The position numbers and the translations under genes are program-made. A DNA stretch of 64,000 nt from Lachnospira eligens (GTDB lineage: Bacteria; Bacillota; Clostridia; Lachnospirales; Lachnospiraceae): NCBI RefSeq assembly GCF_009680455.1, contig NZ_WKRD01000006.1:62001-126000 (forward strand). Direction: 5' to 3'. Position 1 is the first letter of the stretch; every line of letters begins with the position of its first letter. Positions 1 through 64,000 of this stretch are shown here, in pieces. The notes under the pieces were generated by a model. It was not told the origin of the DNA and searched no databases. It saw only the letters and a list, made by a program, of their open reading frames with translations.

Positions 1-176
1 ATACTTCATTATTCTCAACATCAGAGAAAGTGGCAGAAAGCGTAACATTTAATGAAGATGGAAGCTATTCATCGACAGTTAGTGGTGAGCCGGAAAGCGA
101 TATATGGAAGAACATTGGTAGTCATTCAGACGATAATGAATCTGATGATACAGCTAAAGAAAAAGAAGATGATTAA
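1..176 (+). CDS. 3' end of an unidentified protein with an acidic tail
   Basis: Reading from base 3 there is an open frame of 57 codons to TAA at 174-176. It ends in a strongly acidic, Ser/Asp/Glu-rich stretch (SDDNESDDTAKEKEDD). Only the C-terminus lies in the window, so no family can be named. Tails of this kind are common on secreted or surface-exposed proteins of this group. A hairpin terminator follows 5 bases later, which supports this being a true gene end. Confidence 0.5.
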   Translation, partial: TSLFSTSEKVAESVTFNEDGSYSSTVSGEPESDIWKNIGSHSDDNESDDTAKEKEDD

Positions 177-180
177 TAAT

Positions 181-214
181 AAAGGGGCATATCACATTGT
201 GATATGCCCCTTAT
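181..214. terminator. Bidirectional intrinsic terminator
   Basis: A near-perfect 15-bp palindrome (182-196 pairs with 198-212), with A-rich sequence on the left and T-rich on the right. It lies between the plus-strand gene ending at 176 and the minus-strand PilZ gene ending at 216, so it can serve both convergent transcripts. Confidence 0.8.
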
Positions 215-215
215 A

Positions 216-989
216 TCAACGCTTATTCTTTTCAGATATGTGTGAATGATATCCTGACGAAGTGCTTTCAATAGATTGTGAAGCAACGTCAGCAGCATCT
301 TTAAGAGCGGTCTGTTCAGACTGTTCTTTAGCAGAACTGATTCTGAATTCAATTTTTTTAAGAAAAACATATGTAAGATATTCACGGGACGGAGTTGGGA
401 TAATACATCCATAAATGTAGCGTTCTCCATACAACTGGCTGCGTATGATAAAACATTTAAAATGAAAGTTAAACTGCTTTCCGTTTGCCTGATCTGAAAA
501 TGTTATATACGTATTATTATAGTTATATAATAGTTCGTTGCTGGTCGAAAATGAAAGTCCTTTATCACTGACATCAATTAACGTTACCGGAATATCAGCT
601 TCTGTGGTATCTGATGAGATATGTCCCAAAGCCATGGTTGAAATGCGCTGATTAAATCTTCTGTCGCATTCAGAGGCAATGCTGGCAAAAACATTGGTCG
701 AGATTTTGTAGTAAGCAGATGCGAAACCGGTTGATTTATAAGTGATAGTTTCTATGTTAATATTCTTCCAGACTACACGGTTCTTTGTTGCTGGGTCTAT
801 GGTATAAAGATTAAATAAAATATCCTTATAAGAAGAAAAATCTATTACAGCACCTTTTGATGTAAAAGGCGCTAAGAGAATGTAGCCATTCTTGGATGCA
901 ACAACAGAGGAAGGCATCTCGTAGCTGACATTATCTATGGATATTTCAATTGAAATTGGCCCGCCTACGGGAATATCAGATATTAACAT
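216..989 (-). CDS. PilZ-domain c-di-GMP-binding protein
   Basis: A 257-residue cytoplasmic protein. The PilZ signature is visible: an RRFNQR arginine motif at about residue 110, followed about 25 residues later by DVSDKGLSF, which fits the (D/N)xSxxG motif. In this family the two motifs together bind cyclic di-GMP. An N-terminal beta-rich segment resembles the flagellar-brake half of YcgR-type proteins. No transmembrane segment or enzymatic domain is seen, so it is probably a c-di-GMP effector. A GGGAG ribosome site precedes ATG at 989. It is divergent from dnaE. The window also encodes an HD-GYP phosphodiesterase-type protein (29781-31037), so c-di-GMP signalling is plausible here. Its partner, possibly the flagellar motor, is unknown. 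Confidence 0.8.
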   Translation of the reverse strand: MLISDIPVGGPISIEISIDNVSYEMPSSVVASKNGYILLAPFTSKGAVIDFSSYKDILFNLYTIDPATKNRVVWKNINIETITYKSTGFASAYYKISTNVFASIASECDRRFNQRISTMALGHISSDTTEADIPVTLIDVSDKGLSFSTSNELLYNYNNTYITFSDQANGKQFNFHFKCFIIRSQLYGERYIYGCIIPTPSREYLTYVFLKKIEFRISSAKEQSEQTALKDAADVASQSIESTSSGYHSHISEKNKR

Positions 990-1035
990 AATACAACTCC
1001 CTTACATTAATAATTAAATATAGAATATCATAAAA

Positions 1036-1064
1036 TTGCTGATTAATAAACGAAAATATGTTAT
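1036..1064 (+). promoter_or_regulatory. Possible dnaE promoter
   Basis: TTGCTG at 1036-1041 and TGTTAT at 1059-1064 are separated by 17 bases, 27 bases upstream of the dnaE ATG and just before the GGGAGGAG ribosome site. The match to the sigma-A consensus is moderate and alternative -10 hexamers overlap it. Confidence 0.35.
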
Positions 1065-1090
1065 ATTTTTTTACATAGGGAGGAGATGCT

Positions 1091-4000
1091 ATGAGTTTTA
1101 CACATTTGCATGTGCATACTGAATATTCATTGCTGGATGGCTCCAGTAAGATAAAAGAGATTACTAAACGGGCAAAGGAACTTGGCATGGACAGCCTTGC
1201 AATAACAGACCATGGTGTGATGTATGGTGTTATTGAATTTTACGAGGCGGCTAAGAAGGCAGGAATCAAGCCTGTTCTTGGCTGTGAGGTGTATGTAGCG
1301 CCGGGGTCAAGGTTTGATAAAGGCGCAGGACAGAGTGAGGATAAATATAATCACCTTGTATTGCTGGCAGAGAATAACACCGGATATCAGAATCTTATGA
1401 AGATAGTCTCAAAGGGGTTTACAGAAGGCTTTTACTATAAGCCGAGAGTAGACAAGGAAGTCTTAAGAGAATATCACGAGGGAATTATTGCTACGAGTGC
1501 GTGTCTTGCAGGTGAGGTGCAGAGATATCTGTCAAGAGGCATGTATGAGACTGCAAGAGATGCTGCCCTTGAACTTCAGGATATATTCGGAAAGGGAAAT
1601 TTCTTTCTTGAATTACAGGATCACGGAATAGCAGAACAGCATTATGTCAATCCACAGCTTATGCGTATGCATAATGAGACCGGAATTGAACTGGTATGTA
1701 CGAATGATGTTCATTATACCTATGCAGATGATGTAGATGCACATGATATATTATTATGTATACAGACAGGTAAGAAGCTTTCTGATGAAAACAGGATGCG
1801 ATATGAGGGTGGACAGTTCTATTTAAAGTCAGAGGAAGAGATGGCGGAATTGTTCAAATACGTACCGGAAGCAGTTGAGAACACTCATAAGATAGCAGAA
1901 AGATGTAATGTTGAGATAGAATTCGGAGTTACAAAGCTGCCAGCATTTGATGTGCCTGAAGAATATGGAAAGAATTCATGGGTGTATCTTAATGCTTTAT
2001 GTTATGAGGGATTAAAGAAGAGATATCCGGACAAGACCGCAGATGTATGCATTGAAGATATTATAGAGCAGGCAAAAGCATCAATAGTTGCAGACAGAAA
2101 AGATGTTGTTATAAAAAGGGCAGAGGATTCGAATGATATATTCCAGAGACTTTCTTACGAGCTGTCAGTTATCTATTCAATGGGATATGTCGATTATTTC
2201 CTGATTGTGTGGGATTACATTAATTATGCCAAGACACATGATATTCCGGTTGGACCCGGACGAGGCTCGGCGGCAGGAAGTCTTGTGTCATACTGTCTTG
2301 GAATAACAACGCTTGACCCTGTTAAATACAATCTTGTATTTGAACGATTCCTGAATCCTGAGCGTGTGTCCATGCCCGATATTGACGTGGACTTTGCACC
2401 AGAAGGCAGACAGAAGGTTATTGATTATGTTATAGAAAAATATGGTAAAGAATGTGTGTGCCAGATAATCACATTTGGAACTATGGCAGCAAGAGCCGTT
2501 ATTAAAGATGTCGGAAGGGTTATGGATCTTCCATATGCGATGGTTGATAACATTGCGAAGATGATACCACAGAAGGTTGGTGTTACGATTGACAGTGCAA
2601 TGAATGGTGACGCAGACAGGGACATTAAGCCAAATGCTGAGTTTAAGGCATTGTATGAAGCTGATGAGACAGTGAGGGATCTTATAGATAAAGCAAAGAG
2701 ACTTGAAGGACTGCCAAGGCATGCTTCAGTGCATGCATCAGGTGTTCTTATCAGTCAGAAGGATGTTGGAGAGTATGTTCCGGTTGCAGTTGGAGCAGAT
2801 AATGTTAAGGTTACGCAGTTTGAAGGTCCTACTTTGGAACATTTGGGACTGTTAAAATTTGACTTTTTAGGTCTTAGAAACTTAACTGTAATCCAACAGA
2901 CTGAAAAATGTGAACAGCAGATTGACCCTGCATTTTCGGTGGATAATATACCATATAACGATAAGGCTGTATTTGAATGTATAAGTCAGGGCAAATGTGC
3001 AGGTATATTCCAGTTAGAGAGTGGCGGAATGAAAAACTTCATGAAAGAGTTAAAACCGGATTGTTTAGAGGATTTAATTGCCGGTATATCGCTTTACAGA
3101 CCGGGACCAATGGATTTCATACCACAGTATATTAAAGGAAAAGAGAACGCGGGAAACATAACCTATGAATGCCCGCAGTTAGAGTCAATCTTAGAGCCGA
3201 CATATGGCTGTATGGTTTATCAGGAGCAGGTTATGCAGATTGTCCGTGACCTTGCCGGATATTCGTGGGGCGGTAGTGATAATGTGCGAAGAGCAATGGC
3301 TAAGAAAAAGCTTGATGTAATGGAGCAGGAACGTCAGAATTTTGTATACGGTAATGAGGCTAACGGAGTACCAGGCTGTATTAAGAATGGCATAAGTGAA
3401 CAGACTGCCAATAAGATATATGATGAGATGAAGGACTTTGCAAAATATGCATTTAACAAATCACATGCGGCATGCTATGCGGTTGTGGCATACCAGACTG
3501 CATATCTGAAAGTACATTTTCCTGTACAGTATATGGCATGGCTGATATCAAGTGTAACTGATAAAACAAGTAAGGTCGCAGAATATATTCTTGCAGCAAG
3601 AGAGATGGGAATTAGTATTCTTCCTGTTGATGTCAATAAATCGGTTGCTGAGTTCGGTGTTGAAGGTAAGAACATAAGGTTTGGATTTAATGCGGTAAAG
3701 AGTATGGGAAGACCTACAATTACTGCGATTATTGAAGAAAGAACCAATAATGGCGATTTTCACTCCATGCAGGATTTTATTACAAGGATGGCAGGGGTAA
3801 TTAATAAGAGAACAGTGGAACATCTTATACTTGCAGGTGCATTTGACACATTTGGTAATACAAGACGGGGCATGATGAATGTCTATGAGAGAATGATTGA
3901 TAGTGCTGTTAAGCAGAATAAAGATGCTATTTCAGGACAAATGTCACTATTTGATTTCGTAAGTGAAGAGGATAAACAGAGCCTTGAAATGAAAGTGCCT

Positions 4001-4657
4001 GATATTCAGGAGTTTGAAAAGGAGGATCTGCTTGAACGGGAAAAAGAAGTTCTCGGTGTATATGTAACAGGACATCCGCTGGATGAATATACTGGTATGT
4101 GGGAGAAGCATATTTCTGCGAGAAGTACAGATTTTCTTATTGATGAGGAAACTGGGCAGGCAAAGCTTATGAACGGATCAAAGCAGACAATAGGTGGCCT
4201 TATAAGTAATATTAAGGTCATTACTACCGGCTCAGGCCAGCAGATGGCGTACCTTACAATAGAAGATTTTGTTGGAAGCGTTGAGGTAATCATGTTTGCA
4301 AGAAATTATCAAAAATATAAAAGACTTTTTGATACGACCAACAAAGTATTTGTTACGGGAAGAATACAGGCAGATGCCGACAAACCAGCAAGACTTACGG
4401 CAGACAGTGTTGTGAGCTTTGACAGTGTTCCAAGAAGATTGTGGCTTAGGTTTGACAGTCTTGCTGAGTATGAGACACACAGGGATGAGCTTACTGATAT
4501 TTTCAAAGAATCGGACGGTAAAGACACAGTCACAATATATTGTGTGGCAGAAAAACAGAGAATAGCGCTTCCACAGAGTCAGTGCGTGAAGGTGACATCA
4601 GACCTGCTTTATATTCTTAAGAGTAAATATGGTGAGAAAAATGTTGCTACAACATAA
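1091..4657 (+). CDS. dnaE: DNA polymerase III alpha subunit (DnaE)
   Basis: A 1188-residue replicative polymerase catalytic subunit, normal length for DnaE1. Domains in order: an N-terminal PHP domain (HLHVHTEYSLLDG at residues 5-17), palm and fingers with GPGRGSAAGS at about 388 and the catalytic PDIDVDF aspartates (D430, D432), the tandem helix-hairpin-helix region, and a C-terminal OB fold (from about 1033). Its metal-binding PHP histidines look intact, in line with proofreading-type PHP domains in DnaE lineages without separate epsilon. The start follows GGGAGGAG with good spacing. The dnaE-pfkA order is widespread in Clostridia. A few AT-rich bases separate it from pfkA. Confidence 0.97.
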   Translation: MSFTHLHVHTEYSLLDGSSKIKEITKRAKELGMDSLAITDHGVMYGVIEFYEAAKKAGIKPVLGCEVYVAPGSRFDKGAGQSEDKYNHLVLLAENNTGYQNLMKIVSKGFTEGFYYKPRVDKEVLREYHEGIIATSACLAGEVQRYLSRGMYETARDAALELQDIFGKGNFFLELQDHGIAEQHYVNPQLMRMHNETGIELVCTNDVHYTYADDVDAHDILLCIQTGKKLSDENRMRYEGGQFYLKSEEEMAELFKYVPEAVENTHKIAERCNVEIEFGVTKLPAFDVPEEYGKNSWVYLNALCYEGLKKRYPDKTADVCIEDIIEQAKASIVADRKDVVIKRAEDSNDIFQRLSYELSVIYSMGYVDYFLIVWDYINYAKTHDIPVGPGRGSAAGSLVSYCLGITTLDPVKYNLVFERFLNPERVSMPDIDVDFAPEGRQKVIDYVIEKYGKECVCQIITFGTMAARAVIKDVGRVMDLPYAMVDNIAKMIPQKVGVTIDSAMNGDADRDIKPNAEFKALYEADETVRDLIDKAKRLEGLPRHASVHASGVLISQKDVGEYVPVAVGADNVKVTQFEGPTLEHLGLLKFDFLGLRNLTVIQQTEKCEQQIDPAFSVDNIPYNDKAVFECISQGKCAGIFQLESGGMKNFMKELKPDCLEDLIAGISLYRPGPMDFIPQYIKGKENAGNITYECPQLESILEPTYGCMVYQEQVMQIVRDLAGYSWGGSDNVRRAMAKKKLDVMEQERQNFVYGNEANGVPGCIKNGISEQTANKIYDEMKDFAKYAFNKSHAACYAVVAYQTAYLKVHFPVQYMAWLISSVTDKTSKVAEYILAAREMGISILPVDVNKSVAEFGVEGKNIRFGFNAVKSMGRPTITAIIEERTNNGDFHSMQDFITRMAGVINKRTVEHLILAGAFDTFGNTRRGMMNVYERMIDSAVKQNKDAISGQMSLFDFVSEEDKQSLEMKVPDIQEFEKEDLLEREKEVLGVYVTGHPLDEYTGMWEKHISARSTDFLIDEETGQAKLMNGSKQTIGGLISNIKVITTGSGQQMAYLTIEDFVGSVEVIMFARNYQKYKRLFDTTNKVFVTGRIQADADKPARLTADSVVSFDSVPRRLWLRFDSLAEYETHRDELTDIFKESDGKDTVTIYCVAEKQRIALPQSQCVKVTSDLLYILKSKYGEKNVATT

Positions 4658-4763
4658 ATTTTAATTAACATTGGTAAAAAATTATCAAAAAAAGAAGATT
4701 TTTCTTTTATAATGTGGTAACATAAAGCAGAAAATAATATTAAGAGATAAGAAAGGGGAAGTT

Positions 4764-5738
4764 ATGGCAAAGGAAATTAAAACAATCGGCGTATTAACAA
4801 GTGGTGGAGATGCTCCAGGCATGAATGCTGCTATCCGTGCAGTTGTAAGAACTGCTTTGAATAAGGGACTTAAGGTCAAGGGTATTCAGAAGGGCTATAA
4901 CGGACTTCTTAATGATGAGATAATTGATATGGACAAGCGAAGCGTTGCTGATATTATCCAGCGTGGTGGAACAGTCCTCTATACAGCACGATGCATGGAA
5001 TTCATGACTGAAGAAGGTCAGAAGAGAGGTGCTGAAGTATGCAGAAAGCATGGAATTGACGGTATAGTTGTAATCGGTGGAGATGGTTCTTTCAGAGGTG
5101 CACAGAAGCTTGCAGCACAGGGAATTAATACTATCGGACTTCCGGGAACAATTGATCTTGATATTGCATGTACAGATTATACTATTGGATTTGATACTGC
5201 TGTTAATACAGCAATGGAAGCTATTGATAAGATAAGAGATACATCTACATCACATGAAAGATGCAGTATTATTGAGGTTATGGGAAGAAATGCAGGATAT
5301 ATTGCATTGTGGTGTGGTATTGCCAATGGAGCAGAGGATATCCTTCTTCCGGAAAGATATGACAATGATGAGCAGGCTCTTATTAATCATATTATAGAAG
5401 GAAGAAAGAAGGGCAAGAAACACCATCTTATTATTAATGCTGAAGGTATCGGACATTCTACAGGAATGGCAAGAAGAATTGAAGCTGCAACAGGTATTGA
5501 GACAAGAGCTACTATTTTAGGATACATGCAGCGTGGTGGTTCACCAACATGTAAGGACAGAATGTATGCGTCTATTATGGGTGCTTATGCGGTTGATCTT
5601 CTTGCTGAAGGAAAGAGTAACAGACTTGTAGCATACAAGGATGGTAAGTTTGTTGATTATGATATTGATGAAGCACTTGCCATGACTAAGGATATTAATG
5701 ATTATGAATTTAATATAAGTGCATTACTTTCTAAGTAA
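4764..5738 (+). CDS. pfkA: ATP-dependent 6-phosphofructokinase
   Basis: 324 residues, the usual bacterial PfkA length. It phosphorylates fructose 6-phosphate to the 1,6-bisphosphate, the committing step of glycolysis. Visible motifs: GGDAPGMNAAIR near the N-terminus, GGDGSF (the glycine at the third position fits ATP rather than pyrophosphate use), the catalytic loop GTIDLD, and the substrate motif MGRNAGY. Most PfkA proteins have TIDND, so the Asn to Leu change between the two catalytic-loop aspartates is unusual. The two aspartates are kept. A TATAAT at 4708-4713 and an AGAAAGGGG ribosome site lie upstream. It is probably transcribed with the following methyltransferase gene, 25 bases away. 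Confidence 0.95.
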   Translation: MAKEIKTIGVLTSGGDAPGMNAAIRAVVRTALNKGLKVKGIQKGYNGLLNDEIIDMDKRSVADIIQRGGTVLYTARCMEFMTEEGQKRGAEVCRKHGIDGIVVIGGDGSFRGAQKLAAQGINTIGLPGTIDLDIACTDYTIGFDTAVNTAMEAIDKIRDTSTSHERCSIIEVMGRNAGYIALWCGIANGAEDILLPERYDNDEQALINHIIEGRKKGKKHHLIINAEGIGHSTGMARRIEAATGIETRATILGYMQRGGSPTCKDRMYASIMGAYAVDLLAEGKSNRLVAYKDGKFVDYDIDEALAMTKDINDYEFNISALLSK

Positions 5739-5763
5739 TGCATGGCAGAAAGGTAACCTCATA

Positions 5764-6558
5764 ATGATAACCAGTACGAGCAGTTCACAGGTAAAGCATG
5801 TTATATCATTGCTTTCTAAGGCCAGGGAAAGAAAGAAGAATAAAGAATATGTTGTAGAGGGAGTCCGCATGGTATCTGAGGTGCCGGCAGATTTACTTGT
5901 AAAGATATATATGTCTGAAAGATTTCATAGTAACAATCCTGAGTATGTGCATGAGCTGGTTAAGAAGCAGGGGATTTCTTCTGACAGTATTGAGATTGTC
6001 GCCGATAATGTATTTGACAGAATGTCACAGACACAGACACCACAGGGAATTATGGCGGTTGTAAGAATGAAGGACAGCAGTATTTCAGATATGCTTACCG
6101 ACAATCCGTTGCTGATTCTTGTTGAGAATCTTCAGGATCCGGGTAATCTGGGAACTATATTAAGGATGGGTGAAGGTGCAGGTGTTACCGGAGTTGTTAT
6201 GAGTTCTAATACTGTGGATATATATAATCCTAAGACAATAAGGTCAACAATGGGTTCTATATTCAGAGTGCCATTTGTATATGTGCAGGATTTTAGCGAT
6301 GCAGTTTCACAGTGTCAGAATGCTGGAATTAAGGTATATGCTGCACATCTTGGCGGAAAGAATACATATCTTGGTGAAGATTACAGGGAAGGAACCGCAT
6401 TTCTAATAGGTAATGAGGGGAATGGACTTACAGATGATATCACTAAGCAGGCAGATACACTTATAAGAATTCCGATGCAGGGAGAGGTTGAATCTCTTAA
6501 CGCGGCAATAGCATGTACAATTCTTACATACGAAGCTGTCAGACAGAGAAGTGTGTAG
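5764..6558 (+). CDS. SpoU-family RNA 2'-O-methyltransferase (TrmH/RlmB type)
   Basis: A 264-residue SPOUT-fold methyltransferase that transfers a methyl group from S-adenosylmethionine to a ribose 2'-OH, probably in 23S rRNA. An N-terminal substrate-binding domain (KEYVVEGVRMVSE) is followed by the three SpoU motifs: NLQDPGNLGTILRMGEGAG, LIGNEGNGL, and IPMQGEVESLNAAIA. The knotted SAM site is formed by the last two. An upstream in-frame codon exists at 5719 inside pfkA. I chose ATG 5764 because GAAAGGTAA precedes it and it begins at the conserved N-terminus. The exact target nucleotide cannot be read from the sequence. It is followed by a strong terminator. Confidence 0.9.
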   Translation: MITSTSSSQVKHVISLLSKARERKKNKEYVVEGVRMVSEVPADLLVKIYMSERFHSNNPEYVHELVKKQGISSDSIEIVADNVFDRMSQTQTPQGIMAVVRMKDSSISDMLTDNPLLILVENLQDPGNLGTILRMGEGAGVTGVVMSSNTVDIYNPKTIRSTMGSIFRVPFVYVQDFSDAVSQCQNAGIKVYAAHLGGKNTYLGEDYREGTAFLIGNEGNGLTDDITKQADTLIRIPMQGEVESLNAAIACTILTYEAVRQRSV

Positions 6559-6622
6559 ATAACCAACTATATATATGGTCATATACTATATTTTGCAAAA
6601 TGAATTTAATAAACAAACCCGC

Positions 6623-6646
6623 AAACCCGCTCTATGAGCGGGTTTT
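6623..6646 (+). terminator. Intrinsic terminator after the methyltransferase gene
   Basis: A perfect 10-bp stem (6623-6632 with 6636-6645) with a 3-base loop, ending in a T run. It closes the dnaE/pfkA/methyltransferase stretch before a new promoter at 6654. Confidence 0.85.
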
Positions 6647-6653
6647 AACATAT

Positions 6654-6682
6654 TTGACAAATTACTGTAACTTTGCTATTAT
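6654..6682 (+). promoter_or_regulatory. Sigma-A promoter of the cell wall hydrolase gene
   Basis: Consensus TTGACA (6654-6659), exactly 17 bases, then TATTAT (6677-6682). Transcription would start near 6690 and give a leader of about 70 bases. Short GGC/GCC segments in the leader (6722-6743) could form a small hairpin near the ribosome site. Confidence 0.8.
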
Positions 6683-6760
6683 ATTTCCGTAATAAATTGT
6701 AACATTTCTGTAACAATTTACAGGCGAAGCTAAATAAGCCGCCGGAAAGGGAAGTATAAT

Positions 6761-7762
6761 ATGAAACTTAGAAGTAGCAAAGCTGCTTGCTATGTGGGAG
6801 CTGCAATTGTGTTATTTATGACACCGGTTCTTCCAGCAGTGGCAACTACCTATGAGAAAACACAGAATACTGACACGGGAATTAAGGTTGCATCTTATTC
6901 AGCTAATACAGAAGAGGTTCTTGTGACTGGGTATGAAGAAACAGGAACATACAAGAACAAGGCAGTAGCAATTACTGATCCTTATCTTGATGTTTATGAC
7001 ACTTCTGACGAAGAGACAGCGCAGGTTGTGGGAAGATTATATACTAACACACTTGTGGATGTTGATATGGTCGGAAAGGAATGGACTAAAGTTAGTTCAG
7101 GAAACTGCGAAGGTTATGTACAGACACAGTGCTTATGTTTTGGAGAAGAAGCAGAGGCTATAGCAGAACAGATTGGAACAGATAATCTTCTTGCAGGATA
7201 TACAATAGCAGAGATTGAAGCTATTGAAGCAGAAGAAGAGGCTGAAAGACTTGCAGAAGAAGCAAGACTTGAGGCAGAGGCAGAAGCTGAAAGAGCGGCT
7301 GCTGCAGCAGAGGAAGCAAGACGACAGAAGATAATTGCTAATACAATATCAGGAACAGATATAACATATAACCCAACTATGAGCGTATCAGATGATGATA
7401 TATGGCTTATGGCATGTATCATAGACTGGGAGGCTGCATATCAGCCATATGCAGGAAAGCTCGCTGTTGCAAATGTTATTCTTAACAGAGTGCGAAGCGG
7501 ACATTATCCGGGTACAGTTTCGGGTGTTGTTTATCAGAGATCACAGTTCTCTGGTGTATCAGATGGCGCTGGTAATCCATCAGACAGATTTGCAGCAAGA
7601 CTTGCAAATGGTCCGAGAAACACAGAATGCATGCAGGCAGCACTTGAAGCATTATCAGGCGTTAATAATATAGGTGGTTATACATCATTCAGGGCATTAT
7701 ATACTGTAGATGTTAACAACTATTCAGATTTTGTAATAATTGGAGATCATATATTCCATTAA
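6761..7762 (+). CDS. Secreted cell wall hydrolase: SH3 domain, coiled coil, SleB/CwlJ-type catalytic domain
   Basis: 333 residues. An N-terminal signal peptide runs to about residue 29 (hydrophobic core, cleavage near AVA-TT). Residues about 65-130 look like a bacterial SH3 domain for wall binding. Residues about 140-190 are a Glu/Ala/Arg-rich coiled coil that could act as a stalk. The C-terminal 130 residues are a Hydrolase_2 domain related to the SleB/CwlJ lytic transglycosylases of spore germination. The catalytic glutamate sits in IIDWEAAYQPYAGK, and AVANVILNRVRSG follows. In vegetative Clostridia such proteins often remodel peptidoglycan, so a germination role is not implied. The gene has its own promoter and terminator context. 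A GGAAAGGGAAG ribosome site precedes the ATG. Confidence 0.88.
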   Translation: MKLRSSKAACYVGAAIVLFMTPVLPAVATTYEKTQNTDTGIKVASYSANTEEVLVTGYEETGTYKNKAVAITDPYLDVYDTSDEETAQVVGRLYTNTLVDVDMVGKEWTKVSSGNCEGYVQTQCLCFGEEAEAIAEQIGTDNLLAGYTIAEIEAIEAEEEAERLAEEARLEAEAEAERAAAAAEEARRQKIIANTISGTDITYNPTMSVSDDDIWLMACIIDWEAAYQPYAGKLAVANVILNRVRSGHYPGTVSGVVYQRSQFSGVSDGAGNPSDRFAARLANGPRNTECMQAALEALSGVNNIGGYTSFRALYTVDVNNYSDFVIIGDHIFH

Positions 7763-7767
7763 GGGAT

Positions 7768-7988
7768 AAAAAAGGTGGTGTGGTTTTCTTCCGTACAAAC
7801 TACGCTACATAATAATAAGCATTGGGCGTGGAAGGCTGTTTAAGTTCTCGTTACGCTGTCAACGTGCATCTATGCACGAGACAGCTCGCGCGTCCGTCCG
7901 TGGACGCGCGTACACTTAGGTAGTGACTTTGCTCAATGCTTTTATTATGTGCATAGTTTGCAGTCAGAAAAGCCACACCACCTTTTTA
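7768..7988. repeat. Large hairpin repeat element, copy 1
   Basis: A 220-base non-coding element that folds back on itself. The outer arms 7769-7788 and 7967-7987 pair with one bulge. Inner arms 7808-7824 (CATAATAATAAGCATTG) and 7934-7951 pair. Inside are a hairpin 7855-7885 (GCTGTC...GACAGC enclosing CGTGCA...TGCACG) and a GC-rich palindrome 7887-7910 (CGCGCGTCC...GGACGCGCG). The outer arm starts 6 bases after the hydrolase stop codon and ends in a T run, so it probably also terminates that gene. A paralogous element lies at 8076-8306 in inverse orientation. GC content is well above the neighbours. It is probably a structured RNA or a MITE-like repeat. Confidence 0.75.
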
Positions 7989-8075
7989 TTGGCGGACGGA
8001 AGGTGAACCAGTCCGGAGAGGTGTAGGAGAGGAAAGCTACTCTGACCTGAATTTGGAGAAGTGTGGAGGAAGGGA

Positions 8076-8306
8076 GGTTGTGGGGGATGGCGGAGAGCTG
8101 ACTTTAAACTGAACGCATAATAAAGGTACTGGGCATGTAGAAGGAACGAGTGTACACGCGTCCATGGACGGACGCGTGAGCTGGCACGCACAAGGATGTG
8201 CGTTGCCAGCGTTAACGGTCGGGGACGAAGCATGGAACGCCCAGTGCCTATTATTATGCAGAGAAGTTTAACGGAAGCTATCTGCTATCTCCCACAACCG
8301 ACCGTT
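8076..8306. repeat. Large hairpin repeat element, copy 2 (inverted relative to copy 1)
   Basis: The reverse complement of this segment aligns with 7768-7988. They share the CATAATAATA-containing arm, the GTTACGCTG/GTTAACGCTGG segment, a GTGCA-type hairpin and the ACGCGTCC/GGACGCGT palindrome, with many compensatory-looking differences. Outer arms 8076-8088 and 8287-8299 pair (GGTTGTGGGGGAT with ATCTCCCACAACC). Inner arms around 8115-8135 and 8236-8259 pair. A perfect 9-base match links 8214-8222 in the interior (AACGGTCGG) with 8298-8306 just outside the outer arm, so a pseudoknot or alternative fold is possible. About 90 bases separate the two elements. The argF promoter starts 29 bases downstream. 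Confidence 0.72.
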
Positions 8307-8334
8307 TTGCAACTACACAAATTAAACAACGCAT

Positions 8335-8363
8335 TTGACGAAGTACTATAATTGCGATAGAAT
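8335..8363 (+). promoter_or_regulatory. argF promoter
   Basis: TTGACG (8335-8340), a 17-base spacer and TAGAAT (8358-8363), about 60 bases before the argF start. The leader between them contains no obvious ARG-box palindrome. Confidence 0.65.
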
Positions 8364-8421
8364 GAACAAAGTTATTAATTATTCAATGTATGTGAATTTG
8401 CCATACAGACAGGAGGATGTT

Positions 8422-9417
8422 ATGGATTTAAAGGGACGCGACTTTTTAACACTCAAGGATTACACACCTGAGGAGATTTTATATTTGATAGACTTAGCAG
8501 CAGAGCTTAAGGATAAGAAGAAAAAGGGTATTGTAGAACAGCCACTTATCGGAAAGAATGTTGCACTTATATTCGAGAAGACAAGTACAAGAACACGCTG
8601 CTCATTTGAGGTAGCAGCCCATGACCTTGGTATGGGTGTCACATATCTTGACCCTACAGGTTCACAGATTGGCAAGAAGGAGAGCATTGCTGATACAGCA
8701 AGAGTTCTCTGTACAATGTTTGAAGGAATCGAATACAGAGGATTCGGTCAGGAGATAGTTGAAGACCTTGCAAAATATTCAAGCGTGCCTGTATGGAACG
8801 GACTTACTAACGAATACCATCCAACACAGATGATTGCAGATATGCTTACAATCAAGGAAAAGCTTGGCAGATTAAAGGGCGTTAAGTTCGTATACATGGG
8901 TGATGCAAGATACAACATGGGTAATTCACTTATGATTGTCTGCGCTAAGTTAGGACTTCATTATACAGCCTGCACAGCTAAGGAATATTTCCCAGACAAG
9001 GAACTTGTTGCACAGTGTGAGGAATGGGCAAAGATAAGCGGTGGTTCTGTAACACTTACAGAAGATGTTAAGGCAGGAACTAAGGACGCAGATGTATTAT
9101 ACACAGATGTATGGGTATCAATGGGCGAGCCTGATGAAGTATGGGCTGAAAGAATCAAGGCACTTCTTCCATATCAGGTTAACAAGGCAGTTATGGACAA
9201 TGCTTCTAAGGACGCAATATTTATGCACTGTCTTCCTGCATTCCATGACCTTAAGACTAAGATTGGTAAAGAGATTCATGACAAATTCGGTCTTGACGAG
9301 ATGGAAGTTACTGATGAAGTATTTGAGTCAGAGCAGTCAGTTGTATTCGACGAGGCAGAGAACAGAATGCATACAATCAAGGCTGTAATGGCAGCTACAC
9401 TTGGAGCTTATAAGTAA
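8422..9417 (+). CDS. argF: Ornithine carbamoyltransferase
   Basis: 331 residues. It makes citrulline from ornithine and carbamoyl phosphate. All family motifs are present: STRTRCSFE (carbamoyl phosphate loop), [11 protein letters not shown], the ornithine loop SMGEPDE, and [10 protein letters not shown] with the catalytic cysteine. An upstream in-frame TTG at 8335 is part of the -35 element. The true start is ATG 8422 behind AGGAGG, giving the family's usual N-terminus ([11 protein letters not shown]). No arginine deiminase, carbamate kinase or other arg gene is next to it. A biosynthetic role is therefore the default, though sequence alone does not separate it from the catabolic ArcB type. 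Confidence 0.95.
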
Positions 9418-9460
9418 AAATGTAATTCGCAACGGTTAATTCGTAAGGTATGGAGGCGTT

Positions 9461-9745
9461 ATGTATTATACAACGAGTGGCGCGTACAGAAAGAGCAAGA
9501 TGCTCATAGACTATGCCAATATAGCACTCACATTTGCAATAGGAGTGGTATTCATAATTATACTTTTCCTGCGCAGTGGAAGCGGAATATTATTTGCTGT
9601 GGAATTCATGCTTGGAGCATTAGTTAACGGACTTACAGCAGCTAAGAATTTCATGAGTGACAGAACGGTGTCAGGTGTTATTCTTACAGTTGTTACGTTA
9701 GGACTTCTGCTTATGGCAGTAATAGCATGGCGGGTAATGGTATGA
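9461..9745 (+). CDS. Small integral membrane protein, unknown function
   Basis: 94 residues with three predicted membrane segments (about 17-37, 42-60 and 70-92) and a short basic, Tyr-rich N-terminus. It starts at ATG 9461 behind GGAGGCG. Its stop codon overlaps the birA start (ATGA at 9742-9745), so the two are translationally coupled. No motif gives a function. The coupling to birA is seen in the sequence, but a link to biotin would be speculation. Confidence 0.75.
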   Translation: MYYTTSGAYRKSKMLIDYANIALTFAIGVVFIIILFLRSGSGILFAVEFMLGALVNGLTAAKNFMSDRTVSGVILTVVTLGLLLMAVIAWRVMV

Positions 9746-10755
9746 AGACTAAGATTTTAAATGTTTTGAGAAAATCAGATGGATATGTGTCAGGGCAGGC
9801 ACTGTGCAATATGCTGGGAGTTTCAAGAACGGCTGTCTGGAAGGTGATAAACCAGTTAAAAGAAGAAGGCTATGTTATAGAGGCAGTCCAGAATAAGGGA
9901 TATCATATAACACAGTATCCTGATATTCTTACATCAAGTGAGATAATGAGTCAGCTTACATGTGTGGATACAGGCAGTACAACCGGGATTATCCGCGAAG
10001 TAGTGTATTATGACGAGACAGATTCTACCAACAACGAAGCTAAGAGAGCGGCAGAAAGAGATAATGCAACTGATGGAACACTTTATATAACAGAGAGCCA
10101 GACAGGCGGCCGCGGAAGACGTGGCAGGAATTGGGTGTCTCCTGCAGGAAGCGGGATATGGATGTCACTTCTTTTAAGACCGGATATAGCACCAGTCAAT
10201 GCGTCAATGCTTACAATAGTGGCAGCCATGGCTGTTCAGGAGGCAATACACAAGGTTCTTACAGAGGATGGACATGACGCAGAGTGCCGTATAAAGTGGC
10301 CTAATGATATAGTTCTTAATAAGAAGAAGGTATGTGGAATATTAACAGAGATGAGTGCTGAGATGGATTACATACATTATGTGGTTATCGGCATGGGAAT
10401 TAATGTTAATACGACAGAATTTGATGATTCAATCAAGGCAATAGCTTCTTCACTGTATCTTGAGACTGGCGACCATCTGAAAAGAAGCCGTATAGTAGCC
10501 GCATTTTCAGAGAGCTTTGCAAAGTACTATGATACATTTGTTAAGACACAGAATCTGGCTGGACTTAAAGAAGACTATAATTCAATGCTTGTCAATAAGG
10601 GCGGCGACGTCAAGGCAATATATGCTGACAAGGAAATTGTTGGAAAAGCACTTGGAATCAATGATGAGGGCGAGCTTATCATTAAGACAGACGAGGGCGA
10701 GAAGATTATCAGAACCGGAGAGGTTTCTGTGAGAGGATTATATGGATATGTTTGA
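9742..10755 (+). CDS. birA: Bifunctional biotin ligase / biotin operon repressor
   Basis: 337 residues from ATG 9742. An N-terminal winged helix-turn-helix (residues 1-60, GVSRTAVWKVINQLKEEGY) would let it repress biotin genes. It is followed by the biotin-protein ligase domain with the ATP/biotin loop GGRGRRGRNWVS and KWPNDIVLNKKKVCGIL, and a C-terminal SH3-like domain. It activates biotin to biotinyl-AMP and attaches it to carboxylase carrier proteins. An alternative ATG at 9727 is possible. I prefer 9742 because it makes the usual ATGA overlap with the upstream gene and begins directly at the helix-turn-helix. The next gene overlaps its 3' end by 14 bases. Confidence 0.93.
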   Translation: MKTKILNVLRKSDGYVSGQALCNMLGVSRTAVWKVINQLKEEGYVIEAVQNKGYHITQYPDILTSSEIMSQLTCVDTGSTTGIIREVVYYDETDSTNNEAKRAAERDNATDGTLYITESQTGGRGRRGRNWVSPAGSGIWMSLLLRPDIAPVNASMLTIVAAMAVQEAIHKVLTEDGHDAECRIKWPNDIVLNKKKVCGILTEMSAEMDYIHYVVIGMGINVNTTEFDDSIKAIASSLYLETGDHLKRSRIVAAFSESFAKYYDTFVKTQNLAGLKEDYNSMLVNKGGDVKAIYADKEIVGKALGINDEGELIIKTDEGEKIIRTGEVSVRGLYGYV

Positions 10756-11074
10756 TGAAAATGTAGTTTTATGTGTATCTAATTCTTATGAGAAGAAATA
10801 CTATTTTAACCCTGATTTCGATAAGCTTCCTGATGATGTAAAGAACGAGTTAAAGATTATGTGCGTTCTTTTCACAGAGGAAGTAGGCGGAATACTTGAT
10901 ATGGAATTTGATGAGGAGGGCAATCTTTTGTTCAAATCATCAGCAGACGAGGGTGATTTACTGTATGACGAGATAGCATGCGGTATGCTTGTCAAGAAGT
11001 ATCAGTATGAGAAGAGAGAACTTCTTGAATCACTTGAGATGTTCTTCAAGGTATTCTTCTTAGGCATGGAGTAA
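10742..11074 (+). CDS. Acidic 110-residue conserved hypothetical protein (DUF6145-like)
   Basis: A small acidic soluble protein (MDMFDENVVLCVSNSYEKKYYF at its start) with no signal peptide, no membrane segment and no metal motif. It overlaps the birA end by 14 bases and ends two bases before dusB, so it is expressed with both. The position between birA and dusB recurs in Lachnospiraceae genomes as I recall them, where it is named DUF6145. That family name is from memory and not checked. Function unknown. Confidence 0.7.
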   Translation: MDMFDENVVLCVSNSYEKKYYFNPDFDKLPDDVKNELKIMCVLFTEEVGGILDMEFDEEGNLLFKSSADEGDLLYDEIACGMLVKKYQYEKRELLESLEMFFKVFFLGME

Positions 11075-11076
11075 TT

Positions 11077-12042
11077 ATGAGAATTGGAAATGTTGAGATA
11101 AAGAACAATATTGCATTGGCACCGATGGCAGGAGTAACAGACCTGCCATTTCGACTTTTATGCAAGGAGCAGGGCTGTGGGCTTATGTGTACAGAGATGG
11201 TCAGCGCCAAAGCAGTGCTGTATAACAATAAGAATACAGAAGACCTGATGAAGACGGTGCCGGGGGAGCGTCCGCTTGCATTGCAGCTTTTCGGTTCAGA
11301 CCCTGATATCATGGCTGATATAGCGAAGAGACTTTCTGAAAGAGAGTTCGATATAATTGATGTCAATATGGGATGTCCTGTTCCAAAGGTAGTCAATAAC
11401 GGTGAGGGTTCGGCACTTATGAAGGATCCTGTGCTTGTCGGAAGAATAGTCGAGAAGATGGCTGATGCACTTGATAAGCCGCTTACAATCAAGATAAGGG
11501 CAGGATTTGATGAGAATAGTATAAATGCGCCTGAGATAGCACATGTTATTGAGGAGTCTGGTGGGGCTGCCGTTGCAGTCCATGCAAGAACAAGGCAGCA
11601 GTATTATTCAGGACATGCAGACTGGGATATAATAAGACAGGTCAAAGAAGCAGTATCAATTCCTGTTATTGGCAATGGCGATATTAAAAGCGGCGAAGAT
11701 GCTGTTAATATGATGAAGCAGACAGGCTGTGACGGAATAATGATTGGAAGGGCAGCAAGAGGAAATCCATGGATATTCAGACAGGTTTCTGAATATATGA
11801 ATAATGGTACAATAATTGCACCTCCATCTGTTGAAGAAATATGCCAGATGATTAAGAGACATGCCAAAGGACTGTGTGAGATAAAAGGCGAGTTTACAGG
11901 AATCCGCGAGATGAGGAAACATTTTGCATGGTATACAGCAGGAATCAAGCACGCAGCGGCATTAAGAAATGAAGCTAATCAGGTTACTAATCTGGAGCAG
12001 TTTGATGGGCTTGTAGACAGGATACTGGAAGGGCTGCATTGA
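11077..12042 (+). CDS. dusB: tRNA-dihydrouridine synthase (DusB type)
   Basis: A 321-residue FMN enzyme that reduces uridine to dihydrouridine in the tRNA D-loop using NADPH. The TIM-barrel N-terminus APMAGVTDLPFRLLCKEQGC, the catalytic-cysteine motif NMGCPVPKVVNNGEGSALMK (the cysteine donates a proton), KIRAGFD, HARTRQQYYSGHADW and the FMN phosphate loop GNGDIKSGEDA/GIMIGRAARGNPW are all visible. A helical tRNA-binding domain forms the C-terminal 80 residues. The small-membrane-protein/birA/DUF/dusB genes form a compact operon. About 108 AT-rich bases separate it from greA. Confidence 0.94.
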   Translation: MRIGNVEIKNNIALAPMAGVTDLPFRLLCKEQGCGLMCTEMVSAKAVLYNNKNTEDLMKTVPGERPLALQLFGSDPDIMADIAKRLSEREFDIIDVNMGCPVPKVVNNGEGSALMKDPVLVGRIVEKMADALDKPLTIKIRAGFDENSINAPEIAHVIEESGGAAVAVHARTRQQYYSGHADWDIIRQVKEAVSIPVIGNGDIKSGEDAVNMMKQTGCDGIMIGRAARGNPWIFRQVSEYMNNGTIIAPPSVEEICQMIKRHAKGLCEIKGEFTGIREMRKHFAWYTAGIKHAAALRNEANQVTNLEQFDGLVDRILEGLH

Positions 12043-12150
12043 CAGACAGGAACTGATAGTTTATAATATTGTGACGCTTGTGGGGTTTTATTCTCTAGTA
12101 GAGCAGAAGCATATTAGTGTAGCATATATATATAGAAAGGTGATAAGAAC

Positions 12151-12627
12151 ATGGCAGAGAAACAGTTTCTTACTAAAAAGGGGTATGACGAAAGAGTAGC
12201 AAGACTTGAGGAGCTTAAGGTTGTCAGAAGAAAGGAAGTTGCCCAGAAGTTAAAGGAAGCAAGAGAGCAGGGTGATTTATCAGAGAACGCTGAGTACGAT
12301 GCAGCTAAGGACGAGCAGAGAGATATCGAAACAGAAATTGCAGAACTTGAAGCAATTCTTGCTAACTGTGAGGTTATTCAGGATAACGATAAGAATAAAG
12401 ATGTAGTTAAGATGGAGAGCGTTGTTGTACTTCACGATGTAGAATTCGATGAGGATATCGAGTATACAATCGTTGGTTCATCAGAGGCAGACAGCCTTAA
12501 TAACAAGATTTCTAATGAGTCACCACTTGGTGCAGCTCTTATTGGAAAGAAGAAGGGTGATACTGTTAAGGTAGAAGCACCTGTTGGAGAGATTGAATAT
12601 ACAGTTGTATCTGTAAAGAACGACTAA
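12151..12627 (+). CDS. greA: Transcription elongation factor GreA
   Basis: 158 residues, the standard GreA length. An N-terminal antiparallel coiled coil (residues 1-75, with EAREQGDLSENAEYDAAKDEQ) carries the acidic tip that enters the RNA polymerase secondary channel. It stimulates cleavage of backtracked RNA. A C-terminal FKBP-like globular domain follows (ISNESPLGAALIGKKKGD). It starts at ATG 12151 after AGAAAGGTGA. It lies immediately before lysS, an order common in Firmicutes and likely cotranscribed. Confidence 0.96.
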   Translation: MAEKQFLTKKGYDERVARLEELKVVRRKEVAQKLKEAREQGDLSENAEYDAAKDEQRDIETEIAELEAILANCEVIQDNDKNKDVVKMESVVVLHDVEFDEDIEYTIVGSSEADSLNNKISNESPLGAALIGKKKGDTVKVEAPVGEIEYTVVSVKND

Positions 12628-12671
12628 TAAAGATATATTTCAGTAACGTATAGAAAAGGAGATACTCATTC

Positions 12672-14276
12672 ATGGGAGATAATAAATCTGCACAGCAGCC
12701 TGACGTTAACGAGCAGATTAAGGTTCGTATGGAAAAGTTAAAGAACCTTCAGGACGCAGGTAAGGATCCATTTCAGATAACAAAGTATGATGTAACACAT
12801 CACACAGACGAAATAAGAACTATCTATGAAGCACATGAGAAGGAACTTCTCGGTGACAGACCAGCAGTTAATACTGAAGGTTTAGATGAGCAGCAGGCAA
12901 GAGAAGCAGTTACTGCTGATTACAATGAGAGAAGAGCTATTATGGATGCTTCTCCAATCAATGTAAGCTTTGCTGGACGTATGATGTTCAAGAGAGTAAT
13001 GGGAAAGGCATCTTTCTGTAACATTGCTGATCTTAAGGGCAGAATGCAGGCATATATTTCAAGAGATGCAATTGGCGAAGAAGCATATGCAGACTTCAAG
13101 AAGTCTGATATCGGTGATATCTTCGGTATCAAGGGATTTATCTTCAGAACTAAGACAGGAGAGATATCAGTTCATGCTGAGGAGATTACTCTTCTTTCTA
13201 AGAGCTTACAGGTACTTCCAGAAAAGTTCCACGGAATCACAGATACTGATATGAGATACCGTCAGAGATATGTTGATTTAATAATGAATCCTGATGTTAA
13301 GGAAACATTTGTAAAGAGATCAAAGATTATCAAGGAAATCAGAAAGTTCCTTGATGGCAGAGACTTCATGGAAGTTGAGACACCAACACTTGTATCTAAT
13401 GCTGGTGGTGCTGCTGCAAGACCATTTGAGACTCATTACAACGCACTTGACGAGGACGTTAAGCTTCGTATTTCATTAGAGCTTTATCTTAAGAGACTTA
13501 TCGTTGGTGGTCTTGAGAGAGTTTACGAAATCGGACGAGTATACCGTAACGAGGGTGTTGATACAAGACACAACCCTGAGTTCACACTTATGGAACTTTA
13601 CCAGGCATACACAGATTACGAAGGTATGATGGAACTTACAGAGAGCATGTTCAGACACCTTGCCGAGACTGTATGCGGTACAACTAAGATTACTTACAAC
13701 GGCACTGAGATTGACCTTGGAAAGCCATTCAGAAGACTTACTATGAATGACGCAATTAAGGAATATGCCGGTGTTGATTTTGATACAATTAAGACTGACG
13801 AAGAAGCTAAGGCTCTTGCTAAGGAGAGAGGAATTGAGTTCGAGGAGCGTCACACTAAGGGCGACATCATCAACCTCTTCTTTGAGGAGTACTGCGAGGA
13901 GAATTTAATCCAGCCTACATTCATTATGGATCATCCTCTTGCAATATCTCCACTTACTAAGAAGAAGCCATCTGATCCAGAGAAGGTTGAGCGTTTCGAG
14001 CTTTTCATTAACACATGGGAAATGTGTAATGCGTACTCAGAGCTTAACGACCCAATCGACCAGAGAGAGCGTTTTGCACAGCAGGATAAGAACGCAGAGA
14101 ACGGTGATGAGGAAGCACAGCACACAGATGAGGACTTCCTTAACGCACTTGCAGTAGGTATGCCACCAACAGGCGGTATCGGTTATGGTATCGACAGACT
14201 TGTTATGTTGCTTACAGATTCACCTGCGATTAGGGATGTGCTGCTCTTCCCGACAATGAAGTCTATTGATAAGTAG
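12672..14276 (+). CDS. lysS: Lysyl-tRNA synthetase, class II
   Basis: 534 residues. It attaches lysine to tRNA-Lys. An N-terminal helical extension leads into the OB-fold anticodon-binding domain (residues about 90-190, [18 protein letters not shown]). The class II core then shows motif 1 ([15 protein letters not shown]), motif 2 ([16 protein letters not shown]) and motif 3 ([20 protein letters not shown]). It is somewhat longer than the usual ~500 residues because of the N-terminus and a charged linker between the OB fold and core. An AAAGGAG ribosome site precedes ATG 12672. The gene is intact to the edge of the accessory island that begins right after its stop codon. Confidence 0.97.
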
Positions 14277-14437
14277 GAATGCAGGAAAATCAAGGGTTTC
14301 AGAGCTTGGATGTACTAAAATATATAGTTGGTCAAGGGGTTTTGACCAAGATTTGACCAATTTTTGGCATAGTCAAAAAAAGATTAGTACAGGTTAGTAT
14401 AGATTGCTTAGTCTGAAAAATTAAAGATTGTATTACT
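14277..14437. other. Candidate left junction of the accessory island
   Basis: Non-coding. It contains TTGGTCAA (14328-14335) and two direct copies of TTGACCAA (14342-14349 and 14353-14360, 11 bases apart), plus related GTACTA/TTAGTA words around 14310-14405. Such clusters are typical of recombinase arm or core sites at the ends of integrative elements, and everything from here to about 26180 is accessory or broken. No integrase gene and no matching right-hand copy was found, so this is inference. Confidence 0.3.
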
Positions 14438-14438
14438 T

Positions 14439-14480
14439 AGAGGACATTTTCTAAAGAAATTTAGAAGATGTCCTCTTTTT
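14439..14480 (+). terminator. Strong intrinsic terminator with GAAA tetraloop
   Basis: A 17-bp stem (14439-14455 with 14460-14476, one G-U pair) closed by a GAAA loop and followed by a T run. It lies 160 bases after lysS and just before the LPXTG fragment, so it may have terminated a gene now lost from the island edge. Confidence 0.8.
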
Positions 14481-14519
14481 GCGTTATAGGAACAATTGAA
14501 ATACCGAAAGGAGAATAGC

Positions 14520-15080
14520 ATGGAACACACAAAGGCATATCAGGAATTTAAGAAGAATGGTAATACAAAGTTTGTAAGATATAGCGAAGGAGCAGAAATC
14601 CAGAAGGTATCCATGAAGGACGAGCAGGCAGTCGGAAAGATTGTCATTGAGAAAACTGACAAAGTAACCGGAAAGCCGATCGATGGTGTTGTATTTGAAG
14701 TAAGAGATAAGGACGGAAAGGTGCTTGACACACTCACTACTGACAAGAATGGTCATGCAGAGAGCAAGGAGCTTCCTATCTGTACTTACAACGAGGATGG
14801 ATCATTCAAGGAAGATATCCATTATACAGTAGTTGAGACAAAAGCAGCTGACGGATATATCCTCGATGAGACAGCTCACGATGTAACTCTTCGATACGAT
14901 GACAATGCACCGGATGTTGTTGTAACAACTCTTAAGCTTATCAATGTACCGACAGAGCCTAAGCTTCCACAGACAGGCGACAATGCAAATCCGCTTCTTT
15001 ATCTTGGAATTGGTGCACTTGCACTTATTACAGGTGTTGGAGTAGGACTTCGTGGAAGAAAGAAAAAGAATAAACAGTAA
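14520..15080 (+). CDS. LPXTG-anchored Cna-B/SpaA-type domain fragment lacking a signal peptide
   Basis: 186 residues from ATG 14520, behind GAAAGGAG. Residues about 40-145 form a prealbumin-like (Cna B/SpaA) domain of the pilin and adhesin type (VIEKTDKVTGKPIDGVVFEV, then TVVETKAADGYILDE). The C-terminus is a complete sortase signal: LPQTGD, a hydrophobic segment and RGRKKKNKQ. There is no signal peptide. The first 35 residues are polar and start abruptly, so the protein could not reach the wall as it stands. I read it as the 3' end of a larger surface-protein gene of an integrative element, rescued by a chance start. It may be expressed but is probably not functional. Confidence 0.7.
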   Translation: MEHTKAYQEFKKNGNTKFVRYSEGAEIQKVSMKDEQAVGKIVIEKTDKVTGKPIDGVVFEVRDKDGKVLDTLTTDKNGHAESKELPICTYNEDGSFKEDIHYTVVETKAADGYILDETAHDVTLRYDDNAPDVVVTTLKLINVPTEPKLPQTGDNANPLLYLGIGALALITGVGVGLRGRKKKNKQ

Positions 15081-15150
15081 CAATTAACCTTGCGGGGAAT
15101 GTAAGCCAGTGACTTATGTTCCCTGCTTTTTTTGATTTGGAGGACAAACA

Positions 15151-15498
15151 GTGGTAGGAGAAAGAATCAGATATTACAGAAAACGACAAAAAATGACACT
15201 CAGGGAACTGGGCGAGAAAAGTGGTTTTGAAAATAGAGGTGATGTAAGAATTGCCCAATACGAAAATGGTTCAAGAGTTCCAAGGATGGGAACGTTGAAC
15301 AGGATTGCAAAGGCACTTGGCATTCCGCCGGAAGAATTATTCTGTGAGGACTGTAGAAAGTGCATGTTTCTCAAGAATTATTACAGAAAGAAAAGAAAAT
15401 CTCATACCACTTTTGATATGGGAATCGAAGAAGACAACAGTTACAGAGAACACAAAAATCCCGAGGATGAAGGGATTTTGTATGACAATTTAGATTAA
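15151..15498 (+). CDS. XRE-family transcriptional regulator
   Basis: 115 residues, starting at GTG 15151 behind GGAGGA. The first 65 residues are a Cro/C1-type helix-turn-helix (RIRYYRKRQKMTLRELGEK, then RIAQYENGSRVPRMGTLNRIAKALGI). A small Cys cluster follows (CEDCRKC at about 69-75), which could bind a metal. The rest is charged and disordered. It sits 15 bases before the DUF5688 fragment, a pairing I recall from Lachnospiraceae conjugative elements. Probably a repressor within the island. Confidence 0.75.
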   Translation: MVGERIRYYRKRQKMTLRELGEKSGFENRGDVRIAQYENGSRVPRMGTLNRIAKALGIPPEELFCEDCRKCMFLKNYYRKKRKSHTTFDMGIEEDNSYREHKNPEDEGILYDNLD

Positions 15499-15512
15499 GG
15501 AGGAACCGTAAT

Positions 15513-15743
15513 GTGATGAATTACGAGATTTTTAAGGAAGTAGTAAAAGAAAAGTTTATGGATTATATGCCTGAGAAGTTCAAAGGAATGGAGCTTGTGG
15601 CAGAACCCGTGGAAAAGGTGAATGTGACTCTTGATGGCATCATCTTACGAGAGGAAGGCAGGAATATTTCGCCTACGATTTATATCAATGACATGTATAA
15701 GAAGTATCAGGACTGTGGTGATCTTGAGGTGTCACATCATTGA
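15513..15743 (+). pseudogene. DUF5688-like gene, N-terminal fragment
   Basis: 76 residues (NYEIFKEVVKEKFMDYMPEK, then SPTIYINDMYKKYQDCGDLE) that match my recollection of the N-terminus of DUF5688 proteins of conjugative elements. Those run to about 300 residues. Here the frame ends at once after DLEVSHH, and no continuation is seen downstream. The fragment begins with a proper ribosome site (AAGGAGG) and start. The break point near 15735 suggests a deletion. Function of the family is unknown. Confidence 0.55.
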
Positions 15744-15784
15744 CAAATGTACATCGCCATGATATGGTTTGAGAAATATATATA

Positions 15785-15817
15785 TTTTTTGTCGGAAGTG
15801 TAGAGTTTTTTGTCGGA
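15785..15817 (+). promoter_or_regulatory. Two TTTTTTGTCGGA direct repeats 21 bases apart
   Basis: Identical 12-base words at 15785-15796 and 15806-15817, two helical turns apart, in the 196-base gap between the DUF5688 fragment and the small ORF at 15940. Tandem repeats with that phasing are typical of response-regulator or LytTR-type binding sites. The rest of the gap shows nothing recognisable. Confidence 0.3.
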
Positions 15818-15939
15818 TACTTTTCTAAAATAAATAAGCTATTACATCTTTATGAAGGTGTTTCAGCATTTGGCACAAGGGGTTATCGCAGAAAGACCTA
15901 TTTTTTGCAATAACTCAAGTAGAAATGAGGTGAATATCG

Positions 15940-16062
15940 ATGATGCAGCAATTGTATAAATTGACATATGTCAAAAATGGGGGGGGTAGAAGCCTACTGA
16001 CCGTGAATGACGCTCAGGAGAGAATGACAAAAGGAGGACTTTATGAATATTATCAAACATAA
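15940..16062 (+). CDS. 40-residue ORF with a G8 tract, overlapping the M64 protease start
   Basis: It starts at ATG 15940 behind GAGGTGA and ends at TAA 16060-16062, 20 bases inside the protease gene (ATG 16043) in another frame. Eight consecutive G bases (15979-15986) encode part of a Gly run (VKNGGGRSLL). Codons before the tract lie over a perfect palindrome TTGACATATGTCAA (15961-15974). It could be the leftover of a larger gene, or a leader peptide whose translation feeds ribosomes onto the protease start. A change of one G would end translation early or shift it, which could alter that coupling. No similarity is recognised. Confidence 0.45.
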   Translation: MMQQLYKLTYVKNGGGRSLLTVNDAQERMTKGGLYEYYQT

Positions 16063-19000
16063 ATATGGCAAACGAACGGTATCTCTGCTGCTTGCGGTAA
16101 TTTTGGTGCTATGCCCTTTGCAGGTTAGGGCGGCAGATAACAAGCCAACCATCGAGGCAGATAACAAGCCAACCATCGAAATTGGTAACTACATTCAGAT
16201 GGGTACTTATGGGGGAGTGCCAATTGTGTGGCGTTGTGTAGCGAAGGATAGCAATGGGCCATTGATGCTTTCGGATAGAGTATTGTGTGATTACATGCCC
16301 TATGATGCAAAAACCAACAAAAATGCCGAAACAGGCTCGCACCGGCGCAATAGCTGGAGAGATAATTTTGGTTCTAACCACTGGAGAGACAGCAACATAC
16401 GTTCTTGGCTCAATTCCAACGCTGAAGCAGGAAAAGTGAAATGGCTTTGCGGAAATCCGCCAACAGAGGATTCTGTCTATCCTAAAACGGCAGCATATGA
16501 CCAAAAGGAGGGCTTCCTTCGCAGCTTTCGTTCGGATGAGCTGGGAGCGATTCGAACGGTGAAGCAGCGTTCTATCGTTTCCCATCCGGAGTATACGGCA
16601 GGTTATATCGACGCAGCCGGTGTTGATCTTCCCTATAACACCACAATTGATACGGTAGCGGATGGGTATGACAGTGCCCATTATGAATATATTTGGGATA
16701 GAGTTTTTCTGCTGGATGTTCAGCAGCTCAAAACGGTTAATGATAACCTGAACGGCTACCATATCGCAAAAAACAGAAGCGGTGTAGCATGGAACTATTG
16801 GCTGCGTACACCGATTACAACCTGTAACCATGATATGCGATTTGTGACCCCTCAAGGGAATATTTTGCGTGACGCACCCTATAAGGGATATTACGGCGTT
16901 CGTCCTGCCTTCTATCTGAATACGGAAAATTACACCGTATCATCCGGCACAGGACAGAGCGCACAGGACCCCTATGTTGTTTCCGCACCGGATGCGCCGG
17001 ATGACAGCATTGGCATATCCGGCGCTGTGCGAGAGGATGTGAATGGTGACTGGAATGTGAACACGGATGAGTATCTACAGCTGGAGATGAGTACCCTCTA
17101 CACTGAGGATCCTGCATATGCAAATGTAACCGTACCGGTGTATACAATCCAGAAGCCTCGCAGCGATAAGGAGAACATGGTGATTGTGTACTGCGCCGAG
17201 GGCTACACCAAAAGCCAGCAAAAGCAGTTTGTCGAGGATGTAAAAAAGCTGTGGGGGGAGGTATTGCAGATAGAGCCATATCGCAGCATGGCGGATCGCT
17301 TTAATGTCTATGCACTCTGCACGGCATCGGTGGATGGCTATGGCGGTACCAGCACATTTTTTGCTGCGACCGCCAAAGGAGGAATTTCTACTAACAAAGG
17401 GAACTGGCGCAACCATGTTTTGGAGCGCATCATAGGCCCTGCGTTTATTGAGAAGATTCATGACGCACATATTCCTAATGAAACGCATCCAAACGAAAAC
17501 ACGATGGATCATAATTATAGACAGTATGATTATGTGTATGAAAATATCAACCAATTCGTTGTGTTGGCGAATAGCGGTGAGTATTTCGGTGGCTCTCATG
17601 ATAATAAACAATATGGTATTCACTATATTGTTGCGTCAGCGAGAAACGCATATTCTGCGTTTACCCAGCGGCATGAACTGGGACACGGTCTGTTCCATCT
17701 GGGAGATGAATATAATTATAGCACTGTTCCTGTAGATGAGTGGAATTACACTACATCACTGAATATGACTGCAACAAAAGATCCCACGAAAGTGAAGTGG
17801 AAGCAGCTGCTTGGCTTCCGTAATACCTATACCTGCCCGCATCTTGACTACTATCCTTATACCTATAATTCCAGCAGGGATTGTCTGATGCGAGAGACCT
17901 TTCAGAATGATTTTTGCGATGTGTGCAAGCTACAGGGCATAAAGGTCATGAGTCAGCTCATTACAAATCCCCCTGCGCTTTATGTGGCTGTTCCTGAGGT
18001 GAAAAAGTATATCGGCGATTACAGAAATCCCACAAAAGATCCTTCTGCCTTTGAGGCAGCGAATTCCTCCGCATATGCGAGCTATCAAAATGACAGGAAT
18101 AGCCGTCTATTAAGCGGCGGCAGTAAAAACAGCTTTGATTATAGCAGCATGAAGGGGCAGCAGGTTGAGCTGCGCACCATTATACAAAATCTTTCGAATA
18201 CCCAAGCGAAGACTGTGACCCTGCGCCTGTGGGTGGAACATTCCAACGGCGAAAAAGCGGTCACGACAGATGGGGAGCAGGTTTTCACTACGCAGGAGTT
18301 TGACATCCCTGTTTGGAAAGAGAAAAGCAAATTCTGGACAAAGGGTGCGTTGGATTACGAGGGCAGCGACTTTAATTCCGGCCTTGTCAACTGCTCTCTG
18401 GTTTACACGATTCCGGAGAATGCCATTCTGCAATCCGGCGATACCATCGGCTTTGAGATTGTAGATCATGCGACAGGCGAGGTATTGGCTGATGATGATA
18501 CGGAGCAGCAGTGCTATGTCAATGTCACCATCCAATATCAGCTGGAGGATGGCACAGATGTTCCAAACACCATGCCGACTACCTTTACTGTTCCGGTAGG
18601 CAAAAAGGTTGATTGGCAGCCGCCGCAGGAACTGCACGGCTACACTTTTGTTAAAGCGGAGGGGATGGAAAATGCTGTCCCGAACAGTGGTATGACGATT
18701 CGTTATATTTATAAAAGGTCTGAGGAACGCCCCGAGCCGCCGGTGACAAAAAATTATACGGTGCAATACAATTGGGGCTCTGTATTCCCGACAGGCGCAA
18801 CGCTGCCGCTAAATAGCAGCTCCTATTCGAGTGTGCAACAGGCGAAGGCGGCTGTGGATAAGAAATATACCTCCACAACACGCATTCAGGCACAAAAGGA
18901 TGGTAAAAACGGCACATGGGCTTTTTCGGGCTGGGATGCCGGCAACCTAAACGGCACAACCGTGGTATTCCGTGGAAGTTGGAGTTTTACGGCGGATACA

Positions 19001-20071
19001 GCGCCGATAACGCCTCCGAACGGTACAGCAAGCTACAAGATTACCGCAACGGCAGGTATCGGTGGAACAATCTCTCCCGGTGGCACGACAACGGTATCTG
19101 CCGCAGGTCAGCTTACATATACAATCAAGGCGAACGAAGGATATTATATTGCGGACGTAAAGGTGGATGGTTCGGAAGTGACAGCAACCACAAGCTACAC
19201 CTTTAGTGATGTGAATACTGATCACACCATAGAAGTTACCTTTAAACAGGAAAGCCAGACACCGGATGTGCCGGATGTGATTGCACCAAGCATAACCACA
19301 CAGCCTGGAAATGCGACAGTGAAGGTAGGTGAGACTGCGTCCTTTACCATAGCAGCAAGCGGTACAGATCTTACCTATCAGTGGCAGATAGACAGAAATG
19401 ATGGGAAAGGATGGGTAAACATTGACGGTGCAACGGCAACAAGCTATACCACATCCACAGTCAATATAAGCTGCAACGGATTTAAGTATAAGTGTGTTGT
19501 TTCAAACAGCGCAGGAAACGTAGAGAGTAATTCTGCAACATTGACCGTACAGGATGCGGGCGGTTCCGATAATCCTGACACACCGAATAACACCTATCAG
19601 ATTATTGATGGAGCAAACAGTAGTTGGACGCATGACAGTGATGGTAATATCACCATCCGGGGTAACGGAGACTTCTCCAAGTTTACCGGAGTTAAGGTGG
19701 ACGGAAATTTGATAGACAAGAGCAACTACACTGCAAAGGAAGGCTCTACCATTATCACACTGAAAGCTTCCTACCTGAATACACTTTCGGCAGGAAACCA
19801 TACAGTTGAAATCCTTTGGACGGATGGTTCTGCAAGCACAACATTTACCACCAAAGCAAATATCTCTGATAACAGTAATAACAACCAGAATGATAATAAC
19901 AATAGCAATTCCTCTGATGACAAGCCATCGAGTGGAACTGATAAGAAGGATGTGACTGCACCTAAAACCGGAGACAACACACCGAGTGTATGGCTGTTTA
20001 TACTATCAATTCTTTCCGGAACGGGATTGATTATTACCGTAAAGAAACGCAGAGAAAATTTGAATTCATAG
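16043..20071 (+). CDS. Cell-wall-anchored M64 (IgA-peptidase family) metalloprotease with C-terminal adhesin-like domains
   Basis: 1342 residues, secreted. The signal peptide (1-30) is followed by an exact 24-base tandem duplication that encodes ADNKPTIE twice. Residues about 48-310 resemble DUF6273 (SNIRSWLN, then WLRTP, then GVRPAFYLN). The M64 catalytic domain spans about 355-650, with the zinc motif HELGHGLFHLGDEY at 544-557 (H544, E545, H548, acidic ligand in GDE). Then come a spacer, a MucBP/SHIRT-like region (about 830-1000), a beta repeat, an Ig-like domain (about 1090-1175) and an X2-like domain (about 1190-1280). A sortase signal PKTGD, a hydrophobic segment and KKRREN end the protein. 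M64 members include the Clostridium ramosum IgA protease, so host immunoglobulin or mucin is a candidate substrate. Codon use is more GC-rich than the neighbours, a sign of transfer. An AAAGGAGG ribosome site precedes ATG. Confidence 0.88.
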   Translation: MNIIKHKYGKRTVSLLLAVILVLCPLQVRAADNKPTIEADNKPTIEIGNYIQMGTYGGVPIVWRCVAKDSNGPLMLSDRVLCDYMPYDAKTNKNAETGSHRRNSWRDNFGSNHWRDSNIRSWLNSNAEAGKVKWLCGNPPTEDSVYPKTAAYDQKEGFLRSFRSDELGAIRTVKQRSIVSHPEYTAGYIDAAGVDLPYNTTIDTVADGYDSAHYEYIWDRVFLLDVQQLKTVNDNLNGYHIAKNRSGVAWNYWLRTPITTCNHDMRFVTPQGNILRDAPYKGYYGVRPAFYLNTENYTVSSGTGQSAQDPYVVSAPDAPDDSIGISGAVREDVNGDWNVNTDEYLQLEMSTLYTEDPAYANVTVPVYTIQKPRSDKENMVIVYCAEGYTKSQQKQFVEDVKKLWGEVLQIEPYRSMADRFNVYALCTASVDGYGGTSTFFAATAKGGISTNKGNWRNHVLERIIGPAFIEKIHDAHIPNETHPNENTMDHNYRQYDYVYENINQFVVLANSGEYFGGSHDNKQYGIHYIVASARNAYSAFTQRHELGHGLFHLGDEYNYSTVPVDEWNYTTSLNMTATKDPTKVKWKQLLGFRNTYTCPHLDYYPYTYNSSRDCLMRETFQNDFCDVCKLQGIKVMSQLITNPPALYVAVPEVKKYIGDYRNPTKDPSAFEAANSSAYASYQNDRNSRLLSGGSKNSFDYSSMKGQQVELRTIIQNLSNTQAKTVTLRLWVEHSNGEKAVTTDGEQVFTTQEFDIPVWKEKSKFWTKGALDYEGSDFNSGLVNCSLVYTIPENAILQSGDTIGFEIVDHATGEVLADDDTEQQCYVNVTIQYQLEDGTDVPNTMPTTFTVPVGKKVDWQPPQELHGYTFVKAEGMENAVPNSGMTIRYIYKRSEERPEPPVTKNYTVQYNWGSVFPTGATLPLNSSSYSSVQQAKAAVDKKYTSTTRIQAQKDGKNGTWAFSGWDAGNLNGTTVVFRGSWSFTADTAPITPPNGTASYKITATAGIGGTISPGGTTTVSAAGQLTYTIKANEGYYIADVKVDGSEVTATTSYTFSDVNTDHTIEVTFKQESQTPDVPDVIAPSITTQPGNATVKVGETASFTIAASGTDLTYQWQIDRNDGKGWVNIDGATATSYTTSTVNISCNGFKYKCVVSNSAGNVESNSATLTVQDAGGSDNPDTPNNTYQIIDGANSSWTHDSDGNITIRGNGDFSKFTGVKVDGNLIDKSNYTAKEGSTIITLKASYLNTLSAGNHTVEILWTDGSASTTFTTKANISDNSNNNQNDNNNSNSSDDKPSSGTDKKDVTAPKTGDNTPSVWLFILSILSGTGLIITVKKRRENLNS

Positions 20072-20087
20072 AAACGATCGTTAAAAA

Positions 20088-20400
20088 ATGAAACGAAAAA
20101 ATAACCATGGAGAAGGCGGGCATGTATGTCCGTCTTTTCTTCAAAGAAAACACAACAGGGAGTGTACGCTGCGGAAGAGGCGAAAGAAAAGACACAGACG
20201 GAATCAAAGCAGAAGGCGTGTATGGGAATGGAAATGGAAATGCCTGACTCTGCAACTTTTATTAGCGGTGATATTTGTTTTTTCTGTGGCGGGGCTTCTT
20301 GGATATGGCATCTTCTATCTGTGTCAGAATGAGAGTAGCAGAAACACGCAAAAAGAATTACAAGGCATACGAGGAGAATCAAAAAAATTGCTGCTCCGAC
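20088..20400 (+). pseudogene. Probable class B sortase gene, N-terminal remnant
   Basis: Between the protease and the XRE gene there is coding-like sequence for a charged N-terminus, one hydrophobic segment (LLLAVIFVFSVAGLLGYGIF) and a charged stalk (NTQKELQGIRGESKK). This layout is that of the membrane anchor of class B sortases, and a sortase would fit beside two LPXTG proteins. The most natural N-terminus (MSVFSSKKTQQGVY, from 20126) and the hydrophobic part lie in different frames, so a frameshift near 20230 is likely. The catalytic domain is absent. The sequence runs straight into the convergent XRE gene at about 20400. The sortase assignment is tentative. Confidence 0.4.
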
Positions 20401-20601
20401 TCAATCTTCCACATGGAATACATCTTCCACCAGCATATTAAAGTACTTTGATATCTGCAGCATAAATTCGGCAGATGGGGTACTGTCCCCACGCTCTATC
20501 CTGCCGACAGTTTTGGTGCTGTATCCGATAGCAGCGGCAAGGTCGTTCTGGTAAATGCCACGCTGCTCCCGGATTTCTCTGATATTATTGGTAACCGCCA
20601 T
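20401..20601 (-). CDS. Short XRE-family regulator, copy 1
   Basis: 66 residues from ATG 20601, preceded by GAAAGAAGGG. It is essentially one helix-turn-helix: MAVTNNIREIREQRGIYQND, then STKTVGRIERGDSTPS. Proteins this small act as repressors or antitoxin-like regulators. It is about 90% identical to the protein at 25320-25565, differing mainly after VEDVFH at the C-terminus. It lies in a duplicated segment (see 20412-20686). Confidence 0.75.
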   Translation of the reverse strand: MAVTNNIREIREQRGIYQNDLAAAIGYSTKTVGRIERGDSTPSAEFMLQISKYFNMLVEDVFHVED

Positions 20602-20686
20602 AAAAATCCCTTCTTTCAGTTCTATAGATATTTTCTTATTGTCATTATGCAAAATAATGTGTCCGATAAAAAGGACTTGCAATTTT
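20412..20686. repeat. Direct repeat of about 275 bp, copy 1
   Basis: It matches 25377-25650 in the same orientation, nearly identical from 20461 to 20686 and more diverged at the left end. It covers the XRE gene, its upstream region and the S24 gene's stop codon area. The two copies bracket the ABC transporter/two-component module, so homologous recombination could delete or circularise the 5 kb between them. Confidence 0.85.
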
Positions 20687-20846
20687 ATCGGCAATGTCCT
20701 GTAATAGCAGAAGCATCAGATTTTCCAAGAACTTTTCCAAATATGTCTAAGCGGTCGTTTTCACTAACCTTGATAGGTGCATACTTTTCATTGAGTGAGA
20801 TAAGGAAAATTCCGTCTTTATCGTTTTGTAATTTCTTAATATAGGC
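20685..20846 (-). pseudogene. S24/LexA-like repressor, C-terminal fragment
   Basis: Read on the minus strand, this gives 53 codons then TAA: AYIKKLQNDKDGIFLISLNE, KYAPIKVSENDRLDIFGKVL, GKSDASAITGHCR. This is the end of an S24-type self-cleaving repressor, with the catalytic lysine region AYIKKLQ. The N-terminal half is missing here. A matching N-terminal part lies at 25605-26054, where the sequence also ends at AYIKKLQ. The junction with unrelated DNA is at about 20848. Confidence 0.8.
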
Positions 20847-20850
20847 TTAT

Positions 20851-20940
20851 AAAATTGGTCAGCTTGTACTTGTTAATACAGAAATATTGGATAAGTATCT
20901 TGAAACTTTTCATATTACAGATTCTGAGTTTTATAAGTAG
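20851..20940 (+). pseudogene. 3' remnant of an unidentified plus-strand gene
   Basis: A 29-codon open stretch (KIGQLVLVNTEILDKYLETF, then HITDSEFYK) that ends at TAG 20938-20940 and has no start codon or ribosome site. It begins exactly where the S24 fragment ends, so it marks a recombination junction. The family is not recognised. The next 116 bases to the ABC gene hold a possible hairpin (20969-20979 with 20991-21006, ACAGGAATAAA and TTTATT..CCTGT) that could be a regulator site. Confidence 0.45.
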
Positions 20941-21056
20941 GTGATATTCAATTGATGGTTTATTCCATACAGGAATAAATCTTCATCAAATCTTTATTTT
21001 TTCCTGTTAGGTTATATTTCAGTAAGAAATGAAATATAGAAGGAAGGATAGTAAAG

Positions 21057-21770
21057 ATGGAAATGATGTTACAGACACAAAATCTATGTAAATATTTTAG
21101 AAAACAGAAAGCGGTAAATAATGTTTCACTTAATATCGAAAAGGGACAGATTTATGGACTGCTTGGACCGAATGGCGCTGGTAAATCTACCACATTGAAA
21201 ATGCTGACCGGTATGATGAAACCAACTGCAGGAAAGATTTACTTTGATGGAAAACTTTTGGATAGGAAAGATTTATCAAAAATAGGAGCGTTAATTGAAA
21301 ATCCGCCTATTTATGAAAATCTTTCCGCCAGAGAGAATTTGAAGGTAAGACAATTATTGCTTGGTACAGATGAAAACAGAATTGATGAGGTCTTGCAGAT
21401 TGTATCACTTACAAACACCGGAAAGAAGAAAGCAGGACAGTTTTCTTTGGGGATGAAGCAAAGACTAGGCATTGCAATGGCATTGCTTGGAGAACCGGAA
21501 CTTTTGATATTGGATGAACCTACGAATGGATTAGATCCAATAGGCATCGAGGAATTACGAGAGCTGATCCGGTCTTTTCCGGAACAGGGAATCACTGTAA
21601 TTCTCTCCAGTCATATTCTCTCAGAGGTACAGTTACTTGCAGATAAAGTCGGGATTATTTCAGGTGGAATCTTAGGATACGAAGGAGCATTAAAGCAGGG
21701 AGATAATCTTGAAGATTTGTTTATGAATGTGGTAAGAAAAAACCAGAAAGCAGGTGAAATCCATGGTTAA
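21057..21770 (+). CDS. ABC transporter ATPase, lantibiotic/bacitracin-immunity type (LanF/CprA/BcrA-like)
   Basis: 237 residues. Walker A GPNGAGKST, Q-loop region, signature FSLGMKQRLGIAMALLG, Walker B LLILDEPTNGLDP and the switch histidine SSHIL are intact. The short ATPase followed by two six-helix permeases is the layout of LanFEG exporters and of C. difficile CprABC. These pump antimicrobial peptides away from the membrane. ATG 21057 follows GAAGGAAGGA. The gene overlaps the first permease gene and is followed by a response regulator and kinase, again as in CprABC-KR. No lantibiotic precursor or modification gene is nearby, so it probably defends against peptides from other organisms or the host. 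Confidence 0.88.
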   Translation: MEMMLQTQNLCKYFRKQKAVNNVSLNIEKGQIYGLLGPNGAGKSTTLKMLTGMMKPTAGKIYFDGKLLDRKDLSKIGALIENPPIYENLSARENLKVRQLLLGTDENRIDEVLQIVSLTNTGKKKAGQFSLGMKQRLGIAMALLGEPELLILDEPTNGLDPIGIEELRELIRSFPEQGITVILSSHILSEVQLLADKVGIISGGILGYEGALKQGDNLEDLFMNVVRKNQKAGEIHG

Positions 21771-22494
21771 TATTATAAAAGCAGAACATCAAAAAGCCAA
21801 AAGAACCATGCGAAAAAAGTTTATCTGGGGATTTCCTCTTCTTACATTTGTCATGGCATTTATATTTACTCTTGGGATGACAAATGCTTATGCAGAAAGT
21901 GTTTGGAACTGGTGGTATACACTTTTGCTGCCGGGGATGATTGCTCTATTTTGTTATCTTTCTGTGGCGCAGGAGAAAAAGATAAAATACTATCATTTAA
22001 TGACTATTCCCACAGACAGAAGAAAATTGTTGCTGGGGAAAATTATTTATATTGGGTACATGATTTTGTTTTCTAATGTGATTGTGTTTGCAGGAGCAAC
22101 GCTTGGAGGCTTTCTTCTAACGACACATGTTCCAGTTGGAGGAGCGTTGATTGCAGTATTGTTTCTGACGGTTTCTGAGTTATGGGAGATTCCTGTAGCT
22201 TTATTTTTAAGTGAACGATTTGGAATGATTGTAAACCTGTTCGTCTGCCTATTTATTACCGTCAGCGGTGTGGTAATATCACAAACCAGAATCTGGTATG
22301 TACTTGTTTCTGCAATCCCTATGCGAATGATGTGCCCGTTGCTTCATGTTTTACCAAATGGACTTGCCGCAGAAGCAGGGAATCCTCTTTTGGATACGGG
22401 AGTCATTGTTCCGGGAATGTGTCTCTCAATCATCTGGTTTGTTTTTGTAACGGTTCTGTTTTTGAAATGGTTTGAGAGAAGAGAGGTGAAATAA
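21763..22494 (+). CDS. ABC transporter permease (LanE-like)
   Basis: 243 residues from ATG 21763, with AGGTGA six bases upstream (a GTG at 21754 is an alternative). About six membrane segments follow a basic cytoplasmic N-terminus (KAEHQKAKRTMRKKF). The arrangement fits the LanE/MutE permease family. It overlaps the ATPase gene by 8 bases and is followed one base later by the second permease gene, so both are translationally coupled. The gene is intact and probably forms a heterodimeric channel with the next protein. Confidence 0.85.
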   Translation: MVNIIKAEHQKAKRTMRKKFIWGFPLLTFVMAFIFTLGMTNAYAESVWNWWYTLLLPGMIALFCYLSVAQEKKIKYYHLMTIPTDRRKLLLGKIIYIGYMILFSNVIVFAGATLGGFLLTTHVPVGGALIAVLFLTVSELWEIPVALFLSERFGMIVNLFVCLFITVSGVVISQTRIWYVLVSAIPMRMMCPLLHVLPNGLAAEAGNPLLDTGVIVPGMCLSIIWFVFVTVLFLKWFERREVK

Positions 22495-22495
22495 G

Positions 22496-23236
22496 ATGAT
22501 TGGAAGATCTCTTAATGCAGACTTGCGAAAGATGAAAGGAACATCTGTGATTCTGGCACACTTACTGATTCCGATTATAACCAGCGTTATATTTTTAATA
22601 TATTACTTTTTTTCACCATGGAATGAAAATATGAAAGTGATTGCATTTTATCAGGCAATAGGAGCAGGACTTCCGGTACTTATTGGAATTTTTACAGCAA
22701 GTGTGATGGAACAAGAACAAAATGCAGGTAATTTTCAAAACCTGTTGTCTTTACCGGATAAACTTACAGCATTTTTATCGAAACTGTTGATGCTACTGGT
22801 TTTGTGTCTGTGCTCTATCCTATTGACAGCAATCATATTCGGAATTGGATTTGGAAGAATCGCATCAAGCGATATCGAAATCATGAAAGGATGTATATTT
22901 GCAGCATTGCTGCTGTGGGGAAGCAGTGTTCCACTTTATCTGTGGCAGCTGATTCTGGCTTTTCAGTTTGGAAAAGGGGTATCCATTGGAGCAGGGATTA
23001 TATCAGGACTAATTAGTGCATTGATGCTTACCGGACTTGGAGATTATGTGTGGAAATATGTATTTGTCTGCTGGACGGGTAGAGTACCATATACTTATCT
23101 GCAATCTGTATTGGGAGAAACTAGTGTAGGTGAATGGTTGTCATTCATACCAGGTTGCTTAATATTTACAGGGATTAGTATGGTATACTATTTTTGGTGG
23201 GTAAACCACTGGGAAGGAAACAGAATATCGGAATAG
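22496..23236 (+). CDS. ABC transporter permease (LanG-like)
   Basis: 246 residues with about six hydrophobic segments and a short N-terminus (MIGRSLNADLRKMKGTS). It starts at ATG 22496, one base after the previous stop, with GAGGTGAAA as ribosome site. It is the expected second permease of a LanFEG/CprABC complex. Its 3' end is 14 bases from the response-regulator start. Confidence 0.85.
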   Translation: MIGRSLNADLRKMKGTSVILAHLLIPIITSVIFLIYYFFSPWNENMKVIAFYQAIGAGLPVLIGIFTASVMEQEQNAGNFQNLLSLPDKLTAFLSKLLMLLVLCLCSILLTAIIFGIGFGRIASSDIEIMKGCIFAALLLWGSSVPLYLWQLILAFQFGKGVSIGAGIISGLISALMLTGLGDYVWKYVFVCWTGRVPYTYLQSVLGETSVGEWLSFIPGCLIFTGISMVYYFWWVNHWEGNRISE

Positions 23237-23250
23237 AATCGAGGGAAACT

Positions 23251-23913
23251 ATGGCAAAAATACTGGCAGTTGATGATGAACCGGCAATTTTGGAAATGAT
23301 AGAAAGCATTTTGAATAAGGATGGACATCTGGTTACCAAAGTAAGTAATCCACTAAAAATTAATATGGAAGAATTACATCGTTATGACCTGATTTTACTG
23401 GACATTATGATGCCTGGAATTGATGGCTTCGAATTATGCAAAAGAATCAGGGCACTTGTGGATTGTCCGATTTTGTTTCTTACGGCAAAAACGGAGGAAA
23501 ACAGTCTGGTAAACGGACTTTCTTTAGGAGCAGATGATTATATTTCAAAGCCATTTGGAGTGATGGAACTTCGGGCAAGGATCAATGCACATCTTAGAAG
23601 AGAGCACAGGGAACATTCTGTCCGGATGGTTTTGGGGAGGGTCTGTATTCAAATATCTCAAAAGAAACTATTGGTTGATGATAAGGAACTTCCTCTTACG
23701 AAAGCGGAGTACGAAATCTGTGAATTTCTGGCTAAAAACAGAGGACAGGTTTTCTCGAAGGAACAGATATTGGAAGCGGTCTTTGGCTTTGACAATGAGA
23801 GTAATGACAGTACTATAATCACGCATATCAAAAATATAAGAGCAAAATTTGCGGATTATGATTATACACCGATAAAAACAGTCTGGGGGATTGGATATAA
23901 ATGGGAAGAGTAA
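23251..23913 (+). CDS. OmpR-family response regulator of the ABC module
   Basis: 220 residues. The receiver domain has the acidic pair DDE near residue 8-10, the phosphoacceptor aspartate in LILLDIMMPGIDGFE, and the switch lysine in DDYISKPFG. A winged-helix DNA-binding domain follows (LTKAEYEICEFLAKNRGQVF, then TVWGIGYKW). I chose ATG 23251 over in-frame codons inside the permease gene because it begins at the conserved receiver N-terminus. By analogy with CprR/SpaR it would activate the transporter operon. The possible hairpin or operator near 20969-21006 is a candidate target. Confidence 0.9.
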   Translation: MAKILAVDDEPAILEMIESILNKDGHLVTKVSNPLKINMEELHRYDLILLDIMMPGIDGFELCKRIRALVDCPILFLTAKTEENSLVNGLSLGADDYISKPFGVMELRARINAHLRREHREHSVRMVLGRVCIQISQKKLLVDDKELPLTKAEYEICEFLAKNRGQVFSKEQILEAVFGFDNESNDSTIITHIKNIRAKFADYDYTPIKTVWGIGYKWEE

Positions 23914-25277
23914 AGAGAAGCAATGCACTCAGCAGGATTTTTATGAGATATGTACTGGTCATGCTTGGATCATTAGTTGGTTTGGTGATTGTTGCTTATC
24001 TGCTGCTGTACCTTTTGATTAGTGTGGGCTGTATTTATCCGGCAAATTATGCAGAGCAAAAGATTAATGAAGCATATGATACGATTCTACGTGCAGATAA
24101 AGTGACTGCTGAGATGATTCCCGCACTTTGTGATTATGTAATCTTTTCAGAGAATGGAGAGAAAATAGGTGGAGATCTGTCAGAACAATACGAACAGATA
24201 GCATGGAATGTTGCAAAGTACGGAAACGCATCCGGGAAATATTTTTATAAAGTAATTGTAAGGGAAAATGAATATGTTGTATTGCAATATCGCCTGAAAC
24301 CTCAATATCATTCAGCTTTTTTGAGGGAGCATTTTATAGGACCACAGAATGTGATGATTATTATGTCTGTGATTGGAGCGGTAGCGATTATCATCATTCC
24401 GTCCATACGTTTTGGAAAAAGAATCAAAAAGCAGATGCAGCCTGTATTAGACGCAATCGGACAAATAAAGGATCAAAATCTGGAATATGAGACATCCTGT
24501 TCCGGTATCAAAGAGTTTGATGACTGTTTATCGGCAATTGATGATATGCGAGATGCATTGCGAGAATCTTTAGAAAAGCAGTGGAAAACAGAGCAGCAAA
24601 AGAAACAGCAGATGTCTGCTTTGGCGCATGATATTAAAACACCTCTTACGATTGTACGGGGAAATGCAGAACTACTTTCAGAGACTGAACTGACCACAGA
24701 ACAGAAGAAAAATATCACTTATGTTTTGAATGGCACAACACAGATACAAAGTTATGTAAAACAGTTGATAGATGTCACAAAATCATGGAATTGCAGTGAT
24801 GTTACCTATACAACGGTGAGGTTAGAAGATTTTTTCGCAGATATAAAGGAACAGGCACTCGGACTGGTAGAAATCTATCACCAGAAAATAGATTGGAAGG
24901 CGGGACAAAGTGATAAAAAGGTAACGATTGCTTATGATCCAATGTTCCGGGCCGTAATGAATGTGATTCAGAATGCAGTGGAGCATACAAAAGAAAATGG
25001 AATCATTTATATTGACGCAAAGGAGCAGGATGACCGGCTGACATTCATTGTGGAGGATAGCGGATCAGGATTTACAAAAGAAGCATTATTGCATGGCACA
25101 GAGCAGTTTTTTATGGATGACACAAGTAGAAATGGCGAAGCCCATTATGGGATTGGGCTTTTTTTCGCAAAAACTGTGGCTGAAAAATATGGCGGAGGGA
25201 TTAAACTTTCAAGTTCTGAAAATACAGGTGGGGCGAGGGTAGAAATATTTTTCCTGAGTAGACAGGAAACAAGCTAA
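23901..25277 (+). CDS. Sensor histidine kinase of the ABC module
   Basis: 458 residues. Two membrane segments (about 13-40 and 152-172) enclose an extracellular loop of about 110 residues, which probably detects a peptide. The HisKA motif is SALAHDIKTPLTIVRGNAEL with the phosphorylated histidine. The HATPase motifs are visible: NVIQNAVEHT (N box), VEDSGSGF (G1) and GIGLFFAKTV (G2). It overlaps the response-regulator gene by 13 bases. It is shorter-looped than large sensor kinases, and the layout matches CprK/SpaK-type kinases. It is the last gene of the module. An AT-rich hairpin (25296-25315) follows. Confidence 0.9.
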   Translation: MGRVKRSNALSRIFMRYVLVMLGSLVGLVIVAYLLLYLLISVGCIYPANYAEQKINEAYDTILRADKVTAEMIPALCDYVIFSENGEKIGGDLSEQYEQIAWNVAKYGNASGKYFYKVIVRENEYVVLQYRLKPQYHSAFLREHFIGPQNVMIIMSVIGAVAIIIIPSIRFGKRIKKQMQPVLDAIGQIKDQNLEYETSCSGIKEFDDCLSAIDDMRDALRESLEKQWKTEQQKKQQMSALAHDIKTPLTIVRGNAELLSETELTTEQKKNITYVLNGTTQIQSYVKQLIDVTKSWNCSDVTYTTVRLEDFFADIKEQALGLVEIYHQKIDWKAGQSDKKVTIAYDPMFRAVMNVIQNAVEHTKENGIIYIDAKEQDDRLTFIVEDSGSGFTKEALLHGTEQFFMDDTSRNGEAHYGIGLFFAKTVAEKYGGGIKLSSSENTGGARVEIFFLSRQETS

Positions 25278-25319
25278 ATAGACCGCAATTAAGCTATGTA
25301 AAAGAAATTTTACATGCAT

Positions 25320-25565
25320 TTATCTAATATGTAAAAGCTTTTTGATAGACGTTACTACTACATTTGCTGTAATCTCATGGAAGACATCTTCTACCAATAA
25401 ATTAAAGTATTTAGAAATCCGTAGCATAAACTCGGCAGATGGGGTGCTGTCCCCACGTTCTATCCTGCCGACAGTTTTGGTGCTGAATCCGATAGCAGCG
25501 GCAAGGTCATCTTGGTAAATGCCACGCTGCTCCCGGATTTCTCTGATATTATTGGTAACCGCCAT
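25320..25565 (-). CDS. Short XRE-family regulator, copy 2
   Basis: 81 residues from ATG 25565. It has the same helix-turn-helix as copy 1 (20401-20601), with a few substitutions (QND to QDD, GYSTK to GFSTK). After VEDVFH the C-terminus differs completely (EITANVVVTSIKKLL), because the flanking sequence differs past the repeat edge. It may be functional or a duplicate in decay. Confidence 0.72.
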   Translation of the reverse strand: MAVTNNIREIREQRGIYQDDLAAAIGFSTKTVGRIERGDSTPSAEFMLRISKYFNLLVEDVFHEITANVVVTSIKKLLHIR

Positions 25566-25650
25566 AAAAATCCCTTCTTTCAGTTCTATAGAATTTTCTT
25601 ATTGTCAATTATGCAAAATGATGTGTCCGATAAAAAGGACTTGCAATTTT
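25377..25650. repeat. Direct repeat of about 275 bp, copy 2
   Basis: The partner of 20412-20686. At its right edge the sequence passes from TTGCAATTTT directly into TTAATATAGGCTT of the S24 gene. Copy 1 has 155 extra bases there, encoding the S24 C-terminus. The deletion ends lie in similar words (AAATTACAA and AAATTGCAA), which suggests a microhomology deletion. Confidence 0.85.
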
Positions 25651-26054
25651 TTAATATAGGCTTCTCCGTTTAGAGCGAAGATGCCGATTTCTCCATTAGC
25701 AACAGATTCCTGCTGTAATACCCATGCAATCTGACCATCGTGGAATTCAGGTTCCATACTGTCACCACTAATACGGACACCGAAAGTAGTATCTTCCGGT
25801 AAGATAGATTCATCTATACATACAGTCTCTTTCGGTCTGTCTACAAGGAAGTTACCGGTTCCGGCTGATACAGCATTTTCAAAAATATCAATGCTTCGAA
25901 ATGGAATTATCTTAGCAGTCTGCTTTTCATACATTCCGGATGCGTGGAGCAGATTAATATAATCCATAGCTTTTTCCCTGCCTTCATCAGTAAGTGATGA
26001 AAAAGGATCAGCAGGATTTACTCCAAAATATGCTTCATCGTTTATACTTTTCAT
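25605..26054 (-). pseudogene. S24/LexA-like repressor, internal fragment lacking both ends
   Basis: From ATG 26054 (MKSINDEAYFGVNPADPF) the frame encodes the linker and most of the S24 peptidase domain: the cleavage-region AVSAGTGNF, the catalytic-serine motif GVRISGDSMEPEFHDGQ and NGEAYIKKLQ. There it runs into repeat sequence (VLFIGHIILHN) and stops. The DNA-binding helix-turn-helix that should precede it is missing, and the last ~45 residues are those found at 20685-20846. Without the helix-turn-helix or the final strand it is not expected to work as a repressor. Confidence 0.78.
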
Positions 26055-26177
26055 AATGAGAAACAGAATAAAGATGTTTACATGGTGGCACTCAGAGATG
26101 AGGGTAAGCTGATAGGATATTATGAGAAACATGAATATCGAAATTTAGAAACCATGAAACCATACGATTTGTGGTGA
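26055..26177 (+). pseudogene. 3' remnant of an unidentified plus-strand gene at the island's right edge
   Basis: 40 codons (NEKQNKDVYMVALRDEGKLI, then GYYEKHEYRNLETMKPYDLW) ending in TGA. There is no start or ribosome site, and it abuts the S24 fragment, so this is another junction. A tiny ORF (MTKDEWYRWRDNLM) follows at 26182. The 140 bases to the next gene hold only AT-rich sequence with a weak promoter-like TATTAT near 26285. The families are not recognised. This looks like debris of a conjugative element. Confidence 0.45.
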
Positions 26178-26320
26178 TGATATGACGAAGGATGAATGGT
26201 ATAGATGGAGAGATAATCTTATGTGATTTGTTAAATAAAAGAAAACTATGAAAAATGCTGGTGTTGAAAAATAATAAATTGATGTATTATGATGTTGATA
26301 ATAAAATATGGAGGTGTATC

Positions 26321-26530
26321 ATGAAAGCACATAAATATTGGTCAATCGGAGCAATAGTTACAATGGTTGGAACTTTTTATACAGGATATAAAGGGTTAAA
26401 AGCAGCACACAAATACTTTGCATTTGGCTCTCTGATATGCATGATTATGGCAGTCTATTCTGGTCATAAAATGATTTCAGGTAATAAAAGTACAAGAAAA
26501 CAGGTGGAAAATACAAAAGCGGAGGAATAG
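26321..26530 (+). CDS. Small two-helix membrane protein (DUF6219-like)
   Basis: 69 residues from ATG 26321 behind TGGAGGTG. Two internally similar hydrophobic halves are visible: AHKYWSIGAIVTMVGTFYTG and AHKYFAFGSLICMIMAVYSG, each starting AHKY and ending YTG/YSG, so the protein looks like a tandem duplication of one helix unit. The C-terminus is charged. It lies three bases before bcp and probably shares its transcript. The DUF number is from memory. The repeated AHKY could be a heme or ligand motif, but that is inference. Confidence 0.7.
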   Translation: MKAHKYWSIGAIVTMVGTFYTGYKGLKAAHKYFAFGSLICMIMAVYSGHKMISGNKSTRKQVENTKAEE

Positions 26531-26533
26531 TAA

Positions 26534-26989
26534 ATGTTAGAGTTAGGAATAAAAGCACCGGATTTTGAATTGCCGGATCAGAACGGAGAAGTGCATAAAT
26601 TAAGTGATTATTTAGGTAAAAAAATAATTTTATATTTTTATCCAAAGGATAATACGCCAGGATGTACGAAGCAGGCATGTGGCTTTTCTGAGCGTTATCC
26701 ACAGTTTACTGAGAAGGGAGCTGTTATTCTCGGAGTAAGCAAGGACTCTGTAGCGTCTCACAAGAGATTTGAAGAAAAATACGGACTGGCATTTACACTA
26801 TTAGCAGATCCGGAGCGTAAAGTTATTGAAGCATATGATGTCTGGAAAGAAAAGAAAAATTATGGAAAAATATCTATGGGTGTAGTAAGAACTACATATC
26901 TTATTGATGAGCAGGGAATCATTATAAAGGCAAATGATAAAGTCAAGGCGGCAGATGATCCTGAAAATATGCTTAAGGAATTGGCATAA
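26534..26989 (+). CDS. bcp: Thiol peroxidase Bcp (peroxiredoxin Q)
   Basis: A 151-residue thioredoxin-fold peroxidase that reduces hydrogen peroxide and organic hydroperoxides with electrons from thioredoxin. The active site is DNTPGCTKQACGFSE: C44 is the peroxidatic cysteine and C49 the resolving cysteine, which is the two-cysteine Bcp form. The catalytic Thr and Pro of PxxxTxxC are kept. It starts at ATG 26534 with GGAGGAATAG. Its stop overlaps the yaaA start by one base (TAATG). It belongs to the peroxide-defence cluster. Confidence 0.94.
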   Translation: MLELGIKAPDFELPDQNGEVHKLSDYLGKKIILYFYPKDNTPGCTKQACGFSERYPQFTEKGAVILGVSKDSVASHKRFEEKYGLAFTLLADPERKVIEAYDVWKEKKNYGKISMGVVRTTYLIDEQGIIIKANDKVKAADDPENMLKELA

Positions 26990-27738
26990 TGAAGATTATT
27001 TTATCACCTGCAAAAAAGATGATTGTAGATACCGATAACTTAGCACCGCTTGAATTGCCTGTCTATATTGATAAGACAGCAGAAGTATTAAACTGGATGA
27101 AAAGCAAATCAAAAGAAGAACTGAAAGCTATCTGGAAATGTAATGACAAGATTGCAGAGCAGAACTTTAACAGATTGGAAAATATGAATCTTTATAACAG
27201 GCTTACTCCGGCTGTTTTAGCATATGAAGGGATTGCATTTCAATATATGGCACCATCTGTGTTTGAAATCCAGCAGTTTGAGTATTTGCAAAATCATTTA
27301 AGAATCTTGTCTGCGTTTTATGGCATTTTAAAACCAATGGATGGTGTGACTCCTTATCGTCTTGAAATGCAGGCAAAGGTTGGAATTGGAGATGCAAAAA
27401 ATCTGTATGAGTATTGGGGAGAATTGTTATACCGCTCAGTAATCGATGACAGTAGGATTATCATTAATCTTGCATCAAAAGAATACTCAAAATGTATAGA
27501 AAAGTATCTGACACCACAGGACAGATATATTACGATTGTATTTTGTGAGTTATCCGGAGATAAATTGGTAACAAAAGGTACCTATGCCAAGATGGCTCGT
27601 GGTGAAATGGTCAGATTCATAGCGGAAAATAATATTGAAAATCCTGCGGAGATTCAGAAATTTGACAGACTCGGATATTCGTTTAGATCTGATTTATCTT
27701 CAGATTCAGAATATGTATTTGAACGTAAAATAAAATAG
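26989..27738 (+). CDS. yaaA: Peroxide stress protein YaaA
   Basis: 249 residues, the usual length of the YaaA/DUF328 family. MKIILSPAKKM at the start and NLASKEYSKCIEKYL further on are the family's signature segments. In E. coli, YaaA limits free iron and protects DNA and protein from Fenton chemistry under peroxide stress, and it has a DNA-binding fold. Here it is coupled to bcp and followed by perR, a context that fits that role well. A terminator follows. Confidence 0.93.
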   Translation: MKIILSPAKKMIVDTDNLAPLELPVYIDKTAEVLNWMKSKSKEELKAIWKCNDKIAEQNFNRLENMNLYNRLTPAVLAYEGIAFQYMAPSVFEIQQFEYLQNHLRILSAFYGILKPMDGVTPYRLEMQAKVGIGDAKNLYEYWGELLYRSVIDDSRIIINLASKEYSKCIEKYLTPQDRYITIVFCELSGDKLVTKGTYAKMARGEMVRFIAENNIENPAEIQKFDRLGYSFRSDLSSDSEYVFERKIK

Positions 27739-27747
27739 TTATTCAGG

Positions 27748-27778
27748 TAAAAGATGCTCAGTTTGGCATCTTTTATAA
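27748..27778 (+). terminator. Intrinsic terminator after yaaA
   Basis: A perfect 10-bp stem (27748-27757 with 27766-27775), an 8-base loop and a T-rich 3' arm. Confidence 0.8.
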
Positions 27779-27797
27779 TAATGAGAATTATTACTAT
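27775..27797. promoter_or_regulatory. Fur/PerR-type operator upstream of perR
   Basis: ATAATAATGAGAATTATTACTAT is an interrupted palindrome of the form TAATAATgAgAATTATTA. It agrees well with the Fur/Per box family (ATAAT...ATTAT) and sits directly before the -35 hexamer at 27804. A second palindrome, CCTTATTA...TAATAAGG (27833-27857), flanks the transcription start. Both would allow PerR autoregulation. Confidence 0.6.
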
Positions 27798-27803
27798 TTT
27801 TTA

Positions 27804-27832
27804 TTGACAACAGGATGATAGTGGTATATAAT
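27804..27832 (+). promoter_or_regulatory. Consensus sigma-A promoter of perR
   Basis: TTGACA (27804-27809), a 17-base spacer and TATAAT (27827-27832), a perfect match. Transcription would start near 27840, only about 27 bases before the gene. Confidence 0.85.
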
Positions 27833-27866
27833 CCTTATTAAGAATTAATCCTAATAAGGAGGACTA

Positions 27867-28274
27867 ATGACAAGTAGGAGAAATACCATTCAAAAAGATC
27901 TTGTAAGAAATACCGTATACGAAATGAGAAGACACGTTACGGCAAATGAAGTGTATGAATTTATAAAAGAAGCATATCCAACAATTGGAAAAGGAACTGT
28001 ATATAGAAATCTTGATATATTGGTAGAGGAAGGTGCATTAAGAAAGGTTGAAGTTCCGGATGGACCGAACCGATTTGATTTTACATTGAAAAATCATTAC
28101 CATGTAAGATGTATAAAGTGCGGTGAAGTTTTTGATGTGGATATGGATCAAATACCGGATTTGCTGGAAAGAATTCATAACACTCATGGAATTGAATTTG
28201 TGGATTATGATATTTCATTTAAAGGCATTTGCTCGAAATGCAGGGAGAAGGTAAAGGAGGAACAGCATGGATAG
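27867..28274 (+). CDS. perR: Fur-family peroxide regulator (PerR-like)
   Basis: 135 residues. A winged helix-turn-helix (HVTANEVYEFIKEAYPTIGKGTVYRNLDIL) precedes a dimerisation domain with HYHVRCIKCGEVFDVD and GICSKCREK, giving the two CxxC pairs of the structural zinc site. The NRFDF and NHYHVRC residues match the regulatory iron/manganese ligands of PerR. These are oxidised by peroxide. The gene begins behind AAGGAGG and is flanked by bcp/yaaA and by superoxide reductase/rubredoxin genes. PerR is therefore the best choice over Fur or Zur, though the family members are hard to separate by sequence. Confidence 0.85.
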   Translation: MTSRRNTIQKDLVRNTVYEMRRHVTANEVYEFIKEAYPTIGKGTVYRNLDILVEEGALRKVEVPDGPNRFDFTLKNHYHVRCIKCGEVFDVDMDQIPDLLERIHNTHGIEFVDYDISFKGICSKCREKVKEEQHG

Positions 28275-28340
28275 GAAAGCAATGTATAAGTTGAGTTAGG
28301 GACTGTTTATATTGATTAAGGAGATGAGATTATTACGAAG

Positions 28341-29291
28341 ATGAAAGTTATTAATTCAAAAAAAGCAGTAATGATAGGCTGTGGCTTTGTTGGTTCTGCA
28401 TCGGTATTTGCTCTGATGCAGAGTGGCTTGTTTACAGAGATTGTCCTTATCGATGCAGATAAGAACAAGGCAGAAGGAGAAGCGATGGATATCAGTCATG
28501 GTATTCCATTTGCGAGTCCGATGAAAATATATGCCGGAGATTATGATGATGTGGCTGATGCTGCAATTGTTGTCATATCTGCCGGAGCGGGACAGAAACC
28601 GGGAGAGACAAGGCTTGATCTCGTAAATAAAAATGTAGCAATATTTAAGTCAATCATTCCTGAAATAGCAAAGAGAAATTTTGCGGGTATCATGCTTGTA
28701 GTTGCGAATCCGGTAGATATCCTGACTCAGGTAGCCATAAAGTTATCAGGACTTCCAGAAAACAGGGTTATTGGATCGGGTACTGTGTTAGATAGTGCAA
28801 GATTAAGATATAAGCTTGGAGAGCATTTATCTGTGGACAGCAGGAGTGTTCATGCATTTATAGTAGGTGAGCATGGAGACAGCGAAGTAGTAGTATGGTC
28901 ATCAGCCAATGTATCTGGTGTTCCATTAAGTGAAATGTGTGAAATGCGTGGACATTACAAGCACAAGGAAAACACGGCAGAAATAGCTACAGCAGTCAAG
29001 AACAGTGCTTATGAGATTATAAACAAAAAGCACGCTACATATTATGGAATTGCAATGTCTGTAAAAAGAATCTGCGAAGTGATTATGAGAGATGAAAAAT
29101 CAATACTTCCTGTATCACACATGATTCATGGAGTATATGATATTGACGGAGTATCGTTAAGTATGCCAGCTATTGTAGGTGCAGATGGTATTGAGTCTGA
29201 TATACCTATTAATTTAAGTGGCGAGGAAGCGTTAAAGCTTAAGGAATCTGCAGATTCATTGAAAAAGATTATGGAGACAATTGAATTATAA
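28341..29291 (+). CDS. ldh: L-lactate dehydrogenase
   Basis: 316 residues. It interconverts pyruvate and L-lactate with NADH. The Rossmann motif is GCGFVGSASVFALM. The substrate arginine loop is KPGETRLDLVNKN, the NANPVD-type motif appears as VANPVDILT, and the catalytic histidine is in FIVGEHGDSEV. The chain is normal length and intact. The ribosome site is AAGGAGATG. It lies between perR and a truncated superoxide reductase in the same direction. Other lactate/malate family members share the fold, but GETRLDL with substrate-loop Gln (GAGQKPG) favours lactate. Confidence 0.93.
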   Translation: MKVINSKKAVMIGCGFVGSASVFALMQSGLFTEIVLIDADKNKAEGEAMDISHGIPFASPMKIYAGDYDDVADAAIVVISAGAGQKPGETRLDLVNKNVAIFKSIIPEIAKRNFAGIMLVVANPVDILTQVAIKLSGLPENRVIGSGTVLDSARLRYKLGEHLSVDSRSVHAFIVGEHGDSEVVVWSSANVSGVPLSEMCEMRGHYKHKENTAEIATAVKNSAYEIINKKHATYYGIAMSVKRICEVIMRDEKSILPVSHMIHGVYDIDGVSLSMPAIVGADGIESDIPINLSGEEALKLKESADSLKKIMETIEL

Positions 29292-29300
29292 ATTTTACAC

Positions 29301-29534
29301 ATGGAAGTATATACAGTGGAAGGCAGTCATGTTTATGTTGTGGTTGGAGAGACAAAACATCCAATGCTTGAAGAGCATTTCATTGAGTGGATTACATTAA
29401 ATACAAACCAGGGAATATACAGAAAACAGTTAAATCCAGTGCAGGAGCCGGTAGCAGATTTTTGTCTTTGCGATGGTGAACAGGTAGAAGAAGTATATGC
29501 ATATTGTAACCTGCATGGATTATGGAAATGCTAA
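29301..29534 (+). pseudogene. Superoxide reductase (desulfoferrodoxin/neelaredoxin), 5'-truncated
   Basis: 77 residues containing most of the catalytic beta-sandwich of superoxide reductase: GETKHPMLEEHFIEWI supplies two iron-binding histidines, and EVYAYCNLHGLW supplies the cysteine and last histidine. Normal proteins are about 115-130 residues. The missing N-terminus holds the first histidine ligand and the glutamate (EKHVP in relatives), so the square-pyramidal Fe(His)4Cys site cannot be complete. There is no ribosome site before ATG 29301. The coding begins 9 bases after the ldh stop and in the same frame, which suggests a deletion joined ldh to the middle of the gene. A rubredoxin gene, its usual electron donor, follows. 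Confidence 0.75.
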
Positions 29535-29624
29535 AAGCATTTATACATATTAAGATTACAGAACAACACAAATATAACAGTAATATAGGCTGTGTATTAA
29601 TATATTTACAAGGAGGAACAACGA

Positions 29625-29780
29625 ATGAAATACGTATGTGATGTTTGCGGATGGGAATACGATGAGGAGAAGGGCTATCCAGAAGGTGGTATTGCACCTG
29701 GTACAAAGTGGGAGGATATTCCAGAAGATTTTGAATGTCCGTTATGCTCTGTTGGAAAAGAGCAGTTCTCAGAAGCATAA
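29625..29780 (+). CDS. Rubredoxin
   Basis: 51 residues starting MKYVCDVCGWEYDEEKGYPE. The two CxxC pairs CDVCGW and CPLCSVGK bind one iron. It is a small electron carrier to superoxide reductase, rubrerythrin or flavodiiron proteins in anaerobes. A strong AAGGAGGA ribosome site precedes ATG 29625. The stop is followed immediately by the next start codon. Length and all ligands are normal, so it looks functional even though the adjacent superoxide reductase is not intact. Confidence 0.95.
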   Translation: MKYVCDVCGWEYDEEKGYPEGGIAPGTKWEDIPEDFECPLCSVGKEQFSEA

Positions 29781-31037
29781 ATGTATTATGATAGGATTAT
29801 AACAATGAAAGAAGAACTAAGTATAGATATCATCGGACTTGCAGGAGCCTGTTCTTATGCTTTGGACTGTATAGAAGCAGAGTTGGTAAATATCAAAAAC
29901 AAACATGGAAAAAGAGTGGCTTATATAAGTATATGCATGGCTGAATATTGGAAAATTGAAGGTGATGAATTACAAGATTTAGCCATGTGTGCTTTACTGC
30001 ATGATAATGCTTTGACACAATATATTTCGGAAGAACTGAAAAAGGATTCCGTCATTAATTGTAAAAAAGATTTATCCGAGAAAAAAACAAATCTTCATTG
30101 TATTTATGGTGAAAAAAATATTACTAAAATTCCATTTAAAACAGATGTGTCAAATGTGATTTTGTATCATCATGAACATGCCGATGGAACTGGTCCTTTT
30201 CAAAAAAAGTGGAATGAAATTCCATTGTTTGCAAGGATTATTCATCTTGCAGATACCATTGATATTATAGGAAATAACATGGAATCTGGTAATAACAGTT
30301 GGAATTTTATATGTCAATTTCTTTTAAAAAATAAGGACGGATTATTTGATTCAGAATGTGTGAATGCTTTTCTTCATGCATTCACACATTCCGAATCTTT
30401 TATGTGTTTAAATGATGGTTCTTTTGAAACGAAGTTATGGGAGATTATCCCAAGACAAAAACAGGTTTTTGATTGGAAAACGTGTAAAAATGTCGCAGAT
30501 TTTTTTGCAAAGATTGTAGATTATAAATCTTCTTTTACAAGCAGACATTCTATAGGAGTGGCTGAAAAAGCAGCTTTTTTTGCTCAATATATCGGATATG
30601 ATTCTATTAATGTGCAAAAAATGTATCTGGCTGGTGCACTGCATGATATTGGGAAGATGGCAGTAGGCAATGAAATTTTGGAAAAACCGGATAAGCTTAC
30701 GGATGATGAATTTTCAAAAATGAAGAATCATGCTGGCTATACATACCTTATATTATCAGAGGTTAATGATTTTGAAGAAATACGAGACTGGGCAGCTTTC
30801 CATCATGAAAAATTAAATGGAAAAGGGTATCCTTTTGGAAAAACCGCAGCTGAATTAAATGAGCCGGAACGTATAATGGCATGTATTGATATTTATCAGG
30901 CATTAACCGAGGACAGACCATATAAGAAAGGTTTATCGCACGAAAAAACGTGTGAGATGCTTGATGACATGGCGCAGAAAGGTTTTGTTGATTCTGATAT
31001 TTCCAAGAAAATTAGGGAATGTTTTGGTGGAATCTAA
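29781..31037 (+). CDS. Tandem HD-domain protein with C-terminal HD-GYP (c-di-GMP phosphodiesterase type)
   Basis: Up to 418 residues. ATG 29781 directly follows the rubredoxin stop. ATG 29805 (MKEELSIDIIGLAGACSYAL) is an equally good start. The N-terminal half has a degenerate HD-GYP: LCALLHDNAL (Asn for the usual Gly/Val-Gly) and HHEHADGTGPF (GTG in place of GYP). The C-terminal half is complete: GALHDIGKMAVGNEILEKPD, then HHEKLNGKGYPFG, which carries the metal ligands and the GYP signature for c-di-GMP hydrolysis. No receiver or membrane part is present. The duplicated architecture looks like one regulatory and one catalytic copy. It lies between rubredoxin and hemerythrin genes, so oxygen- or redox-linked c-di-GMP signalling is possible. 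Confidence 0.85.
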   Translation: MYYDRIITMKEELSIDIIGLAGACSYALDCIEAELVNIKNKHGKRVAYISICMAEYWKIEGDELQDLAMCALLHDNALTQYISEELKKDSVINCKKDLSEKKTNLHCIYGEKNITKIPFKTDVSNVILYHHEHADGTGPFQKKWNEIPLFARIIHLADTIDIIGNNMESGNNSWNFICQFLLKNKDGLFDSECVNAFLHAFTHSESFMCLNDGSFETKLWEIIPRQKQVFDWKTCKNVADFFAKIVDYKSSFTSRHSIGVAEKAAFFAQYIGYDSINVQKMYLAGALHDIGKMAVGNEILEKPDKLTDDEFSKMKNHAGYTYLILSEVNDFEEIRDWAAFHHEKLNGKGYPFGKTAAELNEPERIMACIDIYQALTEDRPYKKGLSHEKTCEMLDDMAQKGFVDSDISKKIRECFGGI

Positions 31038-31143
31038 CATTAAAAACGAGAAAGTATAGAAAATTCATGAGAAATGCATTTGCCTATTATGAATAGTATT
31101 GAACAGGTTCATAAAACAAATAAACTGAAAGTAGGATTAATTT

Positions 31144-31542
31144 ATGTATGAAATGAAACCAGAATATTATATCGGTATAGATATGATAGACGAAGAACAC
31201 AAGCAGTTATTTAAATATGCAGATGAGGCATATGAACTGCTTCATGATGAGTTTACACCGGATAAATATGATAGGATTGATATAATATTAGAAAATCTCC
31301 GAAATTATACAGTAAAACACTTTAGTGATGAAGAGCAGTATATGGAATCTATTAATTATAAGAAGATATTTACACAGAAAGTTCAACATCAGGAATTTAT
31401 ACATAAACTTGATGAATTTATGGAACATCACAATGATGAGGTAGAAGATCAAGATGAACAGATTATGGGGATTTTAAAATATCTCACAGAGTGGTTAGTT
31501 AATCACATTCTGTATGTCGATGGTCAAATTCCAAAAGGCTGA
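31144..31542 (+). CDS. Bacteriohemerythrin
   Basis: A 132-residue four-helix protein with a di-iron oxygen site. Ligands can be followed in order: DEEHKQLF (His, first), KHFSDEEQYM (His and Glu), HQEFIHKLDEF (two His) and HILYVD (His and Asp). It binds O2 reversibly and may store, deliver or sense oxygen. The chain is complete and stands alone, not fused to a chemoreceptor. A terminator follows. It closes the oxygen/peroxide cluster. Confidence 0.92.
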   Translation: MYEMKPEYYIGIDMIDEEHKQLFKYADEAYELLHDEFTPDKYDRIDIILENLRNYTVKHFSDEEQYMESINYKKIFTQKVQHQEFIHKLDEFMEHHNDEVEDQDEQIMGILKYLTEWLVNHILYVDGQIPKG

Positions 31543-31551
31543 TATAGTAAG

Positions 31552-31588
31552 AAAGGCTGTTATTTTTTAGAAAGTAGCAGCCTTTTTT
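31552..31588 (+). terminator. Intrinsic terminator after hemerythrin
   Basis: AAAGGCTG (31552-31559) pairs with CAGCCTTT (31578-31585), followed by T residues. Confidence 0.75.
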
Positions 31589-31757
31589 ATTTTGAATATA
31601 AAATATGACACATACACTTGACAATATGCATACATGGATGAAATAGGACATTTCTTCCTAAAAACAGTATGTTTATGGTATACTAGCTAATAATAATGCA
31701 GTTTCAATCGACATTACATATTATGAAGAGAAATTAATGCAAAGGAGTTACAATCAA

Positions 31758-31829
31758 ATGGATAACAATGAAGTAGTAACAGAAGAAGTGGCAGCAGTTG
31801 TTGAAAATAATACAGGTATTGAAAAATAG
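31758..31829 (+). CDS. 23-residue acidic ORF
   Basis: It starts at ATG 31758 with a strong AAAGGAG site and encodes MDNNEVVTEEVAAVVENNTG plus IEK. The region 31619-31682 upstream has TTGACA and TATACT hexamers, so it is probably transcribed. It might be a real small protein or the 5' end of a decayed gene continuing into the Cys-rich frame at 31833. No homology is recognised. Confidence 0.35.
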   Translation: MDNNEVVTEEVAAVVENNTGIEK

Positions 31830-31832
31830 ATA

Positions 31833-32072
31833 GTGGCGAAAGAGACGCGACTTTGTTTTCTTAGCAGTTTTATCGACAAAGAAAAAAATGAATTATACAA
31901 TAGACCTTCTTATCACTATGGTGACAGATTAGATTGCAGAAGAAACGGGCAAGGACAGAAAAGAGATATTGGCTGTTTGACGTGTGAGTCATGCTGTGAC
32001 AAAAAAGATAGCTGCTGTTAGAGGGGAAATGCTAAGTCCTGTAATGCTTATGCTTGTAAGAATTGCAAATAA
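31833..32072 (+). pseudogene. Cys-rich ORF interrupted by an in-frame TAG
   Basis: From GTG 31833 the frame runs to TAG at 32019-32021 (62 residues, ending CLTCESCCDKKDSCC). It continues in the same frame after the stop with RGNAKSCNAYACKNCK to TAA 32070-32072. Nine or more cysteines cluster at the end, so the intact protein would bind metal. It lies before DUF5714-like and ArsC-like genes and was probably part of their operon. I read the TAG as a disabling mutation. The short ORF at 31758-31829 may be its original 5' part in another frame. Confidence 0.4.
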
Positions 32073-32090
32073 GACGAAAGGAAGGTTTCT

Positions 32091-32645
32091 ATGACAGTAA
32101 AAGAAAAAGCAGAGCTGATTGTAAAAGATATAAAGAAAGAACGGGGAACAAATCCGGTTGTCATTTTTAAGCAGATTGCAGAGAAGGAATATGTCAGTAT
32201 TCATGGACCGGAACACCATATATTAGATGGTGCAAGTTTGCTTGTAGCCTACAAAAACGCAGGTGGAGAGATAGACTTAGAACAAGCGTTGGACAGGCTG
32301 ATGGCAGAGGGCCTTAGGATGCCGGGGGCAATGTGCGGTTTATGGGGAATATGCGGAGCAATCACATCTATAGGTGCTGCACTAGCAATCATTGACGGAA
32401 CAGGTCCGCTTTCAACCGATGGAACATGGGGAAATCATATGCAGTTTACCTCGAAAGCAATTGGAGAATTAGGAACCATAAACGGGCCAAGATGCTGCAA
32501 GAGAGATGCAATGATAGCATTTAAGAATGGTATTGATTATGTAAATGCTCATTATGGAGTAACATTGCAATATGAACAAATGCAATGCGGATTCACAGAT
32601 TTTAATGAGCAATGTATAAAGGAGAGGTGTCCATTTTATGAGTAA
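32091..32645 (+). CDS. DUF5714-like protein
   Basis: 184 residues. Conserved-looking features: SIHGPEHHILDGASLLVAY near the N-terminus, a glycine-rich hydrophobic segment (MPGAMCGLWGICGAITSIGA), GPRCCKRDAMIA and a C-terminal Cys cluster (CGFTDFNEQCIKERCPFYE). The pattern of paired cysteines and a His-rich motif suggests a metal-binding redox protein. It overlaps the ArsC-like gene by 8 bases and has an AAAGGAAGG ribosome site. The family name DUF5714 is from memory. The Cys-rich gene/DUF5714/ArsC grouping may concern arsenic or thiol redox, but no transporter or ArsR is present. Confidence 0.6.
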   Translation: MTVKEKAELIVKDIKKERGTNPVVIFKQIAEKEYVSIHGPEHHILDGASLLVAYKNAGGEIDLEQALDRLMAEGLRMPGAMCGLWGICGAITSIGAALAIIDGTGPLSTDGTWGNHMQFTSKAIGELGTINGPRCCKRDAMIAFKNGIDYVNAHYGVTLQYEQMQCGFTDFNEQCIKERCPFYE

Positions 32646-33048
32646 GATAAAAGTAGCTTTTATTTGTGTCCATAATTCCTGCCGAAGTCAGATTGCTGAG
32701 GCTTTTGGAAGACATCTGGCATCAGATGTGTTTCAAAGTTATTCGGCGGGGACAGAAACAAAACCACAGATTAATCAGGATGCTGTCCGTATTATGAAGG
32801 AATTATATAATATAGATATGGAAGCAGAAGGACAGCTCAGTAAGCTGGTTAGTGATATTCCAGAACCGGATATTGCAATATCAATGGGATGTAATGTAGG
32901 GTGTCCATTTATAGGCAGACCATTTGATGATAATTGGGGACTTGAAGATCCAACTGGGAAAAGCGATGAGGAATTTAAGATAGTCATTGAACAAATAAAG
33001 CATGATATTTTGGAGTTAAAAAGTCGATTGAACTATAATGAGATTTAA
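32638..33048 (+). CDS. ArsC-like arsenate reductase / low-molecular-weight protein phosphatase family
   Basis: 136 residues. The N-terminal P-loop is CVHNSCRSQ (C10-X5-R16), the phosphatase-type anion site. Two further cysteines in MGCNVGCP near residue 82-87, and the DPTGKSDEEF motif, match thioredoxin-linked ArsC, which reduces arsenate with a three-cysteine relay. The spacing between the second pair is shorter than in S. aureus ArsC (CNVGC versus about seven residues). The gene is complete and overlaps the upstream one. No arsenite pump lies beside it, so an alternative low-molecular-weight protein phosphatase role is possible. Confidence 0.78.
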   Translation: MSKIKVAFICVHNSCRSQIAEAFGRHLASDVFQSYSAGTETKPQINQDAVRIMKELYNIDMEAEGQLSKLVSDIPEPDIAISMGCNVGCPFIGRPFDDNWGLEDPTGKSDEEFKIVIEQIKHDILELKSRLNYNEI

Positions 33049-33092
33049 TAAACTTTTTGTCTGACTGAGAAAATTAATAATAAACTTACACA

Positions 33093-33126
33093 GCACTTTA
33101 GCCAGAACAGGTTAGAGTGCTTTTTT
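33093..33126 (+). terminator. Intrinsic terminator after the ArsC-like gene
   Basis: An 11-base stem (33093-33103 with 33110-33120, two mismatched or wobble positions) and a 6-base T run. Confidence 0.75.
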
Positions 33127-33158
33127 CATACCATAAAAGGAGGCGGTTGAAGCACAAC

Positions 33159-33229
33159 GCATACCGAGCAGTGATTTACATGTAAGGAATATAAGGATGG
33201 AGTAGTTATTTCGAAAACGATGTACTAGG
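33159..33229 (+). pseudogene. Degenerate fragment of a DUF6033-like gene
   Basis: 33159-33205 is about 85% identical to 38259-38306, the 3' part of the gene at 37227-38447 (AYTEQGITCKEFKDGVG). In the same frame this copy reads TEQ-stop-FTCKEYKDGVV. A deletion of one codon and a TGA break it. The rest of the paralogue is gone. Confidence 0.65.
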
Positions 33230-33270
33230 AATTGATGAATTCACATGGCTGCCTGAAACGGAATCCGAAA

Positions 33271-33299
33271 TTGACACCCCAATAACTAAATATTATAAT
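33271..33299 (+). promoter_or_regulatory. Consensus promoter of the TIR gene
   Basis: TTGACA (33271-33276), 17 bases, TATAAT (33294-33299), a perfect match, about 75 bases before the gene start. No other gene lies between. Confidence 0.8.
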
Positions 33300-33373
33300 A
33301 TTCTATACGGCTTTAATAGTATTGTATTATATGCGCGATTAAGTGAAATACGTTAATGATAAGGAGAATGCAA

Positions 33374-35431
33374 ATGGGGGGCTTAAAGTGCAAAATGTGC
33401 GGAAGTAATCTGGACATAGGGGATTCGATTACTGTCTGTAAATGCGAAAAATGTGGAACGAGCCAGACAGTTCCGGATATAGAGGACGATAAAGAACTTA
33501 AGCTGTTTGAGCGTGCCGGGAGACTGCGTTTTAACTGCGATTTTGATAAAGCAGCAGGAATATATAATACAATAACTGACAGTTACACAGAGGAAGCAGA
33601 AGGATACTGGGGATTAATCCTTTGCAAATATGGTATTGAATATGCGGATAATGCGAGTGGGAAAAAGGTACCTGTTTGTCACAGAATCTCTTATGATAGT
33701 GTAATGGATGATGAAGATTTTGAACTTGTTATGGAGAATTCAGATTCAGAGTCAAGAGCAATATTCAGGGAAGAAGCGAAGATAATAGAGGAAAATCGTA
33801 AGAAATATATTCAGATTGCTGAAAGTGAACAGCCATACGATATATATATAAGCTACAGGGCAAAAGATGATAATGGAGATAAGACGGCTGTTAGTGAAAT
33901 AGCAGGACATTTATATAACAAGCTGACATCAGCCAGATACAGGGTATTTTTATCAGAAGCCGCACTTAAAGGAAAAAAGCAATCAGACTGTGAACCATAC
34001 ATATATTCAGCTCTTAATTCAGCAAATGTTATGCTTGCACTTGGTACATCATATGATGATTATAACAATGTCTGGGTTAAGAATGAATGGAACAGATATC
34101 TTGAGATAGCAGAAAAGAATAAGAACAAATGTCTTATTCCATGTTATAAAGATGTTGATGAATATGATATTCCTAAAGAATTTGCAGGTCTGAAGGTGTG
34201 CCAGCTTGGAAACGATGATACATTTAATAATATAATGGCTGAGATTGCAAATGTGGTGAAGCAGGAATCAGTTAACCAGCCAGCACCAGAACCAGAAAAG
34301 GCTGAACCAGCGGAAGAGATTGAACTTGAAGAAATAGAAATCATCGAACCAGTGGATATCAATAAGCTGCTTGATGAAGGATTTTCTGCAATTTCAGATA
34401 AGAACTGGAAAAAAGCCAATAAGCTTTTCTTTCATGTCCTTGATGAAGAACCTGATAATTCAAAGGCATACTGGGGACAGCTTCTTGTGCAGCAGGAATG
34501 CACTAATGCAAGAGAAATGGCAGATAATCTGTATCTTCAGGTAATTGGAAATACATCAGATAATACATATGAACTGGAAATCAGAGACAGGCGTCAGGAG
34601 ATAAAGGACAAGTATCCTGTTGCTAATCTGTTCTCAGAAGAAGAGTATGCGAATCTGTTTGATGTACATTTTAACTATCAGTCAGGTGTTGAGAATACAA
34701 AGAGTGCTATTGCAGCTAATAATGAGCATTACATATTAAGTGATAATGAGCTTTTCAAGAGGGCAAAGCAGAATGCCGATGCTGAGGTGGCAGCCGGAAT
34801 AGAAGAATTTGTTGCTAATGTAAACAGTCATCTTGACGAGATATTAAAGAATGTCACAGAACAGGAACAACAGGAGATAGATGCAGCCAGACAGCAGGAG
34901 ACAGCATATTTTTCAAAGCTTGAGGATGCATTTAAGAAGGCAGACGATATGGCAAATGCTAATCTTTCCAACAATGAAGCAGAATACCAGAAAGACCATG
35001 ATTCGTGGGAGTATGAGAGAGATAATCTTGAGGAAGCCAGACAGCAGTGGGTTAAGGATGTTGAAGAGAAGCAGAAGGAACATGATGAGTGGCTGGCTGT
35101 AAATGGCGCAGCTATTGAAGAATGGAATGCCAAGAAGAAAGAATATAATGACAACAAGCAGAAACTTGAATATGAGTTAAAGAGACTTCAGGAAGATAAA
35201 GGATTTATAGAAGGTTTTATGGCTGGGGCAAAAGCAGCCAAGAAGGATAAGGAAATAATGAATGTAAGGATTGAATTATCACGGCTGGCATTGCCTAAAG
35301 AACCGATAATGCCTAAAGAACCGGTTATTCCACCGGAACCGGCATTGAGAAGAGAGCCAGAAAAGCCTGATTATGACATAATGATTGGACGAAATGATGT
35401 ACTTGATACATTTAGAAGTCTTATGGCGTAG
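33374..35431 (+). CDS. Zinc-ribbon/TIR-domain/coiled-coil protein
   Basis: 685 residues from ATG 33374 (AAGGAG site; two upstream in-frame ATGs lie too close to it). Residues 1-35 form a zinc ribbon (CKMCG...CKCEKCG). Residues about 45-140 are helical. Residues about 154-285 are a TIR domain: PYDIYISYRAKDDNGDKTAV at the BB-type start, a middle YIYSALNSANVMLALGTS, and VWVKNEWNRYL with E238 at the place of the catalytic glutamate of NAD-cleaving TIRs. Then come a Glu-rich linker, TPR-like helices (about 330-430), a long coiled coil (480-640) and a Pro/Glu tail (MPKEPVIPPEP). There is no signal peptide. Bacterial TIR proteins usually consume NAD or make cyclic ADP-ribose messengers in phage defence, but no effector partner gene is adjacent. 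Confidence 0.8.
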   Translation: MGGLKCKMCGSNLDIGDSITVCKCEKCGTSQTVPDIEDDKELKLFERAGRLRFNCDFDKAAGIYNTITDSYTEEAEGYWGLILCKYGIEYADNASGKKVPVCHRISYDSVMDDEDFELVMENSDSESRAIFREEAKIIEENRKKYIQIAESEQPYDIYISYRAKDDNGDKTAVSEIAGHLYNKLTSARYRVFLSEAALKGKKQSDCEPYIYSALNSANVMLALGTSYDDYNNVWVKNEWNRYLEIAEKNKNKCLIPCYKDVDEYDIPKEFAGLKVCQLGNDDTFNNIMAEIANVVKQESVNQPAPEPEKAEPAEEIELEEIEIIEPVDINKLLDEGFSAISDKNWKKANKLFFHVLDEEPDNSKAYWGQLLVQQECTNAREMADNLYLQVIGNTSDNTYELEIRDRRQEIKDKYPVANLFSEEEYANLFDVHFNYQSGVENTKSAIAANNEHYILSDNELFKRAKQNADAEVAAGIEEFVANVNSHLDEILKNVTEQEQQEIDAARQQETAYFSKLEDAFKKADDMANANLSNNEAEYQKDHDSWEYERDNLEEARQQWVKDVEEKQKEHDEWLAVNGAAIEEWNAKKKEYNDNKQKLEYELKRLQEDKGFIEGFMAGAKAAKKDKEIMNVRIELSRLALPKEPIMPKEPVIPPEPALRREPEKPDYDIMIGRNDVLDTFRSLMA

Positions 35432-35458
35432 TGAGTATTTATAAGAAAGGGGATAAGT

Positions 35459-36418
35459 ATGAAATATTCAAATGTTGTTGTTGCCGGAGGCGGAGTGCTT
35501 GGAAGCCAGATTGCTTTTCAGGCAGCATATTGTGGATTTAATGTAACTATCTGGTTAAGAAGCGAGGGGTCTATTGGAAGAACACAGCCTAAGATTGACC
35601 ATCTTAAGCAGACTTATATTGAAGCTATTGAGAAGATGGCAGAGGATAAGAATGCGTGGTGTGCAGGACTTGCGGATGAAGATACATTTGACAAGGAAGA
35701 GTGTCTTAAGAAGGTTGAAAATGCATACGCTAATCTCAAGCTTGAACTTGATATGGCTAAGGCTGTGGCAGATGCAGACCTTGTGATTGAGTCTATGGCT
35801 GAGAACGAAAAGGATAAGATTGCTTTCTATGAAAAGCTTTCACCACTTCTTCCAGAAAAGACTGTGATTGTAACTAATTCATCGACACTTCTTCCATCAA
35901 TGTTTGCAAAATATACTGGCAGACCAGACAAATATTTGTCATTACATTTTGCTAATTCTATATGGAAGAATAATACTGCAGAAATTATGACACAGGCTCA
36001 GACTGATGAGAAGTATTTTAACGAAGTTATGCAGTTTGCTAACGATATACGAATGATTGGACTTCCTGTAAGAAAGGAAAAGAGCGGATATCTGCTTAAT
36101 TCTATGCTGGTTCCATTCCTTCTTAGCGGACTTGATCTGTATGCTGCAGGAGTGTCTGATCCTGAAAGCATTGATATTGCATGGACAAGAGGAACAGGTG
36201 CACCTAAAGGCCCTTTCCAGATATTTGATACAGTAGGGCTTAATACTGCATATAATATTGTTCACCAGTATCAGAGTGTTCCGGGAATATTCTCACCACT
36301 TCTTAAGAAGATGATGATGCCATATAATTTCAAGAAGATGGAAGCTATTCTCAAGAAGTATATTGATGAGGGAAAGCTTGGAATGTCTTCAGGTGAAGGC
36401 TTTTATAAATACAACTAA
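35459..36418 (+). CDS. 3-hydroxyacyl-CoA dehydrogenase-family protein
   Basis: A 319-residue soluble NAD(H)-dependent dehydrogenase. The Rossmann motif is VVAGGGVLGSQIAFQAAYCG. The acidic ESMAENEKDK segment, TNSSTLLPSMFA, the catalytic-histidine region LSLHFANSIW and KSGYLLNSML (the usual PGFxxNR position) are visible. The C-terminal helical domain contains GAPKGPFQIFDTVGL and the end SSGEGFYKY. Relative to fatty-acid/butyrate 3-hydroxybutyryl-CoA dehydrogenases several signature residues are changed (LHFANSIWKN in place of HFFNPVPVM), so the substrate is uncertain. No thiolase or crotonase is nearby. It starts after AAAGGGGAT, 28 bases past the TIR gene, so it may be cotranscribed. Confidence 0.8.
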   Translation: MKYSNVVVAGGGVLGSQIAFQAAYCGFNVTIWLRSEGSIGRTQPKIDHLKQTYIEAIEKMAEDKNAWCAGLADEDTFDKEECLKKVENAYANLKLELDMAKAVADADLVIESMAENEKDKIAFYEKLSPLLPEKTVIVTNSSTLLPSMFAKYTGRPDKYLSLHFANSIWKNNTAEIMTQAQTDEKYFNEVMQFANDIRMIGLPVRKEKSGYLLNSMLVPFLLSGLDLYAAGVSDPESIDIAWTRGTGAPKGPFQIFDTVGLNTAYNIVHQYQSVPGIFSPLLKKMMMPYNFKKMEAILKKYIDEGKLGMSSGEGFYKYN

Positions 36419-36429
36419 GGAATGATAAT

Positions 36430-37056
36430 ATGACGACTAGGGAAGAAGCACTTGCATATGGACTTTCTTTTCCTGATACTTATCAGGAAGCGCCTTTTCA
36501 TGATGAGAACTGGCAGCTTGTAAGAGTTAAAGGATGTAAGAAAGTATTTTTATGGACATATGAGCGCAATGGATATATTAATCTTAATGTGAAGGTTTCA
36601 CCTGAGTGGCGCGACCTATGGAGAAGTACATATTCATCGGTGATTGCGGGCTGGCATCAGAATAAGGAACACTGGAATACTATTATTCTTGATGGAACTG
36701 TTCCTGATGAAGATATCAGACGCATGATTGCGGAAAGTTATGACCTTGTATCTGACAGTCCGACTAAGAGGATATACGAAGCTGTTAAGAAGATTCCTAG
36801 AGGACAGGTTGCAACATATGGACAGATTGCAGAGCTTGCAGGCGATAAGAAGATGGCGCGTGCGGTTGGCAATGCACTTCATAAGAACCCGGATCCATTA
36901 CATATTCCGTGCTACAGAGTAGTTAATTCGAAGGGAGAGCTTGCCGGGGAATTCGCATTTGGAGGAGCCGGAAAGCAGGCAGAGCTTCTTATGGCAGATG
37001 GAATTGAGGTTGTTAATGGCAGGGTTGACCTGAAAAAATATGGAATGAAATTCTGA
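36430..37056 (+). CDS. MmcQ/YjbR-like domain fused to a methylguanine-DNA methyltransferase-like domain
   Basis: 208 residues. Residues 1-110 resemble the MmcQ/YjbR fold (LSFPDTYQEAPFHDENWQLV, then LNVKVSPEWRDLWRS, then GWHQNKEHWNTIIL). Residues about 115-208 form an Ada/MGMT C-terminal domain: YEAVKKIPRGQVATYGQIAELAG, RAVGNALHKNPDPLHIPCYRVVNSKGELAG. The alkyl-acceptor motif is normally PCHRV. Here the cysteine is kept but the following histidine, part of the Glu-His-Cys relay, is tyrosine. It is not the PWHR of ATL proteins either. It may repair DNA with altered chemistry or act as a sensor. It lies 11 bases after the dehydrogenase gene and ends the operon at a terminator. Confidence 0.82.
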   Translation: MTTREEALAYGLSFPDTYQEAPFHDENWQLVRVKGCKKVFLWTYERNGYINLNVKVSPEWRDLWRSTYSSVIAGWHQNKEHWNTIILDGTVPDEDIRRMIAESYDLVSDSPTKRIYEAVKKIPRGQVATYGQIAELAGDKKMARAVGNALHKNPDPLHIPCYRVVNSKGELAGEFAFGGAGKQAELLMADGIEVVNGRVDLKKYGMKF

Positions 37057-37107
37057 ATTACTATAATGATATATGAAATAATGCCGATATATATTAGGCA
37101 TGGAAGG

Positions 37108-37152
37108 CGCATTTATTCAATGGATTGAAGCTGTTGGATGAATGCGTTTTTT
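37108..37152 (+). terminator. Intrinsic terminator after the MmcQ-MGMT gene
   Basis: CGCATTTATTCAA (37108-37120) pairs with TTGGATGAATGCG (37134-37146) with two wobble pairs, followed by six T residues. The 75 bases up to the next gene contain GC-rich repeats of GGCTGC words. Confidence 0.75.
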
Positions 37153-37226
37153 ATTATTTGCCACTTGGACCTTTCTGGAAAGTGGCGCGGCTGCGACTGA
37201 CTGAGCGGCTGCAGAAAGGAGAATAC

Positions 37227-38447
37227 ATGAATATTAACACACAAATGAGGTATGGTGCTTATTCAGAGTACAGTTTCAGAACAACCAAAACTGGCAAAGG
37301 TGACACCGGTTTTGAAGAATCTATGAAGCCGGACAATAATATCCAGTACAAATCATTAGGAATTGGCTTCTTAAATGTGGGGGATACCGGCTACGGAATG
37401 AGGGCAACCCAGATTATTAATCCGGACAGTGAGGACACGATCGTAAGAGTAAGCATTGCACTGGGTGGAAATGAATTCAGGGATTATGATGTTAATCTTT
37501 CCGAGATAGATCCATCCAATGCAAGTGCTGTGGAAATGTTTGCATACTGCCAGTATGCAGATTCAACCAGTGAAGGTTCATACAAATGGGGAAGCTGGAA
37601 TGCCTTAAAACATTTGACAGATGATATGGCATATTCATACAATTCACTGGATGAAGCTTTAACTGAAAAGAAAAACTGGAATGCTGCACTGGCTGGCTCA
37701 GGTATTGAACTTGAAAATGAGGCAACGGGTAAAAGATATTTTGTAGGAGATCTCATTGAAATGCTCAAACAGCAGTATGAGCTTACAGCAGACGATCTTG
37801 AGGAAAAGGACTGGCGGGATATGTCAGACAAAGAATGGGAAAAGCTTTTAAACAGTTTTGACCAGAATATTGATGCAATCAAGGATAAAATCAGAAAGCT
37901 TAAGGAAGTTCAGGATGAAGCAGCTTCTAAGGCAGCAGCTAATGCACCGGCAGGGCAGAAGGCAAATGCGGCTTCAAGCGCAGCACAGAGTGCAGCAGCC
38001 AATGGATTCGCATCCGATGTAAAGACTGAGGATGAAGAATGGATAGAAGAAAACAGTTGGACATATGATATGAAAACAGAGGATCAGACAATTCTTCATA
38101 AAGCAGCTATTGCCAATGAAAAAGCACAGGACAGCCTTAGCAAGTCTCAGGAGCTTATGCTTACAGGAGACACAACAGAAGGTGTAAGCAAGACAGAAGG
38201 TGCAACAGAAAGTGCATCATGTGATGATGAATCAGGAGAGAAAGTGTGGACAGTTACTGCATATACCGAGCAGGGAATTACATGTAAGGAATTTAAGGAC
38301 GGAGTAGGCACACTTTTGTGGCAGATTGATTTTAAAAATCCGACAGATTACAACAAGGTTATGGATTACCTCGATAACGAAAAAGAAGAGGATATATTAA
38401 AGTATGCCAGGGATAAGGAATTCTGGGAGAAGCTTATCTGGGGGTAA
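37227..38447 (+). CDS. DUF6033-like protein, unknown function
   Basis: 406 residues from ATG 37227 behind GAAAGGAG. There is no signal peptide or membrane segment. The N-terminus (MNINTQMRYGAYSEYSFRTT) and first 150 residues are beta-rich and contain YGMRATQIINPDSED and WGSWNALKHL. Residues about 170-290 are helical and charged with an Ala-rich linker (SKAAANAPAG). The C-terminus has WTVTAYTEQGITCKEF and LWQIDFKNPTDYNKVMDYLD. The family number is from memory. Such proteins are common in Lachnospiraceae without an assigned role. A broken paralogue lies at 33159-33229, so the gene has been duplicated locally. Confidence 0.6.
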   Translation: MNINTQMRYGAYSEYSFRTTKTGKGDTGFEESMKPDNNIQYKSLGIGFLNVGDTGYGMRATQIINPDSEDTIVRVSIALGGNEFRDYDVNLSEIDPSNASAVEMFAYCQYADSTSEGSYKWGSWNALKHLTDDMAYSYNSLDEALTEKKNWNAALAGSGIELENEATGKRYFVGDLIEMLKQQYELTADDLEEKDWRDMSDKEWEKLLNSFDQNIDAIKDKIRKLKEVQDEAASKAAANAPAGQKANAASSAAQSAAANGFASDVKTEDEEWIEENSWTYDMKTEDQTILHKAAIANEKAQDSLSKSQELMLTGDTTEGVSKTEGATESASCDDESGEKVWTVTAYTEQGITCKEFKDGVGTLLWQIDFKNPTDYNKVMDYLDNEKEEDILKYARDKEFWEKLIWG

Positions 38448-38466
38448 GATAAACTGAAATAAAAGT

Positions 38467-38513
38467 AAAATGGACTTTCTGCACGGTAAATCCGTGGGAA
38501 GGTCCGTTTTATT
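38467..38513 (+). terminator. Intrinsic terminator with two-step hairpin
   Basis: Outer arms 38467-38479 and 38497-38510 pair (AAAATGGACTTTC with GGAAGGTCCGTTTT), and inner CACGG/CCGTG (38482-38496) extends the stem. T-rich tail. Confidence 0.8.
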
Positions 38514-38514
38514 A

Positions 38515-38701
38515 TTACTTTATCACCAGCACCCTGTCGGTATCATCACCATCAACTTTAGCGAATTTCTTAGCAGTGAATGAATCGGCGGAGCATTTGC
38601 CAATGTAACTTTTTACGCCAGTGACAGGACTTATCCACCACATGTCTCGTCCCAGTTACATACAACACCATAGCTTACACCATCATGTCCTCCGTACTTT
38701 C
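38515..38701 (-). pseudogene. Frameshifted remnant of a small unidentified gene
   Basis: On the minus strand the reading KYGGHDGVSYGVVCNWDET continues, after a one-base shift near 38640, as WWISPVTGVKSYIGKCSADS, FTAKKFAKVDGDDTDRVLVI, K, stop. Each half is coherent and the join is clean if one base is removed from ACATGTGGTGG. There is no start codon in frame and the 5' side is lost. The rest of the 330-base gap (38448-38777) holds only the terminator and AT-rich sequence with a possible promoter before 38778. Confidence 0.5.
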
Positions 38702-38777
38702 ATAATGGATATATTATAGCATATTTTGTAAAAATGTTTTATAATAAAAACATTAAGTATTTGAAACGGAGATTGTT

Positions 38778-38969
38778 ATGTGGAAGATAAAACAGATATT
38801 TGACGGAGATTATGGGTGTGAAGAACTTGCAGAAGGGCAGACACCCAGGGTTTCTGTTATGCTTGTTGATGAAGCTGGCGCTAAGAAATATATTACAGTA
38901 GAAGATAAATGGCTTACTGATAACGGACTTGATGAAGGTTCAGTGTGGCCGGAGGATACAGATGAATAG
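38778..38969 (+). CDS. 63-residue conserved hypothetical protein
   Basis: A small acidic soluble protein (WKIKQIFDGDYGCEELAEGQ, then DEGSVWPED). It starts at ATG 38778 after ACGGAGA. Its last codons overlap the start of the amidase lipoprotein gene (ATG 38962), so they are coupled. I recall similar small proteins in Lachnospiraceae but cannot give a family or role. Confidence 0.65.
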   Translation: MWKIKQIFDGDYGCEELAEGQTPRVSVMLVDEAGAKKYITVEDKWLTDNGLDEGSVWPEDTDE

Positions 38970-40059
38970 ATTGACAAATGCTGCTAAATATGCAGCTATT
39001 ATAATGTCGCTGATAGTTACTGTGACGATGGTGTCAGGCTGTAAAAAGAATAATACTGATGTTTCATCGGAATTGAATAAATCGGACATTGAAGAAACAA
39101 GTCAGGATATGACTGGAAGCGGAATCGAGGATTCAGATGCAGGCAGTCAGTCTGCTGAGGAGACAGCAGAAACAGAAAGCACAGAGCAGACAGGAAGCGA
39201 TTTTGAAGGGAATACAGAACAGATTGAAACAGATGCAGGGCAGGAGGAGACGCAGAATCCATATATAAGACAGAAAGAACCATATACCGGAGTCCCTGTA
39301 TATGAGAATCTGGAACACATTTATATGAATACAACATGGGAATATGCGGACCATTCTGCTATAAGTGATGGATATGCTGTTCTTTATAAAGCGTCAGGTC
39401 AGAGAAAGAACATTGTTGTCGGAGTTAATGCCGGGCATGGAACGGCAGGAGGTTCGGCGGTCAGAACATTGTGCCATCCGGATGGTTCTCTTAAGAGTAC
39501 AGGAGGCAGTACGGCGGCTGGCGCTGCGACAGCAACGGCGGTGTCAGGCGGAATGACATTTTATGATGGGACACCAGAGAGCGAAGTAACACTTAAGATG
39601 GCAGAGATTTTAAGAGATAAACTTCTGTTAGAAGGATATGATGTGCTGATGATAAGGGATTCATCAGATGTACAGCTTGATAATGTGGCAAGAACTGTAA
39701 TATGTAACAATGTTGCAGACTGTCATATATCATTGCACTGGGATGGTGATGGACTTTCATACGATAAGGGATGCTTTTATATAGCAGTTCCCGATGCAAT
39801 TAAGAATATGAGTCCTGTGGCAGACCACTGGCAGCAGCATGATTCACTTGGGGCATCACTTGTTGACGGACTTCGTGGACAAGGTGCAAAGATTCATGGT
39901 TCTGGAAGCATGGCGATAGATCTGACACAGACATCATACAGTACAGTTCCGTCAGTTGATATGGAACTTGGGAATGCAAGCTCAGACCATAGTGATGAAA
40001 CATTAGAAATGCTTGCCAATGGACTTGTGAATGGCGTTGGTGCATTTTTTGGATACTGA
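38962..40059 (+). CDS. N-acetylmuramoyl-L-alanine amidase lipoprotein (Amidase_3)
   Basis: 365 residues from ATG 38962 (GGAGGATAC site). A lipoprotein signal ends in MVSGC near residue 26, so the enzyme would be tethered outside the membrane. A Glu/Ser/Thr-rich linker of about 80 residues follows. The Amidase_3 domain (about 150-365) has the zinc ligands in VNAGHGTAGG (His), PESEVTLKMA (Glu) and ISLHWDGDG (His), and the catalytic glutamate in SVDMELGNASS. It cleaves the amide bond between MurNAc and the stem peptide. The insertion after AGHG (TLCHPDGSLKSTGGSTAAGA) is longer than in model enzymes such as CwlV/LytC. Confidence 0.9.
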   Translation: MNRLTNAAKYAAIIMSLIVTVTMVSGCKKNNTDVSSELNKSDIEETSQDMTGSGIEDSDAGSQSAEETAETESTEQTGSDFEGNTEQIETDAGQEETQNPYIRQKEPYTGVPVYENLEHIYMNTTWEYADHSAISDGYAVLYKASGQRKNIVVGVNAGHGTAGGSAVRTLCHPDGSLKSTGGSTAAGAATATAVSGGMTFYDGTPESEVTLKMAEILRDKLLLEGYDVLMIRDSSDVQLDNVARTVICNNVADCHISLHWDGDGLSYDKGCFYIAVPDAIKNMSPVADHWQQHDSLGASLVDGLRGQGAKIHGSGSMAIDLTQTSYSTVPSVDMELGNASSDHSDETLEMLANGLVNGVGAFFGY

Positions 40060-40100
40060 TAATTAAGAATTAAATTCGACATATTTTAAGGAGAACAATA

Positions 40101-40865
40101 ATGGATAAGAAAACACAGATTATAGCAGTAGCAGGAAAAGGAGGCGTTGGTAAGACTTCGCTGGCGGGAGTTATTGTAAAGCTTCTTGTTGAGGCACACC
40201 CAGATAAGAAGATACTTGCGATTGACGCTGACCCGGCGGTCGGACTTTCTACAGTGCTTAATGTTGAGGTTGATAAGACTATAGATGATATAAGAAAAGA
40301 AGTAATCAAGAATGTTGAAGGCGGAGATACCAAGACTGCTGTGGAGTTACTTGGAGAAGCCAAATACGAGATAATGGATGCAGTTGTTGAACAGGACGGA
40401 TATGCATTTATCGCAATAGGAAGACCTGAGACAGCGGGCTGTTACTGCAAGATTAATTCATATCTTAAAGAAGTTATCACAATGCTTTCAGATAAGTTTG
40501 ATTATGTTGTAATTGATGGAGAAGCAGGAATAGAGCAGATTAACAGAAGAGTTATGGAGAAGGTTACACATCTGCTGCTTGTTACTGACGCAAGCAAGAA
40601 GGGATGCCAGGTTGTGCAGACAATCAAGAAAGTTGCAGATGAGCTTGTGATGTATGACAGAATCGGAGTTATCGCTAACAGAATACCGGATATGGAGGTT
40701 GCGAAGCTTATGGATATCGGCGGCCTTGAGCTGCTTTCAGTAATACAGAGCGATTCCAAGCTTGCGCAGGCAGATGTTCTTGGTGAAAATGTATTCAATC
40801 TCCCTGATGATGCGATTATTGTTGAGGGTGCAAAGAAAGCCCTTGTTAATATGGGAATATTGTAA
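40101..40865 (+). CDS. CooC-type nickel-chaperone ATPase (MinD/SIMIBI family)
   Basis: 254 residues. P-loop AGKGGVGKTSLAGVI near the N-terminus and the Asp of AIDADPAVGL match the deviant Walker A and switch I of CooC/MinD ATPases. A CxC motif (C114, C116 in AGCYCKINSYL) is the residue pair by which CooC dimers bind nickel or zinc. VVIDGEAGIEQINRR matches the CooC Walker B and following residues. CooC supplies nickel for the carbon monoxide dehydrogenase C-cluster. No CODH catalytic subunit is in the window. It starts behind AAGGAGAA and is 12 bases from the next gene, leading the six-gene operon. Confidence 0.85.
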   Translation: MDKKTQIIAVAGKGGVGKTSLAGVIVKLLVEAHPDKKILAIDADPAVGLSTVLNVEVDKTIDDIRKEVIKNVEGGDTKTAVELLGEAKYEIMDAVVEQDGYAFIAIGRPETAGCYCKINSYLKEVITMLSDKFDYVVIDGEAGIEQINRRVMEKVTHLLLVTDASKKGCQVVQTIKKVADELVMYDRIGVIANRIPDMEVAKLMDIGGLELLSVIQSDSKLAQADVLGENVFNLPDDAIIVEGAKKALVNMGIL

Positions 40866-40877
40866 GAGGAGGCAAAT

Positions 40878-42071
40878 GTGAAGGATTTAGCTAATCTGTA
40901 TTATTTTGAGAAGCTTTTGGAGGACGTGAATAACGACCTTGTAAGGCAGGCACAGGCTAAAGGTGATATTGCAATCGGTGCAGTCTGTTTTCAGATACCG
41001 GAGCCGCTTATTAATCTGCCGGGCAGTTTTTCGGTAAGGCTGCGTGCACCCCGTACAGGTTCTATAGAGATGGGTACATATTACATGAGCAGTATGCTAT
41101 GTGAGGGATGTCGTGCGATATTAGAGAGAGCAATTGAGGGTGGATTTAACTTTCTTGACTGTATAATTGCGCCGGATGCATGTGCGCAGATGAACAGGTG
41201 CGTAGAGAATATTGAGAGACAGCACCTTATAGAGAAGGAAAAATTCTTTGTGGAATATTCAGATGTTCCGATGAAGAATGATGAGACGGCGTTAAGACAT
41301 TTTGTTAAGCAGATGAGACTTCATGTGCTTGAACCGCTTAATAATACATATGGAATAGACATATCAGATGATGCACTTAGAAAGTCAGTAGAATTGCAGA
41401 ATAAGATAAGCCGGCTTATAAGAAGCATCGGTGATTACAGAAAAGAAGATAATCCAAGAATTACTGGGTATGAATTCGCGGTTCTGTGTCTTGCAACCTA
41501 CTGCTGCCCGAAAGAGGCACTTATAGAAAAGCTCGAAGAAACACTTGAGGAACTTAAGACACGTGAACCTGATAAAAAATGTAATTACAGGGCAAGGGTC
41601 GTAATGGTTGGTTCAGAGATTGATAACCCTGAGCTTATAAAGCTTGCTGAGGAGGCAGGTGCACTGGTTGTGGCTGACAGATTCTGTTTTGGTTCACTTC
41701 CGGGAAGAGATGAGATTATTCTTAACGATACAGAGGATGTTCTTACACAGATATGCAGACAGTATATGAAGTGGGGACAGTGTCCAAGATTCATGAATAC
41801 AGAAAAGATTATCGAGAGACAGGAGTATGTTGACGCAATAGCTAAAGAGTATAAGGCGGATGGTCTTATATATCAGCAGATTAAATTCTGTGATTACTGG
41901 GGCTATGAGAGGGCTTCGGCATTCCATGTCATGAAAGAAAAATACGGCTATCCTGTTCTTTCAATTGACAGACCTTATGCTGTCGGAACTTCTGGACAGT
42001 TAAGAACAAGGATACAGGCATTTGTTGAGAGCCTTGAGATTAAGCGTATCAATGCAGGAAGGAAATTATAA
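40878..42071 (+). CDS. 2-hydroxyacyl-CoA dehydratase-like subunit 1 (HgdB/BcrC family)
   Basis: 397 residues from GTG 40878 (GAGGAGGC site). It resembles the D-component subunits of 2-hydroxyglutaryl-CoA dehydratase and benzoyl-CoA reductase. Cysteines that could ligate a [4Fe-4S] cluster are found in SSMLCEGCRAI (about 75-78), APDACAQMNRC (about 97-103) and KFCDYWGYERA near 337. The C-terminal domain has VVMVGSEIDNPELIKLAEEA and the end SIDRPYAVGTSGQLRTRIQA, both typical of the family. In known enzymes such subunits take electrons from an ATP-driven activator to make a substrate ketyl radical. CoA is not the certain ligand here. Confidence 0.85.
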   Translation: MKDLANLYYFEKLLEDVNNDLVRQAQAKGDIAIGAVCFQIPEPLINLPGSFSVRLRAPRTGSIEMGTYYMSSMLCEGCRAILERAIEGGFNFLDCIIAPDACAQMNRCVENIERQHLIEKEKFFVEYSDVPMKNDETALRHFVKQMRLHVLEPLNNTYGIDISDDALRKSVELQNKISRLIRSIGDYRKEDNPRITGYEFAVLCLATYCCPKEALIEKLEETLEELKTREPDKKCNYRARVVMVGSEIDNPELIKLAEEAGALVVADRFCFGSLPGRDEIILNDTEDVLTQICRQYMKWGQCPRFMNTEKIIERQEYVDAIAKEYKADGLIYQQIKFCDYWGYERASAFHVMKEKYGYPVLSIDRPYAVGTSGQLRTRIQAFVESLEIKRINAGRKL

Positions 42072-42073
42072 AT

Positions 42074-43612
42074 ATGTCTAAGAATATAGGAAGCGAGCCA
42101 CTTGGCAGATTCTATACAGGCAAAAAGCCGAAGAGAAGAAGAGAATGGCGCGGATTGAAGGATACATGGTATGACTATGTAAGGTGGCTTGGATACTGGA
42201 AGACTTTAATCACATTTATAATAAAACCTAATAACATGAAGGGCTTCTTCAGATACCGCTGGATGATTAATTATCTTGCATTGCCTGATTTCATGGACAG
42301 GCATACCGAGGGCATGAGAGGAACTCAGCTTAGAATGGCGCATCAGGCACTGGGACTTATCGTTACTGATATATGCGGGATGCTTGGACAGATATTTAAG
42401 GCAGACCCAGCTATCGGCAATGACAAGAAGCTAAACAGCAAGATTGTCCTTTTTGATGAAAATATGATGAGTACCCTGATGGGAGGTTTTCCGAACCTTA
42501 CATGGTTGTCAGTGGAAGTTCCTGCTGTGTATACAAGCTCAATGATGTCACAGGATGGAGTGAGCTATTATGTTGATGTTACACACCAGTATGGTGTTCC
42601 GTCAGATGTCTGTCCTATGCCGGCGGCGGAGCTTGGTGTTGCACTGGCTGATGATTTCCCACTTATAGGCTGCTGTGCCGTGCAGTGTAATACGACATGT
42701 GACGGAAGCCTTATGGGTAACGGGATTGAAGCAAGGTCATTTAAGATTCCTACATTTCAGCTTGCTGTGCCTATAAGACACAGGCAGGAAAGTGTACAGG
42801 AGTATGCGGCAGAAGAGGTTGTCAATGCAATCCATTTCATAGAGGAACAGACAGGCGAGAAGTTCGACTGGAATGCGTTCTTTAAGAGTATGAAGCGGTT
42901 TAATGCAGAGACAGAGGAATTCTTAGAGTGGATGGAGATTTCCAAGACAGATTATCCGCAGGTTATGGGCGTAACGCTCGCACTTTACAGATATGGTGTG
43001 TATCAGGCTGCCGGTGGAAGAAATCAGGCATTTCTTGATATGGATAAAAAGCTTACGAAGATGGCGCTTGACGCATATAAGAATAAAGAAATGGCGGCGA
43101 AGGAGTACCGCCACAGAGCAATGACATGGGGCGTTCAGGCTGCGTATTACACAGCACTTCCAATCTGGCTTCTTAACTGCTGGGGCGTTGTGACTATTGC
43201 GGATATGTTAAGTATGGTGTCTACAGAGATGGTCAATACAGAGGATAAGCATCAGGCAATGTTAGACCTTGCATATCTGTATGAGAATATGATTATGCGA
43301 AACCGTTCTAACGGCGGTTATGAGACAGGCGTAGAGGCACTCTGGCGCTTCTGCGAAATGTTTAATATTGATATTGTAATCATGTATGTGCATATGGGCT
43401 GCAAATCAATGTCGGGATATCACGGCTTATTTGAAGAAGAAGCAAGAAAACATGGAATTCATTTAATATGGGTAACACACAATCTTATGTGTCCTGAGGA
43501 TGGAACAAGAAGAGACATGAGAACGGAGATTAACAGATACATGAGAACTGTTTTCAGGGAAGAACCGCTCGACCCGTCACTTGAGGATTTTGACGATTCT
43601 AAGAGCTGGTAA
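42074..43612 (+). CDS. 2-hydroxyacyl-CoA dehydratase-like subunit 2
   Basis: 512 residues, starting two bases after the previous stop (AGGAAATTATAA site). The N-terminal 110 residues are basic and Trp-rich (KRRREWRGLKDTWYDYVRWL) and longer than in HgdA-type subunits. Cysteines are concentrated in SDVCPMPAAE, FPLIGCCAVQCNTTCDG (about 190-217), MGCKSMSGYHG and NLMCPEDGTRR. The ending VMYVHMGCKSMSG...GIHLIWVTHNLM follows the family's C-terminal domain. The many cysteines near residue 200 exceed the three ligands expected for one [4Fe-4S], so a second or double-cubane cluster is possible. It forms a heterodimer candidate with subunit 1. Confidence 0.8.
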   Translation: MSKNIGSEPLGRFYTGKKPKRRREWRGLKDTWYDYVRWLGYWKTLITFIIKPNNMKGFFRYRWMINYLALPDFMDRHTEGMRGTQLRMAHQALGLIVTDICGMLGQIFKADPAIGNDKKLNSKIVLFDENMMSTLMGGFPNLTWLSVEVPAVYTSSMMSQDGVSYYVDVTHQYGVPSDVCPMPAAELGVALADDFPLIGCCAVQCNTTCDGSLMGNGIEARSFKIPTFQLAVPIRHRQESVQEYAAEEVVNAIHFIEEQTGEKFDWNAFFKSMKRFNAETEEFLEWMEISKTDYPQVMGVTLALYRYGVYQAAGGRNQAFLDMDKKLTKMALDAYKNKEMAAKEYRHRAMTWGVQAAYYTALPIWLLNCWGVVTIADMLSMVSTEMVNTEDKHQAMLDLAYLYENMIMRNRSNGGYETGVEALWRFCEMFNIDIVIMYVHMGCKSMSGYHGLFEEEARKHGIHLIWVTHNLMCPEDGTRRDMRTEINRYMRTVFREEPLDPSLEDFDDSKSW

Positions 43613-43653
43613 GAAGTGTGTATGCTGCATATGTGGCAGGAAAGGATAACAGA

Positions 43654-44448
43654 ATGAAATATTTCGGTGGTTGTGACGCAGGAAGTACATATACCAAATG
43701 TGTAATTATAGATGAGAATGGAAAAATCGCAGCTGCGGTTACTAAGAGAAGCAGGATTAATCCTGTGCTTAGTGCGAAGGATGCGCTTGACGAGGCTGTA
43801 AGCCAGGTTGACGGTTTAAACAGCGCAGAGGAGCTTACATATCTGATTGGTACCGGTTACGGAAGAAATAAAGTGCCATTTGCAGATGAGAATATATCAG
43901 AGATAAGCTGTCATGCTATGGGAGTTCATGTGACTGACCCTTCGGTTAAGGCGATTATTGATATCGGAGGTCAGGATGTTAAGGGAATTGCAATTGACAC
44001 CGACGGAACTGTACTTAATTTTGCAATGAATGACAAATGTGCAGCAGGAACGGGAAGATTCTTTGAATCTATGGCAAGAGCATTTGAGATGTCTTTAGAT
44101 GAATTTTCTAATCTGTCTCTTACAGCGAAGAATGTGATTCCAATAACAGCACAGTGCGCGGTATTTGCAGAGAGCGAGGTTATTTCGTTAGTAGGTGAGG
44201 GTAAGCCTATGGAAGAGATTGCAGCAGGAATACAGTTATCAGTTGCCAAGAGATGCTTTGTCATGGCTAAAAAAGCTGGTGCGGCTGACAGCGTTACACT
44301 TACAGGTGGATGTGCCAAGAATGAAGGCTTGAAGAAAGCAATAGAGAAGGTTCTTAAGATAAATGTAGTGGATCTGCCGACAGACCCACAGCTTATGGGA
44401 GCATTAGGTGCTGCAGAATATGCAAGACAGAAGGGAAGTAATGTATGA
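43654..44448 (+). CDS. ASKHA-family activator ATPase (HgdC/BadG-like)
   Basis: 264 residues from ATG 43654 (GGAAAGGA site). The actin-like fold motifs are GGCDAGSTYTKCVIID (phosphate 1), IDIGGQDVKGI (phosphate 2) and TLTGGCAKNEGL (adenosine). NDKCAAGTGRF and ITAQCAVFAESEVISL hold the two cysteines per monomer that bridge a [4Fe-4S] cluster at the dimer interface. In HgdC, ATP hydrolysis drives one low-potential electron into the dehydratase. All key residues are intact. The stop codon overlaps the next start (ATGA). Confidence 0.9.
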   Translation: MKYFGGCDAGSTYTKCVIIDENGKIAAAVTKRSRINPVLSAKDALDEAVSQVDGLNSAEELTYLIGTGYGRNKVPFADENISEISCHAMGVHVTDPSVKAIIDIGGQDVKGIAIDTDGTVLNFAMNDKCAAGTGRFFESMARAFEMSLDEFSNLSLTAKNVIPITAQCAVFAESEVISLVGEGKPMEEIAAGIQLSVAKRCFVMAKKAGAADSVTLTGGCAKNEGLKKAIEKVLKINVVDLPTDPQLMGALGAAEYARQKGSNV

Positions 44449-44639
44449 TAGTATTAAAAGTGCTGGCAATTATAGCAATCGTGCTTGTTGTGCTTTTTTT
44501 TCTCACTCTTGTTATATATTTCTTTAATCTTGATATGAAGTTTGCGGCATCTTTAATCAAGCCGCTTACAGCATATTATAACTGGTCAAAGAACAGGCGC
44601 GAGGCGAAGAAGCATAAGCAGGAAGAGCAGAAAGAGTGA
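44445..44639 (+). CDS. Single-pass small membrane protein in the dehydratase operon
   Basis: 64 residues. One long hydrophobic N-terminal helix (about 2-28) is followed by an amphipathic basic segment and a Lys/Glu-rich tail (NRREAKKHKQEEQKE). It starts inside the activator stop (ATGA overlap), so it is coupled to it. It may anchor the complex to the membrane, which is inference from position only. Confidence 0.7.
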   Translation: MIVLKVLAIIAIVLVVLFFLTLVIYFFNLDMKFAASLIKPLTAYYNWSKNRREAKKHKQEEQKE

Positions 44640-44687
44640 CAACAGAGGCAGTATCAGAAAGAATGACAGGAAGGGCAGAAACAGCCG

Positions 44688-45401
44688 ATGGATTTATATG
44701 ATGGTGAGATAAAGAAGCTGACATCAATGCTTGAAAATCATGGAGCAAAGAGACTTCCATTACAGAGAGTGTGGGAGATGACTGATAAAGAGAATCTTAT
44801 CCTTAAAAGTGAGATGGTTTATGAGCTTGGCGGTGGGAGCAATGCAGCGGTAAGTGCCATTGCATTTACACAGGATGAGGAACTTGTGCCGGAAGATGCT
44901 GTGTATCTTGTGGGTGATGACCTGTGTGATATTAAGAATGATATTTCATATGCAAGAATTACTGTAATCAGGCTGGATGGTGAATATATTAAGAATCATG
45001 ATGATAATGCACTGTATGCTTCAATGAGGGCAACTGATTATGTAAGATACCATGCATTTCCTAAAGGATATATGATGAGAATATCAGCAGTCAGGGAAAG
45101 AGAACCTGTGAGAGTGAGTAAGGAAGCAGTTTCGCATGGGATTAATTTTGCAGCGGTAGGACAGGGGCTTATCAATGCCTACAGGAAGCGTCCTGAGGTT
45201 GAGGCTGTAAGCATATATTTTGTCACGGAGCAGGATATTGATTACATATTTTTAAAAAGTGAAGCACACAGATGTGAACAGATAACTGACTCGTTAAACA
45301 ATATATTTAACGGTCTTACAATGGATTGTTCAACTTGCTCAAGCAGGGAATTGTGTGATGAAATAGACGGACTCAGACAATTACATATGAGTATTTTGTG
45401 A
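44688..45401 (+). CDS. Acetyl-CoA synthase beta-subunit-like protein (CdhC/AcsB N-terminal type)
   Basis: 237 residues. YELGGGSNAAVSAIAFTQDE and DLCDIKNDISYARITVIRLDG recall the ligand-binding segments of the CODH/ACS acetyl-CoA synthase subunit. The C-terminal MDCSTCSSRELCDEIDGL resembles its CxxCxxxxxC metal/structural motif followed by DEIDGLR. The protein is about one third of a full AcsB (about 700 residues) and lacks the A-cluster CxxC...GxC set at the end. It may be a domain recruited to carry an acyl group or to bind nickel. It is the last gene of the cluster. A weak ribosome site (GAAGGGC) precedes ATG 44688. The assignment rests on partial motifs. Confidence 0.6.
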   Translation: MDLYDGEIKKLTSMLENHGAKRLPLQRVWEMTDKENLILKSEMVYELGGGSNAAVSAIAFTQDEELVPEDAVYLVGDDLCDIKNDISYARITVIRLDGEYIKNHDDNALYASMRATDYVRYHAFPKGYMMRISAVREREPVRVSKEAVSHGINFAAVGQGLINAYRKRPEVEAVSIYFVTEQDIDYIFLKSEAHRCEQITDSLNNIFNGLTMDCSTCSSRELCDEIDGLRQLHMSIL

Positions 45402-45511
45402 AAATACCTTGAAAAAAATTAAAATTAGGAATAATATGTTAATTGAATGAAATAGGGAACAATTAAATACATTGTACAAATGATGCATATGGAAAGGCAG
45501 GTAGTTATAAG

Positions 45512-47221
45512 ATGTTTAAGAAAATGAATAACAAGAAGATAAAGGGGCGTTTGGACTATGTATTCAGACTGATAATTATATCATTTTCCGTAGTTGCAGT
45601 TGTTATATGTGTAATGATGATTTATATGTCTATGGATTACCGCAGGGTGCTGACGCGTTATGCGTTCCCTCAGGGAGATATTGCTACAGCTATGTCTGAG
45701 GCAGCAGAGATAAGAGGCGCTTCAAGAGGAGTTGTAGGATATGATTCAGTAAGTCTTATCAACTCAATGAAACAGCAGCATGATGAGCATGTCGAAGCAT
45801 TTGAAGACAAGCTTGAACAGATAAGACCTTTAATGTCTAGTAAGGCTGGCAAGGAATGTATGGACAAGATTGATAAGGCATGGGCTGAATATAAGGAGAT
45901 TGATGAGCAGGTTATAAAGCTGGGAGCTACAACAGATGCTAATCAGTCAATGAAGGCACAGACGATGATGCAGAAAGAGATGGCACCTAAGTATGAGGCA
46001 CTTGATAATGCACTTAATGAACTTATGGACACTAATGTTGCTAAAGGTAATGCAGAAAAATTAAAGCTTGAAATATTACTTAAAATAGCAATTGTTGCGG
46101 CAGTTGGAATTATAGCTGCGGTAGTTGTTGTTGCTTCTAAATCAGCACGTGCGATTGCAAAGAGTATAGAAGCTCCATTAGATGGAATGATGGCCAGATT
46201 CGAGACATTTGCACAGGGAGATCTGGATTCACCATTCCCAGAAGTTGAGACTAATGATGAGATATCTGATCTTATAGACAGTGCACATGCTATGGCAGAA
46301 AGATTACATAATATTATCAGTGATGCCGGAAAACTTATGGGAGAGATGGCAGATGGTAATTTCGCTATCGCAACCGAACATGAAGATCAGTATACAGGTG
46401 CATTCAATGCATTGTTACTTGGAATTCGTAACATGAACCGTCAGATGAATTCAACATTAAAGGGTGTTGAAGATGCTTCTAAACAGGTGGCAGAAGGTTC
46501 TGCTAATCTTTCAGATGCTGCACAGTCGCTTGCAGAAGGTGCAACAGATCAGGCTGCAACAGTCGAAGAGATGCAGGCAACCATTAATGATCTTAATGAA
46601 GGTATACAGAAGACAGCAGAACAGCTGGAAAATTCATATAAAGAAGCAGAGAGATATGCTGATACAGCAGAAAACAGCAGAGAAAGCATGGAAGCTCTTA
46701 TGGGGGCAATGGCTCGTATCAGTGAGGCTTCTGAGAAGATTGGCAATATCATTTCAGAGATTGAAAGTATTGCAAGCCAGACTAACCTTCTTTCACTTAA
46801 TGCTTCCATTGAGGCTGCAAGAGCAGGTGATGCAGGCAGAGGATTTGCAGTAGTTGCTGACCAGATTCGTACACTTGCAGAGCAGAGTGCTAAGTCAGCG
46901 GTAGATTCAAGAAATCTTATAGAAGCTTCTATCTACGAGGTTGGAGAGGGGAATAAGATTGCTACTAAGGCATCTGATTCACTTAAGGAAGTTGTTGATG
47001 GTGTTCAGTCTATCGCAGAGAGTGCCAAGAAGATGAGAGATGTATCTACAAGTCAGGCTGCAGGTATGGAGCAGGCGGATGTTGAAATTGCAAGAATTGC
47101 AGAAGTTGTACAGGCTAATTCAGCAACATCACAGGAGACATCAGCTACAAGTGAAGAGCTTACAGCACAGGCTACAACTCTTAGTGAGATGGTTGCACAG
47201 TTTAAGTTAAGAAATGACTGA
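45512..47221 (+). CDS. Methyl-accepting chemotaxis protein
   Basis: 569 residues. Two membrane segments (about 17-37 and 190-207) flank a ~150-residue helical periplasmic-side sensor of the four-helix-bundle type (4HB_MCP). A HAMP domain follows (about 208-310, with [16 protein letters not shown]). The C-terminal signalling domain has the conserved hairpin tip [34 protein letters not shown] (about 415-450), which contacts CheA and CheW. No C-terminal receptor-methylase pentapeptide is seen. It starts behind GGAAAGGCAGG, separate from the dehydratase operon by 110 AT-rich bases. Ligand unknown. Confidence 0.95.
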
Positions 47222-47251
47222 TAATTACAATTACATATGTAAAGATTATTT

Positions 47252-47286
47252 AAGGAGCTGTTATCGTAGTGATATCAGCTCCTTAT
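47252..47286. terminator. Intrinsic terminator between converging genes
   Basis: AAGGAGCTG (47252-47260) pairs with CAGCTCCTT (47276-47284), and ATATCA/TGATAT-like bases extend the stem. It lies between the chemoreceptor stop (47221) and the minus-strand AAA+ gene stop (47326). Confidence 0.7.
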
Positions 47287-47325
47287 TGTATATCATGTAT
47301 TTGTTATCGGGTTTGAATAATTTAA

Positions 47326-48804
47326 TTAAAAGAGTTCATTTACCATGTCTGCTGTGTATGAAACGCTTGTGGCATGCTCAACCTCGATCATATAAAGAGC
47401 ATGTGCTGCTAAATGTTCTGCTGCCTGTTCAAGGTCTCTGATACCTGTAGTATCCTTGCAGTAATCAAGAACAGCGTCAAGTCCGTCATCAAACACCAGG
47501 CACTCATCCTCGTGAAGTCCGATTCTTTTAAGAACCTTTGGGAGTGAATATTTAAGGAAAATTGTCTTTTTCTCTTCTCTTGTGTAATCAGGAATATCAA
47601 TTACTGCAAATCTTGAAAGAAGCGGTGCACTTATCTTATCCTTATCATTAGCTGTGGCGATAGGATATACGCCTGAAGTTGGGATGAGACACTCCATGTA
47701 ATTATCAGTGAATCCAAGATTATCAAGGAGTGTAAGGAGTACATCCGCAGGGTTGGCGTTACCATTACTTGAAGTTGCCTTATCAAGCTCGTTGATAATG
47801 AATACAAGGTTAGATTCACCAGCCATGTTGAATGCTTCCATGATAATACCAGGCTTTGCATTGGAGTATATTCTTGAACTTCCTGTAAGCTGTTCTGCGT
47901 CATTAATAGAACTCATATCAAGTGTTGTCCAAGGCATTTTAAGAATCTTGGCAACAAGGTAGGCAATCTGTGATTTACCTGTTCCGGCAGGACCTACAAG
48001 AAGGATACCGTATGCAGGAAGAGTGTGTGTTCTGTTAATCTGAATAACAGTTTCAATGATTCTCTGCTTAACACTCTCCATACCGAAAAGCTCTTCGTCA
48101 AGAATTCTTCTTGCTTCCACAGGGTCAATTGATTCGAAGTAATTGCTCTTCCACTTAATATTAAGCATGATAGAAAGTGCTCTCTGTGCATGTCTTTTCT
48201 CTTCAGGAGTTACCTCACTTGAACGGGCAACAACAAGATTGCGTCTTGCCCATAAACGGATATTTTCAGGAAGTGTACTTCCTGCACAGTTAAGAAAATC
48301 TGATATGCTTGTAAGGCTTGTAAGCTTCATATCATCAGCAGATTCATCAGGTTCTTCATTATTTTCCTCTGCAATGGCACTGCTCTCTAATAATCTTTCA
48401 ATCATAAACTGAAGAAAACCGTCTTCGGCAGATAACTTGTTACCATTGCCAAATGCAACCTCCTGAATCTTGTATACATTGTATCCTTCAGATGTGTTAG
48501 CACCTGTAAGCTTTACTTTAACTCTGTTCTCGCCAAGCCATTTAATAAGGCTTGTAAATCTTGAATCAATCTTTAAGATATTGCTTGTAAAAGACTCACC
48601 ATCAATCTGAAAATCAAATGCCGTTTTCTTATAAGGGTTAGTGAATAAACCATAAGATGTCTCATCCCACTTTTTCTCAGAATTATCCAGAACAAGGATT
48701 GGGTTCTCTGGTGAAGCTGTAGAATGGTCTGATTTAAAAGTTGTATAAGTACACTCAAAACCGGCAGTGTTGCCAGAATTGGCATTAGCATCATAAACTA
48801 ACAT
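47326..48804 (-). CDS. Lon-like AAA+ ATPase lacking the protease domain
   Basis: 492 residues from ATG 48804 (AAGAGGAA site on the minus strand). The first ~240 residues are unrecognised and include a beta-rich part and an acidic helical part. From about 240 the sequence follows Lon closely: RRILDEELFGMESVKQRIIE, Walker A GPAGTGKSQIAYLVAK, the DAEQLTGSSRIYSNAKPG segment, Walker B NLVFIINELDKA (Asn for the first acidic residue), sensor 1 PIATANDKD, arginine finger PLLSRFAVIDIP and the sensor 2/lid region TGIRDLEQAAEHLAAH. The sequence then ends where Lon's Ser-Lys protease domain would begin. It is probably an unfoldase or remodelling ATPase with an unknown partner protease or none. Confidence 0.8.
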   Translation of the reverse strand: MLVYDANANSGNTAGFECTYTTFKSDHSTASPENPILVLDNSEKKWDETSYGLFTNPYKKTAFDFQIDGESFTSNILKIDSRFTSLIKWLGENRVKVKLTGANTSEGYNVYKIQEVAFGNGNKLSAEDGFLQFMIERLLESSAIAEENNEEPDESADDMKLTSLTSISDFLNCAGSTLPENIRLWARRNLVVARSSEVTPEEKRHAQRALSIMLNIKWKSNYFESIDPVEARRILDEELFGMESVKQRIIETVIQINRTHTLPAYGILLVGPAGTGKSQIAYLVAKILKMPWTTLDMSSINDAEQLTGSSRIYSNAKPGIIMEAFNMAGESNLVFIINELDKATSSNGNANPADVLLTLLDNLGFTDNYMECLIPTSGVYPIATANDKDKISAPLLSRFAVIDIPDYTREEKKTIFLKYSLPKVLKRIGLHEDECLVFDDGLDAVLDYCKDTTGIRDLEQAAEHLAAHALYMIEVEHATSVSYTADMVNELF

Positions 48805-48925
48805 AAATTCCTCTTTCTGTGCTTTAAACACTTGTAATAATCTATCATATAATAACATATTTTGGGAAGTTGGCAAGGAGAGGATTGAATATATTAAGCT
48901 ATGTGCTATAATAACTATAGATAAA

Positions 48926-48968
48926 ATATTAGCTATAAATGCATATATATCAGAAAACTAGCTAATAT
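48926..48968. promoter_or_regulatory. Inverted-repeat operator upstream of hipBA
   Basis: ATATTAGCTA (48926-48935) and its exact reverse complement TAGCTAATAT (48959-48968) lie 23 bases apart, just before the hipB ribosome site (AGGAGGG). Paired palindromic half-sites are what HipB-type antitoxins bind to autorepress. Confidence 0.6.
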
Positions 48969-49005
48969 ATTATATATATGTTTACACATAAGGAGGGATC
49001 AATAT

Positions 49006-49284
49006 ATGAATGAATATGTCTGGGAGACATGTGAAGAACTGGATAAAAAAATAGCTGACAGGGTAAGACTAATAAGAAAAAGACGCGCCATTTCACAAGA
49101 GAAGCTTTCTAAGATTAGCAATGTCAGTCTTGGCTCGATAAAAAGATTTGAAACAACAGGACAGATTTCACTGTTATCGCTGACTAAGATAGCTGTAGCA
49201 CTTAATATCGCTGATGATTTAAGAAACATTTTTACGGAGATTCCTTATAACAGTATTGAGGAGGTAATAAATGAAAGAAGATAG
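49006..49284 (+). CDS. hipB: HipB-like XRE antitoxin
   Basis: 92 residues. The helix-turn-helix is DRVRLIRKRRAISQEKLSKI...GSIKRFETTGQISLLSLTKI. It would bind the inverted repeats upstream and neutralise the adjacent kinase. ATG 49006 follows AGGAGGG. The coding end overlaps hipA by 14 bases, the usual toxin-antitoxin coupling. The antitoxin is upstream of the toxin, as expected for HipBA. Confidence 0.85.
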   Translation: MNEYVWETCEELDKKIADRVRLIRKRRAISQEKLSKISNVSLGSIKRFETTGQISLLSLTKIAVALNIADDLRNIFTEIPYNSIEEVINERR

Positions 49285-50398
49285 AGTTATAAATGTTTTT
49301 TATCATGACAGGCTTGTTGGAACTCTTGCTATGACGAACGAAAGAAAGGCTGCATTTGAATATGCAGATGAATGGCTGGAGAACGGATTTTCAATAAGTC
49401 CGTTTTCATTGCCCCTTGAAAAGAAAGTATGTGTCCCTGTTAAAGAATATTTTAATGGCTTATGGGGAGTATTTGCAGACAGTCTGCCTGATGCATGGGG
49501 ACAGCTGCTGCTTGACAGGATGTTAAAAGAAAAGGGATGTAATATAGACAATGTGAGTATGTTGGACAGGCTTGCAATTGTTGGAGAATCAGGAATGGGA
49601 GCATTAACATACAGACCGGAATGGGATATGCCAAAGCAGGAAAAACTCAGCAGTCTTGATGAATTATCTGAACAGTGTCAGAAAATTCTTAATACTGAAT
49701 ATTCTGACAAGCTTGATGAATTATACAGGCTTGGTGGAACAAGTGGTGGAGCAAGACCTAAAATTATGACTAAGATAGATGGCGAGGATTGGATTATCAA
49801 GTTTCCTGCTCATGTTGATGGAAAGAATGCGGGGCTGATGGAATACCGATATTCACAGTGTGCAAAGCAGTGTGGAATTGATATGGAAGAGACCAGACTT
49901 TTTCCATCTGATATATGTGATGGATACTTTGGAATTAAAAGATTTGATCGTAAGAATGATTCATTTGGAGAACACAGAATCCATATGCTTACAGCAGCAG
50001 CGCTTCTTGAACTGGATTTCAGGCAGCCCAATATGGATTATCACCAACTTATGAAATTAACAAAAATATTAACAAGGGACAATAAGCATGATATAGAGAA
50101 TATGTACCGACGAATGTGTTTTAATGTGTTTGCACATAACAGAGATGACCATTCAAAGAATTTTACATTTATATATGATGAAAATAATGATGGCTGGAGA
50201 CTGAGCCCGGCATATGACCTGACTTATAGTACGACATATTATGGAGAACATACTACTACAGTAGACGGCAATGGAAGAAATCCAGGAATTAAGGAGCTGG
50301 CTGCTGTTGGAACAGCAGCTGGAATGGAAAAAGATATATGCACTGAGGTTGCGTACGACATAGAAAAATGTGTTAAAAACGAGCTGGATGGTAATTAA
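49271..50398 (+). CDS. hipA: HipA-family serine/threonine kinase toxin
   Basis: 375 residues. The N-terminal HipA_N couple domain (VINVFYHDRLVGTLAM, then FSLPLEKK) is followed by the kinase core. The glycine-rich loop is LGGTSGGARPK, the ATP-anchoring part is WIIKFPAH, the catalytic loop FNVFAHNRDDHSKNF has the Asp base, and the metal motif is LSPAYDLT. E. coli HipA phosphorylates glutamyl-tRNA synthetase and induces persistence. In this relative the substrate is not known. It is shorter than E. coli HipA (440). It looks intact. The bidirectional terminator at 50376-50414 overlaps its 3' end. Confidence 0.9.
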   Translation: MKEDRVINVFYHDRLVGTLAMTNERKAAFEYADEWLENGFSISPFSLPLEKKVCVPVKEYFNGLWGVFADSLPDAWGQLLLDRMLKEKGCNIDNVSMLDRLAIVGESGMGALTYRPEWDMPKQEKLSSLDELSEQCQKILNTEYSDKLDELYRLGGTSGGARPKIMTKIDGEDWIIKFPAHVDGKNAGLMEYRYSQCAKQCGIDMEETRLFPSDICDGYFGIKRFDRKNDSFGEHRIHMLTAAALLELDFRQPNMDYHQLMKLTKILTRDNKHDIENMYRRMCFNVFAHNRDDHSKNFTFIYDENNDGWRLSPAYDLTYSTTYYGEHTTTVDGNGRNPGIKELAAVGTAAGMEKDICTEVAYDIEKCVKNELDGN

Positions 50399-50414
50399 AC
50401 GTCCAGCTCGTTTT
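50376..50414. terminator. Bidirectional terminator between hipA and bile salt hydrolase gene
   Basis: A perfect 13-bp stem (50376-50388 with 50402-50414), AAAA on the left and TTTT on the right. The left arm is the last coding segment of hipA. Confidence 0.85.
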
Positions 50415-50426
50415 GTCAGGTATATA

Positions 50427-51422
50427 TTAATTAACAGCCCTTATCTCGCCATCAGTAATAAGTGGATAGCGAACCAGCTTATCACCGTCAAGGTTCTCCT
50501 TATGCATATCAACAGCACATATCTGATGGTTGTCATATGCTGTGTAATAATAGATGCCTTTAGTTGTATTGCAGCAGCAGGTATATATTGTTATCTCATA
50601 TTTGTCATCGTCTAGCTGGCAGCAGCCACGCTGCTGGTCTACGCTGCCTAATATATGAAAGAACTGGCTTACGCTTGATTTTTCATCGTCACCTGAAACA
50701 GAATTCATCTTAGTAAAAGCAACTTTTACGAATCTTGACTGAGATGACAGATCCCCAGGAAGTCCGAGTGCACCCATACCACGGCTGTATCTGTTGAATT
50801 CGAGCTTGTCCGAGAAATTGCTCTCAGGCTGTTTTGTAGATAATCCCATGTAATTGTTAAGATTAAACATCTGTATGTTAAATGGCGGATTATTAGTAAG
50901 CACGCCAACAGGGTTATCATATATATGAAGTCCGTCTGACATGGATTCAACAGTTATGCAGCTTTCCTTGTCAGCGATAATCCAGTGAAGATTAGCACAT
51001 GGAAACATTTCATTAAACTGAGTGTTGGTAAGATTAATAAATTTAAGTCTTTTTTTAGCTTCATCAACTGTCGCACACTGTGATAATATCCACGGAATGA
51101 ATTCGAATACGGCAACATTTTCAATATTACTCTCTCCGTTAAGACCTTTTAGGTCCGGTTCGCTGTAAGCTGCATTGCCAACAAAGTTAAGACCGGCCAT
51201 GCCAAGCCCTTTTTCGTTAAATGCTTCATAATATAAAGGATAATCGTCAGCCACATGTGCCATTCCAATCATCGCATAGTGGTTATTCCTGACGCCCATA
51301 AATCTGAAATTAATAGGATAATTTCTAGGTGTGACAGTTACCTCATCACCATAAGAAAATTCATAATCTAGTGTTCTTCCCATATAGAAATCTTTAGTTT
51401 TATAAGTAGCTGCTGTACACAT
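50427..51422 (-). CDS. bsh: Bile salt hydrolase / penicillin V acylase family (choloylglycine hydrolase)
   Basis: A 331-residue N-terminal-nucleophile hydrolase. Cys2 becomes the catalytic nucleophile after methionine removal (MCTAATY). R16 and D19 (GRTLDY), N79 (GLNF), N177 (LTNNPPF) and the Arg of SSQSRFVKVAF match the conserved active-site residues. It is cytoplasmic, with no signal. In gut bacteria such enzymes deconjugate taurine or glycine from bile acids. Loop composition (NEKGLGMAGLNF, ALGLPGDLSSQSR) fits bile salt hydrolases better than penicillin acylases. GGAGGGCTT precedes the ATG on the minus strand. It is divergent from the permease operon. Confidence 0.9.
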   Translation of the reverse strand: MCTAATYKTKDFYMGRTLDYEFSYGDEVTVTPRNYPINFRFMGVRNNHYAMIGMAHVADDYPLYYEAFNEKGLGMAGLNFVGNAAYSEPDLKGLNGESNIENVAVFEFIPWILSQCATVDEAKKRLKFINLTNTQFNEMFPCANLHWIIADKESCITVESMSDGLHIYDNPVGVLTNNPPFNIQMFNLNNYMGLSTKQPESNFSDKLEFNRYSRGMGALGLPGDLSSQSRFVKVAFTKMNSVSGDDEKSSVSQFFHILGSVDQQRGCCQLDDDKYEITIYTCCCNTTKGIYYYTAYDNHQICAVDMHKENLDGDKLVRYPLITDGEIRAVN

Positions 51423-51560
51423 AAGCCCTCCTGTATGTCTTGGATTATAGTAATATTCTGATTATTTATTAAGAAATAATACATTACAGTTCTTTTTTTT
51501 ACAATACAATTTCATGAAAACACTGTAGTATCCATATCATAAACTTAATAAATCAAAGAC

Positions 51561-51600
51561 AAAGGCGTCGTACATCTAGTGTGCGGCGCCTTTATTGTTT
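51561..51600 (+). terminator. Leader terminator/attenuator ahead of the amino-acid permease gene
   Basis: AAAGGCGTCG...GCGGCGCCTTT hairpin (51561-51570 with 51582-51593, one mismatch and a wobble), followed by TATTGTTTATTTTG. It reads as an intrinsic terminator in the plus direction. No plus-strand gene lies between here and the divergent bile salt hydrolase start, so it can only act on the permease leader. It ends about 50 bases before the permease start. Confidence 0.6.
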
Positions 51601-51646
51601 ATTTTGTTAATAATTAATCATGCAAAAAAGGAAGGGAGCTGGTTTT

Positions 51647-53095
51647 ATGAAGAAAAAGTTAGGATTAGGAAGTGGCGTGGCAATATGTGTAGGACTTATT
51701 GTTGCCACAAGCTGTCTTGTTTCTTTGGGAACAGGAATGGGTTCGATAGGCCGATGGTTTATCATTCCGCTATTTGCAGTAATGGTGCTGAACTGGTTTA
51801 TTGGCATATCATTTGCAGAACTGAATGGACTTATGCCAAGAGTTCAGGGAGGTACAGGACAGTATCTTCTGGCTGGTATGGGACCACTTCCATCATTAAT
51901 TGGTAATCTGTCAGCCTATGTAATTACAGAAATATTAAGCATGACAGCAGAGATTACACTTTGCGGACTTGTTTTAAAAGGTCTGTTTCTGCCACATGTA
52001 GATAACAGGATAATATCAATTATAATAATGGCTTTGTTTCTCGTGGTTAATCTTTTTGGTGTAGATATATTTTCAAAGGTACAGAACATAGTAGTATTCC
52101 TGCTTATCGGTTCAATGGTTCTTATTGGATTAATAGGTGTATGTAAATTAGGAATAAGCTCAAATGTTGTTGATTATGCAGCAAATGCACCAACATTTGA
52201 ACAGATAGGCGGATTTAAGGGACTTTGCTCATATGCCGCACTTGCATTCTGGCTGTTTATAGGTGTTGAGTTTATTATTCCGGTAGCAAAGGATTTGAAG
52301 AATCCAAGAAGAGATGTACTTCTTTCTATGACAATAGGTCTGGTTTTACTGTTTTTTGTACAGAGCATTCTTGGTATAGGAATGACTAACTATGTAAGCC
52401 TTGATATTCTTGCCAATGACCCTGCAGGTACTCCTCATATGACATATGCTACGAACCTTTTAGGCAATGCAGGACGTATATGGATGGGAATTATAACCAT
52501 ACTTGCAGCAGCTTCGACAATTAATACAGTATATGCCTCTGTTTCAAGAATTGTACAGGGTATGGGCGAGGAAGGCATGATGCCATCTGTATTTGCTAAG
52601 ACAAACAAGAGAGGTGCAGCATGGGTCGGACTTGTAGTGCTATTTGTATTCGTTGCAGGAATAATTGCTTCAGGACTTGGAGCAACAGAGGGCGTAAGTT
52701 TTCTGTTATTGTCAGGTTCATGCTTCTGGTTATTAACATACTGCCTTGTACATGTAACAGTGCTTATACTCAGAAAGAGAAATCCTGAATATCCAAGAAA
52801 GAAGTGGCTTACATTAGGCGGAATACCTCAGATAATAGGTATTCTTGGAAATGTATACATGATATGGAATATATCAACAGGAGAAACCAGAATTAAGATA
52901 TTTGAGTTGTGTGGAGTTTTATTTGCTGGACTTGTAGTTTATTCAATAATCTGGGTATGTGGAGTTATGAAAGCAAGCCCATTCCAGCCGGTACCGGTTG
53001 AAGTGATAAATGATGCTTCTGTCAAGTTCAATGAACTTGTAAAGAAGGAAAATGAAGAAAAGGCACTTGTAGGTGCAGAAGGAGAGGTAAACTAA
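51647..53095 (+). CDS. APC-superfamily amino-acid permease
   Basis: 482 residues, about 12 membrane segments. The start ATG 51647 follows GGAAGGGAG. The first helix motif GLGSGVAICVGLIVATSCLVSLGTGMGSIG and PRVQGGTGQYLLAGMGPLPS are characteristic of APC/AGT-type transporters with the unwound helix 1. A charged C-terminal tail follows. It sits one base before the Rid-like gene, so it belongs to an operon with that and a cyclodeaminase-like enzyme. The substrate is probably an amino acid or amine used by them, which is inference. Confidence 0.88.
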   Translation: MKKKLGLGSGVAICVGLIVATSCLVSLGTGMGSIGRWFIIPLFAVMVLNWFIGISFAELNGLMPRVQGGTGQYLLAGMGPLPSLIGNLSAYVITEILSMTAEITLCGLVLKGLFLPHVDNRIISIIIMALFLVVNLFGVDIFSKVQNIVVFLLIGSMVLIGLIGVCKLGISSNVVDYAANAPTFEQIGGFKGLCSYAALAFWLFIGVEFIIPVAKDLKNPRRDVLLSMTIGLVLLFFVQSILGIGMTNYVSLDILANDPAGTPHMTYATNLLGNAGRIWMGIITILAAASTINTVYASVSRIVQGMGEEGMMPSVFAKTNKRGAAWVGLVVLFVFVAGIIASGLGATEGVSFLLLSGSCFWLLTYCLVHVTVLILRKRNPEYPRKKWLTLGGIPQIIGILGNVYMIWNISTGETRIKIFELCGVLFAGLVVYSIIWVCGVMKASPFQPVPVEVINDASVKFNELVKKENEEKALVGAEGEVN

Positions 53096-53494
53096 ATGGC
53101 AGAGAAGAGAGTAAATTATTCATCAGGAGCTCCATTAGAAGAAAAAGTAGGATACAGCAGAATGGTAAAGGTTGGTGACCATATATATGTTGGTGGAACA
53201 ACGTCGGTACAGCCAGATGGTACAGTGTATGGGGAAAATGCCTATGAGCAGACCAGATATGTACTTGAGAAGCAGGTAAAGCTTATTGAACAGGCTGGTG
53301 CAGGTGTTGGAGATGTTATTAAAGTAGATGTGTTTGCTGTAGATATGAAAATGTGTGCAGATATATCAAGGGCATATTCAGAGATATTTCATGATATCAG
53401 GCCATTATGTACAGTGGTTGGAACACCTGCACTTAACAGACCGACACAGTTCGTGGAGATAATGATGGAAGCAGTTATAGGCTGTGGATTATAG
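53096..53494 (+). CDS. Rid (YjgF/YER057c/UK114) family protein without the canonical Arg105
   Basis: 132 residues, starting right after the permease stop. It has the family fold and NAYEQTRYVLEKQVKLIEQAG and VFAVDMKMCADISRAYSEIF. RidA deaminates reactive enamine/imine intermediates with R105 in the motif PARTxV. Here the motif reads IRPLCTVVGTPAL, with cysteine at position 105, so the classical 2-aminoacrylate deaminase activity is not expected. The end RPTQFVEIMMEAV keeps the usual Glu. It belongs to the Rid subgroups found in degradative operons. It lies next to an imine-forming enzyme type (ornithine cyclodeaminase family), which fits a role on an imine. Confidence 0.85.
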   Translation: MAEKRVNYSSGAPLEEKVGYSRMVKVGDHIYVGGTTSVQPDGTVYGENAYEQTRYVLEKQVKLIEQAGAGVGDVIKVDVFAVDMKMCADISRAYSEIFHDIRPLCTVVGTPALNRPTQFVEIMMEAVIGCGL

Positions 53495-53507
53495 AGGAGG
53501 AATTATT

Positions 53508-54641
53508 ATGTATCCAGAAGTTGATTTTTTATATCTTAATGAACAGGAAATGATAAAGGCTGGCGTAAAGAATATGCCTAAATGCATAGATACAATGGAA
53601 GACGTTCTTAAATGTCTTACAAAGGGTGATTTCGTAATGGGAGGTGAAAACCATAATTCTCATGGCTGTATGGTAACATTCCCGAATGAATCTCCTTTTC
53701 CGAATATGCCAAAGAATGTAGGAGAAGATAGAAGATTTATGGCAATGCCGGCATATATAGGAGGACCATTTGATATGGCTGGTATGAAATGGTATGGTTC
53801 TAATACAGCTAATAAGGAAATAGGTCTGCCAAGGTCAATACTTATGGTTATGCTTAATGACAAGACAACCGGTGCACCGGTGTGTCTGATGAGCGGTAAT
53901 CTTCTGAGCGCTTACAGGACTGGTGCAATTCCTGGTGTAGGGTTAAGACATCTTGCGCCAAAGGGTGCTAAGACGGGAGCAATATATGGTCCTGGTGTAA
54001 TGGGAAAAACAAGCCTTGATGCATTTATGGCAACATGCCCAGAGCTTGATACACTTAAGGTAAAAGGTAGAGGAAAGAAATCATTAGACAGTTTCCTTGA
54101 ATATGTCAAAGCTACATATCCACAGCTTACAACTGTAACAGTGGTAGATGATATAGAAACTCTGGTAAGAGACAGTGATGTTATATCATTTGCAGCCACA
54201 GCAGGAACAGATCCGTCAAAATATGCATATGTCAAAGGTGAATGGATAAAGCCGGGAGCGCTTATTGTTGCTCCAAGTGCATTTGATATGGAGACAGATT
54301 TTCTCAAAGAAAAATGTAAGAAGGTAGTTGATAATATAAAGCTTTACGAGGCATGGGCAGAGGAATATCCATATCCGACATTTGGTTCAATTAACATAAT
54401 AGGTGCAAAGTTTACAGATATGTGCCATGATGGAATTATAAGTAAAAGTGATATTACTGATATGGGAGATATATTGCTTGGCAATGCATCAGGAAGAGAC
54501 AGTGATGATCAGATAATTATATATTCTGTTGGAGGAATGCCTGTAGAAGATGTTGCCTGGGGTAAGGTGTGTTATGAAAATGCTGTGAAAATGGGACTCG
54601 GAACGAAGCTTAACCTATGGAACAAGCCTGATATGTGTTAA
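53508..54641 (+). CDS. Ornithine cyclodeaminase / mu-crystallin family protein
   Basis: 377 residues from ATG 53508 (GAGGAGGA site). The Rossmann part has GAIPGVGLRHLAPKGAKTGA and IYGPGVMGKTSLDAF. It includes RTGAIPG, a family substrate/NAD segment, and FAATAGTDPSKYAYVKGEWI. Members deaminate ornithine to proline or reduce imines and ketimines with NAD(P)H. Some databases label near relatives in gut Firmicutes as tyramine oxidase subunit B. I recall this label but cannot confirm it. Genes for permease, Rid and this protein form a transcript ended by a terminator at 54682. Confidence 0.85.
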   Translation: MYPEVDFLYLNEQEMIKAGVKNMPKCIDTMEDVLKCLTKGDFVMGGENHNSHGCMVTFPNESPFPNMPKNVGEDRRFMAMPAYIGGPFDMAGMKWYGSNTANKEIGLPRSILMVMLNDKTTGAPVCLMSGNLLSAYRTGAIPGVGLRHLAPKGAKTGAIYGPGVMGKTSLDAFMATCPELDTLKVKGRGKKSLDSFLEYVKATYPQLTTVTVVDDIETLVRDSDVISFAATAGTDPSKYAYVKGEWIKPGALIVAPSAFDMETDFLKEKCKKVVDNIKLYEAWAEEYPYPTFGSINIIGAKFTDMCHDGIISKSDITDMGDILLGNASGRDSDDQIIIYSVGGMPVEDVAWGKVCYENAVKMGLGTKLNLWNKPDMC

Positions 54642-54681
54642 AAGAATATGAAATACATGTATATACTGTAAATATAAAAAG

Positions 54682-54723
54682 ACCTGTATGGCTGCAAATA
54701 GAGCATTCCATGCAGGTTTTTTA
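54682..54723 (+). terminator. Intrinsic terminator after the cyclodeaminase operon
   Basis: A 10-bp stem, ACCTGTATGG (54682-54691) with CCATGCAGGT (54708-54717), then six T residues. Confidence 0.85.
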
Positions 54724-54813
54724 TTGATTTCTCCTCCTATTCGACATAATTCGACATGCATACGTTGTATTATCTATATAAAACATAAGGGTAAAGTCTT
54801 TTTGGAGGATAGA

Positions 54814-56730
54814 ATGAAACGGATAATATGTGTTTTACTGGTAACAGTATTGATTGTAAGTATGCTGTTGTCATGTAGTATACCATTAAGAAACAGTGGA
54901 GAAGAAAAACAGAGAATAGTTGTACAGCTTGACCAGGATTACTGGCTTGCTAGTGTAGGAAAAATGTTGAAAGAACATTTTCCGGATGTTGAATTTGATT
55001 TTGTCATAAGCAGGGGAGGAGCACAGTATCTTAATGATGCAGCGCTTAATGATGATCTTGCGGATATAATAATAGATGCATCATCATGGACACAGACGTC
55101 TTCGTCTGATGATGATTATGATATTAATCCCAGGGATTATCTATATGATTTTTCATGTACAGATATTACAAACATGTTTTATAAGGTATATCTTGATGGA
55201 TTTACCAATGAAGATGGTTCTGTGAACTGGCTTCCTGGTGCTGCGAGCGTGGAGGGGATACTTGCCAATACAGCAGTTTTTGAGAAATATGGAATAGAGC
55301 TGCCTCATGATTATGTAACATTTGTTGAAGCATGTAATAAGTTCAGTGAATATGGGATAAGAGGGTTTGCAACAGATTATAAATATGATTATACAGATTC
55401 ATATATGTTACAGGCGTGGTCTATTCCATTGTTACAAAGTACAGAAGGGCGCATCTGGCGTTATGAAGCAATGGATGGAAAAATAGATTACATACCGGAT
55501 GAACTGGGTGTGAAGTTGTTCTCGAGACTTGGACAGGTTTTGAAAAATACTGATGCACAGGCAGATGACACAAAAAGAGGATATTCAAGTATATTCCAGG
55601 ATTTTGTGTCCGGGAAGATTGCAATGATACGCCAGAGCACTAATATTGCAGAGTATCAGGATGAGGGAATGAATAATCTCATTCTTTTGCCATATTTTGG
55701 GGAGACAGATAACGATAACTGGTATTTCAGTACACCCGGATATTCAATAGCTATGAATGGAAAACTTAAAGGAGCAGGGAAAAAAGAAGAGCTGGCACTG
55801 GATATAGTAAGATATATGTTTGGCAGTGATGTAATGAATGCAATGGCAGACAGAATACAGTCGGTTGTTGTGTATAATAAAGATGTAAATGTAGATGTGC
55901 AGGACATATTTTCTAACCTGATTCCTTATATTGAAAGTAATCATATGTATACATATATAAGGAATGACAGTGTGTGCCGGGCAAGCTGCGCAGCAGTACA
56001 GAAAATGCTGGCAGGAGATGTGGATGCAAAGCAGGCAGTGAAAGTGTTTAACAATAATTACAATGCGGTAAAAGAAAAATCCCCTGTTATTACCACATTT
56101 GACAGGGAATATCAGTGGAGAATATCAGATACAGGAAGTGAGGCATTTTCAGTGAGAGTTAATACGCTTCGGGAAATATGTAATGTGGATATGCTGATTG
56201 CACCTGCTGCCATGAATGCCGGAGACATCTATGAGGGAAGTTATACAGCAGCACAATTACAGGCACTTATAATGGGAGGAGGAGTGAAATTTTATACGAA
56301 GGATGCAACAGGAGCTGAGATTAAAGATGTTGTGCGGTGCCTTGTGGAAGGCTGTGGACGGGATGACGACCCGATATCATGGGATACGCTGCCGGCATCA
56401 AGCGGATTTACAATGAAGATATCAAGAGATGATAAGGGCAATATGCATCTTGAGGATATTCTGAAAGATGGAAAGTCAGTAGAAGACGAAAAAATATATT
56501 CTTTCTGTTATGTTGACGTTTCTGGTCATACTTTGTTGGAACGTGCATATAATTATGATATGTCAAAGCATGGCGGAGTTCATATGTATAGGGCTGAGGC
56601 AGACATCAGGGAAGGCGAAAAATATGATGGATATATAGCTCATACAACAAATGTAGCACAACAATGGATAAAGTATTTTGCTGATGGAGGCAGACTGGCT
56701 GCACCAGAAGCTTATATACAGAAGAGCTGA
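54814..56730 (+). CDS. Extracellular solute-binding lipoprotein with a C-terminal 5'-nucleotidase-C-like domain
   Basis: 638 residues from ATG 54814 (TTGGAGGAT site). A lipoprotein signal ends SMLLSC at about residue 18. Residues about 30-410 resemble family-1 extracellular solute-binding proteins (VEFDFVISRGGAQYL, then GAASVEGILANTAVFEKYGI, then SIFQDFVSGKIAMIRQSTNI), so it probably binds a sugar or oligosaccharide. From about 460 the sequence resembles the C-terminal domain of 5'-nucleotidases (VDMLIAPAAMNAGDIYEGSY, ALIMGGGVKFYTKDATGAEI). No ABC permease is adjacent, and a hybrid kinase gene starts within 20 bases. It may therefore be a sensing rather than transport protein. Confidence 0.78.
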   Translation: MKRIICVLLVTVLIVSMLLSCSIPLRNSGEEKQRIVVQLDQDYWLASVGKMLKEHFPDVEFDFVISRGGAQYLNDAALNDDLADIIIDASSWTQTSSSDDDYDINPRDYLYDFSCTDITNMFYKVYLDGFTNEDGSVNWLPGAASVEGILANTAVFEKYGIELPHDYVTFVEACNKFSEYGIRGFATDYKYDYTDSYMLQAWSIPLLQSTEGRIWRYEAMDGKIDYIPDELGVKLFSRLGQVLKNTDAQADDTKRGYSSIFQDFVSGKIAMIRQSTNIAEYQDEGMNNLILLPYFGETDNDNWYFSTPGYSIAMNGKLKGAGKKEELALDIVRYMFGSDVMNAMADRIQSVVVYNKDVNVDVQDIFSNLIPYIESNHMYTYIRNDSVCRASCAAVQKMLAGDVDAKQAVKVFNNNYNAVKEKSPVITTFDREYQWRISDTGSEAFSVRVNTLREICNVDMLIAPAAMNAGDIYEGSYTAAQLQALIMGGGVKFYTKDATGAEIKDVVRCLVEGCGRDDDPISWDTLPASSGFTMKISRDDKGNMHLEDILKDGKSVEDEKIYSFCYVDVSGHTLLERAYNYDMSKHGGVHMYRAEADIREGEKYDGYIAHTTNVAQQWIKYFADGGRLAAPEAYIQKS

Positions 56731-56747
56731 TTATCTTGAGAAAGGAA

Positions 56748-59288
56748 ATGGGGCAATTGAAGAAGAATGAGTATAGAAAATATTTCTTTGCAGCAGTAGG
56801 CGTGGCAATAATTGTATTTGTGTGTGTAGGCGTAATAATGCTTAATTATTCCATTATGGTCAAAAGAGAACTGTATGAGACAAGTTCGAAGAATCTTAAT
56901 GAAGTGTATACGCAGGTCAGTGAAAAATTCATGCAGATAACCGGGCAGCAGTGGAACCTGCTTGGAATGACAGGTGATTATATAGATGAGGCTGGTGAAA
57001 ATATAGACAGTATCAGTAAGTTTCTTGCTGAATGGAAGAATGAATGGCATTACACAGAATTTTATTTTATAGATGATGCCTGTAATTACTTGTCATCGTC
57101 AGGTAAAAAGGGGTATCTTGAACTCGGAAATACATGGAAAAGTCTTGTGATAGACAGGAAAAATGTTGTAGTCGATGGTTCACTTCCGGGAAGTGATGAG
57201 GTAATGTTTTTTGCGATTCCTGTCCAGCCGGCATATATTAGTGGTTTTAAATACAGTTCCATAGCGGTTTCATACAATACAGAAGCTATTAATAAAGAAC
57301 TGGGTGTAAAAGCGTTTTCAAAGGACACAAGCAGTTATGTAATATATGCTAATGGTGATATCGTATTAAAGTCTGAAGGCAGCATGGATATAGGTGGTAA
57401 TATATTTTATCATCTGAAAAATGCGGATATTTCCGGTAAGTCACTGGATGGTTTTATGAAAAGTGTAAAGAATTCAGATGCAGAAGAAATGGTATTCAGG
57501 CTTGATGAAAACCAGTATTGTCTTGTTTATGTTCCAATTGGATTTGATAACTGGGGGCTTATATCAATGGTTCCTATAAGCGTCGCCAATTCAAGCTCTC
57601 TTGCGGTTCAGCATAGAACTGTTATAATGGCAGTACAGATAGGTATACTGCTTCTTATGGTTGCATGTGTAGTACTATATACATATTACAAAAGATATGT
57701 AAGTGAGAAGGATCATGAGATTGCAAGACGGGATATATTATTTTCGATTATGGCTAAAAATCTGGATGATGTGTATATTATGCTTTCGTGGGGAGACTGG
57801 AGAAAACTGTATGTAAGCAGAAATATCGAGAGAGTTCTGGGAATAAGGAGCAGTGAATATGATGGTATCCTTAAAGATTTTGGAGAATTGGAAAAGAGGG
57901 GAGAAGTTCCTGAATGGAATGATATTGTGAAGCTGGGAAAAGGAGAATCTGCTGTTAATGAATACTGGATAAAGCCAGCAGATTCAAGTGAATACAGACT
58001 TTTTAACCAGGGATGTTATCATATGGATAAAGACGGAGATGATGTTCTTGTAATAATTCTGTCAGACAGAACTTACGAGCAGCAGATAAGAAATCATATG
58101 GAAGATGCGCTTCATACAGCAGAGGCAGCAAATCGTGCAAAAAGTCAGTTCCTGTCTAATATGAGTCATGATATAAGAACTCCTATGAATGCAATTGTAG
58201 GATTTTCACAGCTTATGTTAAGACATTATAAGAATCCGGATAAAGTCAGAAACTATGCAGAAAAGATAGTTGTTTCAAGCCAGCATCTGCTGAGTCTTAT
58301 TAATGATGTCCTTGATATGAGTAAAATTGAGTCAGGGAAAACTACTCTTAATCTTTGTGACGTGAATCTTGCTGACATCATAAATGAGACAGACAATATA
58401 ATCAGACCGCAGGCAAAGAAGAAGAACCAGACATTTGTTGTGAAATCAGATGGTGTTGAATATTGCTGCATTACCGCAGATAAATTAAGACTCAGCCAGA
58501 TACTTATTAATATATTGTCTAATGCTGTTAAATATACAGAAGAAGGCGGTAACATAACATTTGAAATAAAAGAAATAAAAGTTACCAATCCACAGATTGT
58601 AAAATACAAATTCATCATATCTGATAATGGAATAGGAATGAGTGAAGAATATTTAAAAGACATATTTAAACCGTTTACAAGAGAAGAGACAAGCCTTACA
58701 GATGCAGTCCAGGGAACAGGACTTGGAATGGCAATAACCAAGAATCTTATTGATCTCATGGGTGGAACTATAAAGGTACTAAGCACACAGGGAGTGGGAA
58801 CAACTTACGAGGTAACTATGGAATTCAGAATTGCGGATATTAATACGAATAAAGACCTCTGGAACAGATATAACATACCAAAGCATGAGAATGAACCGGA
58901 TCATGTACTTGTGGGTAAGAATTTTCTAATAGCAGAAGATAATGGTATTAACTTAGATATGCTTAAAGAACTTCTAAAGGAAGAGGGGGCAGCCTGTGAT
59001 TGTGCAAAAAACGGAATGGCAGCTGTTGATTTGTTCAGACATTCAAAGAAGGGGCAGTATGATCTTATATTTATGGATGTACAGATGCCTGACATGGATG
59101 GATATGAGGCTACAAGAGCAATAAGACAAATGAAGCACCCTGACGCAAAGGATATTCCAATAGTAGCTATGACAGCAAATGCATTTTCTAATGATGTAAA
59201 AGCTGCATTTGATTGTGGGATGAATGCTCATCTTGCAAAACCTGTTAATATAGACCGTATAAAAGACATAGTTGCAAATTTTACATAA
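56748..59288 (+). CDS. Hybrid sensor histidine kinase / response regulator
   Basis: 846 residues from ATG 56748 (GAGAAAGGAA site; a TTG at 56736 is an alternative). Two membrane segments (about 15-37 and 283-305) border an extracellular Cache-like sensor of about 240 residues. A PAS-like domain follows (about 320-450). HisKA has FLSNMSHDIRTPMNAIVGFS, and HATPase has LSNAVKYTEEGGN, SDNGIGMS and GTGLGMAITKNLI. The C-terminal receiver has LIAEDNGINLDMLKELL, LIFMDVQMPDMDG (phosphoacceptor) and the switch lysine in HLAKPVN. It has no output domain, so phosphotransfer to another regulator or partner is needed. It is probably paired with the binding lipoprotein. Its stop codon overlaps the first TTACA repeat of the Pho box. 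Confidence 0.9.
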   Translation: MGQLKKNEYRKYFFAAVGVAIIVFVCVGVIMLNYSIMVKRELYETSSKNLNEVYTQVSEKFMQITGQQWNLLGMTGDYIDEAGENIDSISKFLAEWKNEWHYTEFYFIDDACNYLSSSGKKGYLELGNTWKSLVIDRKNVVVDGSLPGSDEVMFFAIPVQPAYISGFKYSSIAVSYNTEAINKELGVKAFSKDTSSYVIYANGDIVLKSEGSMDIGGNIFYHLKNADISGKSLDGFMKSVKNSDAEEMVFRLDENQYCLVYVPIGFDNWGLISMVPISVANSSSLAVQHRTVIMAVQIGILLLMVACVVLYTYYKRYVSEKDHEIARRDILFSIMAKNLDDVYIMLSWGDWRKLYVSRNIERVLGIRSSEYDGILKDFGELEKRGEVPEWNDIVKLGKGESAVNEYWIKPADSSEYRLFNQGCYHMDKDGDDVLVIILSDRTYEQQIRNHMEDALHTAEAANRAKSQFLSNMSHDIRTPMNAIVGFSQLMLRHYKNPDKVRNYAEKIVVSSQHLLSLINDVLDMSKIESGKTTLNLCDVNLADIINETDNIIRPQAKKKNQTFVVKSDGVEYCCITADKLRLSQILINILSNAVKYTEEGGNITFEIKEIKVTNPQIVKYKFIISDNGIGMSEEYLKDIFKPFTREETSLTDAVQGTGLGMAITKNLIDLMGGTIKVLSTQGVGTTYEVTMEFRIADINTNKDLWNRYNIPKHENEPDHVLVGKNFLIAEDNGINLDMLKELLKEEGAACDCAKNGMAAVDLFRHSKKGQYDLIFMDVQMPDMDGYEATRAIRQMKHPDAKDIPIVAMTANAFSNDVKAAFDCGMNAHLAKPVNIDRIKDIVANFT

Positions 59289-59319
59289 ATTTTACATAAC
59301 TTACATAATACATTTTACA
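59281..59319 (+). promoter_or_regulatory. Pho-box-like TTACA repeats upstream of nptA
   Basis: TTACA occurs at 59281, 59292, 59301 and 59315, three of them in the longer TTACATAA form, with spacing near one helical turn. Phosphorylated PhoP/PhoB dimers bind TT(A/T)ACA repeats about 11 bases apart. The first copy overlaps the upstream kinase stop codon. The array lies 60-100 bases before the phosphate transporter gene. Confidence 0.6.
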
Positions 59320-59379
59320 ATGCTCATTTAGAATACACATGATGTGTGAAAAAGTCGTTCAAAAAGGAGCTTATGTAAA

Positions 59380-61170
59380 ATGAATATTTTTGGTGTACTT
59401 ACGATGGCAGGCGGACTGGCTTTGTTCTTATATGGAATGAATGTCATGGGAGATTCCTTAGCAAAGCTGTCCGGAGGTAAATTAGAACAGATACTTGAAA
59501 AACTTACTTCTAAAAGAATTATGGCAGTATTGCTTGGTATGGCTGTGACAGCAGTTATACAGTCATCATCTGCAACTACGGTAATGGTTGTAGGCTTTGT
59601 TAATTCAGGTATTATGCAGCTTTCACAGGCTGTAGGTATTATTATGGGTGCCAATATTGGTACAACAGTGACTTCATGGATGTTATCACTTACAGGTATA
59701 AGTGGAGCAGGATGGATTAATCTTTTAAAACCATCATCATTCTCACCTGTGCTTGCTGTTATTGGCATAATTATGACTATGACCTGCAAGGATAATTCTA
59801 AGAAAAAGGATATAGGTAATATTCTTCTTGGATTTGCAATTCTTATGTTCGGTATGGAAACTATGAGTGGCGCAGTTGCACCGCTGGCTGACAATGAGAA
59901 GTTTACGGGTATGCTTACACTGTTTTCTAATCCGTTATTCGGACTTCTTGCAGGTACAGTGCTTACAGCAGTTATACAGTCATCATCTGCATCGGTTGGT
60001 ATACTGCAGGCATTATGTGTAACAGGTGCGGTTAACTATGCGACAGCAATTCCTATTATTATGGGACAGAATATAGGTACATGTGTAACAGCACTTATAT
60101 CTTCTGTAGGTGCAAAGAAGAATGCCAAGAGAGCATCAATGATACACCTTTATTTTAACATGATAGGTACTGTTATATTTATGGTTATATTTTACAGCCT
60201 GAATATGTTTGTTCATTTTGAATTTTTATCAACACCGGCAAATGCAGCAGGAATAGCAGTGATTCACAGTCTCTTTAATATTGGATGTGTAATTATACTT
60301 TTCCCATTTTCTAATCTGCTTGTGAAGCTTGCAACTCTTTCTATTCCGGATGGAAAACATGAGGAAGTTATTCAGACAGGTGTGGCAGCAGATCTTGCAG
60401 CACTGGATGAAAGATTCTTAGAGACTCCGGCAGTTGCGATGGAGTTATGCAGGAATACGGCTGTGAAGATGGCACATTTGTCACAGAAAGCGCTAGATAA
60501 AGCGCTTGACATTATTAATAATTATTCAGATGCTGCATATGATGAGGTTGTGGCAATGGAAGAAGATGTCGATAAGTATGAGGATAAGCTGGGTTCATAT
60601 CTTGTAAAGGTTGGTAACTGCGATTTATCAAGACATGATAATCATACATTTTCAATACTTCTTCACTGCATGAGTGATTTTGAAAGAATATCTGACCATG
60701 CGATTAATATTGCAAAATCTGCAAAAGAGATGAACAGCAAGGAGTCATCTTTTTCACAGAATGCAAGAAAAGAACTTGAAACATTTGCAAAAGCGGTACA
60801 TGATATAGTTAGTAATACAGTACAGGTTTTTGAAAATCAGGATATTGAGGCAGCAAAGCATATTGAGCCGTTAGAACAGGTTATTGATGGACTGAACTTA
60901 GAGATTAAGCAGCGTCATATCAACAGATTAAGAAAAGGCAGATGTACAATTGAGACAGGACTTATACTCGAAGATATTATGACAAATTTTGAGAGAGTAT
61001 CAGACCATTGCTCTAATATTGCTGTATGTATGATTGAAGTAAGAGATAATGGTTTTGAAACACATGGATATCTGGAGCATCTTACTAATGAGGATAATCC
61101 TCAGTTTGCAAAAGAATGCAGACAGTATTATAAACAGTATCAGCTTCCGGAATTAAAGAAAGCTGACTAG
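59380..61170 (+). CDS. nptA: Na+/phosphate cotransporter with PhoU-like C-terminus
   Basis: 596 residues. The transporter half (about 10-330) carries the two inverted repeats of the NptA family with matching motifs: TAVIQSSSATTVMVVGFVNS and TAVIQSSSASVGILQALCVT. The rest is a helical PhoU-like domain in two repeats (about 350-590: SDFERISDHAINIAKSAKE, NFERVSDHCSNIAVCMIE). It imports phosphate with sodium. It is followed 17 bases later by phoB and phoR. The upstream Pho box supports control by them. The start is ATG 59380 behind AAAGGAG. Confidence 0.92.
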   Translation: MNIFGVLTMAGGLALFLYGMNVMGDSLAKLSGGKLEQILEKLTSKRIMAVLLGMAVTAVIQSSSATTVMVVGFVNSGIMQLSQAVGIIMGANIGTTVTSWMLSLTGISGAGWINLLKPSSFSPVLAVIGIIMTMTCKDNSKKKDIGNILLGFAILMFGMETMSGAVAPLADNEKFTGMLTLFSNPLFGLLAGTVLTAVIQSSSASVGILQALCVTGAVNYATAIPIIMGQNIGTCVTALISSVGAKKNAKRASMIHLYFNMIGTVIFMVIFYSLNMFVHFEFLSTPANAAGIAVIHSLFNIGCVIILFPFSNLLVKLATLSIPDGKHEEVIQTGVAADLAALDERFLETPAVAMELCRNTAVKMAHLSQKALDKALDIINNYSDAAYDEVVAMEEDVDKYEDKLGSYLVKVGNCDLSRHDNHTFSILLHCMSDFERISDHAINIAKSAKEMNSKESSFSQNARKELETFAKAVHDIVSNTVQVFENQDIEAAKHIEPLEQVIDGLNLEIKQRHINRLRKGRCTIETGLILEDIMTNFERVSDHCSNIAVCMIEVRDNGFETHGYLEHLTNEDNPQFAKECRQYYKQYQLPELKKAD

Positions 61171-61186
61171 AACAGGAGATGAGAAT

Positions 61187-61855
61187 ATGGCTCTTATATA
61201 CATAGTTGAGGATGATGAAAGCATAAGGGAAATAGAGACAATTGCACTTAAGAACAGTGGACATATGGTAGGTGCATTTGGAAGTTCCAAAGAGTTTTTT
61301 AAGAAGCTTGATGAGATTCTTCCGGACCTTGTGTTGCTTGATGTTATGCTTCCTGATGAAAGTGGTTATGACATCATTAAGAAGTTAAGACTGAATTCTG
61401 CAACTAAGAGACTGCCGGTTATTATGGTGACGGCAAAGTCTACAGAGCTTGATATGATAAAGGGACTTGAGGATGGTGCTGACGATTATATTAAGAAGCC
61501 GTTTTCTGTAATGGAGCTTATTACAAGAGTTAAAGCACTTCTTAGAAGAACAGAAACAGACGAGGCAGGCGTGCTGGATGTTGGAGAGATTGAACTTAAT
61601 CATGAAAGGCATGCTGTTACGGTCTCAGGAAAGCAGGTTGAACTTACATTTAAAGAATATGAATTGTTAAGATATCTTATGGCTAACAAGAATATAGTGC
61701 TTTCAAGAGATTCTATTGTACTTAAGGTATGGGGAACAGAATTTGAAGGCGAGTCAAGAACTGTGGATATGCATATTAAGACTTTAAGACAGAAGTTAGG
61801 TGATGCAGGCTCGCGTATAAGAACCGTGCGTAATGTAGGATATGTTATTGAGTAG
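61187..61855 (+). CDS. phoB: PhoB/PhoP-type response regulator
   Basis: 222 residues, OmpR family. The receiver has the acidic pair (EDDE), phosphoacceptor aspartate LVLLDVMLPDESG, Thr of MVTAKS and switch lysine DDYIKKPFSV. The winged-helix output domain ends with RTVDMHIKTLRQKLGDAGSR and IRTVRNVGYV. The order nptA-phoB-phoR and the TTACA repeats suggest the phosphate-starvation regulator. The receiver itself would not distinguish it from other OmpR-type proteins. A GGAGATGAG ribosome site precedes ATG. Confidence 0.88.
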   Translation: MALIYIVEDDESIREIETIALKNSGHMVGAFGSSKEFFKKLDEILPDLVLLDVMLPDESGYDIIKKLRLNSATKRLPVIMVTAKSTELDMIKGLEDGADDYIKKPFSVMELITRVKALLRRTETDEAGVLDVGEIELNHERHAVTVSGKQVELTFKEYELLRYLMANKNIVLSRDSIVLKVWGTEFEGESRTVDMHIKTLRQKLGDAGSRIRTVRNVGYVIE

Positions 61856-61890
61856 CCTGATATAATTGACAGACAGAACAGGGTGGATAT

Positions 61891-63207
61891 ATGAAGCAGA
61901 AGATTAATTTAAGGCTTATTGGAATAGCAGTTATAGCGGTTCTTGCTACAGCTATCGGAATAACTTTTATATATTATGGACTGTTTAAGAAACAGGTCCA
62001 GGCCGGACTGAGAACTAATGCTGAAGTACTCATGGAAACCGGAGTTTTTGAAAAGTCGTCGCAATATGCTGATGTAAAGCTTCCAATTAATAATCTCAGG
62101 ATTACATGGATAGATTCAGATGGGGTGGTGCTTTTTGATAATGATAATGATATTAATGTAATGCCTAATCATAAAGACAGACCTGAGATACAGGATGCAT
62201 TTCATACCGGACATGGTCAGTGTGTAAGAAATTCTGACACGATGGATATGAATACCTTTTATTATGCTCTAAAACAGAAGGATGGGACTGTTATAAGAGT
62301 ATCCTGTGATGCAAGCAGTTTATTAAGTGTGTTTGGCAATGTATTTCCGGCTGTAACAGCAATACTTGCAGTAATTATAGTAGTGTGTATCGTTCTTTCA
62401 CAATTACTTACAAGGACACTTATTGAGCCTATTGAAAGAATGGCTAAGAATATGGATTCCGTACAGGAGAAGCCTGTATATAAAGAAATAGCCCCTTTTG
62501 CAGAGAAAATCAGGACACAGCATGAGAATATTCTTGCTGCTGCAAGAAGCAGACAGGATTTTACTGCAAATGTATCACATGAACTAAAGACTCCTCTTAC
62601 CGCAATATCAGGCTATGCCGAGCTTATTGAGAATGAGATGGTAAACCATGAACAGGGAATACATTTTGCACATGAGATTAAGCGTAATTCAGAAAGATTA
62701 TTATCATTGATTAATGATATTATAAGGCTTTCAGAATTAGACCACAGCGAAATGCCAAGGCAGTATGAGAATTTTGATTTGTATGAGTTTGTTAAGGATT
62801 GTGCAGAGTCTCTGCAGGTTAATGCACAGAAACAGGGAATACGTTTTTCGTATAGAGGTTCAACATGCATGATTCGTGGCAATAAGGATATGATAAGGGA
62901 ACTTATTGATAATCTTGTACAGAATGCAATAAGATATAATAAAGAAGGTGGACATGTAGAAGTGTTTGCAGGAATGGTAGATGGCAAGCCAAGGTTAGAA
63001 GTGACTGATGATGGAATAGGAATTCCTAAGGATCAGCAGGACAGGGTATTTGAAAGATTTTACAGAGTTGATAAGAGCCGTTCAAAGGAAACTGGTGGAA
63101 CAGGGCTTGGCCTTGCTATTGTAAAGCATATTGTAGAACTTCATGATGCAAGAATATATTTAGAAAGTGAAGTTGACAAGGGGACACAGATACGCATCGA
63201 ATTCTAG
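61891..63207 (+). CDS. phoR: PhoR-type sensor histidine kinase
   Basis: 438 residues. Two membrane segments (about 7-27 and 150-172) border a short extracellular region, then a HAMP linker, HisKA with FTANVSHELKTPLTAISGYAE and HATPase with NLVQNAIRYNKEGG, DDGIGIPKDQQDRVFERFYR and GTGLGLAIVKHIV. The HisKA/ATPase sequence is of the PhoR/PhoB-cognate type. It begins 35 bases after phoB with a GGGTGGAT ribosome site and ends at a terminator. Confidence 0.9.
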   Translation: MKQKINLRLIGIAVIAVLATAIGITFIYYGLFKKQVQAGLRTNAEVLMETGVFEKSSQYADVKLPINNLRITWIDSDGVVLFDNDNDINVMPNHKDRPEIQDAFHTGHGQCVRNSDTMDMNTFYYALKQKDGTVIRVSCDASSLLSVFGNVFPAVTAILAVIIVVCIVLSQLLTRTLIEPIERMAKNMDSVQEKPVYKEIAPFAEKIRTQHENILAAARSRQDFTANVSHELKTPLTAISGYAELIENEMVNHEQGIHFAHEIKRNSERLLSLINDIIRLSELDHSEMPRQYENFDLYEFVKDCAESLQVNAQKQGIRFSYRGSTCMIRGNKDMIRELIDNLVQNAIRYNKEGGHVEVFAGMVDGKPRLEVTDDGIGIPKDQQDRVFERFYRVDKSRSKETGGTGLGLAIVKHIVELHDARIYLESEVDKGTQIRIEF

Positions 63208-63214
63208 AATGATT

Positions 63215-63249
63215 AAGAGTGGAAGTTTTTATGTCTTTCACTCTTTTTT
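63215..63249 (+). terminator. Intrinsic terminator after phoR
   Basis: AAGAGTGGAAG (63215-63225) pairs with CTTTCACTCTT (63235-63245, one wobble), followed by a T run. Confidence 0.8.
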
Positions 63250-63351
63250 CTTTTTATAACAGAGTGATTGTGTTATATTATATAAAAAGAGAAAAACAGA
63301 TATAATCTGCGGAAGCAGGGAATATAATATATATTGAGGATTAATGGGAAT

Positions 63352-64000
63352 ATGAAGAATATCAGTACTAAAAAATCAGTAGTTCTTATTGCAGCGGTTA
63401 TTGTTTTGATACTGGCTGGAATTATAATTTCAGTAAGTACAGATAAGAACAGAAAGAAGCAGGAAGCGGACAGTAAAGCCAGTGTAAGTGTAACAAGGAC
63501 AGATCTTAAGAATGAAGCATCATCTCAACAACAGAATATTAAGGAGCAGACAGATGTTGAGATATTGTTTGAGAATAAGGCTGTACCGGTTGGGACAAGC
63601 CTGAAGGTCACAGCAATTGTCACACCTGATGATGACGATAAGTCAATTGTATGGACAAGCAGTAATACAGATGTATTTACTGTAGATAAAGACGGAGTAA
63701 TAACTGTTACAGGGAGTGGTACAGCTACGCTTACGGCTACAGTTGGAAGTGTTTCTGATGCGATTGTAATCGAAGGAATAAGAAATGTAGCTGCAGGTTC
63801 AGATAATGGATTCAGTGTGTACACTCATACGGCAGGGAGTATTTCGTCAGGAAGCAACACAGGTTCAGGCAGTGCCAGTGAAGGAGATTCCAGACTAGAG
63901 AATCTGCCTGCAGGAGAAAATAAATCAGAGAGTTCTCAAGGAACCGGAAACAGTGGGGATGGTGTACAATCTGGTGGGGTGCAGTCTGGAGGCGTACAGC
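63352..64000 (+). CDS. Membrane-anchored BIG2 (Ig-like) protein, 5' part
   Basis: An open frame from ATG 63352 to the window edge, 216 codons with no stop. An N-terminal membrane anchor or uncleaved signal (about 8-28) is followed by a basic stretch (DKNRKKQEADSK). A bacterial Ig-like group 2 domain spans about 65-145 (EILFENKAVPVGTSLKVTAI, then SIVWTSSNTDVFTVDKDGVI). Then comes a Ser/Gly-rich, low-complexity region with the repeat SGGVQ at the window end. It is probably surface-exposed with a stalk. The remaining domains lie beyond the window. A GAGGA site lies 10 bases before the start, and the gene follows the phoR terminator. Confidence 0.8.
   Translation, partial: MKNISTKKSVVLIAAVIVLILAGIIISVSTDKNRKKQEADSKASVSVTRTDLKNEASSQQQNIKEQTDVEILFENKAVPVGTSLKVTAIVTPDDDDKSIVWTSSNTDVFTVDKDGVITVTGSGTATLTATVGSVSDAIVIEGIRNVAAGSDNGFSVYTHTAGSISSGSNTGSGSASEGDSRLENLPAGENKSESSQGTGNSGDGVQSGGVQSGGVQ

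Follow-up and report, generated by a model that had tools for sequence, protein, structure and literature searches.

The six-gene operon described here, conserved among anaerobes of the gut and of sediments and apparently new to the literature, probably, though far from certainly, represents a new branch of the ATP-driven low-potential reductases of the BCR/HAD type. Judging from sequence, it would have a CooC of its own and an adaptor derived from ACS, two helpers otherwise familiar from the nickel enzymes of carbon monoxide production and use, and its substrate would most naturally be an unsaturated, CoA-bound molecule. We prefer this reading because the gene order is kept in most testable relatives, CdhL and HgdB share their host genomes, the ligand cysteines of HgdA and HgdB are invariant, and the folds correspond to HadB/BzdO and to ACS domain A2. 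According to the part of PMC11971306 consulted, double-cubane reductases are able to act on such inert molecules as acetylene, hydrazine and azide, and their natural roles are clear for benzoyl-CoA reductase only. In this regard, the operon would offer a new and well-delimited double-cubane branch with extra parts, where CooC and a free-standing ACS domain can be tested outside CODH/ACS; should nickel be involved, a nickel enzyme would be added to genomes mostly devoid of CODH (9/11 sampled). Among the hosts are bacteria of the rumen and gut, including named strains (Pseudobutyrivibrio, Butyrivibrio fibrisolvens 16/4), which makes substrate and metal accessible to study.

In the window, meaning the whole stretch of 64,000 nucleotides analysed, the operon occupies positions 40101-45401, with all genes on the + strand. 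The first three gaps measure 12, 2 and 5 bases, the activase and peptide genes overlap by 4, and 48 bases precede the last gene; the ORF coordinates confirm the six genes, 2-48 bases apart or overlapping, of the first-pass annotation. To the left lies a protein (38929-40059) that by eye is amidase-like and has no match in the NCBIfam scan, and to the right a methyl-accepting chemotaxis protein (45512-47221), identified by that scan. As also noticed in the first pass, no CODH, CoA-transferase or substrate-pathway gene directly adjoins the operon in the window, and its neighbours there give no pointer to the substrate, which counts against our reading. A promoter and terminator scan revealed no excess (9 promoter-like sites versus a shuffled mean of 14.9).

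The order CooC, HgdA, HgdB, activase, one-helix peptide and CdhL, whose co-occurrence had been set beforehand as a test, is kept in 50 of the 60 relative loci with at least 6.5 kb of upstream sequence, within a set (the best 80 of 471 relatives) that is skewed to close kin and not independent. Fifteen of those 80 loci had less than 6.5 kb upstream and an incomplete operon, and five more, equally short, were nevertheless complete. Among the 60, HgdAB is not in place in L014, L020, L022, L029 and L036, CooC and HgdA are absent from L052, L063 keeps activase, peptide and CdhL only, the activase was not found in L074, and the peptide was not found in L079 and L081. Apart from these ten exceptions, L088 shows a different order (CooC-Act-CdhL, then HgdA-HgdB). 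Moreover, CdhL (E <= 0.001) and HgdB (E <= 1e-60) are present in the same 11 of 120 family genomes and in none of the other 109, which together with the kept order indicates that the operon is not a chance arrangement. In the five loci without HgdAB, CooC, activase, peptide and CdhL still stand together, and the corresponding genomes carry HgdB elsewhere (it was found in 7/7 genomes searched); this cohesion points to an activation module separate from the catalytic one. A distant branch shows the order HgdA-HgdB-Act-Act-CdhL-CooC, and CooC and CdhL persist in different families and in two phyla. Against our reading, the accessory unit is not fixed: no CooC lies within reach of CdhL in L052 and L063, and several relatives lack the peptide. 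No paper found in the open-licence PMC literature describes this gene set, nor do the consulted parts of PMC11971306, PMC7306483, PMC10418091, PMC7000372, PMC10134865 and PMC6006190, in agreement with the initial remark that no characterised pathway joins its three parts.

Both catalytic subunits belong to the BCR/HAD (HGD-D) family, as shown by PF06050 (HgdA, 5.5e-91, 306 bits; HgdB, 5.2e-40, 138 bits; cut-off 28.4). For HgdA (40878-42071, +), an [8Fe-9S] double cubane is predicted, with C37, C75, C102, C270, C302 and C338 as its ligands: the six BzdN ligand positions, C36/73/100/263/293/327, taken from a partial view of PMC11971306, all align to cysteines, which are kept in 40/40 relatives and in 15/15 diverse relatives. 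HgdB (42074-43612, +; 512 aa), the second HGD-D subunit, bears an N-terminal extension of ~80 residues on a fold matching HadB/BzdO, and a [4Fe-4S] site is predicted from C180, C209 and C443, invariant in 20 HgdB proteins of all branches. The activase (43618-44448, +; likelier start, ATG 43654) is of the ATP-dependent BadF/HgdC type (PF01869, 1.5e-57; TIGR00241, 223 bits versus a cut-off of 125.4). Altogether, the dehydratase-like iron-sulfur pair with ATP activator of the first-pass annotation stands, whereas its cysteine group CCAVQCNTTC lies at residues 200-209 of HgdB instead of 207-216. The further suggestion that this group holds an extra or double-cubane cluster was rejected, with C201 kept in 12/20 and C205 in 8/20 HgdB proteins across branches (54 and 53 of 56 closer relatives, respectively) and the double cubane predicted in HgdA. 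Scores for the double-cubane equivalog NF040772 (HgdA, 156.4 bits; HgdB, 47.5; cut-off 350) count against our reading, and being so far below the cut-off they indicate that neither subunit is an ortholog of the described DCCP.

CooC (40101-40865, +) is a CooC-family P-loop ATPase with a deviant Walker A motif (GKGGVGKT) and a CxC pair, C114/C116 (nt 40440-40448), just as first annotated; both motifs are invariant in 29/29 operon CooCs, and the closest solved structure is the CooC 3kje (E 2e-14). In the tree, the operon CooCs form their own clade (support 100/99), apart from two acs/CODH-linked CooC classes. A grouping with the acs-linked CooC adjoining ACS was thereby rejected; the clade joins the other acs-linked class, which is weakly supported (66/33) and where long branches meet. 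A role as CODH accessory was discarded too, since a profile search found CODH over cut-off in 2/11 genomes with the system, leaving nine without it, versus 22/109 without the system (Fisher p 1.0). For CooC and the remaining operon proteins, we infer that nickel may play a role. The small peptide (44445-44639, +; 64 aa, from the ORF list), left out of the family profile scan, comprises one hydrophobic helix, transmembrane-like by eye, followed by a conserved YFFNLDMK, with Y25, N28, L29, D30 and K32 invariant in 20/20 aligned sequences; besides L079 and L081, it was not found in L088, L107 and L113, nor in the distant branch.

CdhL (CdhC-like; 44688-45401, +) has 237 aa and ends after a CxxCx5C motif (C214, C217, C223; nt 45327-45356). 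Its likeness to AcsB, proposed from the letters alone, stands for ACS domain A2, as seen by sequence, profile (PF03598, 4.7e-9, 36.7 bits versus a cut-off of 24) and predicted fold; a lack of structural match to AcsB, which had been named as fatal to the idea of a new system, was thus not what we found. The likeness does not extend to the Ni-binding CGC motif or the rest of the ACS catalytic domain, which are absent, whereas CGC occurs in 16/16 ACS read; these come from 30 loci, of which 14, mostly on the strand not read, yielded no frame. Three cysteine columns are conserved in 41 CdhL relatives, and the fact that these cysteines fall outside the default hhalign alignment to ACS counts against our reading. 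CdhL resembles ACS in domain A2 only, plus perhaps the first A-cluster cysteines.

Of the 62 loci whose sequence reaches 4 kb downstream, 34 have an IsrA-like oxidoreductase or HypA, and the IsrA-like gene occurs in 8/11 genomes with the system versus 17/109 without it (Fisher p 1.4e-4). Its product, likened to IsrA by module make-up and without an alignment to IsrA itself, is an FAD/NAD(P) oxidoreductase that bears Fer4 clusters and adjoins HypA; homologs elsewhere have HypB (cobW) beside them in L085 and L090 and DUF5692 in L089 and L091. HypA passes the Pfam cut-off in every one of the 25 genomes that carry the IsrA-like gene (E <= 1e-150), the lists being compared by hand. A [NiFe]-hydrogenase was rejected as the explanation for HypA, with PF00374 matching in 2/11 genomes over its first 69 positions only. 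On the negative side, 3/11 genomes with the system have neither HypA nor the IsrA-like gene. BaiCD-like flavoenzymes adjoin L107, L206 and L207, a PaaK-like ligase and a 2-oxoacid:ferredoxin oxidoreductase accompany L205, and acyl-CoA dehydrogenases precede the operon of the distant branch in the three loci reaching that far (L144, L192, L196). These neighbours, each in part of the loci, suggest a role in C=C or acyl-CoA redox chemistry, although their variation between lineages, a point against our reading, makes one common substrate less than certain.

In the preferred reading, ATP hydrolysis by the activase would drive electrons into the [8Fe-9S] cluster of HgdA; HgdB would receive them at its [4Fe-4S] site and there reduce a substrate that is unsaturated and probably bound to CoA. 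CooC, CdhL, the small peptide and the activase would make up an activation and maturation unit, CdhL, with its A2 domain and putative three-Cys cluster site, serving as adaptor with an iron-sulfur or metal cluster, perhaps close to the membrane. ACS is a client of its CooC-type maturase AcsF, and by analogy CdhL would be the likeliest client of CooC. A bolder version, which we put forward as a speculation and think rather unlikely, has CdhL carrying CooC-loaded nickel or another heterometal beside a [4Fe-4S] cluster, as one enzyme with the double-cubane reductase, acting on an unsaturated or C1/acyl substrate; if true, it would be the first link of nitrogenase-like ATP-driven electron delivery to CODH/ACS-type organometallic chemistry, in gut and sediment anaerobes.

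Other readings were weighed against this one. The MinD-type ATPases include CooC as well as NifH (PMC6006190, consulted in part), and CooC might act as a NifH-like iron-sulfur maturase in the assembly or repair of the double cubane or of the cluster in HgdB, with CdhL as mere scaffold or electron carrier and no nickel. The three genomes without HypA and the nine without CODH would suit this tentative alternative. To our knowledge, E. coli lacks cooC. Against this alternative, the double cubane seems not to need CooC, because BzdNO containing it was made in that host from a BzdNO plasmid, according to the consulted part of PMC11971306; likewise, the iron content of one CODH was unchanged without CooC (PMC6006190, in part). 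It is less likely still that HgdAB and its activase reductively activate or mature another metalloprotein, for instance CdhL or the IsrA-like oxidoreductase, instead of acting on a small substrate: the frequent IsrA-like and HypA neighbours and the five loci where the other four genes stay together without HgdAB would fit, but HgdB keeps the fold and ligands of HadB/BzdO, the IsrA-like gene is missing in 3/11 genomes, and the distant branch adjoins acyl-CoA dehydrogenases instead.

An ordinary 2-hydroxyacyl-CoA dehydratase whose neighbours have decayed or have nothing to do with it, as the superfamily of both subunits and activase would allow, seems to us improbable, given that HgdA keeps all six double-cubane ligands whereas HAD-type dehydratases lost part of the cluster (PMC11971306, in part), and that CooC and CdhL persist over such phylogenetic distances. 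Nor did the relatives examined all lie in hydroxyacyl-CoA pathways with a CoA-transferase, the finding that would have told against a new system: no such transferase or pathway gene appeared beside the window operon or among the ten recurrent or inserted neighbour families scanned, most neighbours being unannotated. Most improbable of all is a cryptic CODH/ACS replacement making or using acetyl-CoA or CO, despite an ACS-domain protein, CooC and low-potential double-cubane chemistry in one operon. The consulted part of PMC7000372 counts Pseudobutyrivibrio xylanivorans and Butyrivibrio fibrisolvens among the Lachnospiraceae in which no CODH/ACS complex has been identified, and both species have the operon (L013, L035; strains may differ). 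However, CdhL lacks the CGC nickel site, and of the 14/120 genomes that strongly match the corrinoid protein (PF03599, E below 1e-70), only G020 is among the 11 with the system; at the bare Pfam cut-off there are 34/120, including G052 and G119, whose matches (25-27 bits in frames >800 aa) we take to be methionine synthase. With 10/11 genomes lacking a strong match, this replacement was rejected and acetyl-CoA synthesis is unlikely, so that, with CODH absent from nine as well, the C1 or acetyl chemistry once suggested is disfavoured.

Compared with known systems, (R)-2-hydroxyisocaproyl-CoA dehydratase HadBC (PDB 3o3m) differs from the operon in that HgdA is of the double-cubane type, CooC, CdhL and the peptide are extra, and no CoA-transferase was seen. 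CdhL departs from AcsB/CdhC (PDB 1oao, 9c0t) in its 237 aa without CGC, complete A3 or A1 domain. The CooC of CODH/acs operons (PDB 3kje) resembles ours in Walker A and the metal-binding CxC pair; the operon CooC is set apart by its separate clade and by hosts mostly without CODH. The IsrA/HypAB module of the putative isoprene reductase (PMC10134865, consulted in part) has the same make-up as the oxidoreductase-HypA neighbours, with HypB and DUF5692 elsewhere, and is a separate module that adjoins the operon in some loci only. With DCCP and its reductase (PDB 6eno, 7yyl), the operon shares the double-cubane fold and ligands and an ATP-driven reductase partner, but each monomer of the DCCP homodimer has a double cubane (PMC11971306, in part), whereas here the ligands are kept in HgdA alone. 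With class I benzoyl-CoA reductase BzdNO/BzdPQ (PDB 8s02), the operon proteins score below every bzd and bcr equivalog cut-off (for instance bzdN, 108.6 of 453.8; bzdQ, 156.8 of 380.2), HgdB has its extra N-terminal segment, and the sources consulted in part mention no CooC or ACS-domain protein; common to both are an [8Fe-9S] subunit, a [4Fe-4S] subunit and an ATP activator, and the distant branch of the operon, like BzdPQ, has two activase subunits.

Inspection of the sequence confirmed the six genes proposed in the first-pass annotation, all on the + strand at 40101-45401 of the window. Successive spacings are 12, 2 and 5 bases, then an overlap of 4 bases, and 48 bases before the last gene. 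The five larger proteins matched Pfam/NCBIfam models of a CooC/MinD-type ATPase (CooC), two HGD-D subunits (HgdA and HgdB), a BadF/HgdC activase (Act), whose start is more likely the ATG at 43654, and CdhC, the match of the last protein (CdhL). The cysteine group announced for the second HGD-D subunit is indeed present, although at residues 200-209 and not 207-216. Between Act and CdhL (44445-44639, + strand) lies a 64-aa peptide, which is common to Lachnospiraceae through Spirochaetota and combines a single hydrophobic segment with an invariant N-L-D-x-K. Elsewhere in the window, a 3-hydroxyacyl-CoA dehydrogenase (375 bits against a family cut-off of 312) is encoded 3.7 kb upstream of the operon at 35459-36418, and two genes downstream of the operon (49006-50398), a short one with an HTH and one of 375 aa, look by eye like HipB and HipA, the latter giving no NCBIfam match.

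Relatives of CdhL were searched in one genome per species (GTDB 220), and the best 80 of 471 places were kept and all examined. The full order CooC-HgdA-HgdB-Act-peptide-CdhL occurs in 55 of these best 80 loci, and the conserved gene order that the annotation had proposed to look for was found in 50 of the 60 whose upstream sequence reaches 6.5 kb or more. Hosts include Pseudobutyrivibrio, Butyrivibrio fibrisolvens 16/4, Eubacterium, Acetatifactor, Treponema and a Spirochaetae MAG. The HgdB of B. fibrisolvens 16/4 (L035:5482-7031) is broken into two frames, and both HgdB and activase are broken in locus L055, through a frameshift or a sequencing error. In a sample of 120 Lachnospiraceae genomes (119 genera, requested completeness at least 90%), CdhL (E <= 0.001) was present in 11, exactly those that also yielded HgdB at E <= 1e-60, a coincidence expected by chance once in C(120,11), ~9e-16, if kinship and the linkage of both genes are ignored.

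The set is nevertheless not a fixed unit. CdhL occurs without CooC in reach in L052 and L063, L088 shows the order CooC-Act-CdhL followed by HgdA-HgdB, and no peptide turned up in L079, L081, L088, L107, L113 or the distant branch. Moreover, HgdA-HgdB is absent from the operon in L014, L020, L022, L029 and L036, which retain CooC-Act-peptide-CdhL. HgdB was found elsewhere in all seven genomes of these loci, L063 and L017 (in L017 through two partial matches lying on separate contigs), so that the HgdA-HgdB pair and the remaining genes are two modules that can be apart on the chromosome and yet occur together. The detached HgdB belonged to an HgdA-HgdB pair in 6/6 regions fetched, with another frame in between in L105. 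A single CooC gene amid two different HgdA-HgdB pairs (L107:7904-14788, L207:1454-8301) suggests two reductases served by one activation module. MksBEF-type condensin-like genes, named by eye, adjoin HgdA-HgdB or the whole operon at L100:3383-8719, L106:10006-15350 and L111:13554-19000. At L104:11684-15423 (genome G124), a solitary pair adjoins a nitrogenase-like set of NifH-like (TIGR01287, 374.6 bits, below the cut-off of 394), NifE/D-like and NifK/BchB-like proteins, preceded by a MetK look-alike (by eye) and followed by a sulfonate-type binding protein.

A distant branch keeps the order HgdA-HgdB-Act-Act-CdhL-CooC. It was seen in L144 and L145 of the Bacillota genome G272, which also carries a complete ACS, and, as far as contigs extend, in five more loci (L192-L196). 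In G272 two acyl-CoA dehydrogenases (the second named by eye) lie upstream of the operon. Acyl-CoA dehydrogenases also precede the operon in L192, where it is complete, and in L196, complete apart from its CooC, which the contig end truncates; L193, L194 and L195 are partial. In L192 (4632-13706) a second HgdA-HgdB-Act set follows. A relative of the G272 CdhL carries the name Dethiobacteria, and CdhL (E <= 1e-20) was found in 6/97 Dethiobacteria genomes. The six-gene form occurs in one genus of another family (L205, L206). Neighbours in L205 are an AOR-like protein, also found in L193, a 2-oxoacid:ferredoxin oxidoreductase and a PaaK-like ligase, and a BaiCD/bilirubin-reductase-like flavoenzyme lies near operon genes in L107, L206 and L207 (in the last, ~24 bases after CdhL). 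Since the equivalog models that these neighbours match stayed below their cut-offs, the names denote families, not functions.

The presence of CooC and CdhL evokes CODH maturation or acetyl-CoA synthesis. In this regard, acetogenic labelling and CO dehydrogenase activity were described in a Lachnospiraceae member without canonical CODH/ACS genes, in a report that lists Pseudobutyrivibrio xylanivorans and Butyrivibrio fibrisolvens as relatives without an identified complex (PMC7000372). Both species names recur among the operon loci (L013, L035), an overlap that is a lead only. CODH maturation was rejected because CODH exceeds its cut-off in only 2/11 genomes with the system, and canonical acetyl-CoA synthesis because a strong corrinoid-protein match occurs in only 1/11 (14/120 in the family), so that neither explains the operon. 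At the bare Pfam cut-off corrinoid matches rise to 34/120 and 3/11, two of these three being 25-27-bit matches inside frames of >800 aa, taken for methionine synthase.

The CxC and Walker A motifs of CooC are invariant (29/29). In the CooC of Carboxydothermus, the CxC pair coordinates Zn or Ni at the dimer interface; a CODH produced without CooC missed nickel and not iron (PMC6006190). A tree of 63 CooC sequences groups the 22 from operons in a single clade (support 100/99) apart from two ACS/CODH-adjacent classes of 22 and 19 rows, the 19-row class being weakly supported and long branches meeting. Since the double cubane of BzdNO forms in E. coli (PMC11971306), CooC probably serves something other than this cluster. 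The best candidate client is CdhL, because its three cysteines match the CxC of CooC in invariance and because it remains beside CooC in all five loci that HgdA-HgdB has left.

A ~950-aa Fer4 and Pyr_redox protein (IsrA-like) follows CdhL within a few kb in 33/81 loci and HypA in 27/81 (L001 included); with at least 4 kb downstream, the counts are 31/62, 26/62 and, for either, 34/62. The IsrA-like gene lies on the opposite strand in L066 (Spirochaetae), and ~370 kb from the operon in the genome nearest to the window. It occurs in 8/11 genomes with the system versus 17/109 without (Fisher p 1.4e-4); HypA exceeds its Pfam cut-off in 8/11 versus 27/109 (p 2.2e-3). All 25/25 IsrA-like-bearing genomes of the sample have HypA over the cut-off, and both genes, sometimes with HypB or DUF5692, form a module of their own in Lachnospiraceae (L082:8241-11362, L085, L089, L090, L091). 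IsrA is described as a putative isoprene reductase with a proposed nickel need, and the HypA/HypB/DUF5692 neighbourhood reported for its homologs (PMC10134865) is shared by the IsrA-like homologs away from the operon.

The presence of CooC, the ACS ancestry of CdhL and the occurrence of HypA at some loci suggest that nickel may be involved. Family chemistry and neighbours suggest an unsaturated, CoA-bound substrate class. In the favoured reading, the activase would drive electrons with ATP into the double cubane, which would pass them to a [4Fe-4S] site in HgdB; a putative dedicated activation unit would consist of CooC, CdhL and the peptide. Among the matches listed in searches of open-licence PMC text, none was seen to describe this gene set. 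The operon proteins carry the ligand cysteines and domains of the BCR/HAD double-cubane reductases and reach no equivalog cut-off. As read from the alignment, HgdA residues C37, C75, C102, C270, C302 and C338 pair with the [8Fe-9S] ligands Cys36/73/100/263/293/327 of BzdN (PMC11971306), and all six positions are cysteine in 40/40 relatives and in 15/15 from all branches. The operon is best placed as a variant among the BCR/HAD double-cubane reductases.
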